Below, piece after piece: positions 1 through 64,000 of a stretch of DNA of 64,000 bases. The notes under the pieces are model-generated. The model was not told where the DNA came from. It saw only the letters and a list, made by a program, of their open reading frames with translations, and made no database searches. The DNA comes from an uncultured Bacteroidales bacterium (lineage in GTDB: Bacteria > Bacteroidota > Bacteroidia > Bacteroidales > F082). The stretch's first letter is position 1. Each line of letters begins with the position of its first letter. The stretch is taken from the NCBI GenBank assembly GCA_900318085.1, contig ONJF01000011.1, positions 1 through 64,000 on the forward strand, written 5' to 3'. A program made the position numbers and the translations under genes.

Positions 1-58
1 AGCCGGCCTGTTGCTTGGTCAGCTCGTAGTTGGCGCGTGGGTCAAAGTTGGTGCTCAT
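1..58 (-). CDS. 5' end of an unidentified gene (truncated by window edge)
   Basis: An ATG on the minus strand opens a frame that runs off the left edge after 19 codons. The visible peptide begins MSTNFDPRANYELTKQ. Its 3' neighbour on the same strand would be beyond the window, and upstream lies a repeat-bearing spacer. I do not recognise a family from so few residues; it is called a gene only because the frame is open and follows an AT-rich leader. Confidence 0.45.
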   Translation of the reverse strand, partial: MSTNFDPRANYELTKQQAG

Positions 59-89
59 ATTATCTTATTTGTTGTATTTCAAATGATGC

Positions 90-137
90 GGCCCTTCGAT
101 GCTTCGGCTGAGCTCAGCAACCTCAGGCTCAGGGGCC
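90..137. repeat. Intergenic inverted repeat of the TTCGxCTGAGCTCAG type
   Basis: Outer arms GGCCCTT (90-96) and AGGGGCC (131-137) enclose CTTCGGCTGAGCTCAG and CTCAGGCTCAG. The core resembles the TTCGACAGGCTCA element found at 42289-42338 and 45144-45156, so it is probably a diverged member of that family. Confidence 0.5.
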
Positions 138-218
138 TCTTTCTTCAAAAAGAATCGGCTAAAATAGAAAATATTTGGATTGGTTGAGAAAAATGCGTTA
201 GAAAAATGTATTAAAATT

Positions 219-246
219 GCAGAGACGCGATAAATCGCGTCTCTAC
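219..246. repeat. 28-bp palindrome (GTAGAGACG family), copy 1
   Basis: Arms GCAGAGACGCGAT and ATCGCGTCTCTAC form a near-perfect hairpin 4 bp beyond the ABC transporter stop codon. It could also act as a transcription stop or mRNA 3' stabiliser for that gene. It belongs to the family with ten copies in the window. Confidence 0.85.
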
Positions 247-250
247 AGGA

Positions 251-2047
251 TTAATTGTTGTCTTCAATCGTCCGGGCAATCTTCTCGATATTTAGACTTC
301 GGGCCGAGGCATCGATGATGTCCTTGTAGATGCCGCCTTTCTTGTAGATGCTGTCGGGGTCGCCGTCCTCTTCAACACGGCCTTGCTGTAAGGCGTAAAT
401 GTAGTCGGCGTCGATGATTTGTGAGATGCTGTGCGAGATGATGATGACGGTGCGGTCTTTCTTAATGGCGTCGATGCTGTTCTTGATCTGCTCTGTGGCG
501 ATGGCATCGAGGCTGGCGGTGGGCTCGTCCAAGAAGATGATGGGCGGGTTTTTGAGGAACATGCGCGCAATGGCCACACGCTGCTGCTGACCGCCCGAGA
601 GGTCGGCGGCATTGTTGTTGAACTGCTTCGGCAGCTCCATCACCTGGTCGTAGAGATGCGACTTCTTGGCGGCTTCCACCACGTCTTCGTGGGTGGCGTT
701 GGGATTGCCGTAAAGGATGTTCTCTTCGATAGTGCCGTCGAAGATGTGGTTTTTCTGCAGCACGAGGCCGATGTTCTCGCGAAGGTACTGCGTGTCGTAT
801 TCGCGCAAATCCACACCGTCAAGGAGAATCTGGCCCACTTGTGGCTCATAGAACTTGTCCAACAGGTTGACGATGGTACTCTTGCCCGCACCAGAGAGCC
901 CGACCAAGGCGGTGATCTTGCCCGGGTCGATGGTCATGTTCACATCAAAGAGGGCCTGATTGCCATTGGGATAGGTGAAGTCGACATGCTTGATTTCAAA
1001 TTTGCCGTGAATCTTCTCGGGACGGTAACTGCCCGAAGGCTCCACGTCCTCCTTCGAATCGATGATGCTGAAGAAACCCTCTGCATAAATCAAGGCGTCG
1101 TTCACATCGTCGAAGATACGCTGCAGCTGGGTGATGGGCGCGATGACGTTGCTGAACAGCATCACGTGGTACATGATCTTACCGATGGTCATGCCCGGAT
1201 AGCCTATTAATACAAGGTAGGCCGTCAGGATGATGACCAACACGGTGCCCACCTGCTTCACGAAACTCTTCACGCCATTGTAATAAAACGCCACACGGCG
1301 TGTCTTCATCTGGTTTTCAGTCACTTGGTTCTGGATATCCAACTGCTTCTGGGCTTCAATCTTCTCACGGTTGAAACTCTTGATGACGTTGATGGAGTCG
1401 ATGATATTCTTGATGCCTTGGCTCTTGGTCTCCAAGTGGCCGCGCATCTCACGACGCCATCCCTTGAGCCGACGGGCCTGTCGGTAGGTAATCCAGAAAT
1501 AGACGGGCACGATGGCCAAGGCCACCAAGCCGACATACACATTGGCAATGAACATCAGTATCAAGGCCAAAAGGGCACTCGTGAACAAGGGCAACAAGTC
1601 GATGAAGAAGTTTTGCACCGTGCGTGATAGGCTGCTCACGCCTTGGTCGATACGGGCCTGGAGCTTGCCTGTGGCGTTGTCGCCCGTGTTGAAGAAGGCC
1701 ATCTTGAAGGTGAGCACCTTCTCGATGACGCTTTGTGCGAGGTCGCGACTGACGAAGATACGCATCCGCTCGCCAAAATAGTTCTGCGCAAAGGTGATCA
1801 ACGCCGAGAGGATTTCCTTGCCCAACAACACCACCGAAATCATAATCACGATATGAGCGGCGGCTTGGCCCCACTTCTCCCCTGCCGTGACCAAGCCATT
1901 CACCTGGTCGACCGTCCAGTCCAACACGATGGCGTTGACCTGGGCCATGAGGGAGCCCAAGAGGGTCAACAACAAAGTGATGAAGACCAACCACTTGTAG
2001 GGCTTCACGAATGGACTTACATTTTTAAAGAGCTGAAAGAGGTTCAT
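251..2047 (-). CDS. ABC transporter, fused permease and ATP-binding protein
   Basis: A 598-residue half-transporter of the exporter type, expected to dimerise in the inner membrane. The N-terminal ~320 residues carry about six membrane segments (first near residues 17-40). The C-terminal ATPase domain shows Walker A GLSGAGKST (near 384), the signature LSGGQQQRVAIAR (near 487), Walker B IIFLDEP and the following D-loop SLD. Length is normal for a lipid, peptide or drug exporter of this family; the substrate cannot be told from sequence. It lies 12 bp downstream of the RlhA-like gene on the same strand, so the two may be cotranscribed. A palindrome follows the stop codon directly. Confidence 0.9.
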   Translation of the reverse strand: MNLFQLFKNVSPFVKPYKWLVFITLLLTLLGSLMAQVNAIVLDWTVDQVNGLVTAGEKWGQAAAHIVIMISVVLLGKEILSALITFAQNYFGERMRIFVSRDLAQSVIEKVLTFKMAFFNTGDNATGKLQARIDQGVSSLSRTVQNFFIDLLPLFTSALLALILMFIANVYVGLVALAIVPVYFWITYRQARRLKGWRREMRGHLETKSQGIKNIIDSINVIKSFNREKIEAQKQLDIQNQVTENQMKTRRVAFYYNGVKSFVKQVGTVLVIILTAYLVLIGYPGMTIGKIMYHVMLFSNVIAPITQLQRIFDDVNDALIYAEGFFSIIDSKEDVEPSGSYRPEKIHGKFEIKHVDFTYPNGNQALFDVNMTIDPGKITALVGLSGAGKSTIVNLLDKFYEPQVGQILLDGVDLREYDTQYLRENIGLVLQKNHIFDGTIEENILYGNPNATHEDVVEAAKKSHLYDQVMELPKQFNNNAADLSGGQQQRVAIARMFLKNPPIIFLDEPTASLDAIATEQIKNSIDAIKKDRTVIIISHSISQIIDADYIYALQQGRVEEDGDPDSIYKKGGIYKDIIDASARSLNIEKIARTIEDNN

Positions 2048-2059
2048 CTTATCTAATTA

Positions 2060-3895
2060 TTATTGTTTTGTTTCTGTTGCACACACATACATCAGGCAAT
2101 TCCGACAGTCGAATTCGAGACGGAAGGTATGGTTCCCGTTACGGATAAACAAAGGCGTTGCCTTCTGTCCAGTTTCCTTGCTGCACATCCCGTTGGCATA
2201 GCGGATGCAATGGTGGCAGGTCATCAGATGGTCAGGGATGGCGTCGGGGTCTGTAGGGACGCACCGCGTGCGTCCGCATTGCGTGCGTCCGCATTGCGTG
2301 CGTCCGTTTTCATCGACGGACACATTCGATGTGTCCGTACAGCGAATTTCGCGGTTTTCACGATGATTTTCAATTAATGCATTAATCAGTTTTTCAACCA
2401 GTTGGCGTTTCATCTCACCGATGACGGAGGCAGGGATGAGGCGCGGCTCTGTGAATTGCAATTCCAGATTGACGGGATTGAACACCGTGTCGCCCCATTG
2501 CAGGGCCTTTTTCCGGATGTTTTCCGTGGCCTTCTCGGGGTTGTTGGCCGTGATTTTTTCAGATTGAATGCTGGTAGAGACGCGATTAATCGCGTCTCTA
2601 CAAACAGCGACCATTTCATAACCAGTTCCTGTTTCCTTCAATATCAAATCAATGTCAATCTTGCGGTTACCTGCCGAGGCATCCACCTGTTTTTGCCATT
2701 CGATGTCATAATTGCGGTAGATTTTCGCACCGCGATGTGCACCATGGGGTCTGTTTGTAGAGACGGTGTGCACACCGTCTCTACCTATATTCACGACATC
2801 AGCACGAAGGCCTATCAATTCATTGTCCTGGTTCAGGAAACACAGGCCGTCGCCGTTATGTAGAGACGTGCCATGGCGCGTCTCTACCTTAATTTCCATG
2901 CGTAGCGGGTTGCACCACACGACCTCGCCGATGTATTCGCCCATCGATTTAGGCGTGAAAGGAGCATCAATGCCCTTCTGCCGCCCGTTGATGAAGAAAT
3001 CGGTGAAACCCCGGTTGAACGATTTCTCCGGATTGACCTCAAATGTGGAGACGCGGCGCGCCACGTCTCTACAAGAGGATTGTATATATTCCGGGCGGCG
3101 TTCGAAAATTTCATCCAGTTTCTGACGATAGAACGCCGTCACATTCTTCACATAATCAGCGTCTTTCATCCTGCCTTCAATCTTGAAGCTGGTAATGCCT
3201 GCATCCATCAGTTCTTCCAGATGTGCGCTATTGTTAAGGTCTTTCAAGCAGAGCAAATGCCTGTTTTTGATCAGCACATTGCCATCTCCGTCAAGAAGGT
3301 CATAGGGGAGACGGCAAGGCTGGGCGCAGGCACCACGGTTGGCACTGCGGTTGCCTATATATTGGCTCATATAGCACTGCCCGCTGTGGCTGACACACAA
3401 AGCACCATGGACGAAGAATTCCAGCGGCACGGTGGTCTTCTCCCGAATCTCGCGAATCTGTTTAAGGCTCAACTCACGACCCAAAACAACTTGACTAAAC
3501 CCCAATTGTTCAAGAAGTTGCACCTTCTCCACGGTCAAGTTGTCGCATTGCGTGCTGGCATGAAGCGGGATGGGGGGCAAGTCGAGTTGCAGGAGCTGCA
3601 TGTCCTGCACGATCAGTGCATCGACACCGACGTTCCAGCAGTCGTAAACCAGCTGTCGGGCGCGCTCTAACTCATTCTCATATAACAAAGTGTTGAGCGT
3701 GACATAGACCTTGGCGTCAAACAAAGCGGCATGACGACAAAGGCGTTCGATGTCGGCCATGCTATTAGAGGCCTTCTCGCGTGCTCCAAAAGAGGGTCCG
3801 CCGATATAGACGGCATCGGCGCCATGATTAATGGCCGCCATACCCACCTCGGCATCCTTGGCGGGTGAAAGCAGTTCTATCTTCTTCACATTCAT
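2060..3895 (-). CDS. rlhA: U32 family protein, RlhA-like (23S rRNA hydroxylation), with repeat insertions
   Basis: A 611-residue U32 'peptidase' family protein. The region HGALCVSHSGQCYMSQ to RGACAQPC and the later SFKIEGRMKD block match E. coli RlhA (YdcP), which is needed for hydroxylation of a cytidine in 23S rRNA; conserved cysteines suggest the Fe-S-type centre of this group. The start ATG lies 4 bp past a TAATTTTG -7 element, so the message may have almost no leader. Odd: the frame contains four 28-bp palindromes at about residues 275-284, 336-345, 371-380 and 432-441 and an 88-bp compound repeat at about 519-548. They encode peptides such as CRDVARRVST and CGRTQCGRT, and no stop results. 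Function is probably kept because the frame is intact, but this is inference. Confidence 0.85.
   Translation of the reverse strand: MNVKKIELLSPAKDAEVGMAAINHGADAVYIGGPSFGAREKASNSMADIERLCRHAALFDAKVYVTLNTLLYENELERARQLVYDCWNVGVDALIVQDMQLLQLDLPPIPLHASTQCDNLTVEKVQLLEQLGFSQVVLGRELSLKQIREIREKTTVPLEFFVHGALCVSHSGQCYMSQYIGNRSANRGACAQPCRLPYDLLDGDGNVLIKNRHLLCLKDLNNSAHLEELMDAGITSFKIEGRMKDADYVKNVTAFYRQKLDEIFERRPEYIQSSCRDVARRVSTFEVNPEKSFNRGFTDFFINGRQKGIDAPFTPKSMGEYIGEVVWCNPLRMEIKVETRHGTSLHNGDGLCFLNQDNELIGLRADVVNIGRDGVHTVSTNRPHGAHRGAKIYRNYDIEWQKQVDASAGNRKIDIDLILKETGTGYEMVAVCRDAINRVSTSIQSEKITANNPEKATENIRKKALQWGDTVFNPVNLELQFTEPRLIPASVIGEMKRQLVEKLINALIENHRENREIRCTDTSNVSVDENGRTQCGRTQCGRTRCVPTDPDAIPDHLMTCHHCIRYANGMCSKETGQKATPLFIRNGNHTFRLEFDCRNCLMYVCATETKQ
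2253..2340. repeat. 88-bp compound palindromic repeat inside the RlhA-like gene
   Basis: The palindrome GGACGCAC-CGC-GTGCGTCC is followed by two tandem copies of GCATTGCGTGCGTCC and by a second palindrome CGGACACAT-TCG-ATGTGTCCG. Outer ends read GTAGGGACG and GTCCGTAC. It is read in frame as an insertion including the peptide CGRTQCGRTRC. Confidence 0.85.
2574..2601. repeat. 28-bp palindrome (GTAGAGACG family), copy 2, in frame in the RlhA-like gene
   Basis: Perfect palindrome with centre CGATTAATCG. In the host gene it is read as CRDAINRVST. Confidence 0.9.
2757..2784. repeat. 28-bp palindrome (GTAGAGACG family), copy 3, in frame in the RlhA-like gene
   Basis: Perfect palindrome with centre GGTGTGCACACC. 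It is read in the same phase as copy 2, giving GRDGVHTVST. Confidence 0.9.
2860..2887. repeat. 28-bp palindrome (GTAGAGACG family), copy 4, in frame in the RlhA-like gene
   Basis: Arms GTAGAGACG and CGTCTCTAC around TGCCATGGCG. It is read in a different phase from the other copies, giving VETRHGTSLH. Confidence 0.9.
3045..3072. repeat. 28-bp palindrome (GTAGAGACG family), copy 5, in frame in the RlhA-like gene
   Basis: Arms GTGGAGACG and CGTCTCTAC around a CGGCGCGCCA centre. Read as CRDVARRVST. Confidence 0.9.
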
Positions 3896-3899
3896 GCCG

Positions 3900-3907
3900 C
3901 AAAATTA
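3900..3907 (-). promoter_or_regulatory. Bacteroidota -7 element for the RlhA-like gene
   Basis: TAATTTTG on the minus strand fits the TAnnTTTG consensus. The ATG at 3895 is only 4 bp downstream, so transcription would begin at or inside the start codon region. Confidence 0.55.
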
Positions 3908-3938
3908 CGCTTTTTCAGTTCGATGCCGATAAATTTCG

Positions 3939-3946
3939 TATTTTTG
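3939..3946 (+). promoter_or_regulatory. Bacteroidota -7 element for the acyltransferase locus
   Basis: TATTTTTG, 21 bp before the ATG at 3968. It makes the upstream in-frame ATG at 3923 unusable as a start and marks the head of the plus-strand locus. Confidence 0.65.
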
Positions 3947-3967
3947 CAAGTTATTTTCATCCTGAAA

Positions 3968-5245
3968 ATGAAAAGTCGCATCCTAGTCATATTGTTCGCT
4001 TTGACGGCAGTCCTGCTTTTTGCCTCGATGCTCCAGCAGGCGACGGGGATGTTCCATTTCAAGGAACTGGACGGTGTGACCAAGGAGACACCCAAGCCAC
4101 AAGCCTCCTTCGCCAGTTTCTGCGACCGCAGCCTGCAAGACTCGACCGAGGCCTACCTCAAGCAACACTACGGCTTCCGCGAGCCATTGACCCGACTCCA
4201 CAACCAAACGCGATGGGCACTTTTCCGCTATTCCCAAGTGGAAGAAGACCAGCGCATCACAATTACATCCGACAACTGGATTTATGAGCCTTGGTCGGTA
4301 GAAGAATACTACCAAAGCCTTGCCTATCATCACGGTTACGACTCGGCGGCCATGGCAGCGGTTTTCGAGGCCGAAGCCCAGCGACTGCTGGAACTTCAAG
4401 AGTTTTTGAAACCTTATGGCACACATCTATTCGTGGCTCTTCTTCCCGGCAAAGAACAGATCTGTCCCGAGCACCTGCCCAAAAACGACCGCTATTTCGA
4501 GAAAAAGCAAATCACGGCCTATGACTTTTATGCCAAGCGATTAGAAGAATTGGGTGTCAACTACATCGACTTCAGCGCATGGTTTCAGCAACTGAAAGGC
4601 CACACTGACTACCCATTGTTCCCTCAAACAGGCACCCACTGGAGCAACCTCGCTGCCATTCATAGCGCCGACACCCTCATACGCTATATGGAACACCTAA
4701 GCGATTCTAATATGGTCAACATATTGATTGACAACACATTCAAGAGAACGCTTAAGCCTGATGCCGACCTCGAGAGCCTGATGAACCTCATTTGGCCTTT
4801 GCAGAAAGAGCCCAACTATTTGGCAGCAACAGCCTACGACTATGACACTACCGCTTGGCGACCACGGTTGCTTACCATCGGCGACTCGTTCTACTGGAAC
4901 ATCCTCAACTACACACCCGTAAGGGATGTTTTTGAAAGCGTCCCCTACTGGTATTATTTCAGCACCGCCTATTTTGATGATGAAGACCTTAAAGTGGCCC
5001 ATAAAATCAGCGACTTGGACGTGCTTCAAGAAGTCATCGATGCCGATTTCGTGATGCTCGCCTACTCCACCGTGTCGCTCTACAAAATGAGCAACGGGTT
5101 CAGCGAGACATTGTTGCAAGAGATTAAACAAAAACAAAGCAAAATAAATAATAAACACGAGACTGCGGGACGGCGAGACGGCGAGACGGTTCAGGGACCT
5201 TGTCCCGAAGTCCCGCGTCCCGAAGTCCCGAAGTCAAAAAACTAA
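3968..5245 (+). CDS. AlgX/DHHW-like SGNH-fold membrane-anchored protein, paralog 1
   Basis: 425 residues: an N-terminal signal anchor (about 1-24), then an envelope domain with the family motif HYGFREPLTRLHNQ, a THW motif (His224) and IGDSF (Ser307). AlgJ/AlgX-type proteins take part in O-acetylation of exported polysaccharide together with an MBOAT partner, here the gene directly downstream. The His-to-Ser spacing (83) is near-constant in all six paralogs. The Asp that precedes His by two positions in AlgX is Gly here. The start is set by the promoter at 3939. The last ~28 residues (from HETAGRRDGE) are encoded by an inserted inverted repeat and are unlikely to be functional. Unlike its paralogs it lacks the C-terminal helical module. 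Confidence 0.8.
   Translation: MKSRILVILFALTAVLLFASMLQQATGMFHFKELDGVTKETPKPQASFASFCDRSLQDSTEAYLKQHYGFREPLTRLHNQTRWALFRYSQVEEDQRITITSDNWIYEPWSVEEYYQSLAYHHGYDSAAMAAVFEAEAQRLLELQEFLKPYGTHLFVALLPGKEQICPEHLPKNDRYFEKKQITAYDFYAKRLEELGVNYIDFSAWFQQLKGHTDYPLFPQTGTHWSNLAAIHSADTLIRYMEHLSDSNMVNILIDNTFKRTLKPDADLESLMNLIWPLQKEPNYLAATAYDYDTTAWRPRLLTIGDSFYWNILNYTPVRDVFESVPYWYYFSTAYFDDEDLKVAHKISDLDVLQEVIDADFVMLAYSTVSLYKMSNGFSETLLQEIKQKQSKINNKHETAGRRDGETVQGPCPEVPRPEVPKSKN
5161..5235. repeat. Inverted repeat forming the 3' end of AlgX-like paralog 1
   Basis: Left part has CGGGACGGCGAGACGG with GGCGAGACG doubled; right part has CTTGTCCCGAAGTCCCGCG and TCCCGAAGTCCCGAAGTC. GCGGGAC pairs with GTCCCGC. It is read in frame as a proline- and charge-rich tail. 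Confidence 0.75.
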
Positions 5246-5249
5246 CAAT

Positions 5250-6707
5250 ATGGTATTCAGCAGCAACGTATTCCTACTCTATTTCATGCCAGCATTCTTC
5301 CTGGTGTATTTCCTCATGCCAAAGAAAATCCGCAACTATGTGCTACTGTTGGCATCGCTCATCTTCTATGCTTGGGGAGCGCCCGAGTTCATCATACAAT
5401 TGGTGGTTTCCACCATCTTGAACTTCTTGTTGGTCAAGTGGATGTGTGCTACCCAAAACATACGAGGACGCAAATGGCTTTGCGGCATCTCCATCGCCAT
5501 ACCACTCGGGCTGCTGTTCGTTTACAAATACGGCAACTTCACGATGGAGAACCTCAACGCCTTGATTAGCTTGACAGGACATGCGCCGCTGTCGTGGAAA
5601 CGTATCATGCTACCCATCGGTATCTCGTTCTTCTCGTTCCAGAGTGTCACCTACACTTTGGACACCTATCGTGGCGTCAACCCACCTTTGAAGAAGTTGA
5701 GCGACTACATGCTCTACATCACCATGTTCCCGCAACTCATCGCAGGTCCCATCGTGCGCTACTGCGACGTAGCTGACCAAATCCGCCAGCGTGAATCCAC
5801 CATGGCCGACCGCATGCAGGGCTTCTACCGCTTTGTCATCGGCTTGAGCAAAAAGATTCTCATCGCCGATGTTATTGGCCTCTGCGTCGACAAGATGCTA
5901 GGGCCTGCTGCACTCGATGCCTCGCAGGTAGGCGACATCATGACGCGCATTGCCACTCTAGACACAGGCACGGCATGGCTCGTGGCCTTGGCATATACCT
6001 TCCAAATCTATTTCGATTTCGCGGGTTATTCCGACATGGCTATCGGCTTGGGTCGCATCATGGGTTTCAAGTTCCCCGAGAACTTCAACAATCCTTACAA
6101 CTCTCGTTCCATCACAGAGTTCTGGAGGCGTTGGCACATGACGCTTGGCGCCTTCATCATGAACTACCTCTATATCCCGCTGGGCGGCAACCGCAAGGGC
6201 AAAGGACGTATGTACCTTAACCTGTGGCTCTGCTTCCTACTGTCGGGTTTATGGCATGGCGCCTCGTGGAACTTCGTCATCTGGGGCGCTTTGCATGGCC
6301 TCTTCATCTGCCTCGACAAGCTCTTCCTCGGCAAGGTGATGAAGAAAATCGGCACGGTGCCGTCGGTCATCCTCACCTTCATCACGGTTTGCGTCATCTG
6401 GGTGTTCTTCCGCATCGAGAACCTCGGCATGGCTTGGACTTTTGTCACCCGCATGTTCGCCTTCGACTTCAGCGGTTTTGTCTTCGAGGGCAACGCCATG
6501 GTATACACCACCCTGATTATCGCCGCCCTCTTCTCGTTCCTCACCCTGACGGGATGGGGCAAGAAGTTGGAACAAAAGGTCTACTATACCGACTACAGCG
6601 GACGCCAACATATCTGGGTGTGGATTATTGCCGCCTTCGCGTTCATCTTCTGTGTGGCTGCCCTCAATGCCACGAGTTTTAGCCCGTTCATTTACTTCAG
6701 GTTCTAG
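5250..6707 (+). CDS. MBOAT family O-acyltransferase (AlgI/DltB-like), copy 1
   Basis: 485 residues, polytopic inner-membrane protein with the two MBOAT signatures: FWRRWHMT (His near 295) and GLWHGASWNFVIWG (the family's invariant His, near 335). AlgI/DltB-type enzymes move an acyl group across the membrane toward an extracellular acceptor, usually passing it to an SGNH-fold partner. It starts 4 bp after paralog 1 and is followed by paralog 2, which fits such a pairing. It is very similar over its whole length to the second copy at 10716, including the shared opening MVFSSNVFLLYFMP, so the two arose by duplication. The acyl group and the polysaccharide are not identifiable. Confidence 0.93.
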   Translation: MVFSSNVFLLYFMPAFFLVYFLMPKKIRNYVLLLASLIFYAWGAPEFIIQLVVSTILNFLLVKWMCATQNIRGRKWLCGISIAIPLGLLFVYKYGNFTMENLNALISLTGHAPLSWKRIMLPIGISFFSFQSVTYTLDTYRGVNPPLKKLSDYMLYITMFPQLIAGPIVRYCDVADQIRQRESTMADRMQGFYRFVIGLSKKILIADVIGLCVDKMLGPAALDASQVGDIMTRIATLDTGTAWLVALAYTFQIYFDFAGYSDMAIGLGRIMGFKFPENFNNPYNSRSITEFWRRWHMTLGAFIMNYLYIPLGGNRKGKGRMYLNLWLCFLLSGLWHGASWNFVIWGALHGLFICLDKLFLGKVMKKIGTVPSVILTFITVCVIWVFFRIENLGMAWTFVTRMFAFDFSGFVFEGNAMVYTTLIIAALFSFLTLTGWGKKLEQKVYYTDYSGRQHIWVWIIAAFAFIFCVAALNATSFSPFIYFRF

Positions 6708-6772
6708 ACAAATGAGCAGATTTGGTTTGCATATTAAGTCATTATCCAAGGAAGAAACATTTCCCTTTACTC

Positions 6773-6906
6773 GTCATGGCAGACAAGGATCCGCCATCTC
6801 CTGCGCAAGAAGGATTACCTTTGCGTTCAGGAGATTGCGGATCAAGTCCGCAATGACTCCGCGGGTCAATCGCGGTTCTGAGACTGCGATGAAGCCCGCA
6901 ATGACG
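6773..6906. repeat. Compound inverted repeat in the MBOAT1-paralog 2 spacer
   Basis: GTCATGGCAGACAAGGATCC at the left and several arms of the type GGAGATTGCGGATCAAGTC / CCGCAATGAC at the right form multiple hairpins. The same family is present at 16776-16862 and 46027-46133. It fills most of the 227-bp gap; no gene is seen there. Confidence 0.75.
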
Positions 6907-6934
6907 GCTTGGTCTTCTTTTGGACAGTAAGAGC

Positions 6935-8683
6935 ATGAGAAAAAAGCACATATATGATCTCGTACTTTTCAGCATCTTGATGGTGCTGCTCTTCCTGCCT
7001 TTGCTGCAAGCCCATGTCTTGCACATCCCCCTGAAACCCTTGAATGGCGTTACTGTGGAGACAGAACAACCCAAATTCAACCTTGTCTCCTATCGTTCAG
7101 GCGATTACGCCAAACAAGAAGAGGCCTATGTGGGCGAACATTTCGGCTTCCGCGAACCCGTCATTCGACTTTATAACCAATATCTTTGGAGCTGCTACAG
7201 GAAAACCTATGCCCACGACGTAGTGGCGGGCAAACAAGGCTGGCTCTACACGCCCGAGAGCGTCAGCGACTACTACGGCAACGAATTGCTCCGTTGGCAA
7301 CCCTCACCCGAAGAGGCTCGACAGCACTTCGACCGCGAAATCAGATACATGAATCGTGTACGCACCATCCTCAAGGAATACGACGTGGAGATGCTGGCCT
7401 TCATCGCGCCCGAAAAGAGTTTTCTCTACCCCGAGTATCTTCCTGAACGCGAACACAATACGAACACCTTCAATGCCAGTGAATACTTTTTGGAAAAATT
7501 CAAGGAGACGGGATTTCCTTGCATTGACATGACGGGCTGGTTCGGGCAGATGAAAGACACGGTCAGCTATCCGCTGATACCTCAGACAGGCGCCCACTGG
7601 GTCTTTCCTGCCGTGTATGCCGCCGACTCATTGTTTCGCTTCATGGGCGACCTGAAAGGCGAGGAACTGCCCACACTTCACATCGGTACATTGCACGAGA
7701 GCGACAACCACGGTGCCGACAACGACTTGGAAAAACTGCTCAACCTAGCGCTACCCATCCGAAAACGCCAAGGCTACAGTCCCATCGCAGATGTCACGGT
7801 GGAAAGCGGTCCGAACAGCGTCAAACCCAAAGTACTCTTCATCGGCAACTCCTTTATGTGGGGCATAGTCAACCAAGTGCCGATGAAGGACGTATTTGAT
7901 GAAGTGGAGTTTTGGTATTATTTCTCTACCGCCTATACTGGCGATCCGCTGATGCCAAATGGCAATGTCGTCGACCTCAACCTGTTAGAGAAAATGCTTG
8001 ATTTCGACTACATCGTATGGTTCACCACGGGCAACCAATTGAACAAGGGCACCAACAACTTTGCCAATTCGGTCATCCTCACCTTTGGCATCAACGACAG
8101 TCTCCGCTGGGCATATATTCGCCGAATTGCCGACACGATAACGATTGGCGACGAGGAACACGTCTCCACAAATATTGACAGCATCCGCCTCTATAAAGCC
8201 AGCGCCATCCTCAACCTTCACCCCGAACTTATCCCCGAACTCAACTGCTATAACCTGACCACCCAAAACAGCGACATTCCCTACGCCAAGGTCATCAAGG
8301 ACATCCGCAAAGACAGCACCTGGATGGCCGCCATGGAGGCACAGGCGTTTTTACGCTCCGCAACGATAGACCAGATGCTCCATGCCGAAGTGGACCGCAT
8401 CAAGGCGGGCAAGCCGCTCTACAAAGACCAAATTGATGAAATCCAGTTTTCACTGCGATGCCAAGAGGAAGTCAAAGAGCGGATGATTAGGCTGTCAAAC
8501 AGCGAAAAACTGATGCCCATCATCAGGGAGAAAGCCGAAAAATACCACAAAACACTTGAACAAGCCATTGAGGACGATGCCATTTGGATCACCCGTGAAA
8601 AATATGGCCTCGACCATTGCCGCCTCATCGACGACCCCGATGCACAAATCGTGCTTCCAACTACCCAAGACCCTGCACTATGA
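6935..8683 (+). CDS. AlgX/DHHW-like SGNH-fold membrane-anchored protein, paralog 2
   Basis: 582 residues with an N-terminal signal anchor, the motif HFGFREPVIRLYNQ, TGAHW (His221) and IGNSF (Ser306). After the SGNH-like domain there is a ~200-residue helical extension with two copies of a short module (near STWMAAMEAQA and EKAEKYHKTLEQAIEDDAIW) also seen in its paralogs and in the GH16-like protein. The ATG at 6935 is preferred to a TTG at 6920 because the hydrophobic segment then follows a short basic end. It is the first of two overlapping genes. A role in polysaccharide acylation is inferred from family and neighbours. Confidence 0.8.
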   Translation: MRKKHIYDLVLFSILMVLLFLPLLQAHVLHIPLKPLNGVTVETEQPKFNLVSYRSGDYAKQEEAYVGEHFGFREPVIRLYNQYLWSCYRKTYAHDVVAGKQGWLYTPESVSDYYGNELLRWQPSPEEARQHFDREIRYMNRVRTILKEYDVEMLAFIAPEKSFLYPEYLPEREHNTNTFNASEYFLEKFKETGFPCIDMTGWFGQMKDTVSYPLIPQTGAHWVFPAVYAADSLFRFMGDLKGEELPTLHIGTLHESDNHGADNDLEKLLNLALPIRKRQGYSPIADVTVESGPNSVKPKVLFIGNSFMWGIVNQVPMKDVFDEVEFWYYFSTAYTGDPLMPNGNVVDLNLLEKMLDFDYIVWFTTGNQLNKGTNNFANSVILTFGINDSLRWAYIRRIADTITIGDEEHVSTNIDSIRLYKASAILNLHPELIPELNCYNLTTQNSDIPYAKVIKDIRKDSTWMAAMEAQAFLRSATIDQMLHAEVDRIKAGKPLYKDQIDEIQFSLRCQEEVKERMIRLSNSEKLMPIIREKAEKYHKTLEQAIEDDAIWITREKYGLDHCRLIDDPDAQIVLPTTQDPAL

Positions 8684-10677
8684 AAAAGAAAAGAAACATC
8701 ATATTAGTCACTTTGTTCTGCTTGACGGCATTTATTATTTTTGCCCCTCTTTTGCAACAACACCTGAAACTCTTCAAGTTTGGTGTGCTCACCGGCTATA
8801 ACCAACCAACTCCTAAACCCAAATTCTCATACGATTCATACGTCTCAGGCAAATACCAACGGCAATCGGAGAAGTATCTCAAGGAAAACTTTGGATTCAG
8901 GGAGCCTTTAATTAGGATGTATAACCAATGGGCCTACGACTGGTTCAAGACCACCAGCAACAGGGAAATCAGCATTGGGAAAGACGGGTGGCTTTATCAC
9001 ACCGAAAGCGCCTTGCAATATCACGGTAATATGGTGAGTTGGTTCGACATGACAAACAGTGAGGTGCGCGAAAATCTCGTTTCAAAAGCCCGTGTCCTGG
9101 CTAAGGTTAACGCTATTCTCAAACAATATGATGTTCATTTGCTGACTTTCACCCTGCCGACAAAGTCTTTCATCTATCCCGAACATCTGCGTTGGCAGCC
9201 CATTGGAGACACCACTTTCAACGCAACTCCGTTCTTTGAGCAACAACTATGCTCGCTCGGAGTACCTCATATTAATATGGTTCCTTGGTTCAAGCAGGTG
9301 CAAGACACAACACCTTTCGACTTATACTATTCTAAAGGAAGTCACTGGGCCGCTGGTGCCCCGCTTGCGGTCGACACGATGCTGAGATACATGGAACAAA
9401 TAGGTGACCAGCCGCTGGCACACATACAAGTGGGCACACCCTATTCCATTGATGAGATTCCCTCCAATGATAAGGATCTGGAACTCCTTCTAAATCTTGC
9501 ATCTCCACTCAAACACGAACCCATATACGAATACCCCGTAAGCCTAGTGACTGATGAACACACCCAGTATCCCTCTGTTTGGTTCGTAGGAACTTCTTTC
9601 TATTGGTACTTGACCCGACGTGTCAATTTTGACGCTTTGTTCCGCGATCGTGACTTCTTGTTCTATTACGCGACCTTCTACACCAACAGGGAACAGAATT
9701 CATTCCCAGCGGATAATTTGGATTATCTTCACGAATTGCTATTGCACAACTATGTGGTTTTTTTCAGAGACGGACCACAACTTTACAATAATGGCTTACT
9801 CTTCCCAGGCAAAGCACTCATTAGCCTTTGCATCAGCGACGAACGGTTGAAAGAAAAAACCAATGCCATTGCCGACAGCATCTGTCATGCATGGCAAGCC
9901 AAAACACATTACGACAGTTTGATTTGCTACAATGAAGCGAACATAATGCTAGAACGGCAACCTGAACTGTTTGAGGAACTACGTGGTGAAGGCATTCCCG
10001 CCTGCCGCAACCCTAGAATCGGGCAAATTCTGGTCGAAAGAAAGATCCATGCCGACCGTAATTGGTCGTTCCTTATCAATGCGAAGGCTAATAATGACTC
10101 ATTAAATGTTCGCGATCTTTTCAGGATGGAATCCTATAATGCCACAAATCACCAGCCCCTGCTTCGCGACAACACTTATTTCACTTCCTATGACTATCTG
10201 GACTTCCTTGTCGAAGAGGCCGTTTTGGATATCTATCGTAGCCAAGCTGTATCGGGTACAAAAGACGAGGTCTTCCAACAAGCCTTAGACACTATCAAAA
10301 CACGAATACAACGACATGTCTACGATGACGACACACTGATGATTACGGCTTGCGCCATGGATGCCATCATCAAAGATATATCAACCGAAAGCAACCTGTC
10401 GAGTATTCGTGAAAAAGCCAAAAACTGGCATGTTTCCATTGACAAAGCATTTCGGAAAGATGCCCTATGGTGCTGTCAACATGCGAAGGACAAAAAACAA
10501 TTTCTGAACGAAGAAACTCTTATCAAAGCCTTAGATGCATACAACATTGAGCATAGAATGCGACAAACTGAAGAAGCAATGGAAAGCCTCATGCAGCAAC
10601 ACAACAAATTGAACATGCCATTGCGCATGGTCATCAACCGAAATATTGAATGGATCCAACAGAACCGCGTACAATAA
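8680..10677 (+). CDS. AlgX/DHHW-like SGNH-fold membrane-anchored protein, paralog 3
   Basis: 665 residues, the longest paralog. It has a signal anchor (about 6-25), NFGFREPLIRMYNQ, KGSHW (His222) and VGTSF (Ser306), then a long helical C-terminal region that includes the shared module (EKAKNWHVSIDKAFRKDALW). The start overlaps the stop of paralog 2 by 4 bp (ATGA), indicating translational coupling and deciding the start over an upstream in-frame ATG at 8617. By eye its DNA is more AT-rich than that of its neighbours, and its sequence is the most diverged, so it may have a separate history. The canonical Asp before the THW-type motif is Gly. Confidence 0.8.
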   Translation: MKKKRNIILVTLFCLTAFIIFAPLLQQHLKLFKFGVLTGYNQPTPKPKFSYDSYVSGKYQRQSEKYLKENFGFREPLIRMYNQWAYDWFKTTSNREISIGKDGWLYHTESALQYHGNMVSWFDMTNSEVRENLVSKARVLAKVNAILKQYDVHLLTFTLPTKSFIYPEHLRWQPIGDTTFNATPFFEQQLCSLGVPHINMVPWFKQVQDTTPFDLYYSKGSHWAAGAPLAVDTMLRYMEQIGDQPLAHIQVGTPYSIDEIPSNDKDLELLLNLASPLKHEPIYEYPVSLVTDEHTQYPSVWFVGTSFYWYLTRRVNFDALFRDRDFLFYYATFYTNREQNSFPADNLDYLHELLLHNYVVFFRDGPQLYNNGLLFPGKALISLCISDERLKEKTNAIADSICHAWQAKTHYDSLICYNEANIMLERQPELFEELRGEGIPACRNPRIGQILVERKIHADRNWSFLINAKANNDSLNVRDLFRMESYNATNHQPLLRDNTYFTSYDYLDFLVEEAVLDIYRSQAVSGTKDEVFQQALDTIKTRIQRHVYDDDTLMITACAMDAIIKDISTESNLSSIREKAKNWHVSIDKAFRKDALWCCQHAKDKKQFLNEETLIKALDAYNIEHRMRQTEEAMESLMQQHNKLNMPLRMVINRNIEWIQQNRVQ

Positions 10678-10715
10678 AATTTACTACTTTTACGACCTAA
10701 ATCAGAACAACATAT

Positions 10716-12185
10716 ATGGTATTCAGCAGCAACGTATTCCTACTCTACTTCATGCCGGTTTTCTTCCTGGTGTATTTCATCCTGCCGAAGAAAGTCCGCA
10801 ACTATTTCCTGCTGTTGGCCTCGTTGGTCTTTTATGCCTACGGCGCTCCTGAATTCATCATCCACCTCATCGTTTCCGTCATCGCCAACTTCTACTTGGT
10901 GCGATGGATGAACAAGACAGAAAAACCAGGCCTAAAGAAACTACTATGCGGCATCTCCATTGCCATCAGCATCGGTTTGCTGTTTTATTTCAAGTACGGC
11001 AACTTCACGATGAACAACATCAACTCGGTGTTAGGTTGGTTTGGAGGTCGGCCGTTGCAATGGACCAAGATCCTGCTGCCCATCGGCATCTCGTTCTTCT
11101 CGTTCCAAAGCGTGACTTACACCTTGGACACCTACCGTAAGGTGAACGAGCCGATGAAGCGGTTGAGCGACTACATGCTCTACATCGTCATGTTCCCGCA
11201 ACTGATTGCAGGACCCATCGTGCGCTACTGCGACATTGCCGACCAAATCCGCAACCGCGAGTCTCTATACACCGATCGTTTGCATGGCTTCTACCGCTTC
11301 GTCATCGGCTTGGCCAAAAAGGTATTGATCGCCGATGTCATCGGCTTCCAAGTCGACCAAGTGCTAGGGCCTTCCAACTACGATGTGTTGACTTCCGCCC
11401 AACTCGCCGATATCGCCAACAAGATTGCCACCATCGACTCGACCACCGCCTGGATTGCCATCTTCGCCTTCACCTTCCAAATCTATTTCGACTTTGCGGG
11501 CTACAGTGACATGGCCATCGGTTTGGGCCGCATGATGGGTTTCAAGTTCCCTGAGAACTTCGACAATCCGTACGTCTCCACCACCATTTCAGAGTTTTGG
11601 CGTCGTTGGCACCAGACCTTCAGCGTGTTCATCAAGAACTACCTCTACTTCCCTTTGGGTGGTAGCCGAGTGAAAACCGAAGCGAGGAAATACTTCAACC
11701 TGTGGTTCTGCTTCCTCGTCAGCGGTCTGTGGCATGGTGCGGCATGGAACTTCGTGGTCTATGGTGCCTTGCAAGGCATCTTCATCTGCGCCGACAAGCT
11801 GTTTCTGAAGAAATTCAATGAACGTTTGGGGCGCATCCCGAGTGTGTTCTTCACCTTCCTCATCATCGTGTTGACACGCTGCTTCTTCCGTATTGAGCGC
11901 ATCGACTTGTCGTGGCTCTTCATCAAGCGCCTCTTTGCCTTCGACTTTGCGCCATTCCATTTCAGCGACAACCCACATCTCTACGTCACCATGCTAGTGG
12001 CGGCCTTCTTCTCGTTCTTCACTCTCTCGAAGTTCGGCCTCAAGGTGCAGGACAAGGTTTACTTCACCGAGTACAACAAGTGGCAGCACATTGTGGCCTT
12101 CATCGTCAGCATCAGCGCCTTTGTCTTCTGCCTTGGCGCGTTGAATGCCAGCGGTTTTAGTCCATTCATTTACTTTAGATTCTGA
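10716..12185 (+). CDS. MBOAT family O-acyltransferase (AlgI/DltB-like), copy 2
   Basis: 489 residues with the same membrane topology and motifs as copy 1: FWRRWHQT and GLWHGAAWNFVVYG, both catalytic-region histidines kept. The long conserved central stretch (PIGISFFSFQSVTYTLDTYR) and the C-terminal LNAS/TSFSPFIYFRF ending are shared with copy 1. Its TGA overlaps the ATG of paralog 4 by one base, linking it to three further AlgX-like genes. Having two complete MBOATs with different AlgX-like sets suggests two acceptor or donor specificities, but that is inference. Confidence 0.93.
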   Translation: MVFSSNVFLLYFMPVFFLVYFILPKKVRNYFLLLASLVFYAYGAPEFIIHLIVSVIANFYLVRWMNKTEKPGLKKLLCGISIAISIGLLFYFKYGNFTMNNINSVLGWFGGRPLQWTKILLPIGISFFSFQSVTYTLDTYRKVNEPMKRLSDYMLYIVMFPQLIAGPIVRYCDIADQIRNRESLYTDRLHGFYRFVIGLAKKVLIADVIGFQVDQVLGPSNYDVLTSAQLADIANKIATIDSTTAWIAIFAFTFQIYFDFAGYSDMAIGLGRMMGFKFPENFDNPYVSTTISEFWRRWHQTFSVFIKNYLYFPLGGSRVKTEARKYFNLWFCFLVSGLWHGAAWNFVVYGALQGIFICADKLFLKKFNERLGRIPSVFFTFLIIVLTRCFFRIERIDLSWLFIKRLFAFDFAPFHFSDNPHLYVTMLVAAFFSFFTLSKFGLKVQDKVYFTEYNKWQHIVAFIVSISAFVFCLGALNASGFSPFIYFRF

Positions 12186-13531
12186 TGAAAAGCCGCATTT
12201 GTACCATATTATGCCTGCTCACGATGTTAGGGTTCGTCCTAATGTTTGTGCAAATGCACTGGAGGCCCTTCAACATCAAACCTTTGGACGGGTATACCAC
12301 TACCACGGATAAGCCCGAGCTAACCAAGGCTTCTTTTGCATCGGGTGACTACCAAAGCGACATCGAGCAATACATCAGCGAAAACTTTGGTTTCCGCGAG
12401 TTCTTCATCAGGGTCTACAACCAATACTCCTATTCCTTTCTCCATCAAATCAACAACGACAACATCGCTGAAGGCTACGACCACGAACTTTTCACCTATA
12501 TGTATTTGGACGAAATCACTGGGCAAACGCTTTGGGACTATTATCCCAGCATAGAAGAAGCCAAGGCTGACGCCAGAAAGAACGTTCGCGAAACCCAAAG
12601 GCTCATCGACACCCTAAAACAGTTTGACATCGATTTCCTTTTCGTATTCGCACCCACCAAAACTTCCGTCTATCCCGAAAAAATGCCCCAAAACTATCAA
12701 GAGCAGATATCAGATTTCTCCTTGGAGGAATACTACATTGAATTGTTCAAGGAAAACGACATCCCCCATGTCGATTTCTATAACTATTTCAAAACTATCA
12801 GTGACACCGTAACTTATCCGCTATATCCGCGCACGGGTACCCACTGGGCCCAATCGACCATCCCTATGGTCAGCGATTCCCTCTTCAGAAAACTGGAGGA
12901 ATTGACGGGGCTCCATTTGCCTTCCATCGACTATCTCGACGCAAACGTCACCACCGACTATTCCGTCCAAGACGGCGAACTGGAGGCGGCTATGAACCTT
13001 TTGTTCCCTTTGAACAAACCCGCTTTGCCCAACCCCATCTGCACTTTGAAAGACACCATCGGCGCTGACCGCCCCAACCTGCTAGTCATCGGCGACAGCT
13101 ATGCCAACCAACTCGTCTTTTCCTCTTTCGGGGACGCTTTCAACAACTGGGACTGGTGGGCCTACAACCGCGACATCCATTCCTCAAGGCCACGCTTCAA
13201 CTGGAGACGGCTTAAGGAAGAATTCGACGCCGTGACCGTCCTGCAAGAGGCCAACATCGTCATGGCCATATTCACAGCCCCCATGTTGTATGATTACATG
13301 TTTGAATTCCCAAGGACGGCACAAGAACTGCTTGACAAAGGCTATTTCAACGAAGAGGAAGCCATGGAGACCGTCATCAAGATGATCCAAGACGACCCAA
13401 AATGGTATGAGGGTATCGTGAAACAAGCCGAAGAACGCGACATCACTATTGAAGAAAGCCTTACCATGAACGCCAGGTATTGGCTTGACTGCCAGAGACT
13501 GAAAATAAAAAGGCCAAAAAGAACGTCATGA
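12185..13531 (+). CDS. AlgX/DHHW-like SGNH-fold membrane-anchored protein, paralog 4
   Basis: 448 residues. Signal anchor at about 4-22, then NFGFREFFIRVYNQ, TGTHW (His220) and IGDSY (Ser305), ending in one copy of the shared helical module (PKWYEGIVKQAEERDITIEE). Start overlaps the upstream MBOAT stop (TGATG); its own stop overlaps the next start by 4 bp. The first 36 bp are almost the same as a non-coding stretch after paralog 6 (16673-16708). Confidence 0.8.
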   Translation: MKSRICTILCLLTMLGFVLMFVQMHWRPFNIKPLDGYTTTTDKPELTKASFASGDYQSDIEQYISENFGFREFFIRVYNQYSYSFLHQINNDNIAEGYDHELFTYMYLDEITGQTLWDYYPSIEEAKADARKNVRETQRLIDTLKQFDIDFLFVFAPTKTSVYPEKMPQNYQEQISDFSLEEYYIELFKENDIPHVDFYNYFKTISDTVTYPLYPRTGTHWAQSTIPMVSDSLFRKLEELTGLHLPSIDYLDANVTTDYSVQDGELEAAMNLLFPLNKPALPNPICTLKDTIGADRPNLLVIGDSYANQLVFSSFGDAFNNWDWWAYNRDIHSSRPRFNWRRLKEEFDAVTVLQEANIVMAIFTAPMLYDYMFEFPRTAQELLDKGYFNEEEAMETVIKMIQDDPKWYEGIVKQAEERDITIEESLTMNARYWLDCQRLKIKRPKRTS

Positions 13532-15306
13532 AAAACAAAGGAAACTGGTTATATGGCATCCTCTTTGGACTTTTGATGGTCTTCCTATTCTCATTCATGA
13601 TACAGGAACACTTCAAGCCCTTCAAGACCAAAGAATTGATGGGGTATTTCCTGAAGCCTGAAAAACCCAAGTTCCGTTGGGAATGGTATAAAAACGGCTA
13701 TTTCCAACAAAGTATCGAGAAATACATCACCAACAACTATGGTTTCCGCGAGCCCATCATCAGGCTCTATCACCAATATTGCTGGGACTTTTTCGGGAAG
13801 GAATATGTGAGCTACATCCATTCGGGCAAAGAAAGATGGCTGTATTACGACCACAACATCAAAGACTATTACGGCACCGAGATGTACAATTGGTATCCTG
13901 ACGCCGAGGATGCAAGAAAAGGTTATGAGCAGGAGGTACGACTAATGAAAAAAGTAAAAGGTATCTTGGACGAATATGACGTCACTTTGCTGACTTTCAT
14001 CGCGCCCAGCAAGAGCATCATCTACCCTGAATACCTGCCGCGACGCGAGCATGACACCACCACGCTCAATGCAAGGGAATACTTCATCAAACGCTTTGCC
14101 GAAACGGATATGCCCTGCTTCGACATGAACGAACATTTCCTGCGAATGAAAGACACTTGTTCGTTCTACCTGTTCCCGCCCACAGGCGACCATTGGAACT
14201 TCTCGTGTGTCTATGCCACCGACTCGCTACTGCGTTTCATGGAACGTCAAAAAGACATCCATCTGCCCAAAATCGAATACGGCAACGAATGGCACAACAC
14301 TTGTCGCATCGGCGATGACCAAAACCGCGATCTCGAAGGCGAACTCAACCTGATGCGACCTATCAAGTTTGACCCGAAATACGACTATAAGGAACGCGAC
14401 TATTGGTTGACCAGCGACTCCACAACCGTCAAACCTTCAGCCTTGTTCATCGGAAACTCGTTCTTGCTGAGAACAATGGCCTATATTCCACCTAAAGAGG
14501 TGTTTTCTGACTTCCAGTTTTGGTATTACAACCGTGTCGCCTATCAGGATGTCGACAAAATCATGGATAGCGTCAACACGCTCAACCGCCTCGATTACCT
14601 CCTTGACGCCGACTACATTGTTTGGTTCTCAAGCAGCAGCCAGATGTACCGCGCCACCGAAGGCTTTGCCGAAGATGCCATCATCCAACTCTGCATCGGC
14701 GATGAGCGATTCCGTCAACGCCAGGAGCAGCTGATTGACAGCCTCTTCCACGACCAAGCCACCCACAACGCCATCGCTTGGAACTATCCCGACTCGCTCT
14801 ACCACATCAAATTGGAAAGCTATACACTCAACCTGCTACGAAAGAATCCCGAGACCTATTTCCCTGAAATCGCAGGCGATGGCATCCCCTCCGCACGCAA
14901 CCCAAAACTGCTGGACGATACCTATTGGACAAAGCGTGACATTCGCCGTCAAATCAAGCGTGACCCAAAATGGATGGCAAGCATCGCAAGCTTCACGGTG
15001 ACCGAAGACCTAACACTACAACAAGCCATCGACCAAGAAACGGACAATGTCTTTTTCCAACGCCCACTCATGCGCGACACCGAAGTCGGAGCCAAAGAAT
15101 ATCGGGAAATCCTCATCCGGCAAATGGAACAAAAAATCATCAATTACAAGGAATGGTTTGATGCAGTGAAAGCCGATGCCGAAAAAAGAGGCATCACGAT
15201 TGACGAAGCTGTTACCCTTCATGCTACTTATACCGTGGACCTGCAAATCCACGAAGGCAAGATAAAACTACCTGAAACAGACACGATACCCCGAGGCAAC
15301 CTGTAA
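13528..15306 (+). CDS. AlgX/DHHW-like SGNH-fold membrane-anchored protein, paralog 5
   Basis: 592 residues. Signal anchor, NYGFREPIIRLYHQ, TGDHW (His222) and IGNSF (Ser311). The Asp here is directly before His rather than two before it. The C-terminal ~200 residues resemble those of paralogs 2 and 3 (AGDGIPSARNP) and contain two copies of the shared module (PKWMASIASF and AEKRGITIDEAVTLHA). It is translationally coupled to paralog 4 by an ATGA overlap. Confidence 0.8.
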   Translation: MKNKGNWLYGILFGLLMVFLFSFMIQEHFKPFKTKELMGYFLKPEKPKFRWEWYKNGYFQQSIEKYITNNYGFREPIIRLYHQYCWDFFGKEYVSYIHSGKERWLYYDHNIKDYYGTEMYNWYPDAEDARKGYEQEVRLMKKVKGILDEYDVTLLTFIAPSKSIIYPEYLPRREHDTTTLNAREYFIKRFAETDMPCFDMNEHFLRMKDTCSFYLFPPTGDHWNFSCVYATDSLLRFMERQKDIHLPKIEYGNEWHNTCRIGDDQNRDLEGELNLMRPIKFDPKYDYKERDYWLTSDSTTVKPSALFIGNSFLLRTMAYIPPKEVFSDFQFWYYNRVAYQDVDKIMDSVNTLNRLDYLLDADYIVWFSSSSQMYRATEGFAEDAIIQLCIGDERFRQRQEQLIDSLFHDQATHNAIAWNYPDSLYHIKLESYTLNLLRKNPETYFPEIAGDGIPSARNPKLLDDTYWTKRDIRRQIKRDPKWMASIASFTVTEDLTLQQAIDQETDNVFFQRPLMRDTEVGAKEYREILIRQMEQKIINYKEWFDAVKADAEKRGITIDEAVTLHATYTVDLQIHEGKIKLPETDTIPRGNL

Positions 15307-15311
15307 ATCAC

Positions 15312-15319
15312 TATTTTTG
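15312..15319 (+). promoter_or_regulatory. Bacteroidota -7 element before AlgX-like paralog 6
   Basis: TATTTTTG starting 6 bp after the paralog 5 stop and ending 4 bp before the ATG at 15324. If used, it gives a nearly leaderless mRNA; the gene is otherwise reachable by read-through. Confidence 0.5.
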
Positions 15320-15323
15320 CAGA

Positions 15324-16676
15324 ATGAAAAACCGTATTTGCTCCATATTATGCATACTTACGATGATTGGTTTTGTGCTGAGCTTCGCGCAGGAGAAATG
15401 GCATCTATTCAAGCTGAAACCCTTGGGAGGCGTCACTTTCAGCACAGAACGTCCGCATCTGACGATACAAAGTTTCGCTTCGGGAGCCTACCAGCGTGAC
15501 ATCGAGCAGTACAGTCGTGAGAACTTCGGTTTCCGCGAATGGCACATCCGACTCTATAATCAATTCAACTACAGCCTCTTCAACCAAATCACCAACCAAT
15601 TCGTCGTAAAAGGCAAGGACAACAAAACTTTCTTCGAGGAGTCGTATGTCATTAGCTACACGGGCGAGACCTATTTGGGAAACGAAGCCATCAATAAGAA
15701 CGCACGACAACTGAAACTCATCCAAGACATGCTCCACGCCAAAGGCACCAATTTGTTGCCAGTCTTCGTGTTGGGCAAGGCCTCCTATTATCCCGAACTC
15801 ATCCCTGAAAATTACATCGCCAAGCGCAACGAGACCAACAACTACCAAGAATACCTGAAAGCCTTTGCCGAGCAAGGTGTTGAGATGATCGACTTCAACC
15901 GTTGGTTCTGCGAGAGGAAAGGCACTGAAGTCCATCCCATCTACTGTAACCTAAGCGCCCACTGGACCGTTTATGCCGCCTCTTTAGCCATGGATTCCTT
16001 GGTGCGCTATATGGAAGACAAGACACAACAAAAGCAAGCGCATTTCAACATAGAAGGCTACAACACCTCCTATCTGATGGAGCAGGACGATGACCTCTAT
16101 CGCATGATGAACCTCATGTTCCCGATAAAGCACAACACCATCGACCAGCCACAGTTCAGCTTCACCGAGGGCAATAAGCCCAAGGTGCTAGCCATCTCTG
16201 ACTCCTACTGGTGGACCGTCTATGCCTGGAACGTGGCCTTGCCGCAAAACCTCTTCTCCGATGGCGGCTTCTGGTTCTATAACAAGACCGTCTACCCCGA
16301 GCGCACACCCATCCAAAATGTGGAAGCCATTGATTACAGGCAAGAAATCGAAAACCAAGACTTCGTTCTCTTGGTCTGCACCGAAGCCACCAACCACCTT
16401 TGGCCCTACGGTTTCATCGAGCGCTACCTGAGCGGCTACGACAACGTGTTCCGCTACAAACCAACGGAGCAATACGATGCCGCCGACAGCCTTTATCTCG
16501 TTTATCGTGACGCGGAAATTGGAAAAACCATCCAGCGCATCAAGGCATCGCCAGAATGGCTGGAAAGCGTTGAAAGACAAGCCGACGAGAAAGACATCAC
16601 TGTAGAGCAGTCGCTGTGGGACAACGCCGAATACACCTATCGCATGGACATTGAACCGAAAGGATTTGTAAGATAA
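15324..16676 (+). CDS. AlgX/DHHW-like SGNH-fold membrane-anchored protein, paralog 6
   Basis: 450 residues. Signal anchor, NFGFREWHIRLYNQ, LSAHW (His213) and ISDSY (Ser294), and a final copy of the shared helical module (PEWLESVERQADEKDITVEQ). Closest in layout to paralog 4. The residue two before His is Ser, not Asp. Last intact gene of the plus-strand locus. Confidence 0.8.
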   Translation: MKNRICSILCILTMIGFVLSFAQEKWHLFKLKPLGGVTFSTERPHLTIQSFASGAYQRDIEQYSRENFGFREWHIRLYNQFNYSLFNQITNQFVVKGKDNKTFFEESYVISYTGETYLGNEAINKNARQLKLIQDMLHAKGTNLLPVFVLGKASYYPELIPENYIAKRNETNNYQEYLKAFAEQGVEMIDFNRWFCERKGTEVHPIYCNLSAHWTVYAASLAMDSLVRYMEDKTQQKQAHFNIEGYNTSYLMEQDDDLYRMMNLMFPIKHNTIDQPQFSFTEGNKPKVLAISDSYWWTVYAWNVALPQNLFSDGGFWFYNKTVYPERTPIQNVEAIDYRQEIENQDFVLLVCTEATNHLWPYGFIERYLSGYDNVFRYKPTEQYDAADSLYLVYRDAEIGKTIQRIKASPEWLESVERQADEKDITVEQSLWDNAEYTYRMDIEPKGFVR

Positions 16677-16708
16677 AAAACCGCATTTGTCCCATATTAT
16701 GCTTGCGC
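16673..16708 (+). pseudogene. Remnant of the 5' end of a seventh AlgX-like paralog
   Basis: These 36 bp overlap the paralog 6 stop and match the first 12 codons of paralog 4 at 31 of 36 positions by my alignment, with the ATG changed to ATA (read: IKNRICPILCLR). The homology then stops and a palindromic repeat follows. It looks like the stub of a deleted paralog. Confidence 0.65.
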
Positions 16709-16775
16709 AATGGGGAATTGTTCTGACAAGTTTAGTAACAATCTGACACGGGATACCAAAACTCGGCCCTAAACC

Positions 16776-16862
16776 GTCATTCCGAACTTGATTCGGAATC
16801 TCCTAAGCGTGAAAGGCATACTATTCGCTCAGGAGATGGCGGATCCTTGTCCGCCATGACGG
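16776..16862. repeat. Compound inverted repeat between the two convergent loci
   Basis: CGTCATTCCGAACTTGATTCGGAATCTCC at the left holds a small hairpin; GGAGATGGCGGATCCTTGTCCGCCATGACGG at the right holds another. Outer arms CCGTCA and TGACGG pair. It separates the plus-strand acyltransferase locus from the minus-strand GH16/CotH genes and may help end both transcripts. Confidence 0.75.
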
Positions 16863-16881
16863 TATAGGCTTTGGGTAAATT

Positions 16882-18855
16882 TTATTCCACCACTATCTCG
16901 TAAACCCTCCCCTCAATATCAGTCTTGTTATAAGGAATCAGCCCCTGCTCCCAGACGATGGGCGGCCACCATTCACTATAGTGATACTCCTGCGTGACGA
17001 TGGCCTTCATCTGGTTGTTCGGAATCGAGGTGTATTCGTTGTTCATGTAACCCATCACCCGCATCTTGTCGGGGCTGGGACCGAGACGCCAGATAATTTC
17101 GGTCGGCTTCCATTCGATTTCGTAGTAATAATAGGGTTCCTTGAAGGCTTTGTTGCTCATCGGAGCGCGCTCGGTGAGGGCCTTGTAGAGCCTGTACCAA
17201 CGCAGCGTCTCATACTTGTGCTCCTTGTCGTAAGGAATGCTATCGATGCCCCAAGAGAAATACTTGGGAGAAGGCACGGCCAAGTCCCAGTTGGTACAGC
17301 AGTACATCACATCATCGTTCAAGGTCTCGTCCTGCACTACGCAAATGCTGTCGGCACGCTTGCCATAATAGTCCTTCGGCCAGAAACGCGAGGCCTTCAC
17401 AATCTCGATATCGATTTCGGAATAATGGTAATCGGGACGACGCACAGGATTCTCCGAATCGTCGTTCTTATCCACATAACCACCTTCGGCCTCGTCGTGA
17501 CGACGGTTGTTCCAGGCATGGTTGTCACTGTAAATCAACCAGAATGCATAAGTAAGGCCATTCCAAATGTTCTCGTCGTTAAGCATCACGGGGAACTTGA
17601 TCTTGCCACGGAACTTGCCATAGGTGAAGCCCACGCGGGTGCGGATGCCCGTTGATTCTTTGTGTAAATTGTTCAGGTCGTCGTTGCCCGGGTTGATGAG
17701 GGAGATATAGCTGCCATCGTCGGCAAGGCGTACGGTTTGGCAAGGCGTTTCACTCACAACGGGCCAGTTCATCTGCAGCTCGGTGCTATCAAAGCGGTCA
17801 CGGTTGGCTTCATATTCGGCACGGGTATAGGGATTGTCGCCCACCACGTCTTGAATCAAGGGGATGTTTCGCAAGGTGTATTGACGGCTCACCTCGCTGA
17901 AAAACTGCTCGTAAAGCGCATGGTGATATAAGCTGTCGTCAGTACCGCAATGGCAGTTGGTGCTGTCGAGATGGTACCCGATGTTATTCACTTTCGACTC
18001 ATCAATAAACACACCCTTGTCGACAGCGATGACAGCACGCGTCTTCAGCTTGCGCTTCGAGCGGATGACCTTGATGTTTTTCGAGGGGTGCTTCTCAAAC
18101 CAACCGTAAGGGTTCACAAACTGGCCGTTTTCGTCGGTCTGCCCAATATGCTGCACATAATCAGGGATTTCTTTCAAGCCTTCCTCCTTGCAGAGCACCA
18201 GGATGAAGCTGTATTCGCCCACACGAGGATTGCGTTTCCAACGATGGTTCACGTCACCATTGTTCCTGCTATCGCTGATGACCCAGAGGGCATCCAAGTA
18301 AAGTTGTTCGTCCACCTCTCGGCCGCTTTTCTCGGCCTTTTCCACAATGCTGTTGTACCATTCCGGCACGTTGTGAATGGAATTAATGACCTGTTGTATA
18401 TGCTCGGGGCTAAAACTGTTTTCCGATAGGTCGGCGCCATAGTATTTCTTTTCATCGCGAGGGTTGCCCACGATGCGGAAGGCATCCTTCGTGCGGTGGC
18501 GCTCAATGGGCTTGAATCCGATATTCACATCCTCCCAACTGCCGTAAAAGTTCTCGCTAGCCAAAGGCAAAGTGTCGTCGAATTTATAGCTTTCGTTTTG
18601 GTAATAGATCTTGTAGTATTTGTATTTCTTCGACAAAGTGAAGAACCGAAACTCGAACAGTCCCGAGCCGTCTTTGGTCTGCTGAACGGAGGGCAAAGCG
18701 ATGCCTTCCAAAACGGCATTGTCCATATCCATATCAAGGGTGACCGTCTTATTACGGCCAAAGTTCGACATTGGACGGAAATAATTGGTTTTCATTAATA
18801 AGAATCCCAAGAGCAACAGCAAGAGCCACCATAGTTTTTTTCTACTTCTTTTCAT
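16882..18855 (-). CDS. Membrane-anchored or secreted GH16-like protein
   Basis: 657 residues with an N-terminal hydrophobic segment (about 8-20). The C-terminal half looks like a GH16 beta-jelly-roll: YGKFRGKIKFP, then LTYAFWLI, then the catalytic-type motif SEIDIEI with Glu480, Asp482 and Glu484, then YYYEIEWKPTEIIWRLG. GH16 enzymes cut beta-glucans, agars, carrageenans and similar polymers outside the cell. The N-terminal half is not recognised, but around residues 160-195 it contains the same short helical module (PEWYNSIVEKAEKSGREVDE) found in five of the AlgX-like proteins. That link and its position suggest it acts on the same surface polymer. Substrate unknown. Confidence 0.7.
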   Translation of the reverse strand: MKRSRKKLWWLLLLLLGFLLMKTNYFRPMSNFGRNKTVTLDMDMDNAVLEGIALPSVQQTKDGSGLFEFRFFTLSKKYKYYKIYYQNESYKFDDTLPLASENFYGSWEDVNIGFKPIERHRTKDAFRIVGNPRDEKKYYGADLSENSFSPEHIQQVINSIHNVPEWYNSIVEKAEKSGREVDEQLYLDALWVISDSRNNGDVNHRWKRNPRVGEYSFILVLCKEEGLKEIPDYVQHIGQTDENGQFVNPYGWFEKHPSKNIKVIRSKRKLKTRAVIAVDKGVFIDESKVNNIGYHLDSTNCHCGTDDSLYHHALYEQFFSEVSRQYTLRNIPLIQDVVGDNPYTRAEYEANRDRFDSTELQMNWPVVSETPCQTVRLADDGSYISLINPGNDDLNNLHKESTGIRTRVGFTYGKFRGKIKFPVMLNDENIWNGLTYAFWLIYSDNHAWNNRRHDEAEGGYVDKNDDSENPVRRPDYHYSEIDIEIVKASRFWPKDYYGKRADSICVVQDETLNDDVMYCCTNWDLAVPSPKYFSWGIDSIPYDKEHKYETLRWYRLYKALTERAPMSNKAFKEPYYYYEIEWKPTEIIWRLGPSPDKMRVMGYMNNEYTSIPNNQMKAIVTQEYHYSEWWPPIVWEQGLIPYNKTDIEGRVYEIVVE

Positions 18856-18872
18856 AGGGGTGATTTAAAGGA

Positions 18873-18880
18873 CAAAAATA
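18873..18880 (-). promoter_or_regulatory. -7 element for the GH16-like gene
   Basis: TATTTTTG on the minus strand, 17 bp before the start codon. Confidence 0.6.
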
Positions 18881-18912
18881 GGGATTTTCGCCTAAACTAT
18901 TCAGAAAACAAC

Positions 18913-20736
18913 CTAATATCTCACGATTCTTTGGGCTAGACCACCGATACGCAACACATATAAACCTAGAGGCAGTTCGGATTGTATGGCAAAATGGTTC
19001 ATGCCACACTCAAGCAGCACTTTCTCGCGATACACACAACGCCCCATCAGGTCAACGACCGTCACCTCCTCTTCCTTATTTCCTCCAGAAGAGAGCAAAA
19101 CATACAACTGGTCAGAGAAAGGATTCGGATAACAGGTGAAGTTGATGGGCTCCGTGTTGGAGAGGACGTTCAAGAACGCTTCGATTTGCGCCTCCATGTT
19201 CTGATTACGACTTTGCAAAAAGGCATCTATCCTGTCCACATGATCCGACCAGAGAGACTCGGAGGTCGGGAAACCAAACCTATGGCACTGGTTGGGGACC
19301 TCATCCTTGATTTCCTCACGAATGGCGGTTAAGATGGGACCTGTATAAGTGTAATTGAGCCTATGGGTCATCAGTTCCCCAAAACGGGAACGCAACCTTT
19401 CAACGAAGTCGTCGTTCTTCAATAACCGACGAAAAAACAGCGTAGACGTCGCATTGGAAGGATTGACATGGTCGCTGGTGTCGATGATATTGGCAAACAC
19501 ATCCCAATTGCGGAAGAAGCAACCGTCGCCATCATAAAACATCCACCGCCACTTCCTGTCATCGGTTTGCCAGCAGCGGAGATTGTTGGCCGGCCAGTCG
19601 ACATTGGCGGAATACAACTCGAAGATGAGATAATCGATGAAATTATTCATGTTGATTTTCGAGCACAGGTAGTCGTAGTCCTCGGCCTGCGACAAGTCGG
19701 CGGTCTCCATCCAGTCATAAAGATTGCGCCATTCCGTATCATCGCCTTCATCCAAGGTCGTCCAATTCTTGATGATATTGCAACTATCGGGGTTGACGTC
19801 ATAATGGTCCTCCAAATAACGCCCATCCGTCGCCTCTTCCATATAATAGATACCCCAATACTCACCATTCAGGAAGACGGTAACGGCACGGGTACCCAAA
19901 ACATCGATATCCAGTGAGCGTGCCACGCGATGGGAGAAAGCGTCGTTCAGTCCCGTCTGCAACCAGTTGCTGCCCCTGAACGGCTTGAGGTTGAAATGCT
20001 TGATATTGCCAATCGGTGTATCGCTAAAGAACGTGTGCTTAAAGCGTTTCTTGCCATATTCCTCCCGAGCGTAGAGCTTCATGCCTTTTTGTTGGAAGCG
20101 ACGTGAGGCACCGCCATGGGTACGCAACCCTGCCTGTTGATTGATGCCATGATTATCCTGCTCATAAAACTCAACATTGCAAAGGCGCTCCCAAGCCATA
20201 CCCTTGCAGAAATAATTGCCCGTCCATTCAGGCATACTCGATGACTGCCAAGCGCCAGGGACAAAGATGCCCCTATGGTAATCGAACAGGTCCAACGAAT
20301 CGGCGCAAAGCGACACGACAGGCAGCCCATGCGTTTCGCACCCCAATGCTTTGATGAAATAACTATTCGTCACGACCCGGCTGATGCATTGGCCTGCGTC
20401 ATTGAAAACCGCCGCGCGGATGACGATGCAATGCTGTACCGAATCCACGGCGAAGAACTCATTACTTAAGCAATTGACGATAGTGAAAATATCCGATTTT
20501 GAATAGATCCGCTCATCAAGCATCAAGGGTTCGTCATATAGTGGCGACTGTGCCGTAGGGCGATTGCCGTTCACTGTATATCGGATATGGTTCTGTGGGT
20601 AATAGTTGAACAACTCAAGTGCAAAGGCATCGTCATAAAAACCGCCTCGCGCCGAAAACAGTACCGTGTCGTTTTGGGCTTGCGCGGCAACGCCCACCAA
20701 CCAACACAAAACAAACGCTATTTTTTTGATGCTCAT
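18913..20736 (-). CDS. CotH-family protein with T9SS sorting domain, copy 1
   Basis: 607 residues. Signal peptide (1-20, ending VAAQAQ), a chitobiase-type C-terminal-like beta domain (about 28-75: IRYTVNGNRPTAQSPLY), a CotH kinase-like domain (about 190-480, with TRAVTVFLNGEYWGIYYMEE and the FYDGDGCF acidic motif near 400) and a C-terminal type IX secretion sorting domain (CYPNPFSDQLYV through GLYVLRIGG). CotH of Bacillus is a spore-coat protein kinase; the role of Bacteroidota homologues is not established. The protein should be exported and fixed at or released from the cell surface. It overlaps its paralog by 4 bp and lies downstream of it. Confidence 0.82.
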   Translation of the reverse strand: MSIKKIAFVLCWLVGVAAQAQNDTVLFSARGGFYDDAFALELFNYYPQNHIRYTVNGNRPTAQSPLYDEPLMLDERIYSKSDIFTIVNCLSNEFFAVDSVQHCIVIRAAVFNDAGQCISRVVTNSYFIKALGCETHGLPVVSLCADSLDLFDYHRGIFVPGAWQSSSMPEWTGNYFCKGMAWERLCNVEFYEQDNHGINQQAGLRTHGGASRRFQQKGMKLYAREEYGKKRFKHTFFSDTPIGNIKHFNLKPFRGSNWLQTGLNDAFSHRVARSLDIDVLGTRAVTVFLNGEYWGIYYMEEATDGRYLEDHYDVNPDSCNIIKNWTTLDEGDDTEWRNLYDWMETADLSQAEDYDYLCSKINMNNFIDYLIFELYSANVDWPANNLRCWQTDDRKWRWMFYDGDGCFFRNWDVFANIIDTSDHVNPSNATSTLFFRRLLKNDDFVERLRSRFGELMTHRLNYTYTGPILTAIREEIKDEVPNQCHRFGFPTSESLWSDHVDRIDAFLQSRNQNMEAQIEAFLNVLSNTEPINFTCYPNPFSDQLYVLLSSGGNKEEEVTVVDLMGRCVYREKVLLECGMNHFAIQSELPLGLYVLRIGGLAQRIVRY

Positions 20737-22556
20737 TGTATCACGATTTTTATGGCATGTCCTCCGATTCTCAAGAGATACGTACCCGCATTCAAGTTGG
20801 GATGAAAGGAAATGTCATTGTTTCCTTCAACCATAAGGCAAGGCATGATAAACACTTTCCTGCCAATCATGTCATAGATGCCAATCTCCGTCGTACCTAA
20901 ACCATCGGCATTGAAACTGAGGTGTATCTCACCCGAGGTCGGATTGGGATAACACTGAAACTGTTGGACCATGGGTTCTTCTACCGACAGGAATTGGTTC
21001 AATTCATCGATGATCTTCTCGGGTCTCTCGCGCAAAAACTGGTCAATCACCGCCATGCAATAATACTCCCAAGTCGCAAAGTTGGCTGGCATGTTGAAGC
21101 GCGCGATTTGGTTGGGCACCTCCCCTTGCAAGGTCTGTTTGATATAGTCGTAATAGGGCTTGGTGTTTTCGTATGACAGTTTTGTGGCAACCAACTGATT
21201 GAAACGGCTCGCAAACCGTTCCCTGAACCGGGGGCTCTCCAACAGCCTTCTGAAGAACAACGTCGACCTACGGCTCGCAGGATAACCCTCGTTACCGTCG
21301 TAGGTGGCATTGGCAAAGACGTCGAAGTTCTGGGTCTCGAGACAGGCGTCGCCGTCATAGAAGATCCACCTCCATTTGCCGTCACCAAGTTGCCACATCC
21401 TCACGTTATAGGCTGGCCAGTCAAGGTTGGCGGAAAACAGCTCAAGCACATAATAGTCGATGAAATTATCAATGTCTATATGCGCTTCGGCATAAGCATA
21501 TTGTTCCTCGTCAGAGAGGTCGGCATCCTCCATCCAAGTGCGCAAGGCATAGAAATTGTCGGAACTGCCACATTCAAGGTTGTTCCAAATGTTGATGAGG
21601 TTCACCGCCTCGATGTCGACACCAAGATGATCTTCCAAAAAGCGCTCGTCGGGTTTCTCGGCCACATAATACACGCCCCAATACTCACCGTTGAGGAACA
21701 ACACAGCGGCTCTCGAGGCCTGCGATTCCATATTGAGATGTTGAGCAATACGGCTGCAGATATAGTCCTTGCTCCCCGATCCATTCCAAGAAGCACCATA
21801 GGGTTTTAAACAGAGATGCTTGAAATTGTTGATGGGCAGCGTCTCAAAAAACTTATGTTTCAGCCGCTTCTCTCCATACTCCTCGCGAGCATAGACTTTC
21901 AACCCTTTCTGTTGACGCCATCGTGACTGCTTCCCGTGGGTCCGCATACCCACTAACTGATTGACACCCTTGTTGTCGAGTTCATAAAACTCTATATTGG
22001 TCAATCGCTCCCACTCGTCCCCTCTCTGAAAGTAATTTCCTGTAAAGTATGGATTCGATGAGTCAAAATGCATACCTGGCACAAAGATGCCTGTTTCATA
22101 GTCAAACAAATCCAACGAGTCGGCGCAAAGCGAAACGGCAGGCAAGCCATGCGTATCGCAACCCAAAGCACGTATAAAATAACTATTCGTCTTCACAGCG
22201 CTGATACAGCTGTCGTTTTCGTCGAACACCGCTGCACGAATCACAATGCAACGCTGCACCGAATCGGCAAGATAAAAATCCTGTTCAGGACAGTTTATTA
22301 TGGTATAGATGTCAGATCTCGAGTATTTGCTGGCATCCAAAAGCAGCGGCTCCTCATATAGAGACGACTCTGCTGTAGGCTTGTTTCCATTGGTGGTATA
22401 ACGGATGTGATGCTGCGGATAGTTATTGAACAATTCCAGCGCGAAAACGTCGTCATAAAACCCACCTTGGACCGAAAAGACCACTGTGTCGTTTTGGGCC
22501 ATGGCTCCGAAAACGACCGACAGGGCGAATAATATGAGACAGAGACGTTTGCGCAT
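20733..22556 (-). CDS. CotH-family protein with T9SS sorting domain, copy 2
   Basis: 607 residues with the same four-part layout as copy 1: signal peptide (ending FGAMAQ), chitobiase-like beta domain, CotH domain (RAAVLFLNGEYWGVYYVAEK and FYDGDACL) and T9SS tail (CYPNPTSGEIHLSF, GTYLLRIGG). The ATG at 22556 is chosen because it gives a proper signal peptide; the frame stays open upstream to 22637 only because it reads through a 28-bp palindrome and the promoter. First gene of a CotH pair; equal length and same order of domains show a tandem duplication. Confidence 0.82.
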   Translation of the reverse strand: MRKRLCLILFALSVVFGAMAQNDTVVFSVQGGFYDDVFALELFNNYPQHHIRYTTNGNKPTAESSLYEEPLLLDASKYSRSDIYTIINCPEQDFYLADSVQRCIVIRAAVFDENDSCISAVKTNSYFIRALGCDTHGLPAVSLCADSLDLFDYETGIFVPGMHFDSSNPYFTGNYFQRGDEWERLTNIEFYELDNKGVNQLVGMRTHGKQSRWRQQKGLKVYAREEYGEKRLKHKFFETLPINNFKHLCLKPYGASWNGSGSKDYICSRIAQHLNMESQASRAAVLFLNGEYWGVYYVAEKPDERFLEDHLGVDIEAVNLINIWNNLECGSSDNFYALRTWMEDADLSDEEQYAYAEAHIDIDNFIDYYVLELFSANLDWPAYNVRMWQLGDGKWRWIFYDGDACLETQNFDVFANATYDGNEGYPASRRSTLFFRRLLESPRFRERFASRFNQLVATKLSYENTKPYYDYIKQTLQGEVPNQIARFNMPANFATWEYYCMAVIDQFLRERPEKIIDELNQFLSVEEPMVQQFQCYPNPTSGEIHLSFNADGLGTTEIGIYDMIGRKVFIMPCLMVEGNNDISFHPNLNAGTYLLRIGGHAIKIVIQ

Positions 22557-22573
22557 GTCGTTAATTAACGACG

Positions 22574-22581
22574 CAAAAATA
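22574..22581 (-). promoter_or_regulatory. -7 element for the CotH pair
   Basis: TATTTTTG on the minus strand, 17 bp before the ATG. The 28-bp palindrome at 22591-22618 covers the place where the -33 element would be. Confidence 0.55.
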
Positions 22582-22590
22582 CAAAAAAAT

Positions 22591-22618
22591 GTAGAGACGT
22601 AGCGCGCTACGTCTCTAC
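22591..22618. repeat. 28-bp palindrome (GTAGAGACG family), copy 6
   Basis: Perfect palindrome with centre TAGCGCGCTA, between the DPP gene and the CotH promoter. Confidence 0.9.
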
Positions 22619-22644
22619 AAACGTTTTCAATCGGCAATCACCAA

Positions 22645-24858
22645 TTAGATTTTCTCTTCTTCCACGCGCAGCGGTTTGGGTTCGCCACGGCGGATGTCGA
22701 GTTCATCGATGAGATTGGTGGCACCGGCGTACTTGTCGATGATGAAGAGCACATAACGCACGTCGACATTGATGGTACGCTGCAGTTTGGGCTCGAAGTT
22801 GACGTCACCGCTCATGGCTTCCCAGTTGCCGTCGAAGGCCAGGCCAATGAGTTCGCCCTTGCCGTTCATGATGGGGCTACCAGAGTTGCCGCCAGTGATG
22901 TCGTTGGTCGACAGGAAGCAAACCACGAGTTCGCCATTGTCGTCAGCGTATGCACCGAAGTCCTTCTTCTCGATGAGTTCGATGAGGCGCTTGGGGGCGT
23001 CAAACTCGTAATCACCAGGGACATACTTTTCGAGGATACCGTTGGCGGTGCACACATAGTCGTAATGCACGGCATCGGCGGGCATGTAATCCTGCACCGA
23101 GCCATAGCTCATACGCATGGTCGAGTTGGCATCGGGATAGAGGCTCTTGCCAGGCTGGGTGGCGGCGTAGTACTCACGCAGACCCTTGACAAAGATATGG
23201 TCATTCTCGGCCACAGTCTGCATCGCTGCACGATAATCACCCATGTGGTTCATGATGACATCCATCATTGAAGTGTTCATGATGTAAGCATAGTCTTTAC
23301 CGATCTTCTTGGGATTGGGTTTGGACAAGAAAGCCTTGATGCTTTCAGGAGTGGCGAAGATGGAGTTGGCATAGACATCATCAGCAAAGGCATCAATGTC
23401 GCCCTTGAACTTCTTGTCAATGATGGTGTAGATTTCAGGCAGTTCCTCGCCCTTGAAAGCGTTCTTGTAGGTCTTCAGCATCTCGGCAAAGGTCTTCTTC
23501 TCCACTTGCGGATCGGTCTCGGCAAAGAGTTCGTCCACATTCATCTGTTGGAGCAGCATGAGTGCCATCTCTTGGGCTTCCTTGTCCTTGTTCACATAGG
23601 CATCATAATAAGAAGCAAACTGGGCAGCGATGCCAGCAGCACCAACGCTGGAAACGAAGTTGGGATAATAGATGTACTTGGCCACTTCGCCAAGGCTCTT
23701 ATAGGATTTTTTCAGGTTGGGCAATGCCTTGGCATATTCGGTCTTACCATTATTGTTGACCCACTTGGTGAAGTCGTTCTCCAAGGCGACTTTAGTCTCG
23801 CTGACCTTGTTCTTACGAAGCATGGTGCACTGGCCGATGAAGTTCTTCCAAGTGTTGGCCAAGCCAGCGTGGTTGTCGGCATACATCAGGTTGATGTGCT
23901 CGTCCACTTTCATGTATTCTTCCATCACTTCGAGTTCCTTACCGAAGATGTCGATGATGGTGGGATAGAACGTGTCGACATTATAGTCGATACCGTAGCT
24001 CGACATGTAACGCTCGGTGCTGCCGGGGAAGCCCCAAATCATGGTGAAGTCGTCCTTCTGCACGCCATCGAGGCTGATGGGCAGGTGGTGCTTGGGGGTC
24101 AACGGCACGTTGTCCTTGCTGTAAGCGGCGGGGTTGCCGTCCTTGTCGGCATAGACGCGGAAGATTGAGAAGTCGCCGGTATGACGAGGCCACATCCAGT
24201 TGTCGGTGTCGCCACCAAACTTACCAATTGAAGAGTTGGCCACACCCACGAGACGCACATCGGGGAACACTTGATAGACAAACATGTAGTACTCGTTGCC
24301 TTCAAAGAAGCCCTTGATGACGGGGTTGTACTTGCCGTCTTCCGAAGCAGCGGTTTCGAGTTCCTTGATCTTCTTGCGGATGGCAGCCTGTTGATCCAGA
24401 TAATCCATGTCATCGGTGACCACACCGAGGATGTCCTTGGTCACGTCTTCCATGCGGATGAGGAAGCTGGCGGTCATTTCGGGAGCGGGCAGTTCCTCAC
24501 CGTAGTTCTTGGCCCAGAAGCCGTCGCGAAGATAGTCATGTTGGTCGGAGCTCAACTTTTGGATGGCGCCATAGCCACAGTGGTGGTTGGTGAAGAGCAA
24601 ACCGTGTTCGCTCACAATCTCACCGGTGCAGAAGAAGCCACGCGGCATGGCATCGCTGCCAAGACCCACGATAGCGTCTTTCAGACTGCTGTGGTTGATG
24701 CTGTAAAGCTCTTCAGGGGTCAGTTGCAGCCCCATCTTCTGCATGTCAACATAGTTCAGGCGCTCGACAAACATCGGGAGCCACATGCCTTCATCGGCAT
24801 ACACGCGACCCACCGAAACCATGATGGCCATCGCGATGATTCCTAATACTTTTTTCAT
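22645..24858 (-). CDS. dpp7: S46 family dipeptidyl-peptidase, DPP7 type
   Basis: 737 residues; signal peptide (1-21) then an S46 serine exopeptidase that removes dipeptides from peptides in the periplasm. The catalytic parts are visible: TNHHCGYG (His92/93), DTDNWMWPRHTGDFS (Asp) and GGNSGSP (Ser659). The S1-pocket position, 18 residues after the Ser, is Gly677 (FDGNWE); in the characterised S46 enzymes Gly here marks DPP7 (hydrophobic P1) and Arg marks DPP11 (acidic P1). Such enzymes feed amino acids to peptide-fermenting Bacteroidales. It has its own promoter at 24922. Confidence 0.9.
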   Translation of the reverse strand: MKKVLGIIAMAIMVSVGRVYADEGMWLPMFVERLNYVDMQKMGLQLTPEELYSINHSSLKDAIVGLGSDAMPRGFFCTGEIVSEHGLLFTNHHCGYGAIQKLSSDQHDYLRDGFWAKNYGEELPAPEMTASFLIRMEDVTKDILGVVTDDMDYLDQQAAIRKKIKELETAASEDGKYNPVIKGFFEGNEYYMFVYQVFPDVRLVGVANSSIGKFGGDTDNWMWPRHTGDFSIFRVYADKDGNPAAYSKDNVPLTPKHHLPISLDGVQKDDFTMIWGFPGSTERYMSSYGIDYNVDTFYPTIIDIFGKELEVMEEYMKVDEHINLMYADNHAGLANTWKNFIGQCTMLRKNKVSETKVALENDFTKWVNNNGKTEYAKALPNLKKSYKSLGEVAKYIYYPNFVSSVGAAGIAAQFASYYDAYVNKDKEAQEMALMLLQQMNVDELFAETDPQVEKKTFAEMLKTYKNAFKGEELPEIYTIIDKKFKGDIDAFADDVYANSIFATPESIKAFLSKPNPKKIGKDYAYIMNTSMMDVIMNHMGDYRAAMQTVAENDHIFVKGLREYYAATQPGKSLYPDANSTMRMSYGSVQDYMPADAVHYDYVCTANGILEKYVPGDYEFDAPKRLIELIEKKDFGAYADDNGELVVCFLSTNDITGGNSGSPIMNGKGELIGLAFDGNWEAMSGDVNFEPKLQRTINVDVRYVLFIIDKYAGATNLIDELDIRRGEPKPLRVEEEKI

Positions 24859-24921
24859 TGATTTAACTTAATTTATTATGTATCTGATAATTATAAACAA
24901 TCACACCCCTGAGGGCGAGTG

Positions 24922-24929
24922 CAAAGATA
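24922..24929 (-). promoter_or_regulatory. -7 element for the DPP7-type gene
   Basis: TATCTTTG on the minus strand, about 63 bp before the start codon. Confidence 0.6.
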
Positions 24930-25105
24930 AAGAATTATTCAATACCTTTATAACTTCTTGAGATTCCCTTCGAGAATGGAGAATCGTTTTCTTTTTTCTG
25001 CGGCGGCATGCGATGTTTACCCTTTTCACACTTTATCAGCCGCCGCTTATTAACACACAGAATATATCCATTCCCGAGGGAATCTCCAAATTCAATAATA
25101 TTCAC

Positions 25106-25113
25106 TACCTTTG
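25106..25113 (+). promoter_or_regulatory. -7 element for the RlmL-like gene
   Basis: TACCTTTG, 16 bp before the ATG at 25130. It rules out the earlier in-frame ATG at 25013. Confidence 0.65.
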
Positions 25114-25129
25114 CAGCAAATTTAACCCC

Positions 25130-26305
25130 ATGGAAGACAATTACCAATTAATAACCAAGACCGCCGCTGGGCTTGAAGACGTACTCGTTCGCGAAATAAA
25201 GGCTTTAGGTGCTAAAAATGTGCGCCCCATGCACCGCGCCGTCATCTGCGAAGGCAACAAGGAGTTGATGTATCGCATTAATTACGAGGTGCGCACTGCC
25301 CTCAAGGTGCTGAAGCCTTTCAAGACCTTCATCGCCAAAAACGATGATGAACTCTACAAGAAAGTGCAGGAAATCAACTGGTGCGAACTGCTACGCACCG
25401 ACCAGACCTTCTGCATCGATGCAGTGACAAGTGGCCGCTTCTTCACGCACTCACAATACGCCAGCCTGCGCATGAAGGACGCCATCGTTGACCAATTCCG
25501 CGATGTGTATGGCATACGTCCGAACATCAACACTTTGAACCCCGACCTGCGCATCAGCCTGCATATCCGTGAGGACAAGGTGACGCTGCTTTTCGACAGT
25601 TCTGGCGAGTCGTTGCACCACCGCGGCTACCGCAAACAAGTCGACAAAGCCCCGATGAACGAAGTGTTGGCGGCAGGTCTCATCCAACTCACGGGGTGGA
25701 AAGCCGATTGCAACTTCCTCGACTGCATGTGCGGTTCGGGCACTTTGCCCATCGAGGCGGCCATGTATGCCATGAAGATCCCGCCGGGCTATTACCGCAA
25801 GCAATGGGGTTTCATGAAATGGGATGACTACGACGCCGAGCTTTGGCAACGTATCCGCCAAGAGGCTGATGAGAAGATCAGTGATTTCGACTACGAGATT
25901 TGGGCCTCCGACCGTTCACCGAAGGCCGTCGCCATTGCCGAAGGCAACATCAACTATGCCCATTTGCAACACGACATCCATCTGATGAAGAAGGACATGC
26001 ACGACCTCACCCCACCCGAGGGCGGCGGCATTGTCATCATCAACCCACCTTACGGTGACCGTCTGGAGGAAGACGATATCGACCAACTTTATGAAGAGAT
26101 AGGCCATACGCTGAAACACAACTTCCAGGGTTTCCAGTGCTGGCTCATCACCGACGACGCTGTGGCACTGCGTCATGTGGGGCTGAAGCCTACGGCCAAA
26201 ATCCCTGTCTGGAACGGTCCGCTGGAGTGCCGTTTCGTGAGATTCGATATCTTTGAAGGATCCTTAAAGGATAAGAAGGCACGAGAGGCAGAGGAAAACA
26301 ATTAA
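25130..26305 (+). CDS. rlmL: THUMP-domain RNA methyltransferase (RlmL-like)
   Basis: 391 residues: N-terminal THUMP RNA-binding domain (about 1-160) and a C-terminal Rossmann methyltransferase with the SAM motif FLDCMCGSGTLPIEAA and the catalytic INPPYGDRL. This is the fold of the 23S rRNA m2G2445 methyltransferase RlmL/YcbY N-terminal part; without the second methyltransferase domain of the E. coli fusion, length is normal for Bacteroidota. The exact target base is inferred from family only. Its 3' end overlaps that of the convergent pth gene by 4 bp. Confidence 0.85.
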   Translation: MEDNYQLITKTAAGLEDVLVREIKALGAKNVRPMHRAVICEGNKELMYRINYEVRTALKVLKPFKTFIAKNDDELYKKVQEINWCELLRTDQTFCIDAVTSGRFFTHSQYASLRMKDAIVDQFRDVYGIRPNINTLNPDLRISLHIREDKVTLLFDSSGESLHHRGYRKQVDKAPMNEVLAAGLIQLTGWKADCNFLDCMCGSGTLPIEAAMYAMKIPPGYYRKQWGFMKWDDYDAELWQRIRQEADEKISDFDYEIWASDRSPKAVAIAEGNINYAHLQHDIHLMKKDMHDLTPPEGGGIVIINPPYGDRLEEDDIDQLYEEIGHTLKHNFQGFQCWLITDDAVALRHVGLKPTAKIPVWNGPLECRFVRFDIFEGSLKDKKAREAEENN

Positions 26306-26865
26306 CGTTTATTATACTGATTCATCGTCCTGTCCACCCCTTGGGTGACGAAACTCTTGATGATTTCGACAGCCTCGTCGCATTTTTGGTCGACGATAGG
26401 TTCTTCGGATGGTTTCCATTGACCCAGCACGAAATCTACCTGACGGCCGCGCGGGAAGTCATCGCCCAGACCGAAACGCAAACGACAGAACACATTGGTA
26501 CCCAGTTTTTCAATGATGTCGGTCAGGCCGTTGTGGCCGCCGTCAGCACCTTGCTTGCGGAGGCGCAACGTACCCAAAGGCAGAGCGATGTCATCGTTGA
26601 CAACCAAAAGATTCTCAATTGGAATCTTCTCCTGCTGCAACCAGTATTTTACCGCCTTGCCGCTGAGATTCATGTAGGTCGTCGGCTTGATGACAAGCAG
26701 AGTCTTGCCCTTGAATTTCATCTCCGAAGTTTGGGCAAGACGGTTCGTGGTGAAAGAACCTTCCAAGTCCTTCGCCAAGCGGTCGGCAATCTTAAAACCA
26801 ATGTTGTGTCGCGTGTTGTCGTACTCGGCACCTATGTTTCCCAAACAGGCAATCAGGTATTTCAT
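26302..26865 (-). CDS. pth: Peptidyl-tRNA hydrolase
   Basis: 187 residues from the ATG at 26865, the usual length for Pth, which frees tRNA from stalled peptidyl-tRNAs. The catalytic His is in NTRHNIGF; YMNLSGKAV and the DDIALPLGTLRLR/GGHNGL blocks line the active site. The first motif reads GNIG rather than GNPG. An in-frame ATG at 26940 would add 25 residues with no family match. It lies downstream of rplY, a common Bacteroidota and general bacterial pairing, but a strong terminator separates them. Confidence 0.93.
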   Translation of the reverse strand: MKYLIACLGNIGAEYDNTRHNIGFKIADRLAKDLEGSFTTNRLAQTSEMKFKGKTLLVIKPTTYMNLSGKAVKYWLQQEKIPIENLLVVNDDIALPLGTLRLRKQGADGGHNGLTDIIEKLGTNVFCRLRFGLGDDFPRGRQVDFVLGQWKPSEEPIVDQKCDEAVEIIKSFVTQGVDRTMNQYNKR

Positions 26866-27005
26866 GTCTCCTTTGCTGGTTTCTTTATTTGGGATTGGCC
26901 TACGGCCAAGAAATCTCTCAAAAATCTTTTTTATGCACATATTTCTCTTGATATTTTCGAATTATTTTTGACAGATTTCTCGCGAAGCAATTCCATAATT
27001 TAAAA

Positions 27006-27029
27006 AAAGGCCGCCCGAAGACGGCCTTT
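27006..27029 (-). terminator. Rho-independent terminator of rplY
   Basis: On the minus strand AAAGGCCG pairs with CGGCCTTT around a GTCTTCGGG-type loop and a run of T follows. It sits 19 bp after the rplY stop. Confidence 0.85.
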
Positions 27030-27048
27030 CGTATGGTTGAATAAAGGT

Positions 27049-27627
27049 TTACTCTTCGGTCTCTTCCTCGGCAACGACAGCGCCACGGGCAGCATTGACA
27101 GCGAAGATAACAGTGTAGCCAGGAGTGACGGGCGTGACATTCTCGATGGCGAGGTCCTTCACCTTAATGGCTTCGTTGATGTTCACGTTGCTGATGTTAA
27201 CCTTCACATAGTCGGGCAGATCCTTGATCAGACCACAAACTTTCACCTTCTTGATACCCATCTTGGGTTTACCACCACGCATCACACCAGCAGCCGAGCC
27301 TTCGAGGGCGATAGGCAGCACCACAGTGATGGGTTGGTCTTCCTTCACGATGAGGAAGTCGGCATGCAGCACCTTGTCGGTCACAGGGTGATACTGAATG
27401 TCTTGCAGGATGGTCTTGTAAGTCTTACCATTGACTTCGAAGTCGATGATGTAAGTCTCAGGGGTAAAGAGGATCTTCGTGAAGTTCTTCTCGGAAGTGG
27501 CGAAGTGGATTTGCTCTTCACCAGCACCGTACATGACACATGGAACCATTTCGGCTTTACGCAAAGCCTTAGTATCCTTTTTCCCTACGTTCTCGCGAAG
27601 AGAACCGCTCAATGATACAGTTTTCAT
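27049..27627 (-). CDS. rplY: 50S ribosomal protein L25 (CTC/TL5 form)
   Basis: 192 residues: the N-terminal L25 fold that binds 5S rRNA (residues 1-95), followed by the longer C-terminal domain of the general stress protein CTC type and an acidic tail (EEETEE). The N-terminus MKTVSLSGSLRENVGKKD is typical. It is downstream of prs on the same strand, with one 28-bp palindrome in the 87-bp gap. Confidence 0.95.
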   Translation of the reverse strand: MKTVSLSGSLRENVGKKDTKALRKAEMVPCVMYGAGEEQIHFATSEKNFTKILFTPETYIIDFEVNGKTYKTILQDIQYHPVTDKVLHADFLIVKEDQPITVVLPIALEGSAAGVMRGGKPKMGIKKVKVCGLIKDLPDYVKVNISNVNINEAIKVKDLAIENVTPVTPGYTVIFAVNAARGAVVAEEETEE

Positions 27628-27676
27628 TGTGTTTAAATGTTTGGTTGTTAATGAATTGATTTGTTTATTATTGTTG

Positions 27677-27704
27677 TAGAGACGTGGCGCGCCGCGTCTC
27701 TACA
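27677..27704. repeat. 28-bp palindrome (GTAGAGACG family), copy 7
   Basis: Arms GTAGAGACG and CGTCTCTAC around TGGCGCGCCG, between prs and rplY. Confidence 0.9.
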
Positions 27705-27714
27705 GGATTTTGCA

Positions 27715-28650
27715 TTATTTGAACAACGAACTGATAGATTCGTAGGATTCCACACGGTGGATGACATCGGCAAACAAGGGTGCGCAGCTGACCACACGGA
27801 TTTTCTTGGAGGCATTGGCGGGCAGCGGGATGGTGTCAGTGACTACCACTTCGCTGAACACCGAGTTGTCGAGACGTTCCATGGCGGGACCGCTGCACAC
27901 GGCGTGGGTGGCGAAGGCGCGGACGCTCTTGGCGCCGTTGTCCATCATCACCTGACCGGCTTTCACGATGGTGCCAGCCGTGTCGATGATGTCGTCAAGG
28001 ATGATGACATTCTTGTCCTTCACATCGCCGATGAGGGTCATGCTCTCCACCACGTTGGCACGAGCACGTTGTTTGTGGCACACAGCCAGGTCGCAACCCA
28101 AACGTTTGGCATAGGCCGAGGCGCGCTTGGAGGCACCCAGGTCGGGAGCGGCAATCAGCAGGTTGTCGATGTTCATCTTCTGGATATGGTCAATGAAGAT
28201 GCTGGAGGCATACAAGGCATCCATCGGGATATCGAAGAAGCCTTGGATCTGGTCGGCGTGAAGGTCCATCGTGATGATACGGTCCACATGGGCAGCGGTC
28301 AGCATGTTGGCCACCAACTTAGCGCCGATGCTCACGCGGGGCTGGTCCTTACGGTCCTGACGGGCCCAACCGAAATAAGGTATCACTGCTATGACTTTGT
28401 GCGCTGAGGCACGCTTAGCAGCGTCGATCATGAGCAAAAGCTCCATCAGGTTATCGGTGGAAGGCATGGTGGACTGCACAATGAACACGTGATGACCACG
28501 GATGCTCTCCTCGAATGAAGGTTGGAACTCGCCATCGGAGAAGACGACGACCTGTGACTTACCTAGTTGAGTACCATAGGCTTCGGCAATCTTGGTGCCT
28601 AATTCCTTCGTGGCTCTACCAGCAAAAATGGAAACGAATCTTCCTGACAT
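27715..28650 (-). CDS. prs: Ribose-phosphate pyrophosphokinase
   Basis: 311 residues. Makes PRPP from ribose 5-phosphate and ATP in the cytosol, feeding purine, pyrimidine, histidine and tryptophan synthesis. The family signatures are visible: FSDGEFQPSFEESIRGHHVF, the metal-binding DLHADQIQGFFD and the PRPP loop VIILDDIIDTAGTI. Full length and intact. Own promoter at 28694. Confidence 0.97.
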   Translation of the reverse strand: MSGRFVSIFAGRATKELGTKIAEAYGTQLGKSQVVVFSDGEFQPSFEESIRGHHVFIVQSTMPSTDNLMELLLMIDAAKRASAHKVIAVIPYFGWARQDRKDQPRVSIGAKLVANMLTAAHVDRIITMDLHADQIQGFFDIPMDALYASSIFIDHIQKMNIDNLLIAAPDLGASKRASAYAKRLGCDLAVCHKQRARANVVESMTLIGDVKDKNVIILDDIIDTAGTIVKAGQVMMDNGAKSVRAFATHAVCSGPAMERLDNSVFSEVVVTDTIPLPANASKKIRVVSCAPLFADVIHRVESYESISSLFK

Positions 28651-28693
28651 TTTTGAAGGATATTATGTTGATTTTACTCCGTTTTTCGGGCTG

Positions 28694-28701
28694 CAAAATT
28701 A
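28694..28701 (-). promoter_or_regulatory. -7 element for prs
   Basis: TAATTTTG on the minus strand, 43 bp before the start codon. Confidence 0.5.
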
Positions 28702-28751
28702 GCGATTTTATCCGTGCGAACAAGACAAAAACAGAAATTTTTCTCAACTTG

Positions 28752-28782
28752 CTTGCGGTGAATAAAAAAAACCGTATTTTTG
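28752..28782 (+). promoter_or_regulatory. Promoter of tRNA-Leu
   Basis: CTTG (-33 type) at 28752-28755, 19-bp spacer, TATTTTTG (-7) at 28775-28782. This matches the Bacteroidota TTTG-N19-21-TAnnTTTG pattern, 28 bp before the tRNA. Confidence 0.7.
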
Positions 28783-28810
28783 CAGCCGCGTTTGACGCGA
28801 TGAAGCACAT

Positions 28811-28894
28811 GCCGAAGTGGCGGAATCGGTAGACGCGTCGGTCTCAAAAACCGATGAGGTAACACTCGTGCCGGTTCGATCCCGGCCTTCGGTA
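28811..28894 (+). tRNA. tRNA-Leu (anticodon CAA)
   Basis: Acceptor arms GCCGAAG and CTTCGGT, anticodon stem TCGGT/ACCGA with loop CTCAAAA (anticodon CAA, codon UUG), a long variable arm and T-arm GCCGGTTCGATCCCGGC. Discriminator A; CCA is not encoded. The long variable arm confirms a class II tRNA. Confidence 0.96.
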
Positions 28895-28902
28895 CTCCAA
28901 AA

Positions 28903-28936
28903 AAACCTCTCATAACCACTTGGTTTTGAGAGGTTT
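28903..28936 (+). terminator. Terminator after tRNA-Leu
   Basis: AAACCTCTCA and TGAGAGGTTT form the stem and a T-rich stretch (ATTATTTTT) follows on the plus strand. Confidence 0.85.
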
Positions 28937-29041
28937 ATTATTTTTCACAACTTCTTTAAACGAGACCAACAAAAGAATAAGGGCCCATGACAAATGTTGT
29001 GGATCATGGATATGGAAGGTCTGCCACAGGCCCTATGCTTC

Positions 29042-29743
29042 TTATTGCAAATATGCGGGTGCCTTGGCTGCCACCGCTTCGGCAATCAACGCATGACCGC
29101 GATCGTTGGGATGGATGCCATCGGCACAGAGGTAGTCGCTGTAGTTCACAGTCTCCAAAAACGGCGTCGTGATATCGATGATGGGCACACGCAGCTGGTT
29201 AGCCATCTTAAACAGTTCCACGTTGTACATCTCATGCCATTGATAGATACGCATGGTCTTGCCGCCAAGCCATCCCAAAATATTGTCCTTGTTCAATCCC
29301 AACGAGAGGAATTCGAAGAACCGATCCGGCTCAATGAGCGGCATCGACATGATGACCGGTTTGAGATTCAGCGAACGAACCTTATTAATAAGTGCCGCAT
29401 ATTGCTTCACGAAATTGCCGAGGGTTACTTTAGGTTGATGTGGCGCGTCAGGAGCGGCCGACACGGCCTTCCAATCGAAGTCGCAGTCGTTGCCGCCATA
29501 CTCAAACACGGCAATATCACTCGATTTCACCTCTTCTTCATTCCTATTAATATATTTCATCCCCTGCGAGGTTGTGCTACCAAAACAAGCAAAATTAAAG
29601 ATTTTGATGCCGAGACGCTGTTCGCAACGGCTCACAAAATTCGAATCCGAAATCTTGTAGACGGGCTTCCCATCAGGACCTTGTTGGTCCGAAACCACAC
29701 CCCGCATGATGGAATCACCGAATGTGCAAATCTTGCTTTTCAT
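29042..29743 (-). CDS. SGNH/GDSL-family hydrolase
   Basis: 233 residues with SGNH blocks in order: CTFGDSIMRG (nucleophile Ser in GDS), a Gly in FGSTTSQG, EYGGNDCDF (Asn) and DGIHPND (Asp and His). These are small esterases or lipases acting on acyl, acetyl or phospholipid esters. There is no signal peptide, so it is probably cytosolic. The 147-bp gap toward the tRNA-Leu holds only that tRNA's terminator and nothing else I can name. It is not related closely to the AlgX-like proteins of the first region. Substrate unknown. Confidence 0.82.
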   Translation of the reverse strand: MKSKICTFGDSIMRGVVSDQQGPDGKPVYKISDSNFVSRCEQRLGIKIFNFACFGSTTSQGMKYINRNEEEVKSSDIAVFEYGGNDCDFDWKAVSAAPDAPHQPKVTLGNFVKQYAALINKVRSLNLKPVIMSMPLIEPDRFFEFLSLGLNKDNILGWLGGKTMRIYQWHEMYNVELFKMANQLRVPIIDITTPFLETVNYSDYLCADGIHPNDRGHALIAEAVAAKAPAYLQ

Positions 29744-29811
29744 CTCTTATTTCCATTGTTTGTTGTTGCAAAAATACACCAATACGACTGCCTGATGCAA
29801 CAATGTCACGG

Positions 29812-29905
29812 AGAGTTCCAAAATGTGACAAAAAACGCCGTTTTGTGACGAAAGTGACGAAAAAAGTGACAAAAACAAGAAAAAAGTGACGAATTTTGCG
29901 GTTCG
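29812..29905. repeat. Degenerate GTGAC-A-rich direct repeats
   Basis: Five direct copies of TGTGACaaaa / GTGACGAAA-type units, two with a spacer of 3-4 bp, end in CGGTTCGTCAC, which can pair with GTGACGAA. It lies between the SGNH hydrolase start and the glmS stop; purpose unknown. Confidence 0.55.
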
Positions 29906-29934
29906 TCACTGTTCTTTGGGATAAAAAACAAGGC

Positions 29935-31779
29935 TTATTCGACGGTCACCGACTTGGCCAAATTGCGCGGTTGGTCGACATTGCAGCCTCGCATAACCGC
30001 GATGTGGTAGGCCAAAATCTGCAAGGGCACTGTCGCCAACAAGGGCGAATAGAGGCATTCTGTCTCTGGGATCTCGATGACGTAGTCTGCCATCTTGCGG
30101 GCCAGCACGTCTTTCTCGCTGATGACAGCGATGATCTTGCCGTTGCGTGCCTTCACCTCCTGTATGTTACTCAACACCTTCTCGTAGGTACTGTGATTGG
30201 TGGCGATGAAGACCACAGGCATATCCTTGTCGATCAAAGCGATAGGACCGTGCTTCATCTCGGCGGCGGGATAGCCTTCGGCGTGGATGTAAGAGATTTC
30301 CTTCAGTTTCAAGGCACCTTCAAGAGCCACAGGATAGTTCTGTAAACGGCCAAGATAGAGCATGTTATGCACATCCTTGTATTTTTCGGCAATGTCTTTC
30401 ACATGGCCGCTATGGTCAAGCGTCCATTGGATCTTTTCGGGGATACGGTCGAGTTCCTGAATGAAGGCAAGTCGTTCCTCGTCTTTCATCGAGCCTTTCA
30501 ACTCCGCGAGACGCAAGGCCAACATGGCCATCACCGTCACTTGCGAAGTGAAAGCCTTGGTGGACGCCACGCCAATTTCAGGGCCAGCATGGGTGTAGAT
30601 GCCCGCATCGGTAGCCCTCGAAATGGAAGAGCCGATGACATTACAGATACCCAACACTACGGCACCTTTTTCTTTTGCCAACTGAATGGCAGCCAAGGTA
30701 TCGGCGGTCTCGCCTGACTGCGACACGGCGATCACCACATCGTGAGGCGTGATGACCGGATCGCGATACCTAAACTCCGAGGCATATTCGACCTTGACGC
30801 GGATCTTGGCTAATTTCTCAATAAGATAGCTACCCACAAGGCTGGCATGCCACGAAGTACCGCAAGCCACGAAGACGATATTGTCGGCATAGAGCAATTG
30901 TTTCTCATAATCGACGATGCCGCCAAGACGCACCGTATTGGCTTCGGGATGCAAGCGTCCGCGCATGGTGTCGCGCACGATGGTAGGTTGCTCATAAATC
31001 TCCTTCATCATGAAGTGGTCGAAGCCCGCCTTTTCGATGCTGTCGAGATTCATCTTCAACTCCTGCACATAAGGCATGGCCTCCACGTCGTGTATGGTCT
31101 TGATATGCAGCTCCTCGCCCAATTTGATGCGCACCACCTGTTCATCTTCAAGATAAACCACTTTTTGGGTGCGACCCACGATAGGCGTAGCGTCGGAAGC
31201 CACAAAATACTCGCCTTCGCCGATGCCGATCACCATAGGGCTGCCTTTGCGGGCGGCGATAAGTTGATCTGGGTGTCCCTTCTCCACGATGGCGATGGCA
31301 TAGGCGCCCACCACATGGTTCAAGGCGATACGGACGGCCTCAAAGAGGTCGACATGCTCGCTTTGCTGCACGTCCTCGATGAGGTTGGTGAGCACTTCCG
31401 TGTCGGTCGACGACAAGAACGTGAAGCCGCGTTTCTCCAGTTCCTTGCGCAAGCTGAGATAATTCTCAATAATGCCATTGTGAATCAAGGCAATATTGCC
31501 ACTCTGGGAGCGATGGGGATGGGCGTTCACCTGGTTGGGCTCACCATGGGTGGCCCAACGGGTGTGAGCGATGCCTATGTGTCCACCGACATCCTTTGAA
31601 GCAGCGAAGGCCTCCAAATCGGAGACCTTGCCCTTGGCTTTGTATACGTTAAGTTCGTTGTTGGCATTGAGCAGTGCCACACCGGCGCTGTCGTAGCCAC
31701 GATACTCGAGGCGCTTTAACCCCTCAATGAGGATGGGATAGGCCTCTTGTTGGCCCACGTAAGCAACTATTCCACACAT
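29935..31779 (-). CDS. glmS: Glutamine-fructose-6-phosphate aminotransferase (isomerizing)
   Basis: 614 residues. Makes glucosamine 6-phosphate from fructose 6-phosphate and glutamine, the first step toward UDP-GlcNAc for peptidoglycan and LPS. The ATG at 31779 is chosen because it is followed directly by Cys (MCGIVAYVG), the N-terminal nucleophile of the glutaminase domain; an ATG at 31803 would bury that Cys. Two SIS domains follow (SQSGETADT near 350) and the C-terminus LAKSVTVE is typical. No glmS ribozyme is seen in the short leader. Confidence 0.97.
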   Translation of the reverse strand: MCGIVAYVGQQEAYPILIEGLKRLEYRGYDSAGVALLNANNELNVYKAKGKVSDLEAFAASKDVGGHIGIAHTRWATHGEPNQVNAHPHRSQSGNIALIHNGIIENYLSLRKELEKRGFTFLSSTDTEVLTNLIEDVQQSEHVDLFEAVRIALNHVVGAYAIAIVEKGHPDQLIAARKGSPMVIGIGEGEYFVASDATPIVGRTQKVVYLEDEQVVRIKLGEELHIKTIHDVEAMPYVQELKMNLDSIEKAGFDHFMMKEIYEQPTIVRDTMRGRLHPEANTVRLGGIVDYEKQLLYADNIVFVACGTSWHASLVGSYLIEKLAKIRVKVEYASEFRYRDPVITPHDVVIAVSQSGETADTLAAIQLAKEKGAVVLGICNVIGSSISRATDAGIYTHAGPEIGVASTKAFTSQVTVMAMLALRLAELKGSMKDEERLAFIQELDRIPEKIQWTLDHSGHVKDIAEKYKDVHNMLYLGRLQNYPVALEGALKLKEISYIHAEGYPAAEMKHGPIALIDKDMPVVFIATNHSTYEKVLSNIQEVKARNGKIIAVISEKDVLARKMADYVIEIPETECLYSPLLATVPLQILAYHIAVMRGCNVDQPRNLAKSVTVE

Positions 31780-31800
31780 ATTTGCGTCATTTAAAAGGCG

Positions 31801-31808
31801 CAAAAATA
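31801..31808 (-). promoter_or_regulatory. -7 element for glmS
   Basis: TATTTTTG on the minus strand, 21 bp before the chosen start; it overlaps the alternative start at 31803, supporting the downstream one. Confidence 0.6.
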
Positions 31809-31845
31809 GTGGATTGAAAAAAACGAAGCAAGAATTTTTTCGTTT

Positions 31846-32436
31846 TTATTCAAAAAGACCCTTCACATCGGGAGCCTTCTCGGCACCTTCCGAGGCCTCG
31901 AAATAGGGTTTCTTGTCGAAACCGAAGAGCTTGGCAATGAGGTTGGTGGGGAACATACGAATGAACGTATTATAGTCTTGCACCGCCTCATTGAACTGTC
32001 TGCGAGCATTCGAGATAGTATTCTCGCAACCTTCGAGTTGCGACTGGAGGTCGAGATAGTTTTGGTTGGCTTTCAGGTCGGGATACTGTTCCACCGTGAC
32101 CAACAAGCGCGAAAGTGCACCCGACATCTCATCTTGAGCAGATTGGAAAGCCTTCAGGTTCTCTTCCGTGAGGTTCTCGGCGTCGAGGGTGACTTGTGTG
32201 GCTTTAGCACGGGCTTCAACGACAGCCGTCAATGTGCCAGCTTCGTACTCGGCATAGCTTTTCACCGTGGCGACGAGATTAGGGATCAGGTCGGCACGCT
32301 TTTGATAGGCAGTCTGTAAATTACCCACTGCCGAGGAAACCGCTTCTTCTTTGGAAACCATAGTGTTATAGCCGCAGGACGAGAGGCCCATGACCATAAA
32401 CAAAGCCGCGATGGCGATGATGAAAAGTTTCTTCAT
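31846..32436 (-). CDS. lemA: LemA family lipoprotein
   Basis: 196 residues. Signal peptide with lipobox (LSSC, Cys21), then the LemA fold of long helices: YQKRADLIPNLVATVKSY, then VEARAKAT, then FNEAVQDYNTFIRMFPTNLIA. Lipidation after Cys21 replaces the N-terminal anchor of other LemA proteins. Function of the family is unclear; often linked to envelope stress. It shares a 109-bp divergent promoter region with the RicT-like gene. Confidence 0.92.
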   Translation of the reverse strand: MKKLFIIAIAALFMVMGLSSCGYNTMVSKEEAVSSAVGNLQTAYQKRADLIPNLVATVKSYAEYEAGTLTAVVEARAKATQVTLDAENLTEENLKAFQSAQDEMSGALSRLLVTVEQYPDLKANQNYLDLQSQLEGCENTISNARRQFNEAVQDYNTFIRMFPTNLIAKLFGFDKKPYFEASEGAEKAPDVKGLFE

Positions 32437-32482
32437 GGTATTGATGTATTAGTAAATAATTCGCTTTGTTAATAATCGGCCA

Positions 32483-32490
32483 CAAAGGTA
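32483..32490 (-). promoter_or_regulatory. -7 element for lemA
   Basis: TACCTTTG on the minus strand, 46 bp before the lemA start and 13 bp from the opposing -7 element. Confidence 0.6.
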
Positions 32491-32503
32491 AACAATTTTT
32501 TCG

Positions 32504-32511
32504 TATTTTTG
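32504..32511 (+). promoter_or_regulatory. -7 element for the ricT-like operon
   Basis: TATTTTTG, 34 bp before the ATG at 32546. Confidence 0.6.
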
Positions 32512-32545
32512 CAAGTTATACATTTTATCAAACCATTTTTATCAA

Positions 32546-33664
32546 ATGACTGAAGATCAACAAAAAAACGATATACACAGCATTGACGGACAACTATTAA
32601 ACCGTGGTTGCGCCTTGGGGCCTACCTATAACACCGGGCAAAAAGTGCTCGTGTGCGGTCGCTGCAAATTAAGTCAGTTCGATTGGTTGAAAGACTATGA
32701 GAACCAAGAAGTTAAAGGCAATGTTTGCTTGGCCGAAGTAAGGTTCAAGAACGACCGGAAAGACTATTTCACCTATCCCGAAGACTTGGAACTGGAGGTG
32801 GGCGAGTTTGTGGCCGTGGAGACCGCCATCGGTCACGACATCGGCATCGTCACCATGTTGGGCGAAATCGTGAAACGCCAAATGAAGCGCAAGCGTTTCC
32901 GCACTCCGTTAGAGGAAATGAAGAAGATCTACCGTCGCGCAAGAGTGAACGATGTGGAGAAGTTCTTGTCGGCCATCAAATTGGAAGACAGCACTTTGGC
33001 ACGCACCCGCACCATTATCGACAACCTCGGTCTCGAGATGAAACTCAATGACGTGGAGTATCAAGGCGACAAGACAAAAGCCATCTTCTACTACACCGCC
33101 GACGGGCGTGTCGACTTCCGCGAACTCATCAAGAAACTTGCCGAGGAGTTCCACATCCGCATCGAGATGCGCCAGATTGGCGTGCGTCAGGAGTCGGCCA
33201 AGCTGGGCGGCATCGGTTCATGCGGCCGCGAGTTGTGCTGCGCCTCGTGGATTAGCGACTTCCAATCGGTGACGACAGGCGTGGCCCGTGTGCAACAGCT
33301 CTCGCCCAACCCACAGAAACTGGCCGGACAATGCGGCAAACTGAAATGCTGCCTCAACTTCGAATATGAGGCTTATGTGGAGGCCTTGAAAGCCTTCTCC
33401 GACCCCAACATCGTGCTACACTTCGAAAGCGGCGATGCCATCCACCAGAAAAACGACGTATTCAAAGGCATCATGTGGTATTCCTACACCACCGACAAAG
33501 GCAACATCATGGCCATCCCTGTCGACAAGGTGAAAGAAATCATTGCCTTGAACAAAAAAGGACAGAAACCCAAGAAACTGGAAGACTACGCTGTGACACA
33601 AGAAGCCCACACCAACACCAACGAGGGCTACGGCGAGGCCGACCTTAAGAAAATGAGTGACTGA
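32546..33664 (+). CDS. ricT: PSP1-domain protein, RicT/YaaT-like
   Basis: 372 residues with the PSP1 domain and its cysteine clusters: CGRCKLSQFDW (N-terminal), GSCGRELCCASW (near 230) and GQCGKLKCCLNFEYE (near 265). In Bacillus the RicT/YaaT protein carries Fe-S centres and works with RicA and RicF in RNA processing; the role in Bacteroidota is not shown. It heads a run with gldH and a class A PBP, the gldH frame beginning at its stop codon. Confidence 0.85.
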   Translation: MTEDQQKNDIHSIDGQLLNRGCALGPTYNTGQKVLVCGRCKLSQFDWLKDYENQEVKGNVCLAEVRFKNDRKDYFTYPEDLELEVGEFVAVETAIGHDIGIVTMLGEIVKRQMKRKRFRTPLEEMKKIYRRARVNDVEKFLSAIKLEDSTLARTRTIIDNLGLEMKLNDVEYQGDKTKAIFYYTADGRVDFRELIKKLAEEFHIRIEMRQIGVRQESAKLGGIGSCGRELCCASWISDFQSVTTGVARVQQLSPNPQKLAGQCGKLKCCLNFEYEAYVEALKAFSDPNIVLHFESGDAIHQKNDVFKGIMWYSYTTDKGNIMAIPVDKVKEIIALNKKGQKPKKLEDYAVTQEAHTNTNEGYGEADLKKMSD

Positions 33665-33665
33665 T

Positions 33666-34238
33666 ATGAAACTATTCAATATAAAAATGCGGAATGATGA
33701 ATGCAGAATGCAGAATGCGGAATGCAGAATGCAGAATGAATTGAATTGGACTTTGCCCATATTCAGCATTCATAATTCAGCATTCAGCATTGTTTCTTTA
33801 ATAATTGGTTTGGTATTGGCTTGTACGGCCTGCACCACCGACTCATTCAACAAGCGCACCGTGATTCCCGAGGCCGAGTGGGCACAAGAGAATCGTGTGG
33901 CCTTCGACGTAGCTATCGACGACACTTTAAGCCTCTATACGTTCGGCATCGGACTGCGGCATCTTGAAAACTACCGCTACAGCAACCTCTTTGTCTTCCT
34001 TCACACGACAATGCCTAACGGCAACCATACTCATGATACGATAGAATGTACACTCGCCACGCCCGAAGGCCGTTGGATTGGCAAAAGCAGCGGCTCGATG
34101 CGCGACCTTACCGTGCCTCTCAACGCGAACCTGAAGTTCCCGCTGACAGGCAACTATCACTTTGAGCTAGAGCAAGCCATGCGAGAGCCCAAACTGAAAG
34201 GCATCTCCGACATCGGACTATACATCGAAAAACAATGA
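33666..34238 (+). CDS. gldH: GldH-like gliding motility lipoprotein
   Basis: 190 residues from 33666 (an ATG at 33657 overlapping the previous stop is also possible). A lipobox LACTAC precedes the mature domain, whose blocks (WAQENRVAFDV, LRHLENYRYSNLFVFLHTT, GRWIGKSSGS, YHFELEQAMRE, ISDIGLYIEK) fit GldH, an outer-membrane-associated lipoprotein linked to gliding and T9SS in Bacteroidota but also kept in non-gliding Bacteroidales. Odd: the n-region and part of the hydrophobic core of the signal peptide are encoded by an inverted repeat (33688-33792), which makes the signal peptide about 50 residues long. Export may still work since the core LIIGLVLACTAC is intact. Confidence 0.85.
   Translation: MKLFNIKMRNDECRMQNAECRMQNELNWTLPIFSIHNSAFSIVSLIIGLVLACTACTTDSFNKRTVIPEAEWAQENRVAFDVAIDDTLSLYTFGIGLRHLENYRYSNLFVFLHTTMPNGNHTHDTIECTLATPEGRWIGKSSGSMRDLTVPLNANLKFPLTGNYHFELEQAMREPKLKGISDIGLYIEKQ
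33688..33792. repeat. Inverted repeat inside the gldH signal sequence
   Basis: Left arm has tandem GAATGCAGAATGCAGAATG units; right arm has ATTCAGCATTCATAATTCAGC and CATTCAGCATT. The arms pair approximately. Read in frame as CRMQNAECRMQNE and FSIHNSAFSI. Confidence 0.8.
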
Positions 34239-34242
34239 TACC

Positions 34243-36486
34243 ATGAACAATAAAAAGACATCAGAACCAACCAAGTCACACGCGATAAGGAATCTTTGGA
34301 TTATCTTCGGGTCGATATTGCTACTCATCATCCTGTTCTTCTTCTGCGTCGCAAAAGGCTTGTTTGGCACCATGCCCTCCTTTGAGGAGTTGGAAAACCC
34401 CCGCACCAACCTGGCCACCGAAATCATCTCGGCAGACGGCAAATTGCTCGGTACCTATTTCGTGGAAAACCGCTCCAACGTACGTTATGCCGAGTTGTCG
34501 CACTATATGCCTGAAGCCCTCATCAGCATCGAGGATGAGCGTTTCACCGACCACTCGGGCATCGACGAGAAGGCGCTGTTCCGCGTTGCATATGGCGTGA
34601 TAACAGGCAACAAAAAAGGCGGCGGCTCCACCATCACGCAACAGTTGGCCAAGAACCTCTTCCCACGTGGCGAGAACTTGAGCAAACCCAAACTCGTGCT
34701 GCGTAAGTTCCAGGAATGGATCACCGCCACGAAACTGGAGCACAACTACTCGAAGGAAGAAATCGTGGCCATGTACCTCAACACGGTGGCTTTCGGCCAT
34801 AATACCTTCGGCATCCGCTCGGCGGCAAGCACCTTCTTCGACAAGAAACCCAGCGAGATGAACCTCGAGGAATGTGCTCTCATGGCCGGTGTGGTCAACG
34901 CCCCCACCCGTTACAGCCCAATACGTAACCCAGAACGCTCTTTGGAACGCCGTAATCTAGTGCTCAAAAAGATGGTTGAAAACGGCTTTATCACACAAGC
35001 CGAATGCGACTCGGTCTCACAGATTCCCATCGACATGACGCATTTCAACATCAAAGACCACAACACGGGTCAAGCCACCTATTTCCGCGAGTTCTTGCGT
35101 GGCTACCTCACCGCTTGGGCCGACACCACCTACCGCGCCGACGGCACGCCCTATAACATCTACCGCGACGGCCTGCGCATCTACACCACCATCGATTCGC
35201 GCATGCAACGCTATGCAGAAGATGCCGTCAAGGATTTCATGGGGAAGGAACTCCAGCCCATGTTCTACCAACATTGGAAAGGGCATAAGAACGCTCCTTT
35301 CTCCCATCTCACCGCCGACCAAATCGACAACCTGATGGAGACCGCCATGAAACGCAGCGACCGCTATCGCGTGCTGAAGAACGCAGGTGTGCCTTACGAC
35401 TCCATCAAGGCAGAGTTTGAACGCCCCGTGCGCATGACCGTCTTTTCGTGGGACGGCCTTATCGACACCGTCATGTCGCCCATGGACTCTATCCGCTATT
35501 ACAAATGGTTTATGCAAGCCAGCCTTGTCAGCATCGAGTCGCACACAGGGCAGGTGAAAGCTTACGTGGGTGGTTTGGACTACCGTTTCTTCAAGTACGA
35601 CCATGTCACGCAAGCCCGCCGTCAAGTGGGATCCACTTTCAAGCCTTTCCTTTATTCGTATGCCATGGGTGACAGTGAATTCACGCCCTGCACGAAGATT
35701 CCCAACATCCCTTACAACATCGAGCTTCCTGATGGCCGCTTCTGGTCGCCAAGCAACGGCGGTGGCGGCGGCGGCGAGATTACCTTAAAGAGCGCCTTGG
35801 CCCAATCCAACAACTGGATTTCGGCCTACTTGATGAATCATTACGGTCCCGAGGCCATTATCTCCCATGTCCGCCGGATGGGTGTGGAATCGCCCATTGA
35901 CCCTGTTCCCTCCATCTGCTTGGGTTCCTGCGACCTGAAACTGATCGAGATGGTTGGTGCCATGTCCACTTTCGCCAACCAAGGCGTTTATATTAAGCCG
36001 ATGTTCATCACGCGTATTGAAGACAAGAACGGCAACGTCATCCAACGTTTCAGTCCCAAAGAATCGGAAGCCATGAGCGAACTCGCTGCCTATAAGACCA
36101 TCGAGCTAATGAAAGGTGTGGTGCAAAGCGGTACTGGCGTTCGCCTGCGTTCCAAGTATGGCTTCACCAACCCCATAGCAGGCAAGACGGGTACGACACA
36201 AAAGAACAGCGACGGTTACTTCATGGGCATCACCCCCGACTTGACAACGGGCGTTTGGGTGGGTGCTGAAGACCGTAGCGTGCATTTCCGCTCCACACGA
36301 CTGGGCCAAGGCTCGCATACTGCATTACCTATCTGGGCCATGTACATGAAAAAAGTGTATGAGGATAAGAGCCTCAACATTAGCCAAGGCAATTTCCCGA
36401 AACCCAACACACCTGGTGTCGACCTTGACTTTAACTGCTGGCAATACAACGACGAAGAGCGCGACGAATACATCGACGAGTTCTAA
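34243..36486 (+). CDS. mrcA: Class A penicillin-binding protein (PBP1A type)
   Basis: 747 residues: a membrane anchor (about 20-45), a glycosyltransferase domain with EDERFTDHSGID and GGGSTITQQLAKNLF, and a transpeptidase domain with SxxK in GSTFKPF, SNN in AQSNNWIS and KTGTT. It polymerises and cross-links peptidoglycan at the outer face of the inner membrane. It starts 4 bp after gldH, so the two are likely cotranscribed. The transpeptidase motif before the Gly-rich stretch (SNGGGGGGEITL) is longer in Gly than usual. Confidence 0.95.
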   Translation: MNNKKTSEPTKSHAIRNLWIIFGSILLLIILFFFCVAKGLFGTMPSFEELENPRTNLATEIISADGKLLGTYFVENRSNVRYAELSHYMPEALISIEDERFTDHSGIDEKALFRVAYGVITGNKKGGGSTITQQLAKNLFPRGENLSKPKLVLRKFQEWITATKLEHNYSKEEIVAMYLNTVAFGHNTFGIRSAASTFFDKKPSEMNLEECALMAGVVNAPTRYSPIRNPERSLERRNLVLKKMVENGFITQAECDSVSQIPIDMTHFNIKDHNTGQATYFREFLRGYLTAWADTTYRADGTPYNIYRDGLRIYTTIDSRMQRYAEDAVKDFMGKELQPMFYQHWKGHKNAPFSHLTADQIDNLMETAMKRSDRYRVLKNAGVPYDSIKAEFERPVRMTVFSWDGLIDTVMSPMDSIRYYKWFMQASLVSIESHTGQVKAYVGGLDYRFFKYDHVTQARRQVGSTFKPFLYSYAMGDSEFTPCTKIPNIPYNIELPDGRFWSPSNGGGGGGEITLKSALAQSNNWISAYLMNHYGPEAIISHVRRMGVESPIDPVPSICLGSCDLKLIEMVGAMSTFANQGVYIKPMFITRIEDKNGNVIQRFSPKESEAMSELAAYKTIELMKGVVQSGTGVRLRSKYGFTNPIAGKTGTTQKNSDGYFMGITPDLTTGVWVGAEDRSVHFRSTRLGQGSHTALPIWAMYMKKVYEDKSLNISQGNFPKPNTPGVDLDFNCWQYNDEERDEYIDEF

Positions 36487-36558
36487 AACCAATGAGTCAC
36501 CGAGCCTGCAGACCTTTATAAGGCCAAAGGTTCGAAGCACCCTTTAACTACTACAACC

Positions 36559-37569
36559 ATGACTTCAAATTTTGTCGACTATGTGAAAATCTTCTGCCGC
36601 TCGGGCAAGGGCGGTGCAGGTTCATTGCATTTCCGCAGGGAAAAATACATCCCAAAAGGAGGTCCTGACGGCGGCGACGGCGGACGCGGCGGCAATGTCA
36701 TCCTGCGCGGCAACGCCCAGCTGTGGACCCTGCTTCATCTGCGTTATACCAAACATATCTTTGCCGGTGATGGCGTACCTGGAGGAAAAAACCAACTCAC
36801 AGGTGCTGCTGGCGACGACTTCTACATCGACGTGCCTTTAGGCACTGTGGCCTACCGCGCCGAAGACCACACCATGTTGGGTGAGATCACAGAAGACAAG
36901 CAAGAAGTCGTGTTGCTTAAAGGCGGACGCGGCGGCAAGGGCAATGCCTTCTTCAAAACAGCCACCTTGCAGGCACCCAAGTTCGCACAACCTGGTGAAC
37001 CCAACCAAGAGGAATGGATTACTTTGGAACTCAAGTTGTTGGCGGATGTCGGACTGGTCGGCTTCCCCAACGCGGGCAAGTCGACATTGCTCTCCGTAGT
37101 CTCGGCAGCCAAACCAGAGATTGCCGACTATCCCTTCACTACCCTCGTCCCCAACCTCGGCATCGTCAGCTATCGCGGACATAGAAGTTTCGTCATGGCC
37201 GACATCCCTGGCATCATCGAAGGCGCTGCGGAAGGCAAAGGACTGGGAATCCGGTTTTTGAGACACATCGAAAGAAACTCCACCTTATTGTTTATGGTGC
37301 CTGCCAACACGGAAGACGTGAAAGCGGAATATGACATCCTGCTCAACGAACTGAAGAAATACAACCCCGAGCTAATGGACAAAGACCGCATTTTGGCCAT
37401 CACGAAGTGCGACCTCGTTGACGATGACACCATCAAGAACATCAAGAAACACCTGCCCAAGAAAGTGCCGCATGTCTTCATCAGTTCTGTGGCACAAAAA
37501 GGCATTGAAGAACTGAAAGACCTCATCTGGCTGACGCTGAACAAAAACGACGAGGAGGAGGACTGGTAA
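36559..37569 (+). CDS. obgE: Obg-family GTPase
   Basis: 336 residues: glycine-rich Obg fold (about 1-158: [23 protein letters not shown]), then a G domain with G1 [10 protein letters not shown]3 [10 protein letters not shown]4 TKCD and the SS(V/A) G5. It helps large ribosomal subunit assembly and the stringent response. It lacks the C-terminal OCT domain seen in Firmicutes; this short form is normal for Bacteroidota. Confidence 0.96.
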
Positions 37570-38148
37570 ATGGAAGCCCTCTCCACCATCGACTCCGATC
37601 TTTTTCTATTCCTTAACGGTCTCCATGCCGACTGGATGGATGGGGTGATGGTGCTCATCACACAAATGTGGGTGTGGCTACCCCTATACCTATTATTATT
37701 ATATTGGACCGTGAAGCAATACGGCAAACGCTGTTGGTGGATCTTCCTAGCAGTAGCCCTCGTTGTGCTTTGCTCCGACCAACTCTCCGCCCATGTCTGC
37801 AAGCCTCTTTTTCAACGGCTCCGGCCATGTTATAATGCCGATTTACAAGGCTTAATACACCTTCCCAAAGGCATGGCGGGCGGACAATATGGTTTCGTAT
37901 CCTCCCATGCCGCCAACACCTTTGCCATAGCCGCCTTTTTAACTGCAGCATTGCGTAAAAACTACAAGTGGATGGGGATTGCGCTCTATCTGTGGGCTTT
38001 CATCTCCAGCTACAGCCGCATCTACATTGGTTATCATTACCCTGGCGACATCCTCTGCGGTGCCGTATTGGGCATACTTGTCGGGCTGACACTATGGAAA
38101 GTGTTTCAGCTTTTGGTTGTAAAAAAGATCTGGAAATCAGAACAATGA
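37570..38148 (+). CDS. PAP2-family phosphatase
   Basis: 192 residues, polytopic membrane protein with the three PAP2 motifs: KPLFQRLRPC, SSHA (near 115) and SRIYIGYHYPGD. Members remove phosphate from lipid pyrophosphates such as undecaprenyl pyrophosphate, or from phosphatidate derivatives. It abuts obg, its ATG following the obg stop directly, so it is likely translated from the same message. Its 3' end overlaps the convergent SAM-hydrolysing gene by 12 bp. Confidence 0.9.
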   Translation: MEALSTIDSDLFLFLNGLHADWMDGVMVLITQMWVWLPLYLLLLYWTVKQYGKRCWWIFLAVALVVLCSDQLSAHVCKPLFQRLRPCYNADLQGLIHLPKGMAGGQYGFVSSHAANTFAIAAFLTAALRKNYKWMGIALYLWAFISSYSRIYIGYHYPGDILCGAVLGILVGLTLWKVFQLLVVKKIWKSEQ

Positions 38149-38952
38149 ACCCGATGTGGTAGTTGGCTTGCCGTCATCGAATACCACCTTGATGGTCGAC
38201 TGCAGTTCAATACCGCAAAGCGAAGCCAGCTTGGCCTTGTTCAAGGCAAGTTCAAGATAGCCGTGAGTGCCGAAGATAGCCACCAAGTCGACCACATCGA
38301 CATCGAGATAACTGTCGGAAATCTCGTCAACCGTATAGAGGTCGCCCTTGACCATAATGGTGAAGTCACGGCCACGGCGCTCCTGCTCGAAGAGTTCCTT
38401 GGAAATGTTGGTAATCAAGTTGTCATAGGAATCGATGTGCATCACGACGCCCTCGATGGTGTTATCGCGTGCCACGGCACAGAAAGTACCGCCTGGATTC
38501 AGCTTTAGACGCGGCTCGCCGATGCTCGACAACGGCTCACCTTTGGCAATCATCACGGCGACTTTTGCGAAACGGTCGCGCGTGGCAAAAGTGAAGAAAT
38601 CGGAGTCCTGTATCACATCGATGCACACTGCCTCTTCATACTTCCCATCAAGAATGTGACTAAAAATGCCATTGTCGGTCGAGATGAAAAACTGTCCCTC
38701 GGCCTTTACCACCACATGGGGGCATTCCGCCGACTCGATGGTATCGACAGCAATGATGTGAATCGTCCCAGGAGGGAAACAACGATAGCAATTCTTGAGC
38801 GTAAAACCCGCCTGCGAGACATTGAACGGCTCAATTTCGTGGGTCACGTCAACAATAGTAGCATTCGGCAACTGCGACAAAATGGTGCCTTTCACCGCAG
38901 CGGCATAATAATCCTTTGTACCCCAATCGCTTGTTAATGTGATAATTGCCAT
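38137..38952 (-). CDS. SAM hydroxide adenosyltransferase (DUF62 family)
   Basis: 271 residues of the DUF62/fluorinase-like family; enzymes of this group split S-adenosylmethionine with water into adenosine and methionine. Visible family blocks: ITLTSDWGTKDYYAAAVKG, IVDVTHEI, HIIAVD and FFISTDNGIFSHIL in the N-terminal domain, and the DSYDNLITNI block in the C-terminal domain. Cytosolic. Own promoter at 38994. Confidence 0.9.
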   Translation of the reverse strand: MAIITLTSDWGTKDYYAAAVKGTILSQLPNATIVDVTHEIEPFNVSQAGFTLKNCYRCFPPGTIHIIAVDTIESAECPHVVVKAEGQFFISTDNGIFSHILDGKYEEAVCIDVIQDSDFFTFATRDRFAKVAVMIAKGEPLSSIGEPRLKLNPGGTFCAVARDNTIEGVVMHIDSYDNLITNISKELFEQERRGRDFTIMVKGDLYTVDEISDSYLDVDVVDLVAIFGTHGYLELALNKAKLASLCGIELQSTIKVVFDDGKPTTTSGSLF

Positions 38953-38993
38953 TGTTAACCCAAATTGTGATATACTCCCAATAAACAGAAATG

Positions 38994-39001
38994 CAAAGGT
39001 A
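38994..39001 (-). promoter_or_regulatory. -7 element for the SAM hydroxide adenosyltransferase gene
   Basis: TACCTTTG on the minus strand, 41 bp before the start codon. Confidence 0.6.
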
Positions 39002-39096
39002 TATTATTTATATCAATTCTGCCATAGGTTTTTCGATTTTTTCCATATTTTTTCTTGTTAGGCCAATTATCTTCATTTTCCTTATCAAAAATAGAT

Positions 39097-39104
39097 TATC
39101 TTTG
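39097..39104 (+). promoter_or_regulatory. -7 element for the phoH-purC operon
   Basis: TATCTTTG, 17 bp before the phoH ATG. Confidence 0.6.
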
Positions 39105-39121
39105 CGCCACAATCAAACACT

Positions 39122-40138
39122 ATGGCAGAGCAGATCCTACAGATAGAAAATGTTGACCCTAAAGAACTTCACGGACCCAACGACAAGTACTTAGAGTTGG
39201 TGAAGAGCATGTTCCCCAAGTTGAAAATCATTGCTCGCGGCGACTTCGTGAAAGTGATTGGCGATGACGAAGAGATAGAGTATTTCACCAACCGCTACGA
39301 GACCTTGATGGTGCAACTGGAGCGTTTCGGCAAGCTCACCGCACAGACCGTGGAAGATGTGATGATGGCCAGCACAGATAGTGAGTTGCAACAAAAGATG
39401 TCGGAGAGCGATGTGCTCGTATTTGGACGCAGCGGTGTGCCCGTCAAGGCCATCACCGCCAACCAAAAACGCATGGTGACGGCATCGGAGCAGAAGGACT
39501 TGGTTTTCGCCATCGGTCCTGCTGGTACGGGAAAGACCTACACCGCCGTGGCTTTGGCCGTCCGTGCCCTGAAAGCCAAACAGGTCAGAAGGATCATTTT
39601 GACCCGTCCTGCCGTCGAAGCCGACGAACATCTTGGTTTTCTCCCTGGCGACCTCAAGGACAAGCTCGACCCCTATCTACAGCCGCTTTATGACGCCTTG
39701 CGTGACATGATACCTGGCACCAAACTTGAGGGTTATCTCGAAGACCACACTATTGAAATTGCGCCGCTGGCCTTCATGCGCGGCCGCACCTTGGACCATG
39801 CCTTTGTCATCCTCGATGAGGCGCAGAACGCCACGCGCAGCCAGCTGAAGATGTTCCTCACCCGCATGGGACGCTCGGCAAAGTTCATCGTCACCGGCGA
39901 CATCACCCAAATCGACCTGCCGCCCAAGACGCCCTCGGGATTGCCCCAGGCCATGGAGGTGCTAAAAGATGTGAAAGGCATTGAATTCATCTATCTGGAT
40001 GACAAGGATGTGGTGAGACATAAATTGGTCACCGACATAATTAATGCCTATAAACGGCATAATGTAGAGACGCAAGATTTTGCCTCTCTTCCGACCGAAC
40101 AACAATTAAACGATTCAACAATCAACAATCAACAATAA
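39122..40138 (+). CDS. phoH: PhoH-family ATPase
   Basis: 338 residues. RecD-like ATPase with Walker [12 protein letters not shown] (near 135) and Walker [11 protein letters not shown] (near 225); family role is probably RNA-related and is not settled. It is followed 2 bp later by purC. The natural protein seems to end around IINAYKRH (near 314): the next residues, [11 protein letters not shown], come from a degenerate 28-bp palindrome, and the final STINNQQ from an AAC-rich repeat. Confidence 0.93.
40064..40091. repeat. 28-bp palindrome (GTAGAGACG family), copy 8, degenerate, in the phoH C-terminus
   Basis: Left arm GTAGAGACGCAA intact; right arm TTGCCTCTCTTC has two changes from the consensus. 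Read in frame as the phoH tail. Confidence 0.7.
40099..40138. repeat. AAC-rich repeat at the phoH 3' end
   Basis: ACAACAATTAAACGATTCAA followed by three CAAcAATCAA-type units. Its reverse complement resembles the spacer at 51977-52030. Confidence 0.5.
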
Positions 40139-40140
40139 TA

Positions 40141-41088
40141 ATGAACGCATTAACCAGAACAGATTACCAATTCCCTGGCCAGACCAAGGTGTATCACGGC
40201 AAGGTCCGCGATTGTTATTTCATCAACGACGAATATATGGTGATGGTCGCCACCGACCGCATCTCGGCTTTCGACGTCATCCTGCCCAAGGGCATCCCCT
40301 ATAAGGGACAGGTGCTCAACCAGATTGCCGCCATGTTCCTCGACGCCACCGCCGACATCGTCCCCAACTGGAAGCTCGCCACCCCCGACCCGATGGTCAC
40401 CGTGGGTCGCCTCTGCAAGCCCTTCCCCATCGAGATGATTATCCGTGGCTACCTCACTGGCAGCTCATGGCGCACCTACAAGAGCGGTCAACACACCATC
40501 TGCGGCGTGCAGATCCCTGACGGCATGATGGAGCACCAGCGTTTCGCTGAGCCTATCATCACCCCGACCACCAAGGCCGAGGAAGGCCATGACGAGGACA
40601 TCTCACGCGAGGAAATCATCAGCCGTGGACTCATCAGCGAGAGCGACTATGTGCAGATTGAGGACATCACCCGCAAGCTCTTCCAGCGCGGTACCGAAAT
40701 CGCCGCCAAGCAAGGTCTGATTCTCGTCGATACCAAATACGAGTTCGGCAAGATTGGCGACCAAATCGTGCTGATGGACGAAATCCACACTCCAGACTCG
40801 TCGCGCTACTTCATCGCCGACCAATACGAAGAACGCTTCGCCAAGAGCGAGCCGCAGGTGCAACTCTCGAAAGAATTCGTCCGCGAGTGGCTGATGGCCA
40901 ACGGCTTCCAGGGCAAGGAAGGCCAGCAAGTTCCGGAGATGACGCCCGAATATGTCAACAGTGTTTCGGAGCGCTACATTGAACTTTACGAGAAGGTCAC
41001 AGGACACAGGTTTGAGAAGGCGCCGGATTCGGAAGACCTTTTGAAACGCATTGAAGGCAATGTGATGAACTACCTAAAACTGAGATGA
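40141..41088 (+). CDS. purC: Phosphoribosylaminoimidazole-succinocarboxamide synthase
   Basis: 315 residues. Joins CAIR and aspartate in purine synthesis. Shows the family openings [30 protein letters not shown], the [15 protein letters not shown] block and [14 protein letters not shown]. The length is that of the longer bacterial form. It lies between phoH and a small lipoprotein gene whose start overlaps the purC stop by 4 bp. Confidence 0.96.
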
Positions 41089-41765
41089 AAAACTCGTTTC
41101 TCATCATCCTCGCCTTCTCTTTCTTGGGCGGTTTCTTTGCTTCATGCACAACCAACCGTGGCTTTGTGTCAACAGTAAAGCGAGCCGAGATTCAACAAGT
41201 GCAGCAATTCGAGCCGTTGACACTTGTCGGTATTATCGAAAAGGGCGACAAAATAGCTTATAGTGACTCGCTTACAGAAATCGCCCAAGGACTGTTTGAG
41301 ACCGCCCTTTCAAACGACAAGACGATTCCTGTGACTGAAAAGATTGTCATTGAAGACAGTATCGTCAACGATAAGGTTCAATATGAAATCTACTTGATGA
41401 TGAGATACATAAATGGCAGAGTCCACGTCCAAGACATCCCCATACCGCCCACCATCGATTCCATTCTTGAAGCACGAAACGAACGCTTTGGCTTGTTGGC
41501 CTATAGCCAGGGGTTTGTCAGAACGGACGACAACTATGACAAAGAATTCGGCAAGGGAGCAGCAATTGCCCTTCTGACTTTGGGTACATATTATAAGATG
41601 CCTAACAAGTACGTAACCCATGGTGGGATTGTCATTGTGGACAGCCAAAACAACAATGTAGCCTTTGTGGCCGCTGAAAGTTTCAATTACCATCCAATGA
41701 AAGCCGACACCTATCAAAAAATGATGATAGGGCTTGTCCGTCTTTTCAGAAAACGGTACTACTAA
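41085..41765 (+). CDS. Putative lipoprotein of unknown function
   Basis: 226 residues with a signal peptide and lipobox (FFASC, Cys21). The rest is soluble and of mixed helix and strand; I recognise no domain. The ATGA overlap with purC indicates translational coupling, but there is no evident link to purine synthesis. No transmembrane helix is seen beyond the signal peptide. Confidence 0.75.
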
Positions 41766-41769
41766 GTAC

Positions 41770-42681
41770 TCACGAAAGGCCTACCTCTATCCAGCCTCCT
41801 TCCTTAAAGTTGACTACGCTGCGGTAGCCTGCTTTCTTCAAGGCTTCCTCGGCAGCGGCAAACTCCAAAGTGATTTCGCTGAAGTGGTGGGCGTCGGCGG
41901 AGATAATGGCGGGAACGCCCATTTTGCAAGCCTCTTCCATCAGCCAAGGCGAGGGATAGAAGCCGTTGTAGCGTTTCTTGTAGATGCCGCGTGTGTTGAT
42001 TTCCATCACGAGGCCTTTCTGTCGGATAAGGTCGAGGGTTTCGAGGGCGAGTTTGCGATACCATGGCTCGTCTTCATGGAAATAACGGTCGCGGTTGTGC
42101 ATCTTGATTTTGTCGAAGTGGGCGATGATATCAAACTGCTCGTTTTCGATCATTTCGTTCGATTGTTCGAAAAAGCGGCGCACGGCACGACGGATGTCGC
42201 CATCGAAGAATTTCTGCAAGCCTTCGTCATAGACCTCCCACTTGGGGCCGTCAATGAACCAGATTTGTTCAGCTATCGAAAACGGCGTTTCGACAGGCTC
42301 AACGACCTTAGTTTTTGCAGGTCCCTGAGCCTGTCGAAGGGCCGGATTAATAACAAGATGCACTCCACCAATAAGATAATCAAGGTGATATTTTTCTTTG
42401 GTCTCGGCAAAAGGCTCGGAAATACCTGTAAGGTAGTCGGTCTCCAAAGCGCAATAGATGTCGATTTTGTCTTTGAATTCCGCTTTCAGCTGGTCAATTT
42501 CAGCCACATAACACGGCATGTCGGCCGATTTCACCGAGAATGTATTATCGAAAGGTAGCGGACTATGTTCCGAAAAACCTATCGTGGTCAAGCCCTGACG
42601 GATAGCCTCTTCCACGATTTCATGGGGCTGGGATTTGCCGTCGCTGTAAACACTATGTGTGTGTAAATTAAAATTTTGCAT
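41770..42681 (-). CDS. PHP-domain phosphatase (histidinol-phosphatase-like) with repeat insertion
   Basis: 303 residues. PHP fold with the metal-binding motifs NLHTHSVYSDG (residues 3-13), GFSEHSPLPF, HFDKIKMHNRD and SADAHH near the C-terminus. Members of this branch remove phosphate from histidinol phosphate. An in-frame repeat at about residues 115-131 (RQAQGPAKTKVVEPVET) lies between the GGVHLVI strand and the next helix, probably as a surface loop. It is followed on the same strand by nothing for 5 bp before the convergent lipoprotein gene. Confidence 0.85.
   Translation of the reverse strand: MQNFNLHTHSVYSDGKSQPHEIVEEAIRQGLTTIGFSEHSPLPFDNTFSVKSADMPCYVAEIDQLKAEFKDKIDIYCALETDYLTGISEPFAETKEKYHLDYLIGGVHLVINPALRQAQGPAKTKVVEPVETPFSIAEQIWFIDGPKWEVYDEGLQKFFDGDIRRAVRRFFEQSNEMIENEQFDIIAHFDKIKMHNRDRYFHEDEPWYRKLALETLDLIRQKGLVMEINTRGIYKKRYNGFYPSPWLMEEACKMGVPAIISADAHHFSEITLEFAAAEEALKKAGYRSVVNFKEGGWIEVGLS
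42289..42338. repeat. TTCGACAGGCTCA inverted repeat, in frame in the PHP phosphatase
   Basis: Arms TTCGACAGGCTCA (42289-42301) and TGAGCCTGTCGAA (42326-42338) pair perfectly over 13 bp. A half copy is at 45144-45156. Confidence 0.9.
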
Positions 42682-42682
42682 A

Positions 42683-43801
42683 TCAATAATTGTCTCTTAA
42701 CCAAAGATCAAAAAACTTGTCGTAAACGGAGTAAACACCATTTTCTTCCGTAATCAGTTCTTTGTCCAGCAATCCGTTACAAGCTGATTGCACCGTGCTT
42801 GTTGAATACAACTTATGTCTTTTCACAAAGTTGACTGAAGTAATCTTTGTAGCTTTTCCATCACGATTGATGGCAAGCAACAACTCTTTCTGTTTTTCCG
42901 GTAATTGGAACATTTTCTCCGCATAGGTGAAATCGTTGGATTCGATGATACTCCGAATGGCTTCCTCCATTTCATCAAGACCATATTCCTTTGTCGAAGT
43001 CGAAAGCGAATACATAGCATTTAGCGTTTTCTGCATATACCAAGTAATACCTTCGAATCGGTTATACAATTCATCTATTACACAAGGATCTAACTTCTTA
43101 TCTGCTTCAGCAAACAAATCACAAGCAAACTTGCGGTATTTATTCTGGTCGATAGGTCCCAAATGCATTACCGAGGCACTTTGATAGAAGGGATGGGCAG
43201 CACTGGTAAAGAAATCGCCCATCAGATGACGCTGACTCCCAGCGAAGATGAACTTGGTATTATGGCAGTTCTGAATGTGTGTCCTCAACAAGGCTTCCAC
43301 ATTCTTTTCAGGATACTTCGCAATTTGCTGAAACTCATCAATGGCAACGATATTTGGCTTTTCCGAGTGTTCCAAATAATGGAAGATTTCCTCCAAGGTA
43401 ACGAACGGCTCACGAATGTCACCTAGTTGAAGGTTCAGCTTCGGAATGCCTGACAAATCTGTCGTCATGACAAACGACAACGACCTAACGGCTGCACTGA
43501 AACGCTGCAACCAAATGGTTCCTTTCGGTGCCAAAGCATTCACAATGGAACGGCTCAACATATAAACCATTTCACGCAAGGTGCCTGTTGCATAAAAGTC
43601 GATGAAAAACAGGTTATAGTCCTTTTCCAAGTTGAAGGTGTCGAAACAATGTTGTATCAGTCCCGACTTGCCGATTTTACGGGTCGCGACCAATGCCACA
43701 TCATTGCCATTTTCCAGTTCCCGAAGCAGTTGTTGGCTCTCTTTCTCCCTGTCACAGAAGTACTTGGAAGAAATATAGCCTTTCGTTACAAATGGATTCA
43801 T
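42683..43801 (-). CDS. AAA-type ATPase with winged-helix C-terminus (ATPase_2-like)
   Basis: 372 residues. P-loop ATRKIGKSGLIQH (near 40), Walker B IVAIDEFQQI (near 150) and sensor AGSQRHLM, followed by a C-terminal helical/winged-helix part (about 290-372). Such stand-alone ATPases of the archaeal ATPase_2 group are common in Bacteroidota and Archaea; their job is unknown, often near mobile or accessory genes. By eye the DNA is more AT-rich than its neighbours, which suggests later arrival. It is 1 bp upstream of the PHP gene on the same strand. Confidence 0.82.
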   Translation of the reverse strand: MNPFVTKGYISSKYFCDREKESQQLLRELENGNDVALVATRKIGKSGLIQHCFDTFNLEKDYNLFFIDFYATGTLREMVYMLSRSIVNALAPKGTIWLQRFSAAVRSLSFVMTTDLSGIPKLNLQLGDIREPFVTLEEIFHYLEHSEKPNIVAIDEFQQIAKYPEKNVEALLRTHIQNCHNTKFIFAGSQRHLMGDFFTSAAHPFYQSASVMHLGPIDQNKYRKFACDLFAEADKKLDPCVIDELYNRFEGITWYMQKTLNAMYSLSTSTKEYGLDEMEEAIRSIIESNDFTYAEKMFQLPEKQKELLLAINRDGKATKITSVNFVKRHKLYSTSTVQSACNGLLDKELITEENGVYSVYDKFFDLWLRDNY

Positions 43802-43824
43802 AGTTTTATGCAGAAATAATTATG

Positions 43825-43832
43825 CAAAAGTA
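43825..43832 (-). promoter_or_regulatory. -7 element for the ATPase gene
   Basis: TACTTTTG on the minus strand, 23 bp before the start codon. Confidence 0.55.
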
Positions 43833-43882
43833 ATAATTTTTTCTACATAAAAACTATTTTATTGAACAATTTGTTCTACTTC

Positions 43883-45121
43883 TTACGGATTGGTAATGAC
43901 TTTATAAACCTTGTCGCCGCGCCTAACCAGCGACTTCACGGGTATGGAGCAATATTCGCCCTTGACCGTCTGCTGGACATTGCCCAAATCCACGCGGATT
44001 TCGGTGAGCGTGTCCTCGTAAACGCCTGTCGTCGGACCGATGATCATAATTTGTTCGCCGAGTTTGAGGTCATTGCTGTCCATGCGGATTTCAGCCACGC
44101 CCAATTTGCTGTAGTAGTTGGTAATGAGCCCGATATACTCCTTGCTTTGGGTGGCGTGCGAGCCATATTGTTTCGACCACTCGAAGGTGCGACGGCCCAA
44201 ATAATAGCCGTCCCAGAAACCACGATTATAAACGCTCTTCAACCGTTCCATCCAAGCATCGATTTTCTCTTGCGTGAAGGTACCTTCTTGAATGGCTTTC
44301 ACTGCCTCGCTATAGACCGACACCGTCAGTTTGGTATACTCCGGCGAGCGACCACGCCCTTCGATTTTCAGCACTTCAACGCCGGCATCCAACACCCTGT
44401 CCAAGAAAGGCAAAGTGCAAAGATCCTTGGGCGACATGATATATTCATTGTCGAGCATCAATTCATAACCTTCTTCACGTTCGCGCACGTCATAGCCACG
44501 GCGGCAGAGCTGCATGCATGCACCACGATTGGAGGACGAGTTGTAAATGTCCTGGCTCAAATTGCACTTACCCGAGATGGCCATACAAAGCGCGCCATGG
44601 CAGAACACCTCGATGCGCACCAAGTCGCCATGAGGGCCACGGATTTGTTGGCGTTTAATCTCTTCGGTGATATGGCGCACTTGGTCGATGTTGAGTTCGC
44701 GGGCGGTCACCATCACATCAGCGAACTGGGAGTAATAGCGCACCGCTTCCAGGTTGGTAATATTGCATTGCGTCGACATGTGCACTTCGACACCGATTTG
44801 CCGGGCATATTGGATCACGCTTTGGTCGGAGGCGATGATGGCCGAAATGCCGTTAGCCTTAATGGCATCGAGCAGTTGGTGCATCTCCTCCATCTCCTCG
44901 TCATAGATGATGGTATTGACTGTAACATAGCTCTTTACGCCATTTTCATTACAAGTCTCGGCCAACTGACGCAAGTCGTCGAGGGTAAAGTTCTTCGCCG
45001 AGCGCGAGCGCATATTGAGTTTGCCAATGCCGAAATAGACGCTACCGGCACCAGCTTGTATGGCGGCTGCGAGGGCTTCGTAGGAGCCCACAGGGGCCAT
45101 GATCTCGATGTTTTGTTTCAT
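43883..45121 (-). CDS. trhP: U32 family protein, TrhP-like (tRNA hydroxylation)
   Basis: 412 residues from ATG 45121 (the adjacent ATG 45124 is equally possible). It resembles E. coli TrhP/YegQ, needed for 5-hydroxyuridine at the tRNA wobble position: IEIMAPVGSYEALAAA at the start, FCHGALCMAISGKCNLSQ and RGACMQLCRRGYDV with conserved cysteines, then YIMSPKDL and EVLKIEGRGRSPEYTK. The frame stays open upstream to 45223 but only through a repeat, a terminator and part of the tRNA, so that extension is not coding. It is the second U32 gene of the window and carries no insertions. Confidence 0.87.
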   Translation of the reverse strand: MKQNIEIMAPVGSYEALAAAIQAGAGSVYFGIGKLNMRSRSAKNFTLDDLRQLAETCNENGVKSYVTVNTIIYDEEMEEMHQLLDAIKANGISAIIASDQSVIQYARQIGVEVHMSTQCNITNLEAVRYYSQFADVMVTARELNIDQVRHITEEIKRQQIRGPHGDLVRIEVFCHGALCMAISGKCNLSQDIYNSSSNRGACMQLCRRGYDVREREEGYELMLDNEYIMSPKDLCTLPFLDRVLDAGVEVLKIEGRGRSPEYTKLTVSVYSEAVKAIQEGTFTQEKIDAWMERLKSVYNRGFWDGYYLGRRTFEWSKQYGSHATQSKEYIGLITNYYSKLGVAEIRMDSNDLKLGEQIMIIGPTTGVYEDTLTEIRVDLGNVQQTVKGEYCSIPVKSLVRRGDKVYKVITNP

Positions 45122-45139
45122 CATTTTTCCATTAGGGCG

Positions 45140-45170
45140 GCTCTTCGACAGGCTCAGGGACCGCAGTACT
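45140..45170. repeat. TTCGACAGGCTCA repeat, half copy
   Basis: TTCGACAGGCTCAGGGACCG at 45144 matches one arm of the element in the PHP gene; it lies in the leader of the TrhP-like gene. Confidence 0.7.
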
Positions 45171-45175
45171 ACAAA

Positions 45176-45204
45176 AAAGCCAGCCTGAAACTCAAGCTGG
45201 CTTT
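45176..45204 (-). terminator. Terminator after tRNA-Pro
   Basis: On the minus strand AAAGCCAGC pairs with GCTGGCTTT and T's follow; 8 bp past the tRNA 3' end. Confidence 0.85.
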
Positions 45205-45211
45205 GACAAAG

Positions 45212-45285
45212 TCGGGATGACAAGATTCGAACTTGCGGCCTCTTCGTCCCGAACGAAGCGCGCTACCGGGCTGCGCTACATCCCG
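45212..45285 (-). tRNA. tRNA-Pro (anticodon CGG)
   Basis: 74 nt. Acceptor CGGGATG / CATCCCG, D-arm GCGC/GCGC, anticodon stem CTTCG/CGAAG with loop TTCGGGA (anticodon CGG, codon CCG), T-arm GCAAGTTCGAATCTTGT, discriminator A. CCA not encoded. Confidence 0.95.
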
Positions 45286-45300
45286 AACCGTTTTGCGCTG

Positions 45301-45308
45301 CAAAATTA
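45301..45308 (-). promoter_or_regulatory. -7 element for tRNA-Pro
   Basis: TAATTTTG on the minus strand, 15 bp before the tRNA. Confidence 0.55.
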
Positions 45309-45359
45309 CACAATATTTTGATATGGTGTGCAATTAATTGGTCAGATTTTTCTTTTCCG

Positions 45360-45932
45360 TCAAAAACTGATAATGCCCAAATGCTCCAAAAGAATCTTCA
45401 ATCCGATGAGAATCAATATGATACCACCAATAATACCAGCCGACTTCTCGTATTTCGAACCAAAAACATTGCCTATCTTGACACCCAAGACAGAGAAAAC
45501 AAAAGTGGTAAGACCAATAATGAGCACTGATGACCAAAGCCTCACTTGAATACAAGCAAACGAAACACCCACCGCCAAGGCATCAATGCTGGTGGCGATG
45601 GCCAAAAGCAGCATGGTCTTGAAATCGAGGGCATCGTTTTCTTTGCCTTCTTCTTCCTTACCCCAAATGGCTTCCCGAATCATGTTGGCACCAATGAGAA
45701 ACAATAGTCCAAAGGCAATCCAGTGGTCGTAAGCTTCAATCATTTCCTGAAACTGCGCGCCTAAGAAATAGCCAATCGTGGGCATCAAGGCTTGGAATCC
45801 TCCAAACCAAAGACCGCAGACCAAAGCCATACGCCATGAAAACCGCTTGGTGGTCAGGCCTTTGCAGATGGAGACCGAAAAGGCATCCATGGAGAGGCCA
45901 ATGGCAATCAGTAGCAGTTCTAGGAAGGTCAT
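45360..45932 (-). CDS. mntP: Manganese efflux pump MntP
   Basis: 190 residues with six membrane helices and the family's repeated acidic motif: LSMDAFSVSICKG in the first helix and TSIDALAVGVSFA in the fourth, the Asp residues being those needed for Mn(II) export. Length is exact for MntP (DUF204). No yybP-ykoY riboswitch is seen in the short leader. Confidence 0.95.
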   Translation of the reverse strand: MTFLELLLIAIGLSMDAFSVSICKGLTTKRFSWRMALVCGLWFGGFQALMPTIGYFLGAQFQEMIEAYDHWIAFGLLFLIGANMIREAIWGKEEEGKENDALDFKTMLLLAIATSIDALAVGVSFACIQVRLWSSVLIIGLTTFVFSVLGVKIGNVFGSKYEKSAGIIGGIILILIGLKILLEHLGIISF

Positions 45933-45951
45933 TTGCTTAAGGATTATGGCG

Positions 45952-45959
45952 CAAAAATA
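45952..45959 (-). promoter_or_regulatory. -7 element for mntP
   Basis: TATTTTTG on the minus strand, 19 bp before the start codon. Confidence 0.55.
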
Positions 45960-45991
45960 GCACTATTTTTCGCTAATGTTGATAAAAAACC

Positions 45992-45999
45992 TATTTTTG
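45992..45999 (+). promoter_or_regulatory. -7 element for the outer-membrane barrel gene
   Basis: TATTTTTG. The repeat at 46027-46133 would lie in the transcribed leader between it and the ATG at 46177. Confidence 0.55.
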
Positions 46000-46026
46000 C
46001 AGGATGAGCAAAACCTCAAGCCTTTA

Positions 46027-46133
46027 GCCTCATGGCGGAGGGACATCCGCCATCTCCTATGCGGGAGGGTGTCCCTATCGCTTAGGAGATTGCGGGGCAC
46101 CTCATTCCGCAAATACTGAACCGCAATGAGGCT
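46027..46133. repeat. Compound inverted repeat in the leader of the barrel gene
   Basis: Outer arms AGCCTCAT and ATGAGGCT; inside are GGCGGAGGGACATCCGCC, GGGAGGGTGTCCC and CTTAGGAGATTGCGGGG. Same family as 6773-6906 and 16776-16862. If transcribed it would fold into a large hairpin. Confidence 0.75.
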
Positions 46134-46176
46134 GATAGGTGAGGTTAACTATAAGAAGTATATCAACATCATCAAT

Positions 46177-47475
46177 ATGAAAAAGACCTTATTCCTTATG
46201 CTCGCCCTACTGTTGGCAGTGGGCGGCATGGCTCAAGAAAAGAAAGCCAAGAAAGAAAAGACCTATAATGAAAAAGGCGAAATCATCAAGAAAGGCTGGA
46301 ACTTCGGTCCGCTGCCCGTGGTAGGCTATGATGCCGACCTGGGCTTCCAGTACGGTGTGACTTGCGACATCTTCAACTTCGGCGACGGCTCACGCTATCC
46401 CCGCTACAACTACAAGTTCAATGTGGAGGCCTCGCGCTATACCAAAGGCTCAGGCGTGTTCCGCTTCTACAGCGACATGCCTTATGTCGTGAAAGACACG
46501 AAACTCTTCTTCGACGTGACCTATTTCTACGCCAAGAAATACGAGTTCTTCGGCTTCAACGGCTTCGAGGCCAGCACCTTCGACCCATATGCAGGCATTG
46601 AAGGAGTCAAGAGCGGCTACCACTTCATCAACCGCAACCAGTTCCGTTTTGTGGGTAGCATGCAAAGGCCTTTCTTTGGCGTGCCTAATCTATATTGGAC
46701 GGCAGGCTTGGCATACTACAACACCAAAGTCGACCGCATCAACCTGGAAGGTTATGAAGACCAAGTAACCTTGTATGAAGAATACACCGCGAACAACATC
46801 ATCAAGGAAGATGAGGCCCATGGCGGCAACACCACGCAAATCCGTCTCGGCATGTTGTACGACAGCCGCGACCACAATAGCGACCCGACCAAAGGCATCT
46901 ACGCCGAAGCCACATTAGTGGGAGCTCCCGACTTCATCGACCGCAAGGGCTACAGCAACCTGTCATACACCTTCTTGTGGAGACAATACATCCCTGTTTA
47001 TAAAGACAAACTAACCTTCGCCTATCGTCTCGGCGCCCAAAACCGCATCGCCGGTAAGACACCATGGTACATGATCAACAACTTGAACACTATGTTCTTC
47101 CAAAAAATGTACACTGAAGGTTTGGGCGGTGCCGTGACCATGCGCGGCGTGAATCGTAACGGTGTCATCGGCGAAGGCTTTGCCTTTGCCAATTTGGAAA
47201 TGCGCTGGCGCATCGTAGGTTTCCAGTTCATCAACCAAAACTGGTTAGTGGCCTTGAATCCCTTCTTCGATGCAGGCATTGTGACACAACCTTTCAGAGA
47301 GGAAGAAATGAAGGTGGCAGGCGGTTCTGGCATACCCAACTACGAACCTGCTTTTGAATGCTATGCTGGCAAAGAAGGCCTTCACATGAGCGCAGGCTGT
47401 GGCCTCAAACTCATCATGAACCGCAACCTTGGACAAGCGCGATGGCGAGAAACTGAAGACTTTCGTCGGGTTTAA
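46177..47475 (+). CDS. Outer-membrane beta-barrel protein (Omp85/surface antigen-like)
   Basis: 432 residues. Signal peptide (1-20, ending GGMAQ), a short charged linker, then repeated amphipathic strands: VVGYDADLGFQYGVTC, TKLFFDVTYFYAKKYEF, QIRLGMLYDSRDHNSDPTKG (typical of the Omp85 barrel) and GAVTMRGVNRNGVIGEG (the RGF-like motif region). No POTRA domain precedes the barrel, so it resembles the barrel-only surface-antigen group. ATG 46177 is chosen for the signal peptide. The protein may be slightly cut short: it ends at RRV without the aromatic last residue typical of barrels. Confidence 0.8.
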   Translation: MKKTLFLMLALLLAVGGMAQEKKAKKEKTYNEKGEIIKKGWNFGPLPVVGYDADLGFQYGVTCDIFNFGDGSRYPRYNYKFNVEASRYTKGSGVFRFYSDMPYVVKDTKLFFDVTYFYAKKYEFFGFNGFEASTFDPYAGIEGVKSGYHFINRNQFRFVGSMQRPFFGVPNLYWTAGLAYYNTKVDRINLEGYEDQVTLYEEYTANNIIKEDEAHGGNTTQIRLGMLYDSRDHNSDPTKGIYAEATLVGAPDFIDRKGYSNLSYTFLWRQYIPVYKDKLTFAYRLGAQNRIAGKTPWYMINNLNTMFFQKMYTEGLGGAVTMRGVNRNGVIGEGFAFANLEMRWRIVGFQFINQNWLVALNPFFDAGIVTQPFREEEMKVAGGSGIPNYEPAFECYAGKEGLHMSAGCGLKLIMNRNLGQARWRETEDFRRV

Positions 47476-47527
47476 TTACATTTTCTGATTTTTCGGAAAC
47501 AAATCTTACATTAATAGGCTACAAAAC

Positions 47528-47562
47528 AATCGGTCGGCAAGGGATTTCCTCGTCGACCGATT
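47528..47562 (+). terminator. Terminator after the barrel gene
   Basis: AATCGGTCG and CGACCGATT form the stem and CTTATTTG follows. The hairpin may serve both strands. Confidence 0.8.
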
Positions 47563-47598
47563 CTTATTTGTAAGAGATTTGTGGTAGATTTGTTTCCC

Positions 47599-48345
47599 TT
47601 ATTTTGCCTTCCCTTGGTTGGCGACAGCAGCCATCAGCGCGGCCACCTTCTCGGGATCTCCCAAGAAGAAGTCCTTTTGGAGCTTCATGTTGTCGTCAAA
47701 CTCGAAGACATACGGGATACCTGTCGGGATGTTGAAGGCGATGATTTCGTCGTTGCTCATGCCTTTCAGCACCTTAACCACACCACGTAAACTGTTGCCG
47801 TGGGCCACCACCAACACTTGGTTGTGGGTCTCAAAGGCCTTCATGATGTTGTTCTCATAGTAAGGCATCACACGCTCGATAGTGTCGCAAAGGGCCTCGG
47901 TGAGCGGGATTTGATCGTCGGTGAGCTCGGCATAGCGCGGGTCCATGCGGGGACTCTTGGGGTCGTTCATCTCCAACGCAGGCGGACGCACATCGAAGGC
48001 ACGACGCCACAGGCGCACCTGCTCGTCGCCGTATTTCTCAGCGGTCATCTTCTTGTCGAGGCCTTGCAGTTGACCATACGACTTCTCATTAAGTCTCCAT
48101 GACTTATACACCGGCAGCCAATCCATGTCCATGGCTTCGAGAGCCAGGTTCAAGGTTTTGATGGCGCGCTTCAGGTAAGAGGTGAAGCAGATTTCAGGCT
48201 TGTAGCCGTTTTCTTTCAGCGTTTTGCCCGCTTCTATGGCTTCTTGTACACCTTTTTCCGAGAGGTCGACGTTGGTCCACCCCGTAAAGAGGTTCAATTT
48301 GTTCCATTCACTTTCTCCGTGACGGATAAGAATTAATTTCTTCAT
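47599..48345 (-). CDS. gpmA: 2,3-bisphosphoglycerate-dependent phosphoglycerate mutase
   Basis: 248 residues. Interconverts 3- and 2-phosphoglycerate in glycolysis. Shows the histidine phosphatase motif LIRHGESEWN (phosphorylated His), LFTGWTNVDLSEKG, SYGQLQGLDK and the second catalytic His in VVAHGNSLRG. Full length. Confidence 0.97.
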   Translation of the reverse strand: MKKLILIRHGESEWNKLNLFTGWTNVDLSEKGVQEAIEAGKTLKENGYKPEICFTSYLKRAIKTLNLALEAMDMDWLPVYKSWRLNEKSYGQLQGLDKKMTAEKYGDEQVRLWRRAFDVRPPALEMNDPKSPRMDPRYAELTDDQIPLTEALCDTIERVMPYYENNIMKAFETHNQVLVVAHGNSLRGVVKVLKGMSNDEIIAFNIPTGIPYVFEFDDNMKLQKDFFLGDPEKVAALMAAVANQGKAK

Positions 48346-48360
48346 TGTTTAATTGTTTAT

Positions 48361-48398
48361 TGTTGAATTAATTACGTTGAATCTTCGATTTGTTTAAT
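48361..48398. repeat. TTGAATCTTCGATTTGTT spacer repeat, copy 1
   Basis: TGTTGAATTAATTACGTTGA then ATCTTCGATTTGTTTAAT; it closely matches 51977-52014. Lies between gpmA and the OstA-like gene, touching the stop codon of the latter. Confidence 0.6.
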
Positions 48399-50058
48399 CG
48401 CTGTTTTCTTTTCTGGGTCGGTGCCGTTTCGGTTGTTCTTCTTGGACTTCCGTTTCTTCAGCTTCTTCCGTTGACGTTTCGGTTTGGATTTCTGTGGGTG
48501 CGACTTCGACCTGAGGCATCTCGGCTTCAACACGTCGAAAGATGTCGTCCTTATCCCTAGGTCGGGCCTCGTCGTGCCATTTGAAACCAGGTAAGTAACG
48601 GCTGCTTTCATTCAAGTCTTTCTCGGGATACATCGTCTCATCGATGTTCTTGAACGACTTGATGATGGAAACGCTTTGGTTCTCCATCTCAATCACCATA
48701 GTCTCCGAATTCGCCACATCAATGCCTATGGTTCCACCATCGTCATCACGAATCCAATAGATAGTCTCGGCTTTGTCGCCATCCACATTGACTTGGTGTA
48801 TGTTCCCATCTCTGAATTTCGACAGGATGTCTTGCCCTTTGATTTGGTTGAAGCCTTCGATGGAGTCCTGCGAAATGATGAAGGCATTGCCTTTCTGTAG
48901 CACCCAGTCGACATTGTGGTCTTTGAGCTTGATGTCGATATCAACGCCCGTCAACTGGCTGTCCTCGGCCCAAAGGATGGGCGCCACGCGCATCTGTATC
49001 GTGGAGTCAGCCTTCAGATAGGTCAAGGTGTCGCATTTGCCCTGCATATCCGACTTGAAAAAACGCACATTCCGGCGAGCGATGAGTTTCTCTGCCTCCT
49101 CTTTTTGCTTATCAAAGTACATGAACAACGTGTCGCCGTGGATGTAGAGCGAGTCCCCTCCATCGTAACTGATGGCGTAAGCGCTATCGGTGGCAAACGA
49201 CAATCCTTTGTTCTCCCACATCTCCACGTAGTCGCCACGCATAATGACTTTGTACGAGGTGTCAATCATGTCTACGCGGTCATAGGCTTGGGCCAGACCT
49301 CGAGTACGGTCGTAGAAGATGGAATCAGACCACATCTGTTGTGTCTCATTATGCATATAAGGCCTCTGGTAGAGGTGCACATGGTCCTCATTCACCAAAT
49401 AATAGCCATGCGTGCCTTCAAGCACGTTTTCCTTGTTAATAATGGTTGTCGGACCCTGAAACCACATCTTCTCGATGCTTGTATTATAAAACAAGGTATC
49501 GGTATACATCTGGTATTTCGGACTATACACCTCCACATTCTCAAAAAACGAAAACTCTTTCAATCGGTCGCGATAATAGCCGTAATGGCTTTTCAGGGTC
49601 TTGTCACCGCGCACCGTGGTGGCGCTGTCAGGATAACTGGCCAAATGCAAGTTGCGGTCATAAGTGAGGTATTCGGTGTACAGTGTGGTCGAGTCATCGA
49701 TGAGTTTCACATGGTCGAAGAACTCCGCAAAACGGGTGTTGCCATCATAGTCAAGCAGGTCGCTGAAAATCTCCACGCTATCGTTGACGATGATATGTAC
49801 ATTCTGATAAGCGTTGAAGCTATTGGTCTTCTGGTAGAAATAGGCGCTATCACAAAAGAAATACGCCGAGTCGTGGCGCATCTTCACATGGCCGATGAGT
49901 CGCTGCACATCACCCATGCTTTTCGAGTAGACGGCCTTGTCATAATGCTCAATGTGGATGCGGGTCTTCTTGCGCTGCACGGTGTCCTGCTCCTGTGCCA
50001 CAATGCTTTGCGACAACAGCAGAAAAAGAGATAGTATGAGCAGGACTTTGGCTTTCAT
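48394..50058 (-). CDS. OstA/LptA-like protein
   Basis: 554 residues from ATG 50058. Signal peptide (1-21, ending SIVAQ), then repeated beta strands of the OstA/LptA jelly-roll type (for example LIGHVKMRHDSAYFFCDSAYFY and MRGDYVEMWENKGLSF), then a charged low-complexity tail rich in Glu and Lys. LptA-type proteins carry LPS across the periplasm; the long Bacteroidota form may act near LptD. An upstream in-frame ATG at 50157 reads through a 28-bp palindrome and the promoter and is rejected. Confidence 0.83.
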   Translation of the reverse strand: MKAKVLLILSLFLLLSQSIVAQEQDTVQRKKTRIHIEHYDKAVYSKSMGDVQRLIGHVKMRHDSAYFFCDSAYFYQKTNSFNAYQNVHIIVNDSVEIFSDLLDYDGNTRFAEFFDHVKLIDDSTTLYTEYLTYDRNLHLASYPDSATTVRGDKTLKSHYGYYRDRLKEFSFFENVEVYSPKYQMYTDTLFYNTSIEKMWFQGPTTIINKENVLEGTHGYYLVNEDHVHLYQRPYMHNETQQMWSDSIFYDRTRGLAQAYDRVDMIDTSYKVIMRGDYVEMWENKGLSFATDSAYAISYDGGDSLYIHGDTLFMYFDKQKEEAEKLIARRNVRFFKSDMQGKCDTLTYLKADSTIQMRVAPILWAEDSQLTGVDIDIKLKDHNVDWVLQKGNAFIISQDSIEGFNQIKGQDILSKFRDGNIHQVNVDGDKAETIYWIRDDDGGTIGIDVANSETMVIEMENQSVSIIKSFKNIDETMYPEKDLNESSRYLPGFKWHDEARPRDKDDIFRRVEAEMPQVEVAPTEIQTETSTEEAEETEVQEEQPKRHRPRKENSD

Positions 50059-50075
50059 CGTGATGAAATAACGCG

Positions 50076-50107
50076 CAAATGTACGATTATTGTCCGAATT
50101 GGGCAAA
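50076..50107 (-). promoter_or_regulatory. Promoter of the OstA-like gene
   Basis: On the minus strand TTTG (50104-50107), 20-bp spacer, TACATTTG (50076-50083), 17 bp before the ATG. A palindrome begins 7 bp upstream of the -33 element. Confidence 0.7.
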
Positions 50108-50113
50108 AAAGAT

Positions 50114-50141
50114 GTGGAGACGGTGTGCACTCCGTCTCCAC
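50114..50141. repeat. 28-bp palindrome (GTAGAGACG family), copy 9
   Basis: Arms GTGGAGACG and CGTCTCCAC around GTGTGCACTC; both arms carry the same A-to-G / T-to-C compensating change, so pairing is kept. Confidence 0.88.
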
Positions 50142-50188
50142 AAAACAATGAATTCAAGATGATTACAAATTACATTGTCGGTTTCGTG

Positions 50189-50216
50189 GTAGAGACGTGG
50201 CGCGCCGCGTCTCTAC
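50189..50216. repeat. 28-bp palindrome (GTAGAGACG family), copy 10
   Basis: Identical in all 28 positions to copy 7 (27677-27704). It lies 9 bp beyond the glnS stop. Confidence 0.9.
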
Positions 50217-50225
50217 AAAGGTTTT

Positions 50226-51971
<1,746 letters not shown>

Positions 51972-51976
51972 AGATT

Positions 51977-52030
51977 GTTGAATTAACTTCTTTGAATCTT
52001 CGATTTGTTGATTGTTGATTGTTTAATTGT
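51977..52030. repeat. TTGAATCTTCGATTTGTT spacer repeat, copy 2
   Basis: TGTTGAATTAACTTCTTTGA then ATCTTCGATTTGTTGATT and a GATTGTTGATTGTTTAATTG tail. It fills the glnS - C69 peptidase gap. Confidence 0.6.
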
Positions 52031-52035
52031 AGACT

Positions 52036-53778
52036 TTAGTAAGCTTTATATTTGTCGCCAGTCTTCTCGATGAGGATGCGATAGTACTCGTCGCTATACT
52101 TGGGGTGCTCGCTCTTGATGGGCGTGTATTTGCTGCCGGGTTTAGTGGGTTGAGCGGTGTTGAGGTTGCCGTCCATATATTTCATGAACAGTTCTTGATA
52201 GAAACGCTTCCACATGGCCGTCAAATCATTGGCAGCGTCGTAGGAGAACTTGGTAAGCTCCCTGACTTGGGCTTCCCTGCCCTTGATGGTATTGACGCGC
52301 TTGTCCAAGGCGGGGATGACAGATTCAACCCATTTCGTCTCCAAGCTGCGCTGCATCTTTCTGATTTCGGGATGGATGTAGTCATACTTGGTGTAGGCCC
52401 AGTTGCTCATCTGGTTGAAGGTCCAGAAGGCGGAAGTCTCCGACCACTCGCTCATCGAGCCATTGCCTTCGCGGAAGCACTCGGGGATCTCGGTCATACA
52501 AGTGTACATCGGGCAGTAGACGGTGTTGTCGGTGTCGTCGACGCCGAACCAAATGATGCCACCGATGGGCCATTCCCAATAGCCACGGCTCTGGGCCACG
52601 AAGCTAAAGCCCGTCTGCTGGGTGGCGGTGGTACGCTCGTGCACATAGGTCACACCGTCGACTTCCCAGTCCATGGGACGCCAGCGGTAGGGGCAGTGGA
52701 ACGGACCAGCGCCCACATCTTGCGACATGTCGAGGTCGGTGCCTTCGAGGTGGTCGCGCATGAAGTCCATCATGTCGAGGACGCTCACCTTCTTGTTGGG
52801 CTTCACCCAAAGCGGCATGCGGTTGGTCGGGAAGTTGTCGGGGGTCTGGCACATGCCAGGAGTGTATGGCTGAACGCGCTTGATGTCGCGACCCGTGGCA
52901 TAGCCCCAATAGTCCTTCATGTTGTCGGTCACCTTGTTGAACATGGCCCACACGCGGAGGTCGCAGAAACGGGCACCGTCGAAGGTAACGGGGTTGTATA
53001 CATCGGAGAACGAGAACTTATCGTCAGGACCGTTATACAGCTTGGCTTGCTTGGCGAAGCTGATGACATCGTCGGCATAGACGCAGTCAATGTTCGGGTC
53101 TTTCAGGAGCTTGTCGATGTTCTTGAAGGTGATGCTAGTCTTGCACTTGCGTGAGGCCAGGGGGAAAGTGGTGATACGAGCCTGGTTTGCGTGACCGCTC
53201 ACATAACCGTCGGGGATGCGGCGGGCCACCCACACGGCACCTTTGTTGGCCTTGCCTTTGCCGATCATCTCGAGAATCCAACACTCTTCGGTGTCGCTGA
53301 TGCTGAATGACTCGCCCTCACTCACGTAACCATAGTTGGCCACCAACTCGCCCATGCATTTGATGGCTTCGCGAGCGTTCTTGGCACGCTGCAAAGTGAT
53401 GTAAATCAGGCTACCATAGTCGATAATGCCGGGGCCTTCCCAGAGGCTTTCGATGCCACCGTAAGTAGTTTCGCCAATAGCCAGTTGATATTCATTCATG
53501 TTACCGACCACATTGTAGGTGTGGGCCACCTGCGGGATTTGGCCGCGATACATGCCACCGTCCCAATCATAGACGTCAAGCATGGCACCGGCCGGCCAGT
53601 CAGTGGCAGGATAATGGTAAAGTTCGCCATACAGCACATGGCTGTCGGCGGCATAGCTAATCATGCAGGAGCCGTCGGTCGAAGCGCCTTTGGTGATTAA
53701 AAAGTTAGTGCAGGCGTTGGCTTTCCCAAAGGAAAAAACGAGGGCCAAGGCCAGGATTGCGGTGAATACTTTTTTCAT
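52036..53778 (-). CDS. C69 family dipeptidase (PepD-like)
   Basis: 580 residues from ATG 53778. Signal peptide ends just before ACTNFLI; in the C69 family the Cys at this place becomes the N-terminal nucleophile after cleavage. The rest shows GASTDGSCMISYAADSH, the SDTEECWILEM block and a long C-terminal region. It cleaves dipeptides, probably in the periplasm, complementing the S46 peptidase. An ATG at 53841 is upstream of the promoter and is rejected. Confidence 0.88.
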   Translation of the reverse strand: MKKVFTAILALALVFSFGKANACTNFLITKGASTDGSCMISYAADSHVLYGELYHYPATDWPAGAMLDVYDWDGGMYRGQIPQVAHTYNVVGNMNEYQLAIGETTYGGIESLWEGPGIIDYGSLIYITLQRAKNAREAIKCMGELVANYGYVSEGESFSISDTEECWILEMIGKGKANKGAVWVARRIPDGYVSGHANQARITTFPLASRKCKTSITFKNIDKLLKDPNIDCVYADDVISFAKQAKLYNGPDDKFSFSDVYNPVTFDGARFCDLRVWAMFNKVTDNMKDYWGYATGRDIKRVQPYTPGMCQTPDNFPTNRMPLWVKPNKKVSVLDMMDFMRDHLEGTDLDMSQDVGAGPFHCPYRWRPMDWEVDGVTYVHERTTATQQTGFSFVAQSRGYWEWPIGGIIWFGVDDTDNTVYCPMYTCMTEIPECFREGNGSMSEWSETSAFWTFNQMSNWAYTKYDYIHPEIRKMQRSLETKWVESVIPALDKRVNTIKGREAQVRELTKFSYDAANDLTAMWKRFYQELFMKYMDGNLNTAQPTKPGSKYTPIKSEHPKYSDEYYRILIEKTGDKYKAY

Positions 53779-53818
53779 ATTGGTAGATTTTATTGTTTGT
53801 TGCACAAAAAAAACGCCA

Positions 53819-53826
53819 CAAAGATA
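53819..53826 (-). promoter_or_regulatory. -7 element for the C69 peptidase gene
   Basis: TATCTTTG on the minus strand, 40 bp before the ATG; a CAAA/TTTG element at 53844-53847 could be the -33 box though the spacing of 17 bp is short. Confidence 0.55.
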
Positions 53827-53994
53827 GGAAAATAATCGCACTCCAAAAGAAATAATACAACATTATTGATTTACAATAATATATCCGACAACAAACGACA
53901 ACAAACGACTGCTGTCGACTACAAATGTTTAATCAACGGATAGGTTTGGACGGATGGTTTTTCTTTGCACAACGAAATCATTAAACATTATCTT

Positions 53995-54569
53995 ATGGAA
54001 ACACCTGAATATGTCGAAGGTATCCCGACAGAGAAGAAAAGAGTAAAAGAACGATTTGACCTCATCAAATCTTACTACGAAAAGCTTTGGAAAGACCTGC
54101 AACGAGAAACTGGCAGCAACTTTATCCATAACAAGTTTCTCGATGCCATTGTTTACATTGTGAAAACGAAAGTGATAAGAAAACGGCCCGAGAGGCTTTA
54201 CACAACTGGAAATCAACATACGCAGTCAAGCACTTGAAACAAGTGGTTGAAAATGCAAGTCCGCTGGAAGGAATGCCCTTGTTTTCGTCGATAAAAGATG
54301 GAGCACAAAAGAAAAACGGTTACAAGAATCTGATTCTCCTATACTACAAGTTTGAGGACGAACAGAAACCTTACCTCAACTTCATGGTAAAACTAACCAT
54401 CGGTGTAACAGCATCAAGCAAACACATACAATATAGTGTAAACAAGGTGGAAGTGAACACGGCAAAAAAAAACCGACCAAGTTACACAGTACCTCACTTT
54501 CGTTTGGACCGTCCATGGTCGGATTGGTTTTTCACCGCACTCTACATTACCTCTCGCCTAAACAATTAG
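53995..54569 (+). pseudogene. Frameshifted small ORF of unknown function
   Basis: Two overlapping frames (53995-54237 and 54234-54569) become one if a single A is restored near 54168-54172: the frame then reads on through KTAREALHNWKSTYAVKHLKQ into the second ORF. The restored product would be about 190 residues, soluble and lysine-rich, ending in strands (NLILLYYKF, YLNFMVKL). I do not recognise the family; the layout recalls small domains from mobile elements but this is a guess. The DNA is AT-rich compared with its neighbours, and the spacer before it (53779-53994) holds the C69 promoter and a doubled GACAACAAAC. Confidence 0.65.
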
Positions 54570-54706
54570 AATGTATACGGTTTAGAACAAATACCAAAAA
54601 GCAGTTAACCCGACTTATTTGTTTGCAGATCTGCTCTCGGCTTTTTTTCTGGCTGCAAAATTACAACAAAAACTAATACCCCACCACAAAAATGAAAAAT
54701 AATCAC

Positions 54707-54714
54707 TACTTTAG
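54707..54714 (+). promoter_or_regulatory. Possible -7 element for the Pif1-like helicase gene
   Basis: TACTTTAG, one mismatch to TAnnTTTG, 22 bp before the ATG at 54737. If used it excludes the ATG at 54692. Confidence 0.4.
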
Positions 54715-54736
54715 CCAAATGAACACAATCCAAAAC

Positions 54737-57241
54737 ATGGCGCAGCAAACCTTTACTAACCAGAAACTTGAGTTCGTTGAAGAGTTGGTACTCTACACCG
54801 ACGCCCATATCTTCCTCACAGGAAGAGCTGGCACAGGAAAGACCACTTTTTTGAAGAACCTGCCACTGAAGACCTACAAACGCATGGTCGTGGTGGCTCC
54901 CACTGGCGTGGCTGCCATCAACGCTGGTGGACAGACCATCCACTCGTTCTTCCAGCTGCCTTTTGGACCGCAACTGCCTGAAAACGCATTGGGCAAAGGC
55001 TACAATGCAAAAACACTGGCTGCACAATACCAAAAACTCAACAAGAAGAAAATCAACCTGATGCGCAGCCTCGACCTGCTCATCATCGATGAGATCAGTA
55101 TGGTGCGTGCCGATGTCTTGGATGCCATTGATGCCGTGTTACGCCGTGTGCGGCGTTCGCAGAAACCCTTCGGCGGTCTGCAACTGCTGATGATTGGCGA
55201 TGTACACCAGCTTGCACCCGTGGCCAAGCCCGAAGAATGGGAAGTGCTGTCACCCTATTACGAAACGCCTTACTTCTTCGGTAGCCAGGTGCTGAAAAAG
55301 GCACCTTACGTCTGCGTGGAGCTGGAACATATCTACCGCCAACACGATGACGACTTCATTTCCCTGTTGAACAAGGTGCGCAACAACCAAATGGATGCCG
55401 ATTGCGTAAGGGTGCTCAACAGCCGCTTCAAACCATGCTTCGTGCCCAAAGACGAGGAAGGGTACATCACTCTGACCACCCACAACTACCAAGCCGACCA
55501 AATCAACGAGTCGAAACTGGCTGCCATAAAGGAAAAGACGCTGACTTTCAAGGCAGAGGTCCATGGCACCTTCCCCGAAAACACCTATCCTACCAAGGAA
55601 GAGCTCGAACTGAAGATTGGAGCGCAGGTGATGTTTGTCAAAAACGACCCAACCCCTGAAAAGGCTTTCTTTAACGGCAAAATCGGACGGTTGGTAGGCT
55701 ACGATGAAAAGGAAGGCACTGTCACCGTGTTGAGTGATGGCGAGCGTATCACTGTGCCGAAGCTGAAATGGCAGAACATGGAATATACCATCAATGCTGA
55801 TAACCAGGATATCGAAGAAAAGGAAATCGGCAGCTTTACCCAAATCCCTTTGCGTCTGGCTTGGGCGGTCACCATCCACAAGAGCCAAGGTCTTACTTTT
55901 GACAAAGTCATCGTCGATGCGGGACAAGCCTTTGCGCACGGACAGGTCTATGTCGCCCTCAGCCGTTGCACCTCGTTGGAAGGCCTCGTGCTGAAAACGC
56001 GCATCAGCTCCAACGCCTTGGTCAACGATTTCTCCGTCAACCAATTTGTTGAAATGCTTCCCGAGAAGGAACCCACCCAAGAAAAAGTCGACCAGCTGCG
56101 CCATGACTACGAGCTGGAGACCATTCTCGAACTCATCGACTTCGATGGCATCTACAAAGACTTTGGCAGGCTGACGAAGGTGATTTACGACAATGACACC
56201 CTCTTTGAGCACTCTTTGATCCAAGATCTCTCGCAGCGACGCAACAAGATTCACGAGGAACTTTGTTCTATCGGATTCAAGTTCGAAAGTCAGATTCGGA
56301 AACTACATGACCAAGCACCTTCGTGCGAACAAAACCCAGCCTTGCAGGAGCGATTAATAAAAGGTGTAACCTATTTCGACGAGCATTTGAAAGCCATTGC
56401 CAAAGGATTGTTCGACTTACCTTTCAAGACTGACAACCAAGCCATCAATGACCAACTCACAGAGGCATTGAAGTTGCTCAAAGAAGACGTTTATCTAAAA
56501 GGTTGTTGTTTGGAGGCATGCAAAGACGGATTCACGGTCAGGGAATACCAAAAGACCAAGTCAGTGAAAGCCATCGAGGCAGAGAAAAGCGGGAAGAAGA
56601 AAGTGGAAATCAAGGATGATGTCATGGACAAGAGTCCGCTATACGCCCAACTGCGTGCATGGCGCTCGCGCAAAGCCGATGAACTCGAAGCAGAACTCTA
56701 TACCATCATCCCCAACAAACCGCTGAAACTCATTGCCCAAGAGAAACCAGTCACTTTACAGAACTTGAAACAAATTGAGGGCATGGGGCCGAAGCGTGTG
56801 AAAGCATACGGTGCCGAAATTCTCGACATCGTCCTGCGCTTCATAGGCGAAAACCCCGAAACTGCCGACATTGGTGAGATGCCGGAAGAACCCGAAAAAA
56901 AAGAGAAGAAACAAAAAGGCGAGACCTATCTCGTCACCAAATCGATGTTCGACAATGGCATGTCGGTCGAGGCTATCGCCAAAGAAAGAGGTTTTGTCAC
57001 CAGCACAATTTACAGCCATTTGGCGCATTTGGTGGAGCAAGGCCTGATTGATGCATCTCAATTTATTGACAAAGAAAAATATAACGAAATCTTGGACTAT
57101 TTCGAATCAACCTTCGATCCCAATCTCACAGCAGCCAAGGATGTACTCGGTGAAGAATACCAATATGGAGAAATCAGAGCCGTCCTCGCCGAGCTCCAAC
57201 GCGAGCACTTCTTTGACAACCCACCACAAGAGGAGGACTAA
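54737..57241 (+). CDS. Pif1-like DNA helicase with HRDC and HTH domains
   Basis: 834 residues from ATG 54737 (alternatives at 54692 and 54719). SF1 helicase with Walker A TGRAGTGKTT, the VVAPTGVAAINAGG and TIHSFFQLPFG motifs of the Pif1/RRM3 group, Walker B LLIIDEISMVRADVLD, and the C-terminal VTIHKSQGLTFDKVIVD and YVALSRCTSLEGL motifs. After it come an HRDC-like domain with a GMGPKRVKAYG helix-hairpin-helix turn and a final helix-turn-helix (SVEAIAKERGFVTSTIYSHLAHL). It probably unwinds DNA at G-quadruplexes or forks. Right after it lies the palindrome cluster of the RAYT. Confidence 0.88.
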   Translation: MAQQTFTNQKLEFVEELVLYTDAHIFLTGRAGTGKTTFLKNLPLKTYKRMVVVAPTGVAAINAGGQTIHSFFQLPFGPQLPENALGKGYNAKTLAAQYQKLNKKKINLMRSLDLLIIDEISMVRADVLDAIDAVLRRVRRSQKPFGGLQLLMIGDVHQLAPVAKPEEWEVLSPYYETPYFFGSQVLKKAPYVCVELEHIYRQHDDDFISLLNKVRNNQMDADCVRVLNSRFKPCFVPKDEEGYITLTTHNYQADQINESKLAAIKEKTLTFKAEVHGTFPENTYPTKEELELKIGAQVMFVKNDPTPEKAFFNGKIGRLVGYDEKEGTVTVLSDGERITVPKLKWQNMEYTINADNQDIEEKEIGSFTQIPLRLAWAVTIHKSQGLTFDKVIVDAGQAFAHGQVYVALSRCTSLEGLVLKTRISSNALVNDFSVNQFVEMLPEKEPTQEKVDQLRHDYELETILELIDFDGIYKDFGRLTKVIYDNDTLFEHSLIQDLSQRRNKIHEELCSIGFKFESQIRKLHDQAPSCEQNPALQERLIKGVTYFDEHLKAIAKGLFDLPFKTDNQAINDQLTEALKLLKEDVYLKGCCLEACKDGFTVREYQKTKSVKAIEAEKSGKKKVEIKDDVMDKSPLYAQLRAWRSRKADELEAELYTIIPNKPLKLIAQEKPVTLQNLKQIEGMGPKRVKAYGAEILDIVLRFIGENPETADIGEMPEEPEKKEKKQKGETYLVTKSMFDNGMSVEAIAKERGFVTSTIYSHLAHLVEQGLIDASQFIDKEKYNEILDYFESTFDPNLTAAKDVLGEEYQYGEIRAVLAELQREHFFDNPPQEED

Positions 57242-57247
57242 TCCAAA

Positions 57248-57398
57248 GCGTGTCGAAGACACGCTATCCTATTTACCCCACATGCAGTGTGGGGCTGCAC
57301 ACACCACACGGATACACCAGCGTGTCGAAGACACGCCATCCCACTACCCCACATGCAGTGTGGGGAGACACAGACCATCCACCCCACACTGTGTGGGG
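57248..57398. repeat. REP-like palindrome cluster, left of the RAYT
   Basis: Five palindromes: GCGTGTCGAAGACACGC at 57248-57264 and 57320-57336; CCCCACATGCAGTGTGGGG at 57276-57294 and 57347-57365; CCCCACACTGTGTGGGG at 57382-57398. The two types alternate in the order A-B-A-B-B. Confidence 0.92.
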
Positions 57399-57416
57399 CC
57401 CACAAAACACATCACC

Positions 57417-57869
57417 ATGAGCTACACAACATCATACTACCACATCGTCATCCGCACCTACCGCAGCGAACCCACCATCAACGAGGAACACGAGCGGGAG
57501 CTGTACGCCTACATCTATGGCATTGCAAAGAATCTGAAATGCCAAACCTACCGCATAGGCGGCATTGCCGACCATATACACATGTTCGTATCATTGCCGT
57601 CATACCTGTCGCTGGCCTCGTTCGTGCAGCGAGTGAAGACAGACAGCAGCAAGTGGCTGAAAGCAAGTCCACATTTCCCAGACTTTCGTGGCTGGGGACG
57701 AGAGTATGCCGGTTTTAGTTATAGCTTGCGCGACAAAGACATGATCGTAGGCTACATCAAGAAACAGAAGGAGCATCATCGTAAGAAGACTTTTGCCGAG
57801 GAGCATCGAGCTTTCCTGACGGAGAATGGGGTCAGTATCGACGAGCGATACTTCCTACGAGATGACTAG
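57417..57869 (+). CDS. REP-associated tyrosine transposase (RAYT, IS200-like Y1)
   Basis: 150 residues from ATG 57417 (the frame is open further upstream but that part is read from repeats). A Y1 HUH transposase: the metal-binding HUH motif is HIHMF (near 54), the nucleophile is probably the Tyr in VGYIKKQKEHH (near 116). RAYT proteins are single-copy domesticated relatives of IS200 TnpA that act on REP palindromes. Here the gene is flanked on both sides by two palindrome types, as expected. It should bind and cut single-stranded hairpins of that type. It appears intact. Confidence 0.9.
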   Translation: MSYTTSYYHIVIRTYRSEPTINEEHERELYAYIYGIAKNLKCQTYRIGGIADHIHMFVSLPSYLSLASFVQRVKTDSSKWLKASPHFPDFRGWGREYAGFSYSLRDKDMIVGYIKKQKEHHRKKTFAEEHRAFLTENGVSIDERYFLRDD

Positions 57870-57871
57870 TA

Positions 57872-58115
57872 GCGTGTCTTCGACACGCGGTGTAGAGAGA
57901 CGAACAATGTGGAGAGCAGGGCGGTGTAGGACGCACGCCCCCACACTGCGAGTATGAGGATAATAGGATAGCGTGTCTCTGACACGCAGCGCGTGCTTAA
58001 GCATGACCTATTATCCCCAACAAAAGACATAGCTCTCCACTGCGCACCCCGTCCCCTCCCGTGTCGAAGACACGACATCCTACTTACCCCACACCAAACG
58101 CAGTGCGGTGTGGGG
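57872..58115. repeat. REP-like palindrome cluster, right of the RAYT
   Basis: GCGTGTCTTCGACACGC at 57872-57888, GCGTGTCTCTGACACGC at 57971-57987, CGTGTCGAAGACACG at 58060-58074 and a longer CCCCACACC / GGTGTGGGG pair at 58087-58115. The first is an inverted copy of the left type. GGATAATAGG (57958-57967) and CCTATTATCC (58007-58016) enclose the second palindrome. No gene is seen between 57870 and 58262; after 58115 only an AT-rich stretch and a promoter remain. Confidence 0.9.
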
Positions 58116-58233
58116 GCACAACAACCACAAAAAAACTTGTAATAAAAAGCAACAACACCCTGATTATCAGCATCAATTTATTGTAAAAGTTTGTAATCGC
58201 CCCTTCGCGTGTAAAAAAGCTCAATTTTAGTTA

Positions 58234-58241
58234 TATTTTTG
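58234..58241 (+). promoter_or_regulatory. -7 element for the TPR-HTH gene
   Basis: TATTTTTG, 21 bp before the ATG at 58263. It overlaps the alternative start at 58239, which is therefore rejected. Confidence 0.6.
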
Positions 58242-58262
58242 CGTTTGAAAAACGAACGTAAT

Positions 58263-59840
58263 ATGAACTGCATTTCGGTCATGATAAATAAACGCTTTTT
58301 GCTCTTACTTGGAGTGGTCCTGCTCCTCCCCGCTTGCAATACCAAAAGCAAGTCGGAAAGGATGCAAGCCGTGGTCGACGAGGTACGCACCAAATACAAG
58401 GCCTACGAGGACATCAGCCAGGATGACCAAATCTTTGAGGCTTACGACTTCTTCGTGAAGCAAAAGGATTATGGCAACGCTGCGCCTGCCGCCCTCTATA
58501 GCGGTTGCGTGCGCCAAGCCAAAAAGGAATACGAGTCGGCGATGAACTGCTACAAGGAAGCTGACAAGTACGGCAGGATGATCGGCGACTCGGTCAGTGC
58601 GGCCTTCGCTCAATATTATATAGGTGACCTGCTCAACAACAGTGGCAACGAAGCCGAAGCCATCACCAACTACAAAGCCGCGGCCGAGTTGTGGGGCGAC
58701 AGTCTTTCGCGCAAAGCGAAATGCCTCAATGCCGTGGCCATGATGAACATCGTCATCGACGAGTATGACAGCGCCTTTGTCTATCTCGACCAAGCCTTGC
58801 ATTTGGCCCAAACCGCCCAAGACAAGGTGACAGAAGCCTCGGTTTGGAACAACTATTCCGTTGCCTATCAGCTTCTTGATAAATACGATGAAGCCAAAGA
58901 ATGCTTGCGGAAAGCCTTACCTCTAACCGACCAAAAACGCCGTCCCATCGCCTTGCTCAACCTCGCCAAGGTGCATTTGGCCTTGGAGGAGCGCGACTCA
59001 CTAAATTATTATAAAGCACAGATGCTCAGCGCAATAGAGGAAACAGACATCAAACCAGAGACACAAGCTGCCGTATATGGATTTTTGATTAAGGACGCTC
59101 TTGCAGTAGATGACTATGAAAGTGCCTACCAGTTTGAAAAACAGCACGAACAGGTGGCTTTGGACATCCTTGGCGACAAAACCCAAAGCTCCGTCCTCGA
59201 AATCCAGAAGAAATACGACTTTGAGGCACAGGCCAACCAACACAACCGCCAAATGCTTTCACGACAAAGGCTAATCATCATACTAACCATAGTCCTGATT
59301 GCGGCCTTGATTTTAGTCACCATATTGATTCTCAACGCTTTGAAAAAGAAGCGCATCGAGGCCGAAATCAACGCGAACTTGCTGGAACTGAAAAAACGCA
59401 ACGCGCAACAACAGCAAGAGCAGACTGCAATGCAAGCACAATACGATGAACTACAAAAACAGAGCGCGCAGCAAAGCGAACTACAAGCAGAATTCGGCGA
59501 CAAGCTGAAAGATGAATACCTGCAAAAATGCAACATCATCCGCTGCTTCGAAGTGTTGTCGCGCGACAGGAGCAACCCAATTGCTTTCAAGGACTTGGAG
59601 AAGTCGCTTTTTGACGGCGAAGACCATTGGGCGGGTTTCGAAGCCGCTTTCGAAGGGGTACATCCGGGGTTCATTGCTTCTGTCAGGGAACATTATCCCG
59701 ACTTGACCGAAACAGAGTTCCGCTATTGCTTGCTGTCGAACTTCAAATTGTCTCGCCAAGAATATGCCGATGTGCTCGGTTGCAGCGTCTATAATGTGGA
59801 TAAAGTTCGCGCAAGCCTCAACAATAAAATGAAGGAATAA
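58263..59840 (+). CDS. TPR membrane protein with C-terminal helix-turn-helix
   Basis: 525 residues from ATG 58263. A signal peptide with a lipobox-like LLPAC, then TPR-type helical repeats (about 60-300: for example ALYSGCVRQAKKEYESAMN and ASVWNNYSVAYQLLDKYDEA), a membrane helix (IIILTIVLIAALILVTI, near 340), a coiled coil rich in Gln and Lys, and a C-terminal helix-turn-helix (LTETEFRYCLLSNFKLSRQEYADVLG region) resembling LuxR-type DNA-binding domains. This is a known Bacteroidota layout for an envelope sensor joined to a cytoplasmic DNA-binding domain. It stands 10 bp upstream of the duplicated cassette, which it probably regulates. Confidence 0.75.
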   Translation: MNCISVMINKRFLLLLGVVLLLPACNTKSKSERMQAVVDEVRTKYKAYEDISQDDQIFEAYDFFVKQKDYGNAAPAALYSGCVRQAKKEYESAMNCYKEADKYGRMIGDSVSAAFAQYYIGDLLNNSGNEAEAITNYKAAAELWGDSLSRKAKCLNAVAMMNIVIDEYDSAFVYLDQALHLAQTAQDKVTEASVWNNYSVAYQLLDKYDEAKECLRKALPLTDQKRRPIALLNLAKVHLALEERDSLNYYKAQMLSAIEETDIKPETQAAVYGFLIKDALAVDDYESAYQFEKQHEQVALDILGDKTQSSVLEIQKKYDFEAQANQHNRQMLSRQRLIIILTIVLIAALILVTILILNALKKKRIEAEINANLLELKKRNAQQQQEQTAMQAQYDELQKQSAQQSELQAEFGDKLKDEYLQKCNIIRCFEVLSRDRSNPIAFKDLEKSLFDGEDHWAGFEAAFEGVHPGFIASVREHYPDLTETEFRYCLLSNFKLSRQEYADVLGCSVYNVDKVRASLNNKMKE

Positions 59841-59850
59841 TCATAAAACC

Positions 59851-60315
59851 ATGAAATACAGAAATTTGACTTTTATCATTCTCACCGCTATCATTTTAAT
59901 GGTGGTTTCGTGCAAGAAGTTCAATCCTTTTGAAAACTCCAAGCCCACAATGGAATATGTCTCGGGCAACGAAAAAGACAAAATCGACCTGAAGGGCTCT
60001 ATGATCAAACCCGACATGCGGTATGTCAACATCTACGCGGAATTGGTGGGAAAGACAGTTTACGTCTATTTCAACGAGACCGTAGAGGACTGCCTGCTGA
60101 CCCTTTCCGCCGAAAACGGAGACGTTTTGTATGCCAGGAACGTGAAGAAACAGTATCCGGCCACCATCCGCATCTACATGGAAAACGAACCCACAGGCGA
60201 ATATCGACTCTACGTCACCAACGAGACGGAGGAAGCCTCGGCATGGTTCCATTTCGAGAATGCAGAATCGCCTAACCGCGCACCCGTCCCTATCAAAGTC
60301 CTATTTGAAGAGTAA
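59851..60315 (+). CDS. DUF3244-family lipoprotein, copy 1
   Basis: 154 residues. Signal peptide and lipobox (VVSC, Cys21), then a single beta-sandwich domain: KTVYVYFNETVEDCLLTLSAENGDVLYARNV and TGEYRLYVTNE are the DUF3244-type strands. Function of the family is unknown. First gene of the duplicated cassette; similar to the gene at 61527, which has the same KDKIDLKGS / KNKIDIKGS start. Confidence 0.78.
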   Translation: MKYRNLTFIILTAIILMVVSCKKFNPFENSKPTMEYVSGNEKDKIDLKGSMIKPDMRYVNIYAELVGKTVYVYFNETVEDCLLTLSAENGDVLYARNVKKQYPATIRIYMENEPTGEYRLYVTNETEEASAWFHFENAESPNRAPVPIKVLFEE

Positions 60316-60339
60316 TAAATCATTAAAATTCAATAGTAT

Positions 60340-60945
60340 ATGAAAAAACACATCATGATTGCCTTGGCTTTGGCTCTTTGTCTGCCAGCCTTGGCGCAAG
60401 AGGAAGAAAAAGAACGTCACGTCAGCGATGAAATCAGCATCGGCTACGGATTCCATCCAGTGAGCGGCGATTACTTCGGCATGGATGCCATGCGTTTCAA
60501 CTACTGGATCGACAAAGTAGGAGCAATTTATGGTTCTTACACTCACTTCTTCAACAAGGTGGTCGGCGTAGGCGGCACCTATTGCTTCGACCCGAGAATC
60601 ATCGACTACACCTACAACGGCTTAGTCACCAATAACCCCTTGATCTGCACACTCAATGAGTCGTCCCATTCCGTGATGGGTCATGTGAAACTCAATTGCA
60701 TCAACAAGAAGCATTTTGTCCTATACACCAAGTTTGACGCGGGCATCTGCTTTTGGGGCTACAAACTCAAAGAATTCCAGCCAGAGTATTTTGCTGTTGA
60801 ACTCCCCGACCAGCATTGCTGCTTCGCATGGCAAGCCGCTGTTGGCATCGAGGTTGGCAACGAACGCGTTGCAGGATTCCTGCAATGTGGAGTTGGCATG
60901 GAAGGCAACTATAGTTTAGGAATCAGATACAAATTCAATAAATAA
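60340..60945 (+). CDS. Putative outer-membrane barrel protein, cassette copy 1
   Basis: 201 residues. Signal peptide (ending PALAQ), then alternating amphipathic strands (ISIGYGFHPVSG, AIYGSYTHFFNKVVGVGGTYCF, SVMGHVKLNCI, GFLQCGVGMEGNYSLGIRYKF) with an aromatic last-but-one residue, typical of a small 8-strand barrel. I recognise no named family. Its relative at 61972 is frameshifted. Confidence 0.7.
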   Translation: MKKHIMIALALALCLPALAQEEEKERHVSDEISIGYGFHPVSGDYFGMDAMRFNYWIDKVGAIYGSYTHFFNKVVGVGGTYCFDPRIIDYTYNGLVTNNPLICTLNESSHSVMGHVKLNCINKKHFVLYTKFDAGICFWGYKLKEFQPEYFAVELPDQHCCFAWQAAVGIEVGNERVAGFLQCGVGMEGNYSLGIRYKFNK

Positions 60946-60951
60946 CACACT

Positions 60952-61515
60952 ATGAAAAAGATAATAATAATTGGCATGACGCTCTTCATGATGAGCGCCT
61001 GCGTGAAACACCCCGACATTTACATGCTGATGTCCGACGAGGACGCAGCGGCCATCCCTTACGAGCAAGGGCAAACCGTAAAATTCCTTGACCAAAACGG
61101 CGACACAGTGACGTATCAAGTCGAGCGCGACGAAACCTATCCCTATAACTACGAACAATACATCAACGCCATCCATGGCGGAGACGTCATGCACCCAGCC
61201 CATCATTCGGTGGAGTGCTACGCCCGTACGGTGAACCTCCGTGACCAATCGTACGCAAACCAACTGAGCTTCACCGTGAAGCCAGGAAAGGAGTTCTCAT
61301 TCAGCTTCCTCTCCAGCGAAGGCGAACTCAACTTGGACATGTACCTGCCATCCAACGATACCTGTACCATCAATGGCATCAACTACGAACAGGTTCACCA
61401 CGAGATCCTTTACAGCCAACACACGGGCGAGTTGCTTTACGACTGGTATTACAATGAGGAGTTTGGCTTGCTCTATTTCCAAAAAGGCGATTTCTCATTG
61501 ACAAGGATACCATAA
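60952..61515 (+). CDS. Putative lipoprotein, cassette copy 1
   Basis: 187 residues. Signal peptide and Cys in MMSACVKHPDIY, then a conserved SDEDAAAIPYEQGQTVKFLDQNGDTV block and C-terminal strands ending YFQKGDFSLTRIP. The copy at 62498 has the same MLSDEESAIVPYQMGQT and DYSLTLIP landmarks. No known domain. Overlaps nothing and lies 6 bp after the barrel gene. Confidence 0.7.
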   Translation: MKKIIIIGMTLFMMSACVKHPDIYMLMSDEDAAAIPYEQGQTVKFLDQNGDTVTYQVERDETYPYNYEQYINAIHGGDVMHPAHHSVECYARTVNLRDQSYANQLSFTVKPGKEFSFSFLSSEGELNLDMYLPSNDTCTINGINYEQVHHEILYSQHTGELLYDWYYNEEFGLLYFQKGDFSLTRIP

Positions 61516-61526
61516 CCGCAATAAGC

Positions 61527-61937
61527 ATGAAATCCAAACACTTATCATTAATTACTATCTTGTTTGTCACCTTGATTACGGCTTCTTGCAGTAAGCCATA
61601 CAATCCGAACAGCCTCATTGACGACAAAAACAAAATCGACATCAAAGGCTCGCTTTCCAATGGCGACATGCGCTATCCGAACATCGAGGCAGGTTATTGG
61701 GGAAAGACCGTTTATGTGTACTTCCACGATTATATGGGTGAATGCGTCGTCAGCATCAGCAACAGACAAGACCATGTCATTTTTTGCGACACCGTAACCT
61801 CGGGATACGACACAGGAACGCGATTCTATATGGGCGACCAACCCTTGAGTCGCTACCACCTCGTCATCAGCAACGGCACGGATGAAGCTGAAGGATGGTT
61901 CAATAATTTCCGCATTGTAGCAGTTAGACCGCATTAA
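61527..61937 (+). CDS. DUF3244-family lipoprotein, copy 2
   Basis: 136 residues, with signal peptide and lipobox (TASC), then the same beta-sandwich: KTVYVYFHDYMGECVVSISNRQDHVIF and YHLVISNGTDEAEGWFNNFRI. Begins the second cassette, 11 bp after the first. Confidence 0.77.
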   Translation: MKSKHLSLITILFVTLITASCSKPYNPNSLIDDKNKIDIKGSLSNGDMRYPNIEAGYWGKTVYVYFHDYMGECVVSISNRQDHVIFCDTVTSGYDTGTRFYMGDQPLSRYHLVISNGTDEAEGWFNNFRIVAVRPH

Positions 61938-61971
61938 ATTCAAAATTCAAGATTTAAAGATTTAAATATTT

Positions 61972-62492
61972 ATGAAAACCAAATTTATCATCCTCGGTTT
62001 GCTCGTCGCCTTTGCGGTGCCTGCCTTCGCACAGCGCGACACCATTCGAAGCAACAAGAACGAGTTCAGCTTCGGCTACGGCGTGAAACCTTCAAGCAGT
62101 TTCCGTTATAACCCAGGCCAACACTATTATCCCTTGGAGGAACATATTGGTGCCATTTATGCTACCTACACACGCCGCCTCACCAAGGTCATCGGCATCG
62201 GAGCCACCTATTGCCTCGACCCACGCGTCTACACCTATTATGAAAAACCCAACACCAAAGAAGGCCTTATTTGCCGCCTTGGCGAAACGAGCCACACACT
62301 CATGTTTCACCTCAAAATCAACTGGCTCAACACTCCAACAAATTCATAGATAGGATCGACTACGCCTACCAGTTTGTTCCCATCGGCGTTGAGATCGGCA
62401 CAAAGCAATATGCCGGCTTCATCCAGTGCGGCATCGGCATGGAAGGCATCATCAGCATCGGTTTCCGTTACGGACTAAAAGATAAGGAGTAA
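61972..62492 (+). pseudogene. Putative barrel protein, cassette copy 2, frameshifted
   Basis: The frame from 61972 stops at 62349 (LKINWLNTPTNS), but the strand series resumes in another frame to 62492 (LAQHSNKFIDRIDYAYQFVPIG to FRYGLKDKE). Against the intact relative at 60340 the junction lacks roughly 25 residues, so a deletion and a -1 shift are combined. The signal peptide (ending AFAQ) and the other strands are kept. An AT-rich stretch of short repeats (61937-61970) precedes it. A recoding event is possible but less likely than a broken gene. Confidence 0.75.
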
Positions 62493-62497
62493 ACGCC

Positions 62498-63103
62498 ATG
62501 AAAAAACACTTGATATTTTGCATCGCCCTCGTGGCCGTGATGGCCTCTTGCGTGAAAGAGCCTCAAATCTACCGCCGCCTCTCCGATGAAGAATCGGCAA
62601 TTGTCCCTTATCAGATGGGGCAAACCATCCGAATGCTCAACCAAGACAGCGACACACTCTGCTTCACCGTTGTACACGACACCAGTTATGTAGCCTATAA
62701 CTACGACGACTCCCGTTACAACCCCTTCGAAAAAATGTCCGTTGAGCCTCGTCCCTATTTCTACGCTCGTGAAGTGGTGCTTCAAAGTCCGCCCGAAGAC
62801 AGTTGCCTGCTGCGTTGCATCGTGGCACCCGAGAAGGTAGTCACCGTCACTTACGAAGAGCTCCGCCTTTTCCAGGACCGAGATTTCTATTATTGGCATA
62901 CCCTTCTAGGCCGCACCCTTCCCTTGAACGACCTGGCCACCACCACCCTCACGATTGGGGAAACCACCTACGAGGATGTGCATGTCGACCAAGGATCTTA
63001 TATGGCAGACACCACCATGGTTCCCTATGCTTGGTACTACAGCGAACAACAAGGACTGATTGCGGCGAAACATGGCGACTACTCGCTGACACTGATACCA
63101 TAA
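62498..63103 (+). CDS. Putative lipoprotein, cassette copy 2
   Basis: 201 residues, the intact relative of the gene at 60952. Signal peptide and lipobox (VMASCVKEPQIYR), the same PYQMGQTIRMLNQDSDTL block, GETTYEDVHV and a DYSLTLIP ending. It follows the broken barrel gene by 5 bp and is still full length. Confidence 0.72.
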   Translation: MKKHLIFCIALVAVMASCVKEPQIYRRLSDEESAIVPYQMGQTIRMLNQDSDTLCFTVVHDTSYVAYNYDDSRYNPFEKMSVEPRPYFYAREVVLQSPPEDSCLLRCIVAPEKVVTVTYEELRLFQDRDFYYWHTLLGRTLPLNDLATTTLTIGETTYEDVHVDQGSYMADTTMVPYAWYYSEQQGLIAAKHGDYSLTLIP

Positions 63104-63119
63104 TATTTTCTTAACCTTA

Positions 63120-63656
63120 GTGATGGCGCTTTTCGCCGTCGGCGCTTTTGCGCAGAATGATGAAGTAACCGAAGTGCGCATCCCCAGCGGATACCAAGGC
63201 TTCTTTGAAATGGGCAACACCTTGTTGCACTTCGACAAGAACATTTCCACGACCATTCAACTCTCGACCACCCACGGCGGTTATTTCAACGAGCACCTCT
63301 TTGCAGGTATGGGAATCGCCTATGAATGGAATCGAGATTATGAATTTGTGCCCATCTACGCCAACCTCCGCTATGTGTTCATGAGCCACTCCGTCGTCAG
63401 CCCCATCGTGAGTCTACGCTTAGGCTCTTATCTTGGCGAGGACATCGGTGCTTATGGCGACCTTGCCGTAGGCGTTCGCTTTGCATCGAAGCGTGACTTC
63501 GCCGTCAGCGTCTTAGTAGCCGGTACATATTATGACAAAATCACACGCAACTACTACGAAGAGTGGGTGGACAGCCAAGGCGTTTGGCACCACGAGAATG
63601 TGGAAAGACAGATCAACCCCTCAGGCATCGCTGTAAGAGTGGGCATCGAGTGGTAA
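63120..63656 (+). CDS. Putative outer-membrane barrel protein with damaged start
   Basis: 178 residues from a GTG at 63120 (or ATG at 63123). Barrel-like strands (TIQLSTTHGGYFNEHLFAGMG, YANLRYVFMSHSVVSPIVSLRLG, GIAVRVGIEW) and a Trp ending. The signal sequence MALFAVGAFAQ lacks its basic n-region: the frame continues upstream as HNIFLTLV without any ATG or GTG, suggesting that the original start was lost where this gene now meets the stop of the gene before it. It may be translated by coupling. Not closely alike to the cassette barrels. Confidence 0.6.
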   Translation: MMALFAVGAFAQNDEVTEVRIPSGYQGFFEMGNTLLHFDKNISTTIQLSTTHGGYFNEHLFAGMGIAYEWNRDYEFVPIYANLRYVFMSHSVVSPIVSLRLGSYLGEDIGAYGDLAVGVRFASKRDFAVSVLVAGTYYDKITRNYYEEWVDSQGVWHHENVERQINPSGIAVRVGIEW

Positions 63657-63712
63657 TCTGGGGGGCGTGCACCGTTACAGCCCTACATAGCGCATTTGAA
63701 TTGAAAAAACAC

Positions 63713-63720
63713 TACCTTTG
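63713..63720 (+). promoter_or_regulatory. -7 element for the esterase gene
   Basis: TACCTTTG, 26 bp before the ATG at 63747. It closes the cassette region. Confidence 0.6.
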
Positions 63721-63746
63721 CACCATCAAATCAATCCTAAAACGCT

Positions 63747-64000
63747 ATGAAAAAAACCTTTTTACTTCTTTGCTTGGCCCTTATGGCCTTCTTTGTCAAC
63801 GCACAAGACCTGAAAACCCTCACATGGGGTGGGCAGCAACGACAATATCTCGAATATGTGCCTTCGACCTATTCTGCCGAGACGCCCGCTCCCGTGCTCT
63901 TCATGTTGCATGGCTTGGGCGACGACGCCACCAACTTTTTCAATGCCACCAATGTCAGGGCCACGGCCGAACAACGCGGCTGGATCGTGGTGTGTCCGCA
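63747..64000 (+). CDS. Secreted alpha/beta-hydrolase esterase (PHB depolymerase/feruloyl esterase-like), partial
   Basis: The first 84 codons before the window edge. Signal peptide (1-20, ending FFVNAQ), then the start of an alpha/beta-hydrolase of the LpqC/PHB-depolymerase-like group: TWGGQQRQYLEYVPSTY and the oxyanion motif LFMLHGLGDDATNF, then GWIVVCP. The catalytic Ser, Asp and His lie beyond the window. Substrate unknown; members cut feruloyl or acetyl esters on plant polysaccharides or short polyesters. Confidence 0.8.
   Translation, partial: MKKTFLLLCLALMAFFVNAQDLKTLTWGGQQRQYLEYVPSTYSAETPAPVLFMLHGLGDDATNFFNATNVRATAEQRGWIVVCP

Follow-up and report, generated by a model that had tools for sequence, protein, structure and literature searches.

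The Rickettsia palindromic elements (RPEs) are palindromic repeats that lie in frame in many unrelated genes, as set out in sections of two papers (PMC3733652, PMC6649704). The GTAG REPs and REPtrons (Di Nocera et al. 2013, PMC3733652), in the sections of that paper cited here, are 20–40 bp long, carry a GTAG end, occur in many copies of which some are intragenic, and form sub-families whose stems have alternative, mutually complementary residues; at about the same recB site, X. campestris and X. oryzae carry different REPs, and Bacteroidetes are named in these sections only for CGTC repeats. In the mitochondria of Nematomorpha, inverted repeats within translated genes are kept perfect, with arms of up to 142 bp that encode conserved residues, and template switching is among the mechanisms proposed by the authors in the part cited (PMC6649704). 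Arm homogenisation and spacer inversion are the signatures of template-switch mutation at inverted repeats in yeast genes (PMC8604942), and template switching has been proposed to keep RNA stems paired (PMC8794818), each in the cited part of the paper.

The family described here came to light in the window, the whole stretch of 64,000 nucleotides that was analysed, and has the form GTAGAGACG-N10-CGTCTCTAC, 28 bp in all with 9-bp arms. Like the RPEs, it is present in frame within protein-coding genes, but it does not belong to their sequence class: RPEs are longer, or CGTC-ended (in part PMC3733652), whereas the present element is 28 bp long with GTAG/CTAC ends. Intragenic palindromes of Rickettsia lose their repeat identity with time according to the cited part of PMC6649704, whereas here symmetry is kept while the cores differ, and many copies stay symmetric in dozens of MAGs. 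With the GTAG REPs the family shares a palindrome of 20–40 bp in many copies (28 bp, 78 exact copies), but GTAG, which is unpaired and at one end in the REPs of the cited sections (PMC3733652), is here paired with CTAC, both ends being alike, and no closely flanking Y1 gene was found. Unlike the Nematomorpha palindromes, the present ones are repeats scattered among loci and have a stock of cores in common. Both yeast signatures were observed here, whereas the exchange of a spacer with another locus is not described in the cited part of PMC8604942. Among the papers listed by searches of an open-access library, none was recognisable from its title and abstract start as an account of the GTAGAGACG/CGTCTCTAC element. 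We are inclined, cautiously, to regard these elements as resident REP-like palindromes that are kept symmetric by template switching and are sometimes overwritten in place by other copies.

The host gene and its five elements

The host of five elements, at 2060–3895 on the minus strand, is a U32 peptidase-like gene with DUF3656, a single open frame of 611 aa whose Pfam domains are PF01136 (E 1.7e-73) and PF12392 (E 8.2e-14). The combination of U32 and DUF3656 is the RlhA/YdcP architecture, and on that ground the gene is called RlhA/YdcP-like (rlhA below), a putative name. No NCBIfam profile reached its cut-off with the host protein, the best being TrhP with 164 of 534 bits, and no solved structure matched the 611-aa protein at E 0.01. 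The gene is under purifying selection, with dN/dS values of 0.066–0.092 in six of seven comparisons and saturation in the seventh, and the idea put forward earlier, that RPE-like elements have invaded a protein in frame, is supported.

The preliminary description had placed four 28-bp palindromes and one compound repeat in this one uninterrupted frame, and all five were found at those places. The S1 palindrome (3045–3072) has the plus-strand core CGGCGCGCCA, is read CRDVARRVST and shows a net gain of +9 bp against empty orthologues; one arm base varies, GTGGAGAC replacing GTAGAGAC on the plus strand. S2 (2860–2887) has the plus-strand core TGCCATGGCG and is read VETRHGTSL (net +12 bp), S3 (2757–2784) has the core GTGTGCACAC and is read GRDGVHTVST (net +15 bp), and S4 (2574–2601) has the core CGATTAATCG and is read CRDAINRVST. 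The two reading phases are as had been described, namely CRD/GRD..VST for the copies at 3045, 2757 and 2574 and VETR..TSL for that at 2860, and the third phase, read directly, would indeed hit TAG. The compound repeat S5 (2251–2341, with its start at about 2251–2253 and its end near 2340) is all in frame; in it a GGGACGCACC..GTGCGTCC palindrome is joined by two 15-bp repeats and by a GGACACATTCGATGTGTCC palindrome. When folded as single-stranded DNA, three of the four host-gene palindromes did better than all 200 shuffles, and S1 was equalled by three of 200. Given 92 copies in the genome, a 1.8-kb gene is expected by arithmetic to hold about 0.05 palindromes; the host gene has four. Its standing as a hot spot holds in that it takes elements repeatedly, but not in the sense of being unique, other genes holding in-frame copies as well.

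A genus-wide family of palindromes

Besides the exact copies, the 3.24-Mb genome of the window (G000) contains 92 copies when up to one mismatch is allowed (≤1), and the reversed pattern was found 0 times in either search. Within the genus, 57 of 60 genomes are carriers and several further genes hold in-frame copies, and the earlier view of the element as unusual is not supported; the compared sequences are, by their titles and contig numbers, MAGs or other drafts, and the named relatives are mostly ruminant-gut Bacteroidales MAGs, including 'bacterium F082'. The commonest cores on either strand, among 75 own-genome copies sampled, are GTGTGCACAC (31), CGGCGCGCCA (13), CGCCATGGCA (8) and CGATTAATCG (7). 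The base immediately outside the palindrome is T in 68% of 150 pooled flanks, so that with its usual outer T..A the unit may measure some 30 bp, or ten codons. The five host-gene segments are best explained as members of a genus-wide stock of short symmetric palindromes together with a related compound repeat. The pattern is not confined to the genus, since 109 stretches of viral contigs (L256–L364) carry the same arms in 145 copies, 51 of which have self-complementary cores and 46 of which lie within open frames of at least 120 aa.

Further copies in the window lie at 219–246, a GCAGAGAC variant with the core CGATAAATCG beside an ABC transporter gene; at 22591–22618, with the core TAGCGCGCTA where the sister species G002 has TAGCACGCCA; at 40064–40091, with two mismatches to the pattern and the core CAAGATTTTG; at 50114–50141, a variant with GTGGAGAC.. 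arms; and at 50189–50216, 75 bp past the start of the preceding copy. At 27676–27703 the core is the reverse complement of the G002 core within flanks that are 97–99% identical, and the difference is, judged from the two sequences, an in-place flip. Contigs start or stop at, or ≤40 bases from, an element at G016:C157:1–28 and at the end of G000:C35, which suggests that assemblers stumble on it.

It is improbable that a RAYT/Y1 (IS200-like) transposase moves these REP-like hairpins into their sites, as has been proposed for GTAG REPs. The genome contains eight Y1_Tnp genes, and across 60 genomes the number of elements is correlated with that of Y1 genes (Spearman 0.44; 0.35 per Mb), but no palindrome lies within about 900 bp of the eight Y1 genes (loci of up to about 1.5 kb on each side), 17 genomes with no detected Y1 gene, some of them incomplete, carry 0–20 copies, and a clean hairpin insertion is not expected to remove target bases. 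On these grounds RAYT as the sole driver was rejected. The Y1 transposase gene of the window (57426–57767, PF01797) has no such palindrome in its 3.3-kb surroundings.

In-frame copies in other genes

The in-frame survey covered 61 copies, from the window and 40 fetched stretches, and at least 15 of these are in frame, four of them within rlhA. The other 11 are spread over ten genes that resemble a known family: an integrase, two genes with a T9SS-sorting tail, GH78, GH106, GH77-CBM20, Vsr and AlkZ-like genes, a BadF-type ATPase (below the cut-off) and an isomerase-like gene with two copies (also below the cut-off), for which 44 of 60 genomes gave a match. Six T9SS tails share coordinates with a copy, and in one of these the match is interrupted by a stop. 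A copy in the TAG phase would end its frame, and the way in which the ORFs were built therefore leaves such copies out.

In a separate observation, an open frame with the peptide PNHLHA (L140:3293–3781, minus strand) has a palindrome in frame directly behind it and gave no Pfam match; PNHLHA is reminiscent of the HUH motif of Y1 transposases. In the window, the end of the gene at 3923–5245 is built at 5150–5245 from another repeat (GGGACGGCGAGACGG ... CCCGAAGTCCCG), which is read into the C-terminus.

Replacement of target bases

Compared with close empty orthologues, the net gain at a filled site is about 6–21 bp, divisible by 3 in every case and in none equal to 28 bp, and target bases were therefore replaced. 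The length of 28 bp given earlier is correct for the palindromes themselves, but 28 is no multiple of 3 and is not the net change, and the simple insertion that had been assumed is not supported at the sites with empty orthologues. Net gains are +12 to +21 bp at the AlkZ site, +12 to +18 bp at the GH77 site and +9 bp at site A of the isomerase-like gene between the close relatives G018 and G064; when the window gene at 6920–8683 was compared with L365:11869, the palindrome was present only in G002, with a net +6 bp in the aligned stretch. Sites A and B of the isomerase-like gene gave other values, e.g. +36, +3 and −9, against more distant empty sequences. At the clean sites (rlhA S1–S3, AlkZ, GH77 and the isomerase-like gene) the 28-bp element took the place of 7–19 bp, net gains for which later trimming by selection could also account. 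With respect to a MITE-type target-site duplication, the empty orthologues show a loss of target bases, but all such sites are coding.

Short-patch double illegitimate recombination is a substitutive mechanism, and small dispersed repeats exist in cyanobacteria. Arm-like microhomology at the target was considered, as alignments suggested that VET/VST lay on similar old sequence, and was rejected: the fraction of random windows from the same gene that matched the arm as well as the best place in the empty target averaged 0.59 over six sites, being lower at AlkZ (0.27) and GH77 (0.33), with two of 42 anchors not found.

Occupancy of orthologous sites

The rlhA set comprised 48 in-genus sequences, 18 distant sequences of alignment A1 having been set aside, duplicate loci dropped (L077, L081, L086, L087, L108 and L120) and L009, L019, L029, L036, L037, L038, L095 and L096 also left out of the alignment; the fragmentary or distant GH77 loci L248, L250 and L252–L255 were left out of the counts of core classes, tree changes and flank comparisons. 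Core classes refer to 12 chosen core types with ≤2 mismatches. Orthologues were defined as frames running from stop to stop, a definition that may overlook broken copies; in six-frame searches, some matches of the other genes contained stops, and a short rlhA piece of G020 contained one.

S1 is filled in eight of the 48 rlhA sequences and S2 in three; because the scan allows several mismatches, a few rows counted as filled are doubtful, among them L101 at S1. Orthologues without S1 and S2 exist, as the preliminary description would have it, and these two elements are therefore derived. The recent arrival that it had assumed is not supported for S3 and S4, each of which has the element family in 20 of 48 sequences, in six and four core classes, respectively, and other repeats in further species, about 10 sequences being empty at S3. 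The AlkZ site is filled in 21 of 30 sequences (six core classes), the GH77 site in 16 of 24 (six), site A in 20 of 30 (ten) and site B in 25 of 30 (nine).

The occupants of S4 are, depending on the species, GTAGAGACG palindromes, GGACGC-type repeats, GTCATTGCGAGG-type repeats or several other repeat-like sequences; S3 and a spot near residue 205 of rlhA likewise hold different repeats in different species, and a GTCATTGCGAG-like sequence is found at the AlkZ site in three species. The GGACGC type occurs eight times and the GTCATTGCGAGG type five times in about 0.8 Mb of G002, and both 0 times after shuffling; the remaining types were judged repeat-like by eye and have little or no support in the available sequence. 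Repeated CGCAATGAC units, similar to the GTCATTGCGAGG repeat type, also form an intergenic tract of the window at 6838–6905. On the AlkZ tree presence changes three times (shuffles: mean 7.9, minimum 5), and presence carries a tree signal at AlkZ, site A and S4 and a weak one at S3; at GH77 (7 changes versus 6.9 shuffled) and site B (4 versus 4.7) there is none, and gain and loss are therefore not rare everywhere.

These occupants bear on the possibility of repeated independent insertion, in which the few permissive spots keep receiving mobile palindromes, older elements disappear by overwriting or loss, and survival is limited to in-frame outcomes, with no need for core exchange. We consider this account doubtful on the whole, and it remains a serious rival. 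It gains from the unrelated repeat-like sequences that occupy S3, S4, S5, the residue-205 spot and the AlkZ site across species, two of these repeat types being dispersed in G002, and from the S3 and S4 cores being common to close rlhA relatives, but it demands that every event remove the right number of target bases for the frame.

Core differences at fixed sites

Core exchange at fixed sites was absent from the preliminary description, and is clearest in genes other than its host gene. Between the sister species G000 and G002, the AlkZ-like gene has flanks that are 96.4% identical and arms that are 100% identical, around a core with 0% identity (0/10). Over 210 species pairs at AlkZ the mean identities are 0.849 for flanks, 0.910 for arms and 0.360 for the core, and over 105 pairs at GH77 they are 0.858, 0.910 and 0.391. 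The peptides of the core region that differ at a persisting site include VETVCTPSL, VETQNFASL and VETHGRASL.

Of 59 G002 copies examined, 43 could be matched to a G000 context and 39 were filled there. Among these 39 the core is the same at 22, has one or two differences at six, is flipped at two and is different at nine, two of the nine being dropped as low-identity paralogous matches; the reverse direction added one more different-core site (L149). Many G000 copies had no G002 context, and the survey is partial because the G002 genome, which has a listed completeness of 72%, was retrieved in part. In the window's gene S2–S4 are the same in both species, the S1 core is reverse-complemented in G002 (with still other cores in other species), and in the place of S5 G002 has another repeat type, a GTAGAGACG palindrome instead of the compound repeat. 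The element is missing at only four of the 43 matched sites, one of which holds another repeat, which speaks against repeated insertion.

Among pairs whose far flanks are ≥90% identical, the core class differs in 36 of 49 at AlkZ, 9 of 10 at GH77, 5 of 7 at site A and 2 of 6 at site B, and in 0 of 14 each at S3 and S4. Only some sites therefore show core exchange; at S3 and S4 it is slow or absent at short range. On the gene trees, the numbers of core changes against shuffled labels are 13 versus 12.6 at AlkZ, 7 versus 6.9 at S3, 16 versus 16.3 at site B and 8 versus 9.3 at GH77. The fractions of shuffles with as few changes are 0.83 (AlkZ), 0.52 (B), 1.0 (S3), 0.14 (GH77), 0.038 (A) and 0.002 (S4), so that a core tree signal is undetectable at AlkZ, GH77, B and S3, weak at A and clear at S4; its absence at S3 has little power because one core class dominates (13 of 20).

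The undetectable signal at AlkZ, GH77, B and S3 could be taken to mean that homologous recombination between species exchanges alleles and carries cores around. We regard this as very improbable: very similar far flanks go with different cores in the AlkZ and GH77 pairs given above, and long tracts therefore do not travel with the core at these sites, and such exchange offers no origin for the six or more core classes found at a single site.

The adjacent 9-bp flanks distinguish the sites further (the GH77 double element was left out of this comparison and kept in the tree-signal and close-pair core counts). At sites A and B they are about equally alike in different-core and same-core pairs, and junctions that stay alike across many core classes argue against repeated insertion. 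At AlkZ, GH77, S3 and S4, the 9 bp next to the element are less alike in different-core pairs, on one side or on both, so that replacement often extended beyond the core or the element was inserted anew; many core differences at these four sites come with such flank changes, as repeated insertion would have it, and re-insertion or larger patches play a part there.

Within one genome, 32 of 128 comparisons between sites gave matching cores against an expectation of 19.2 (p 0.003), a figure not corrected for shared ancestry, and the comparison of site core with the core stock of the genome, for CAAAATTTTG only, gave a mixed result (AlkZ p 0.018, GH77 p 0.44). A more far-reaching reading, which we hold to be rather unlikely, is that the shared arms provide docking sequences and that some unrecognised process, acting on single strands or by recombination, copies the 10-bp cores from one locus of a genome to another like exchangeable cassettes; conserved enzymes would then have short peptides rewritten with the reading frame unchanged.

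Symmetry of the arms and a possible mechanism

Arm positions showed 68 one-sided and 15 two-sided changes, and 12 of these 15 are complementary (shuffles: mean 1.7, maximum 8); 86 of 88 distinct 28-mers were used, two of the GH77 double element being left out. At site B (23 sequences) the covariation score is 0.463 versus 0.132 shuffled, with 0 of 500 shuffles as high. Four of five covariation measures exceed all 500 shuffles, the fifth, on further pair types, is reached by 22 of 500, and all five exceed all slid versions. At site B the close relatives G018 and G064 have arms that are altered in different ways yet self-complementary. Homogenised arms and inverted spacers, the latter at two of the 39 sites filled in both sister species, are both present, as at template-switch (quasi-palindrome) sites.

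In the reading that we prefer, that of resident palindromes maintained by template switching, palindromes would have become established, in frame, wherever many genes offer a permissive spot, by a substitutive entry from which only in-frame outcomes survive. Once resident, a palindrome would undergo replication template switching at its hairpin, by which arm changes are copied across and the core is flipped. At some sites the whole core would be overwritten from another genomic copy, through template switching or annealing via the shared 9-bp arms; we infer this step from template switching to exchange with another locus. The 9-bp arms are too short for ordinary RecA recombination, which counts against core overwriting. 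As all cores are 10 bp long, core exchange is frame-neutral, and the site therefore persists while the peptide changes.

At several sites symmetry is retained in orthologous codons while the core changes wholesale, which raises the testable question of what allows small palindromic repeats to be maintained and to spread when no transposase of their own is known. From the sequences compared, the family may offer conserved proteins a supply of new peptides that leaves the frame intact.

At a third site of the isomerase-like gene (L131), site C (L455–L473), many species have a non-palindromic segment, VE(T/M)MC(S/G)P, which is missing in more distant relatives, and G002 and G003 are palindromic at the same place. 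The segment looks like a decayed element, and may be an old copy that was taken over as ordinary protein sequence.
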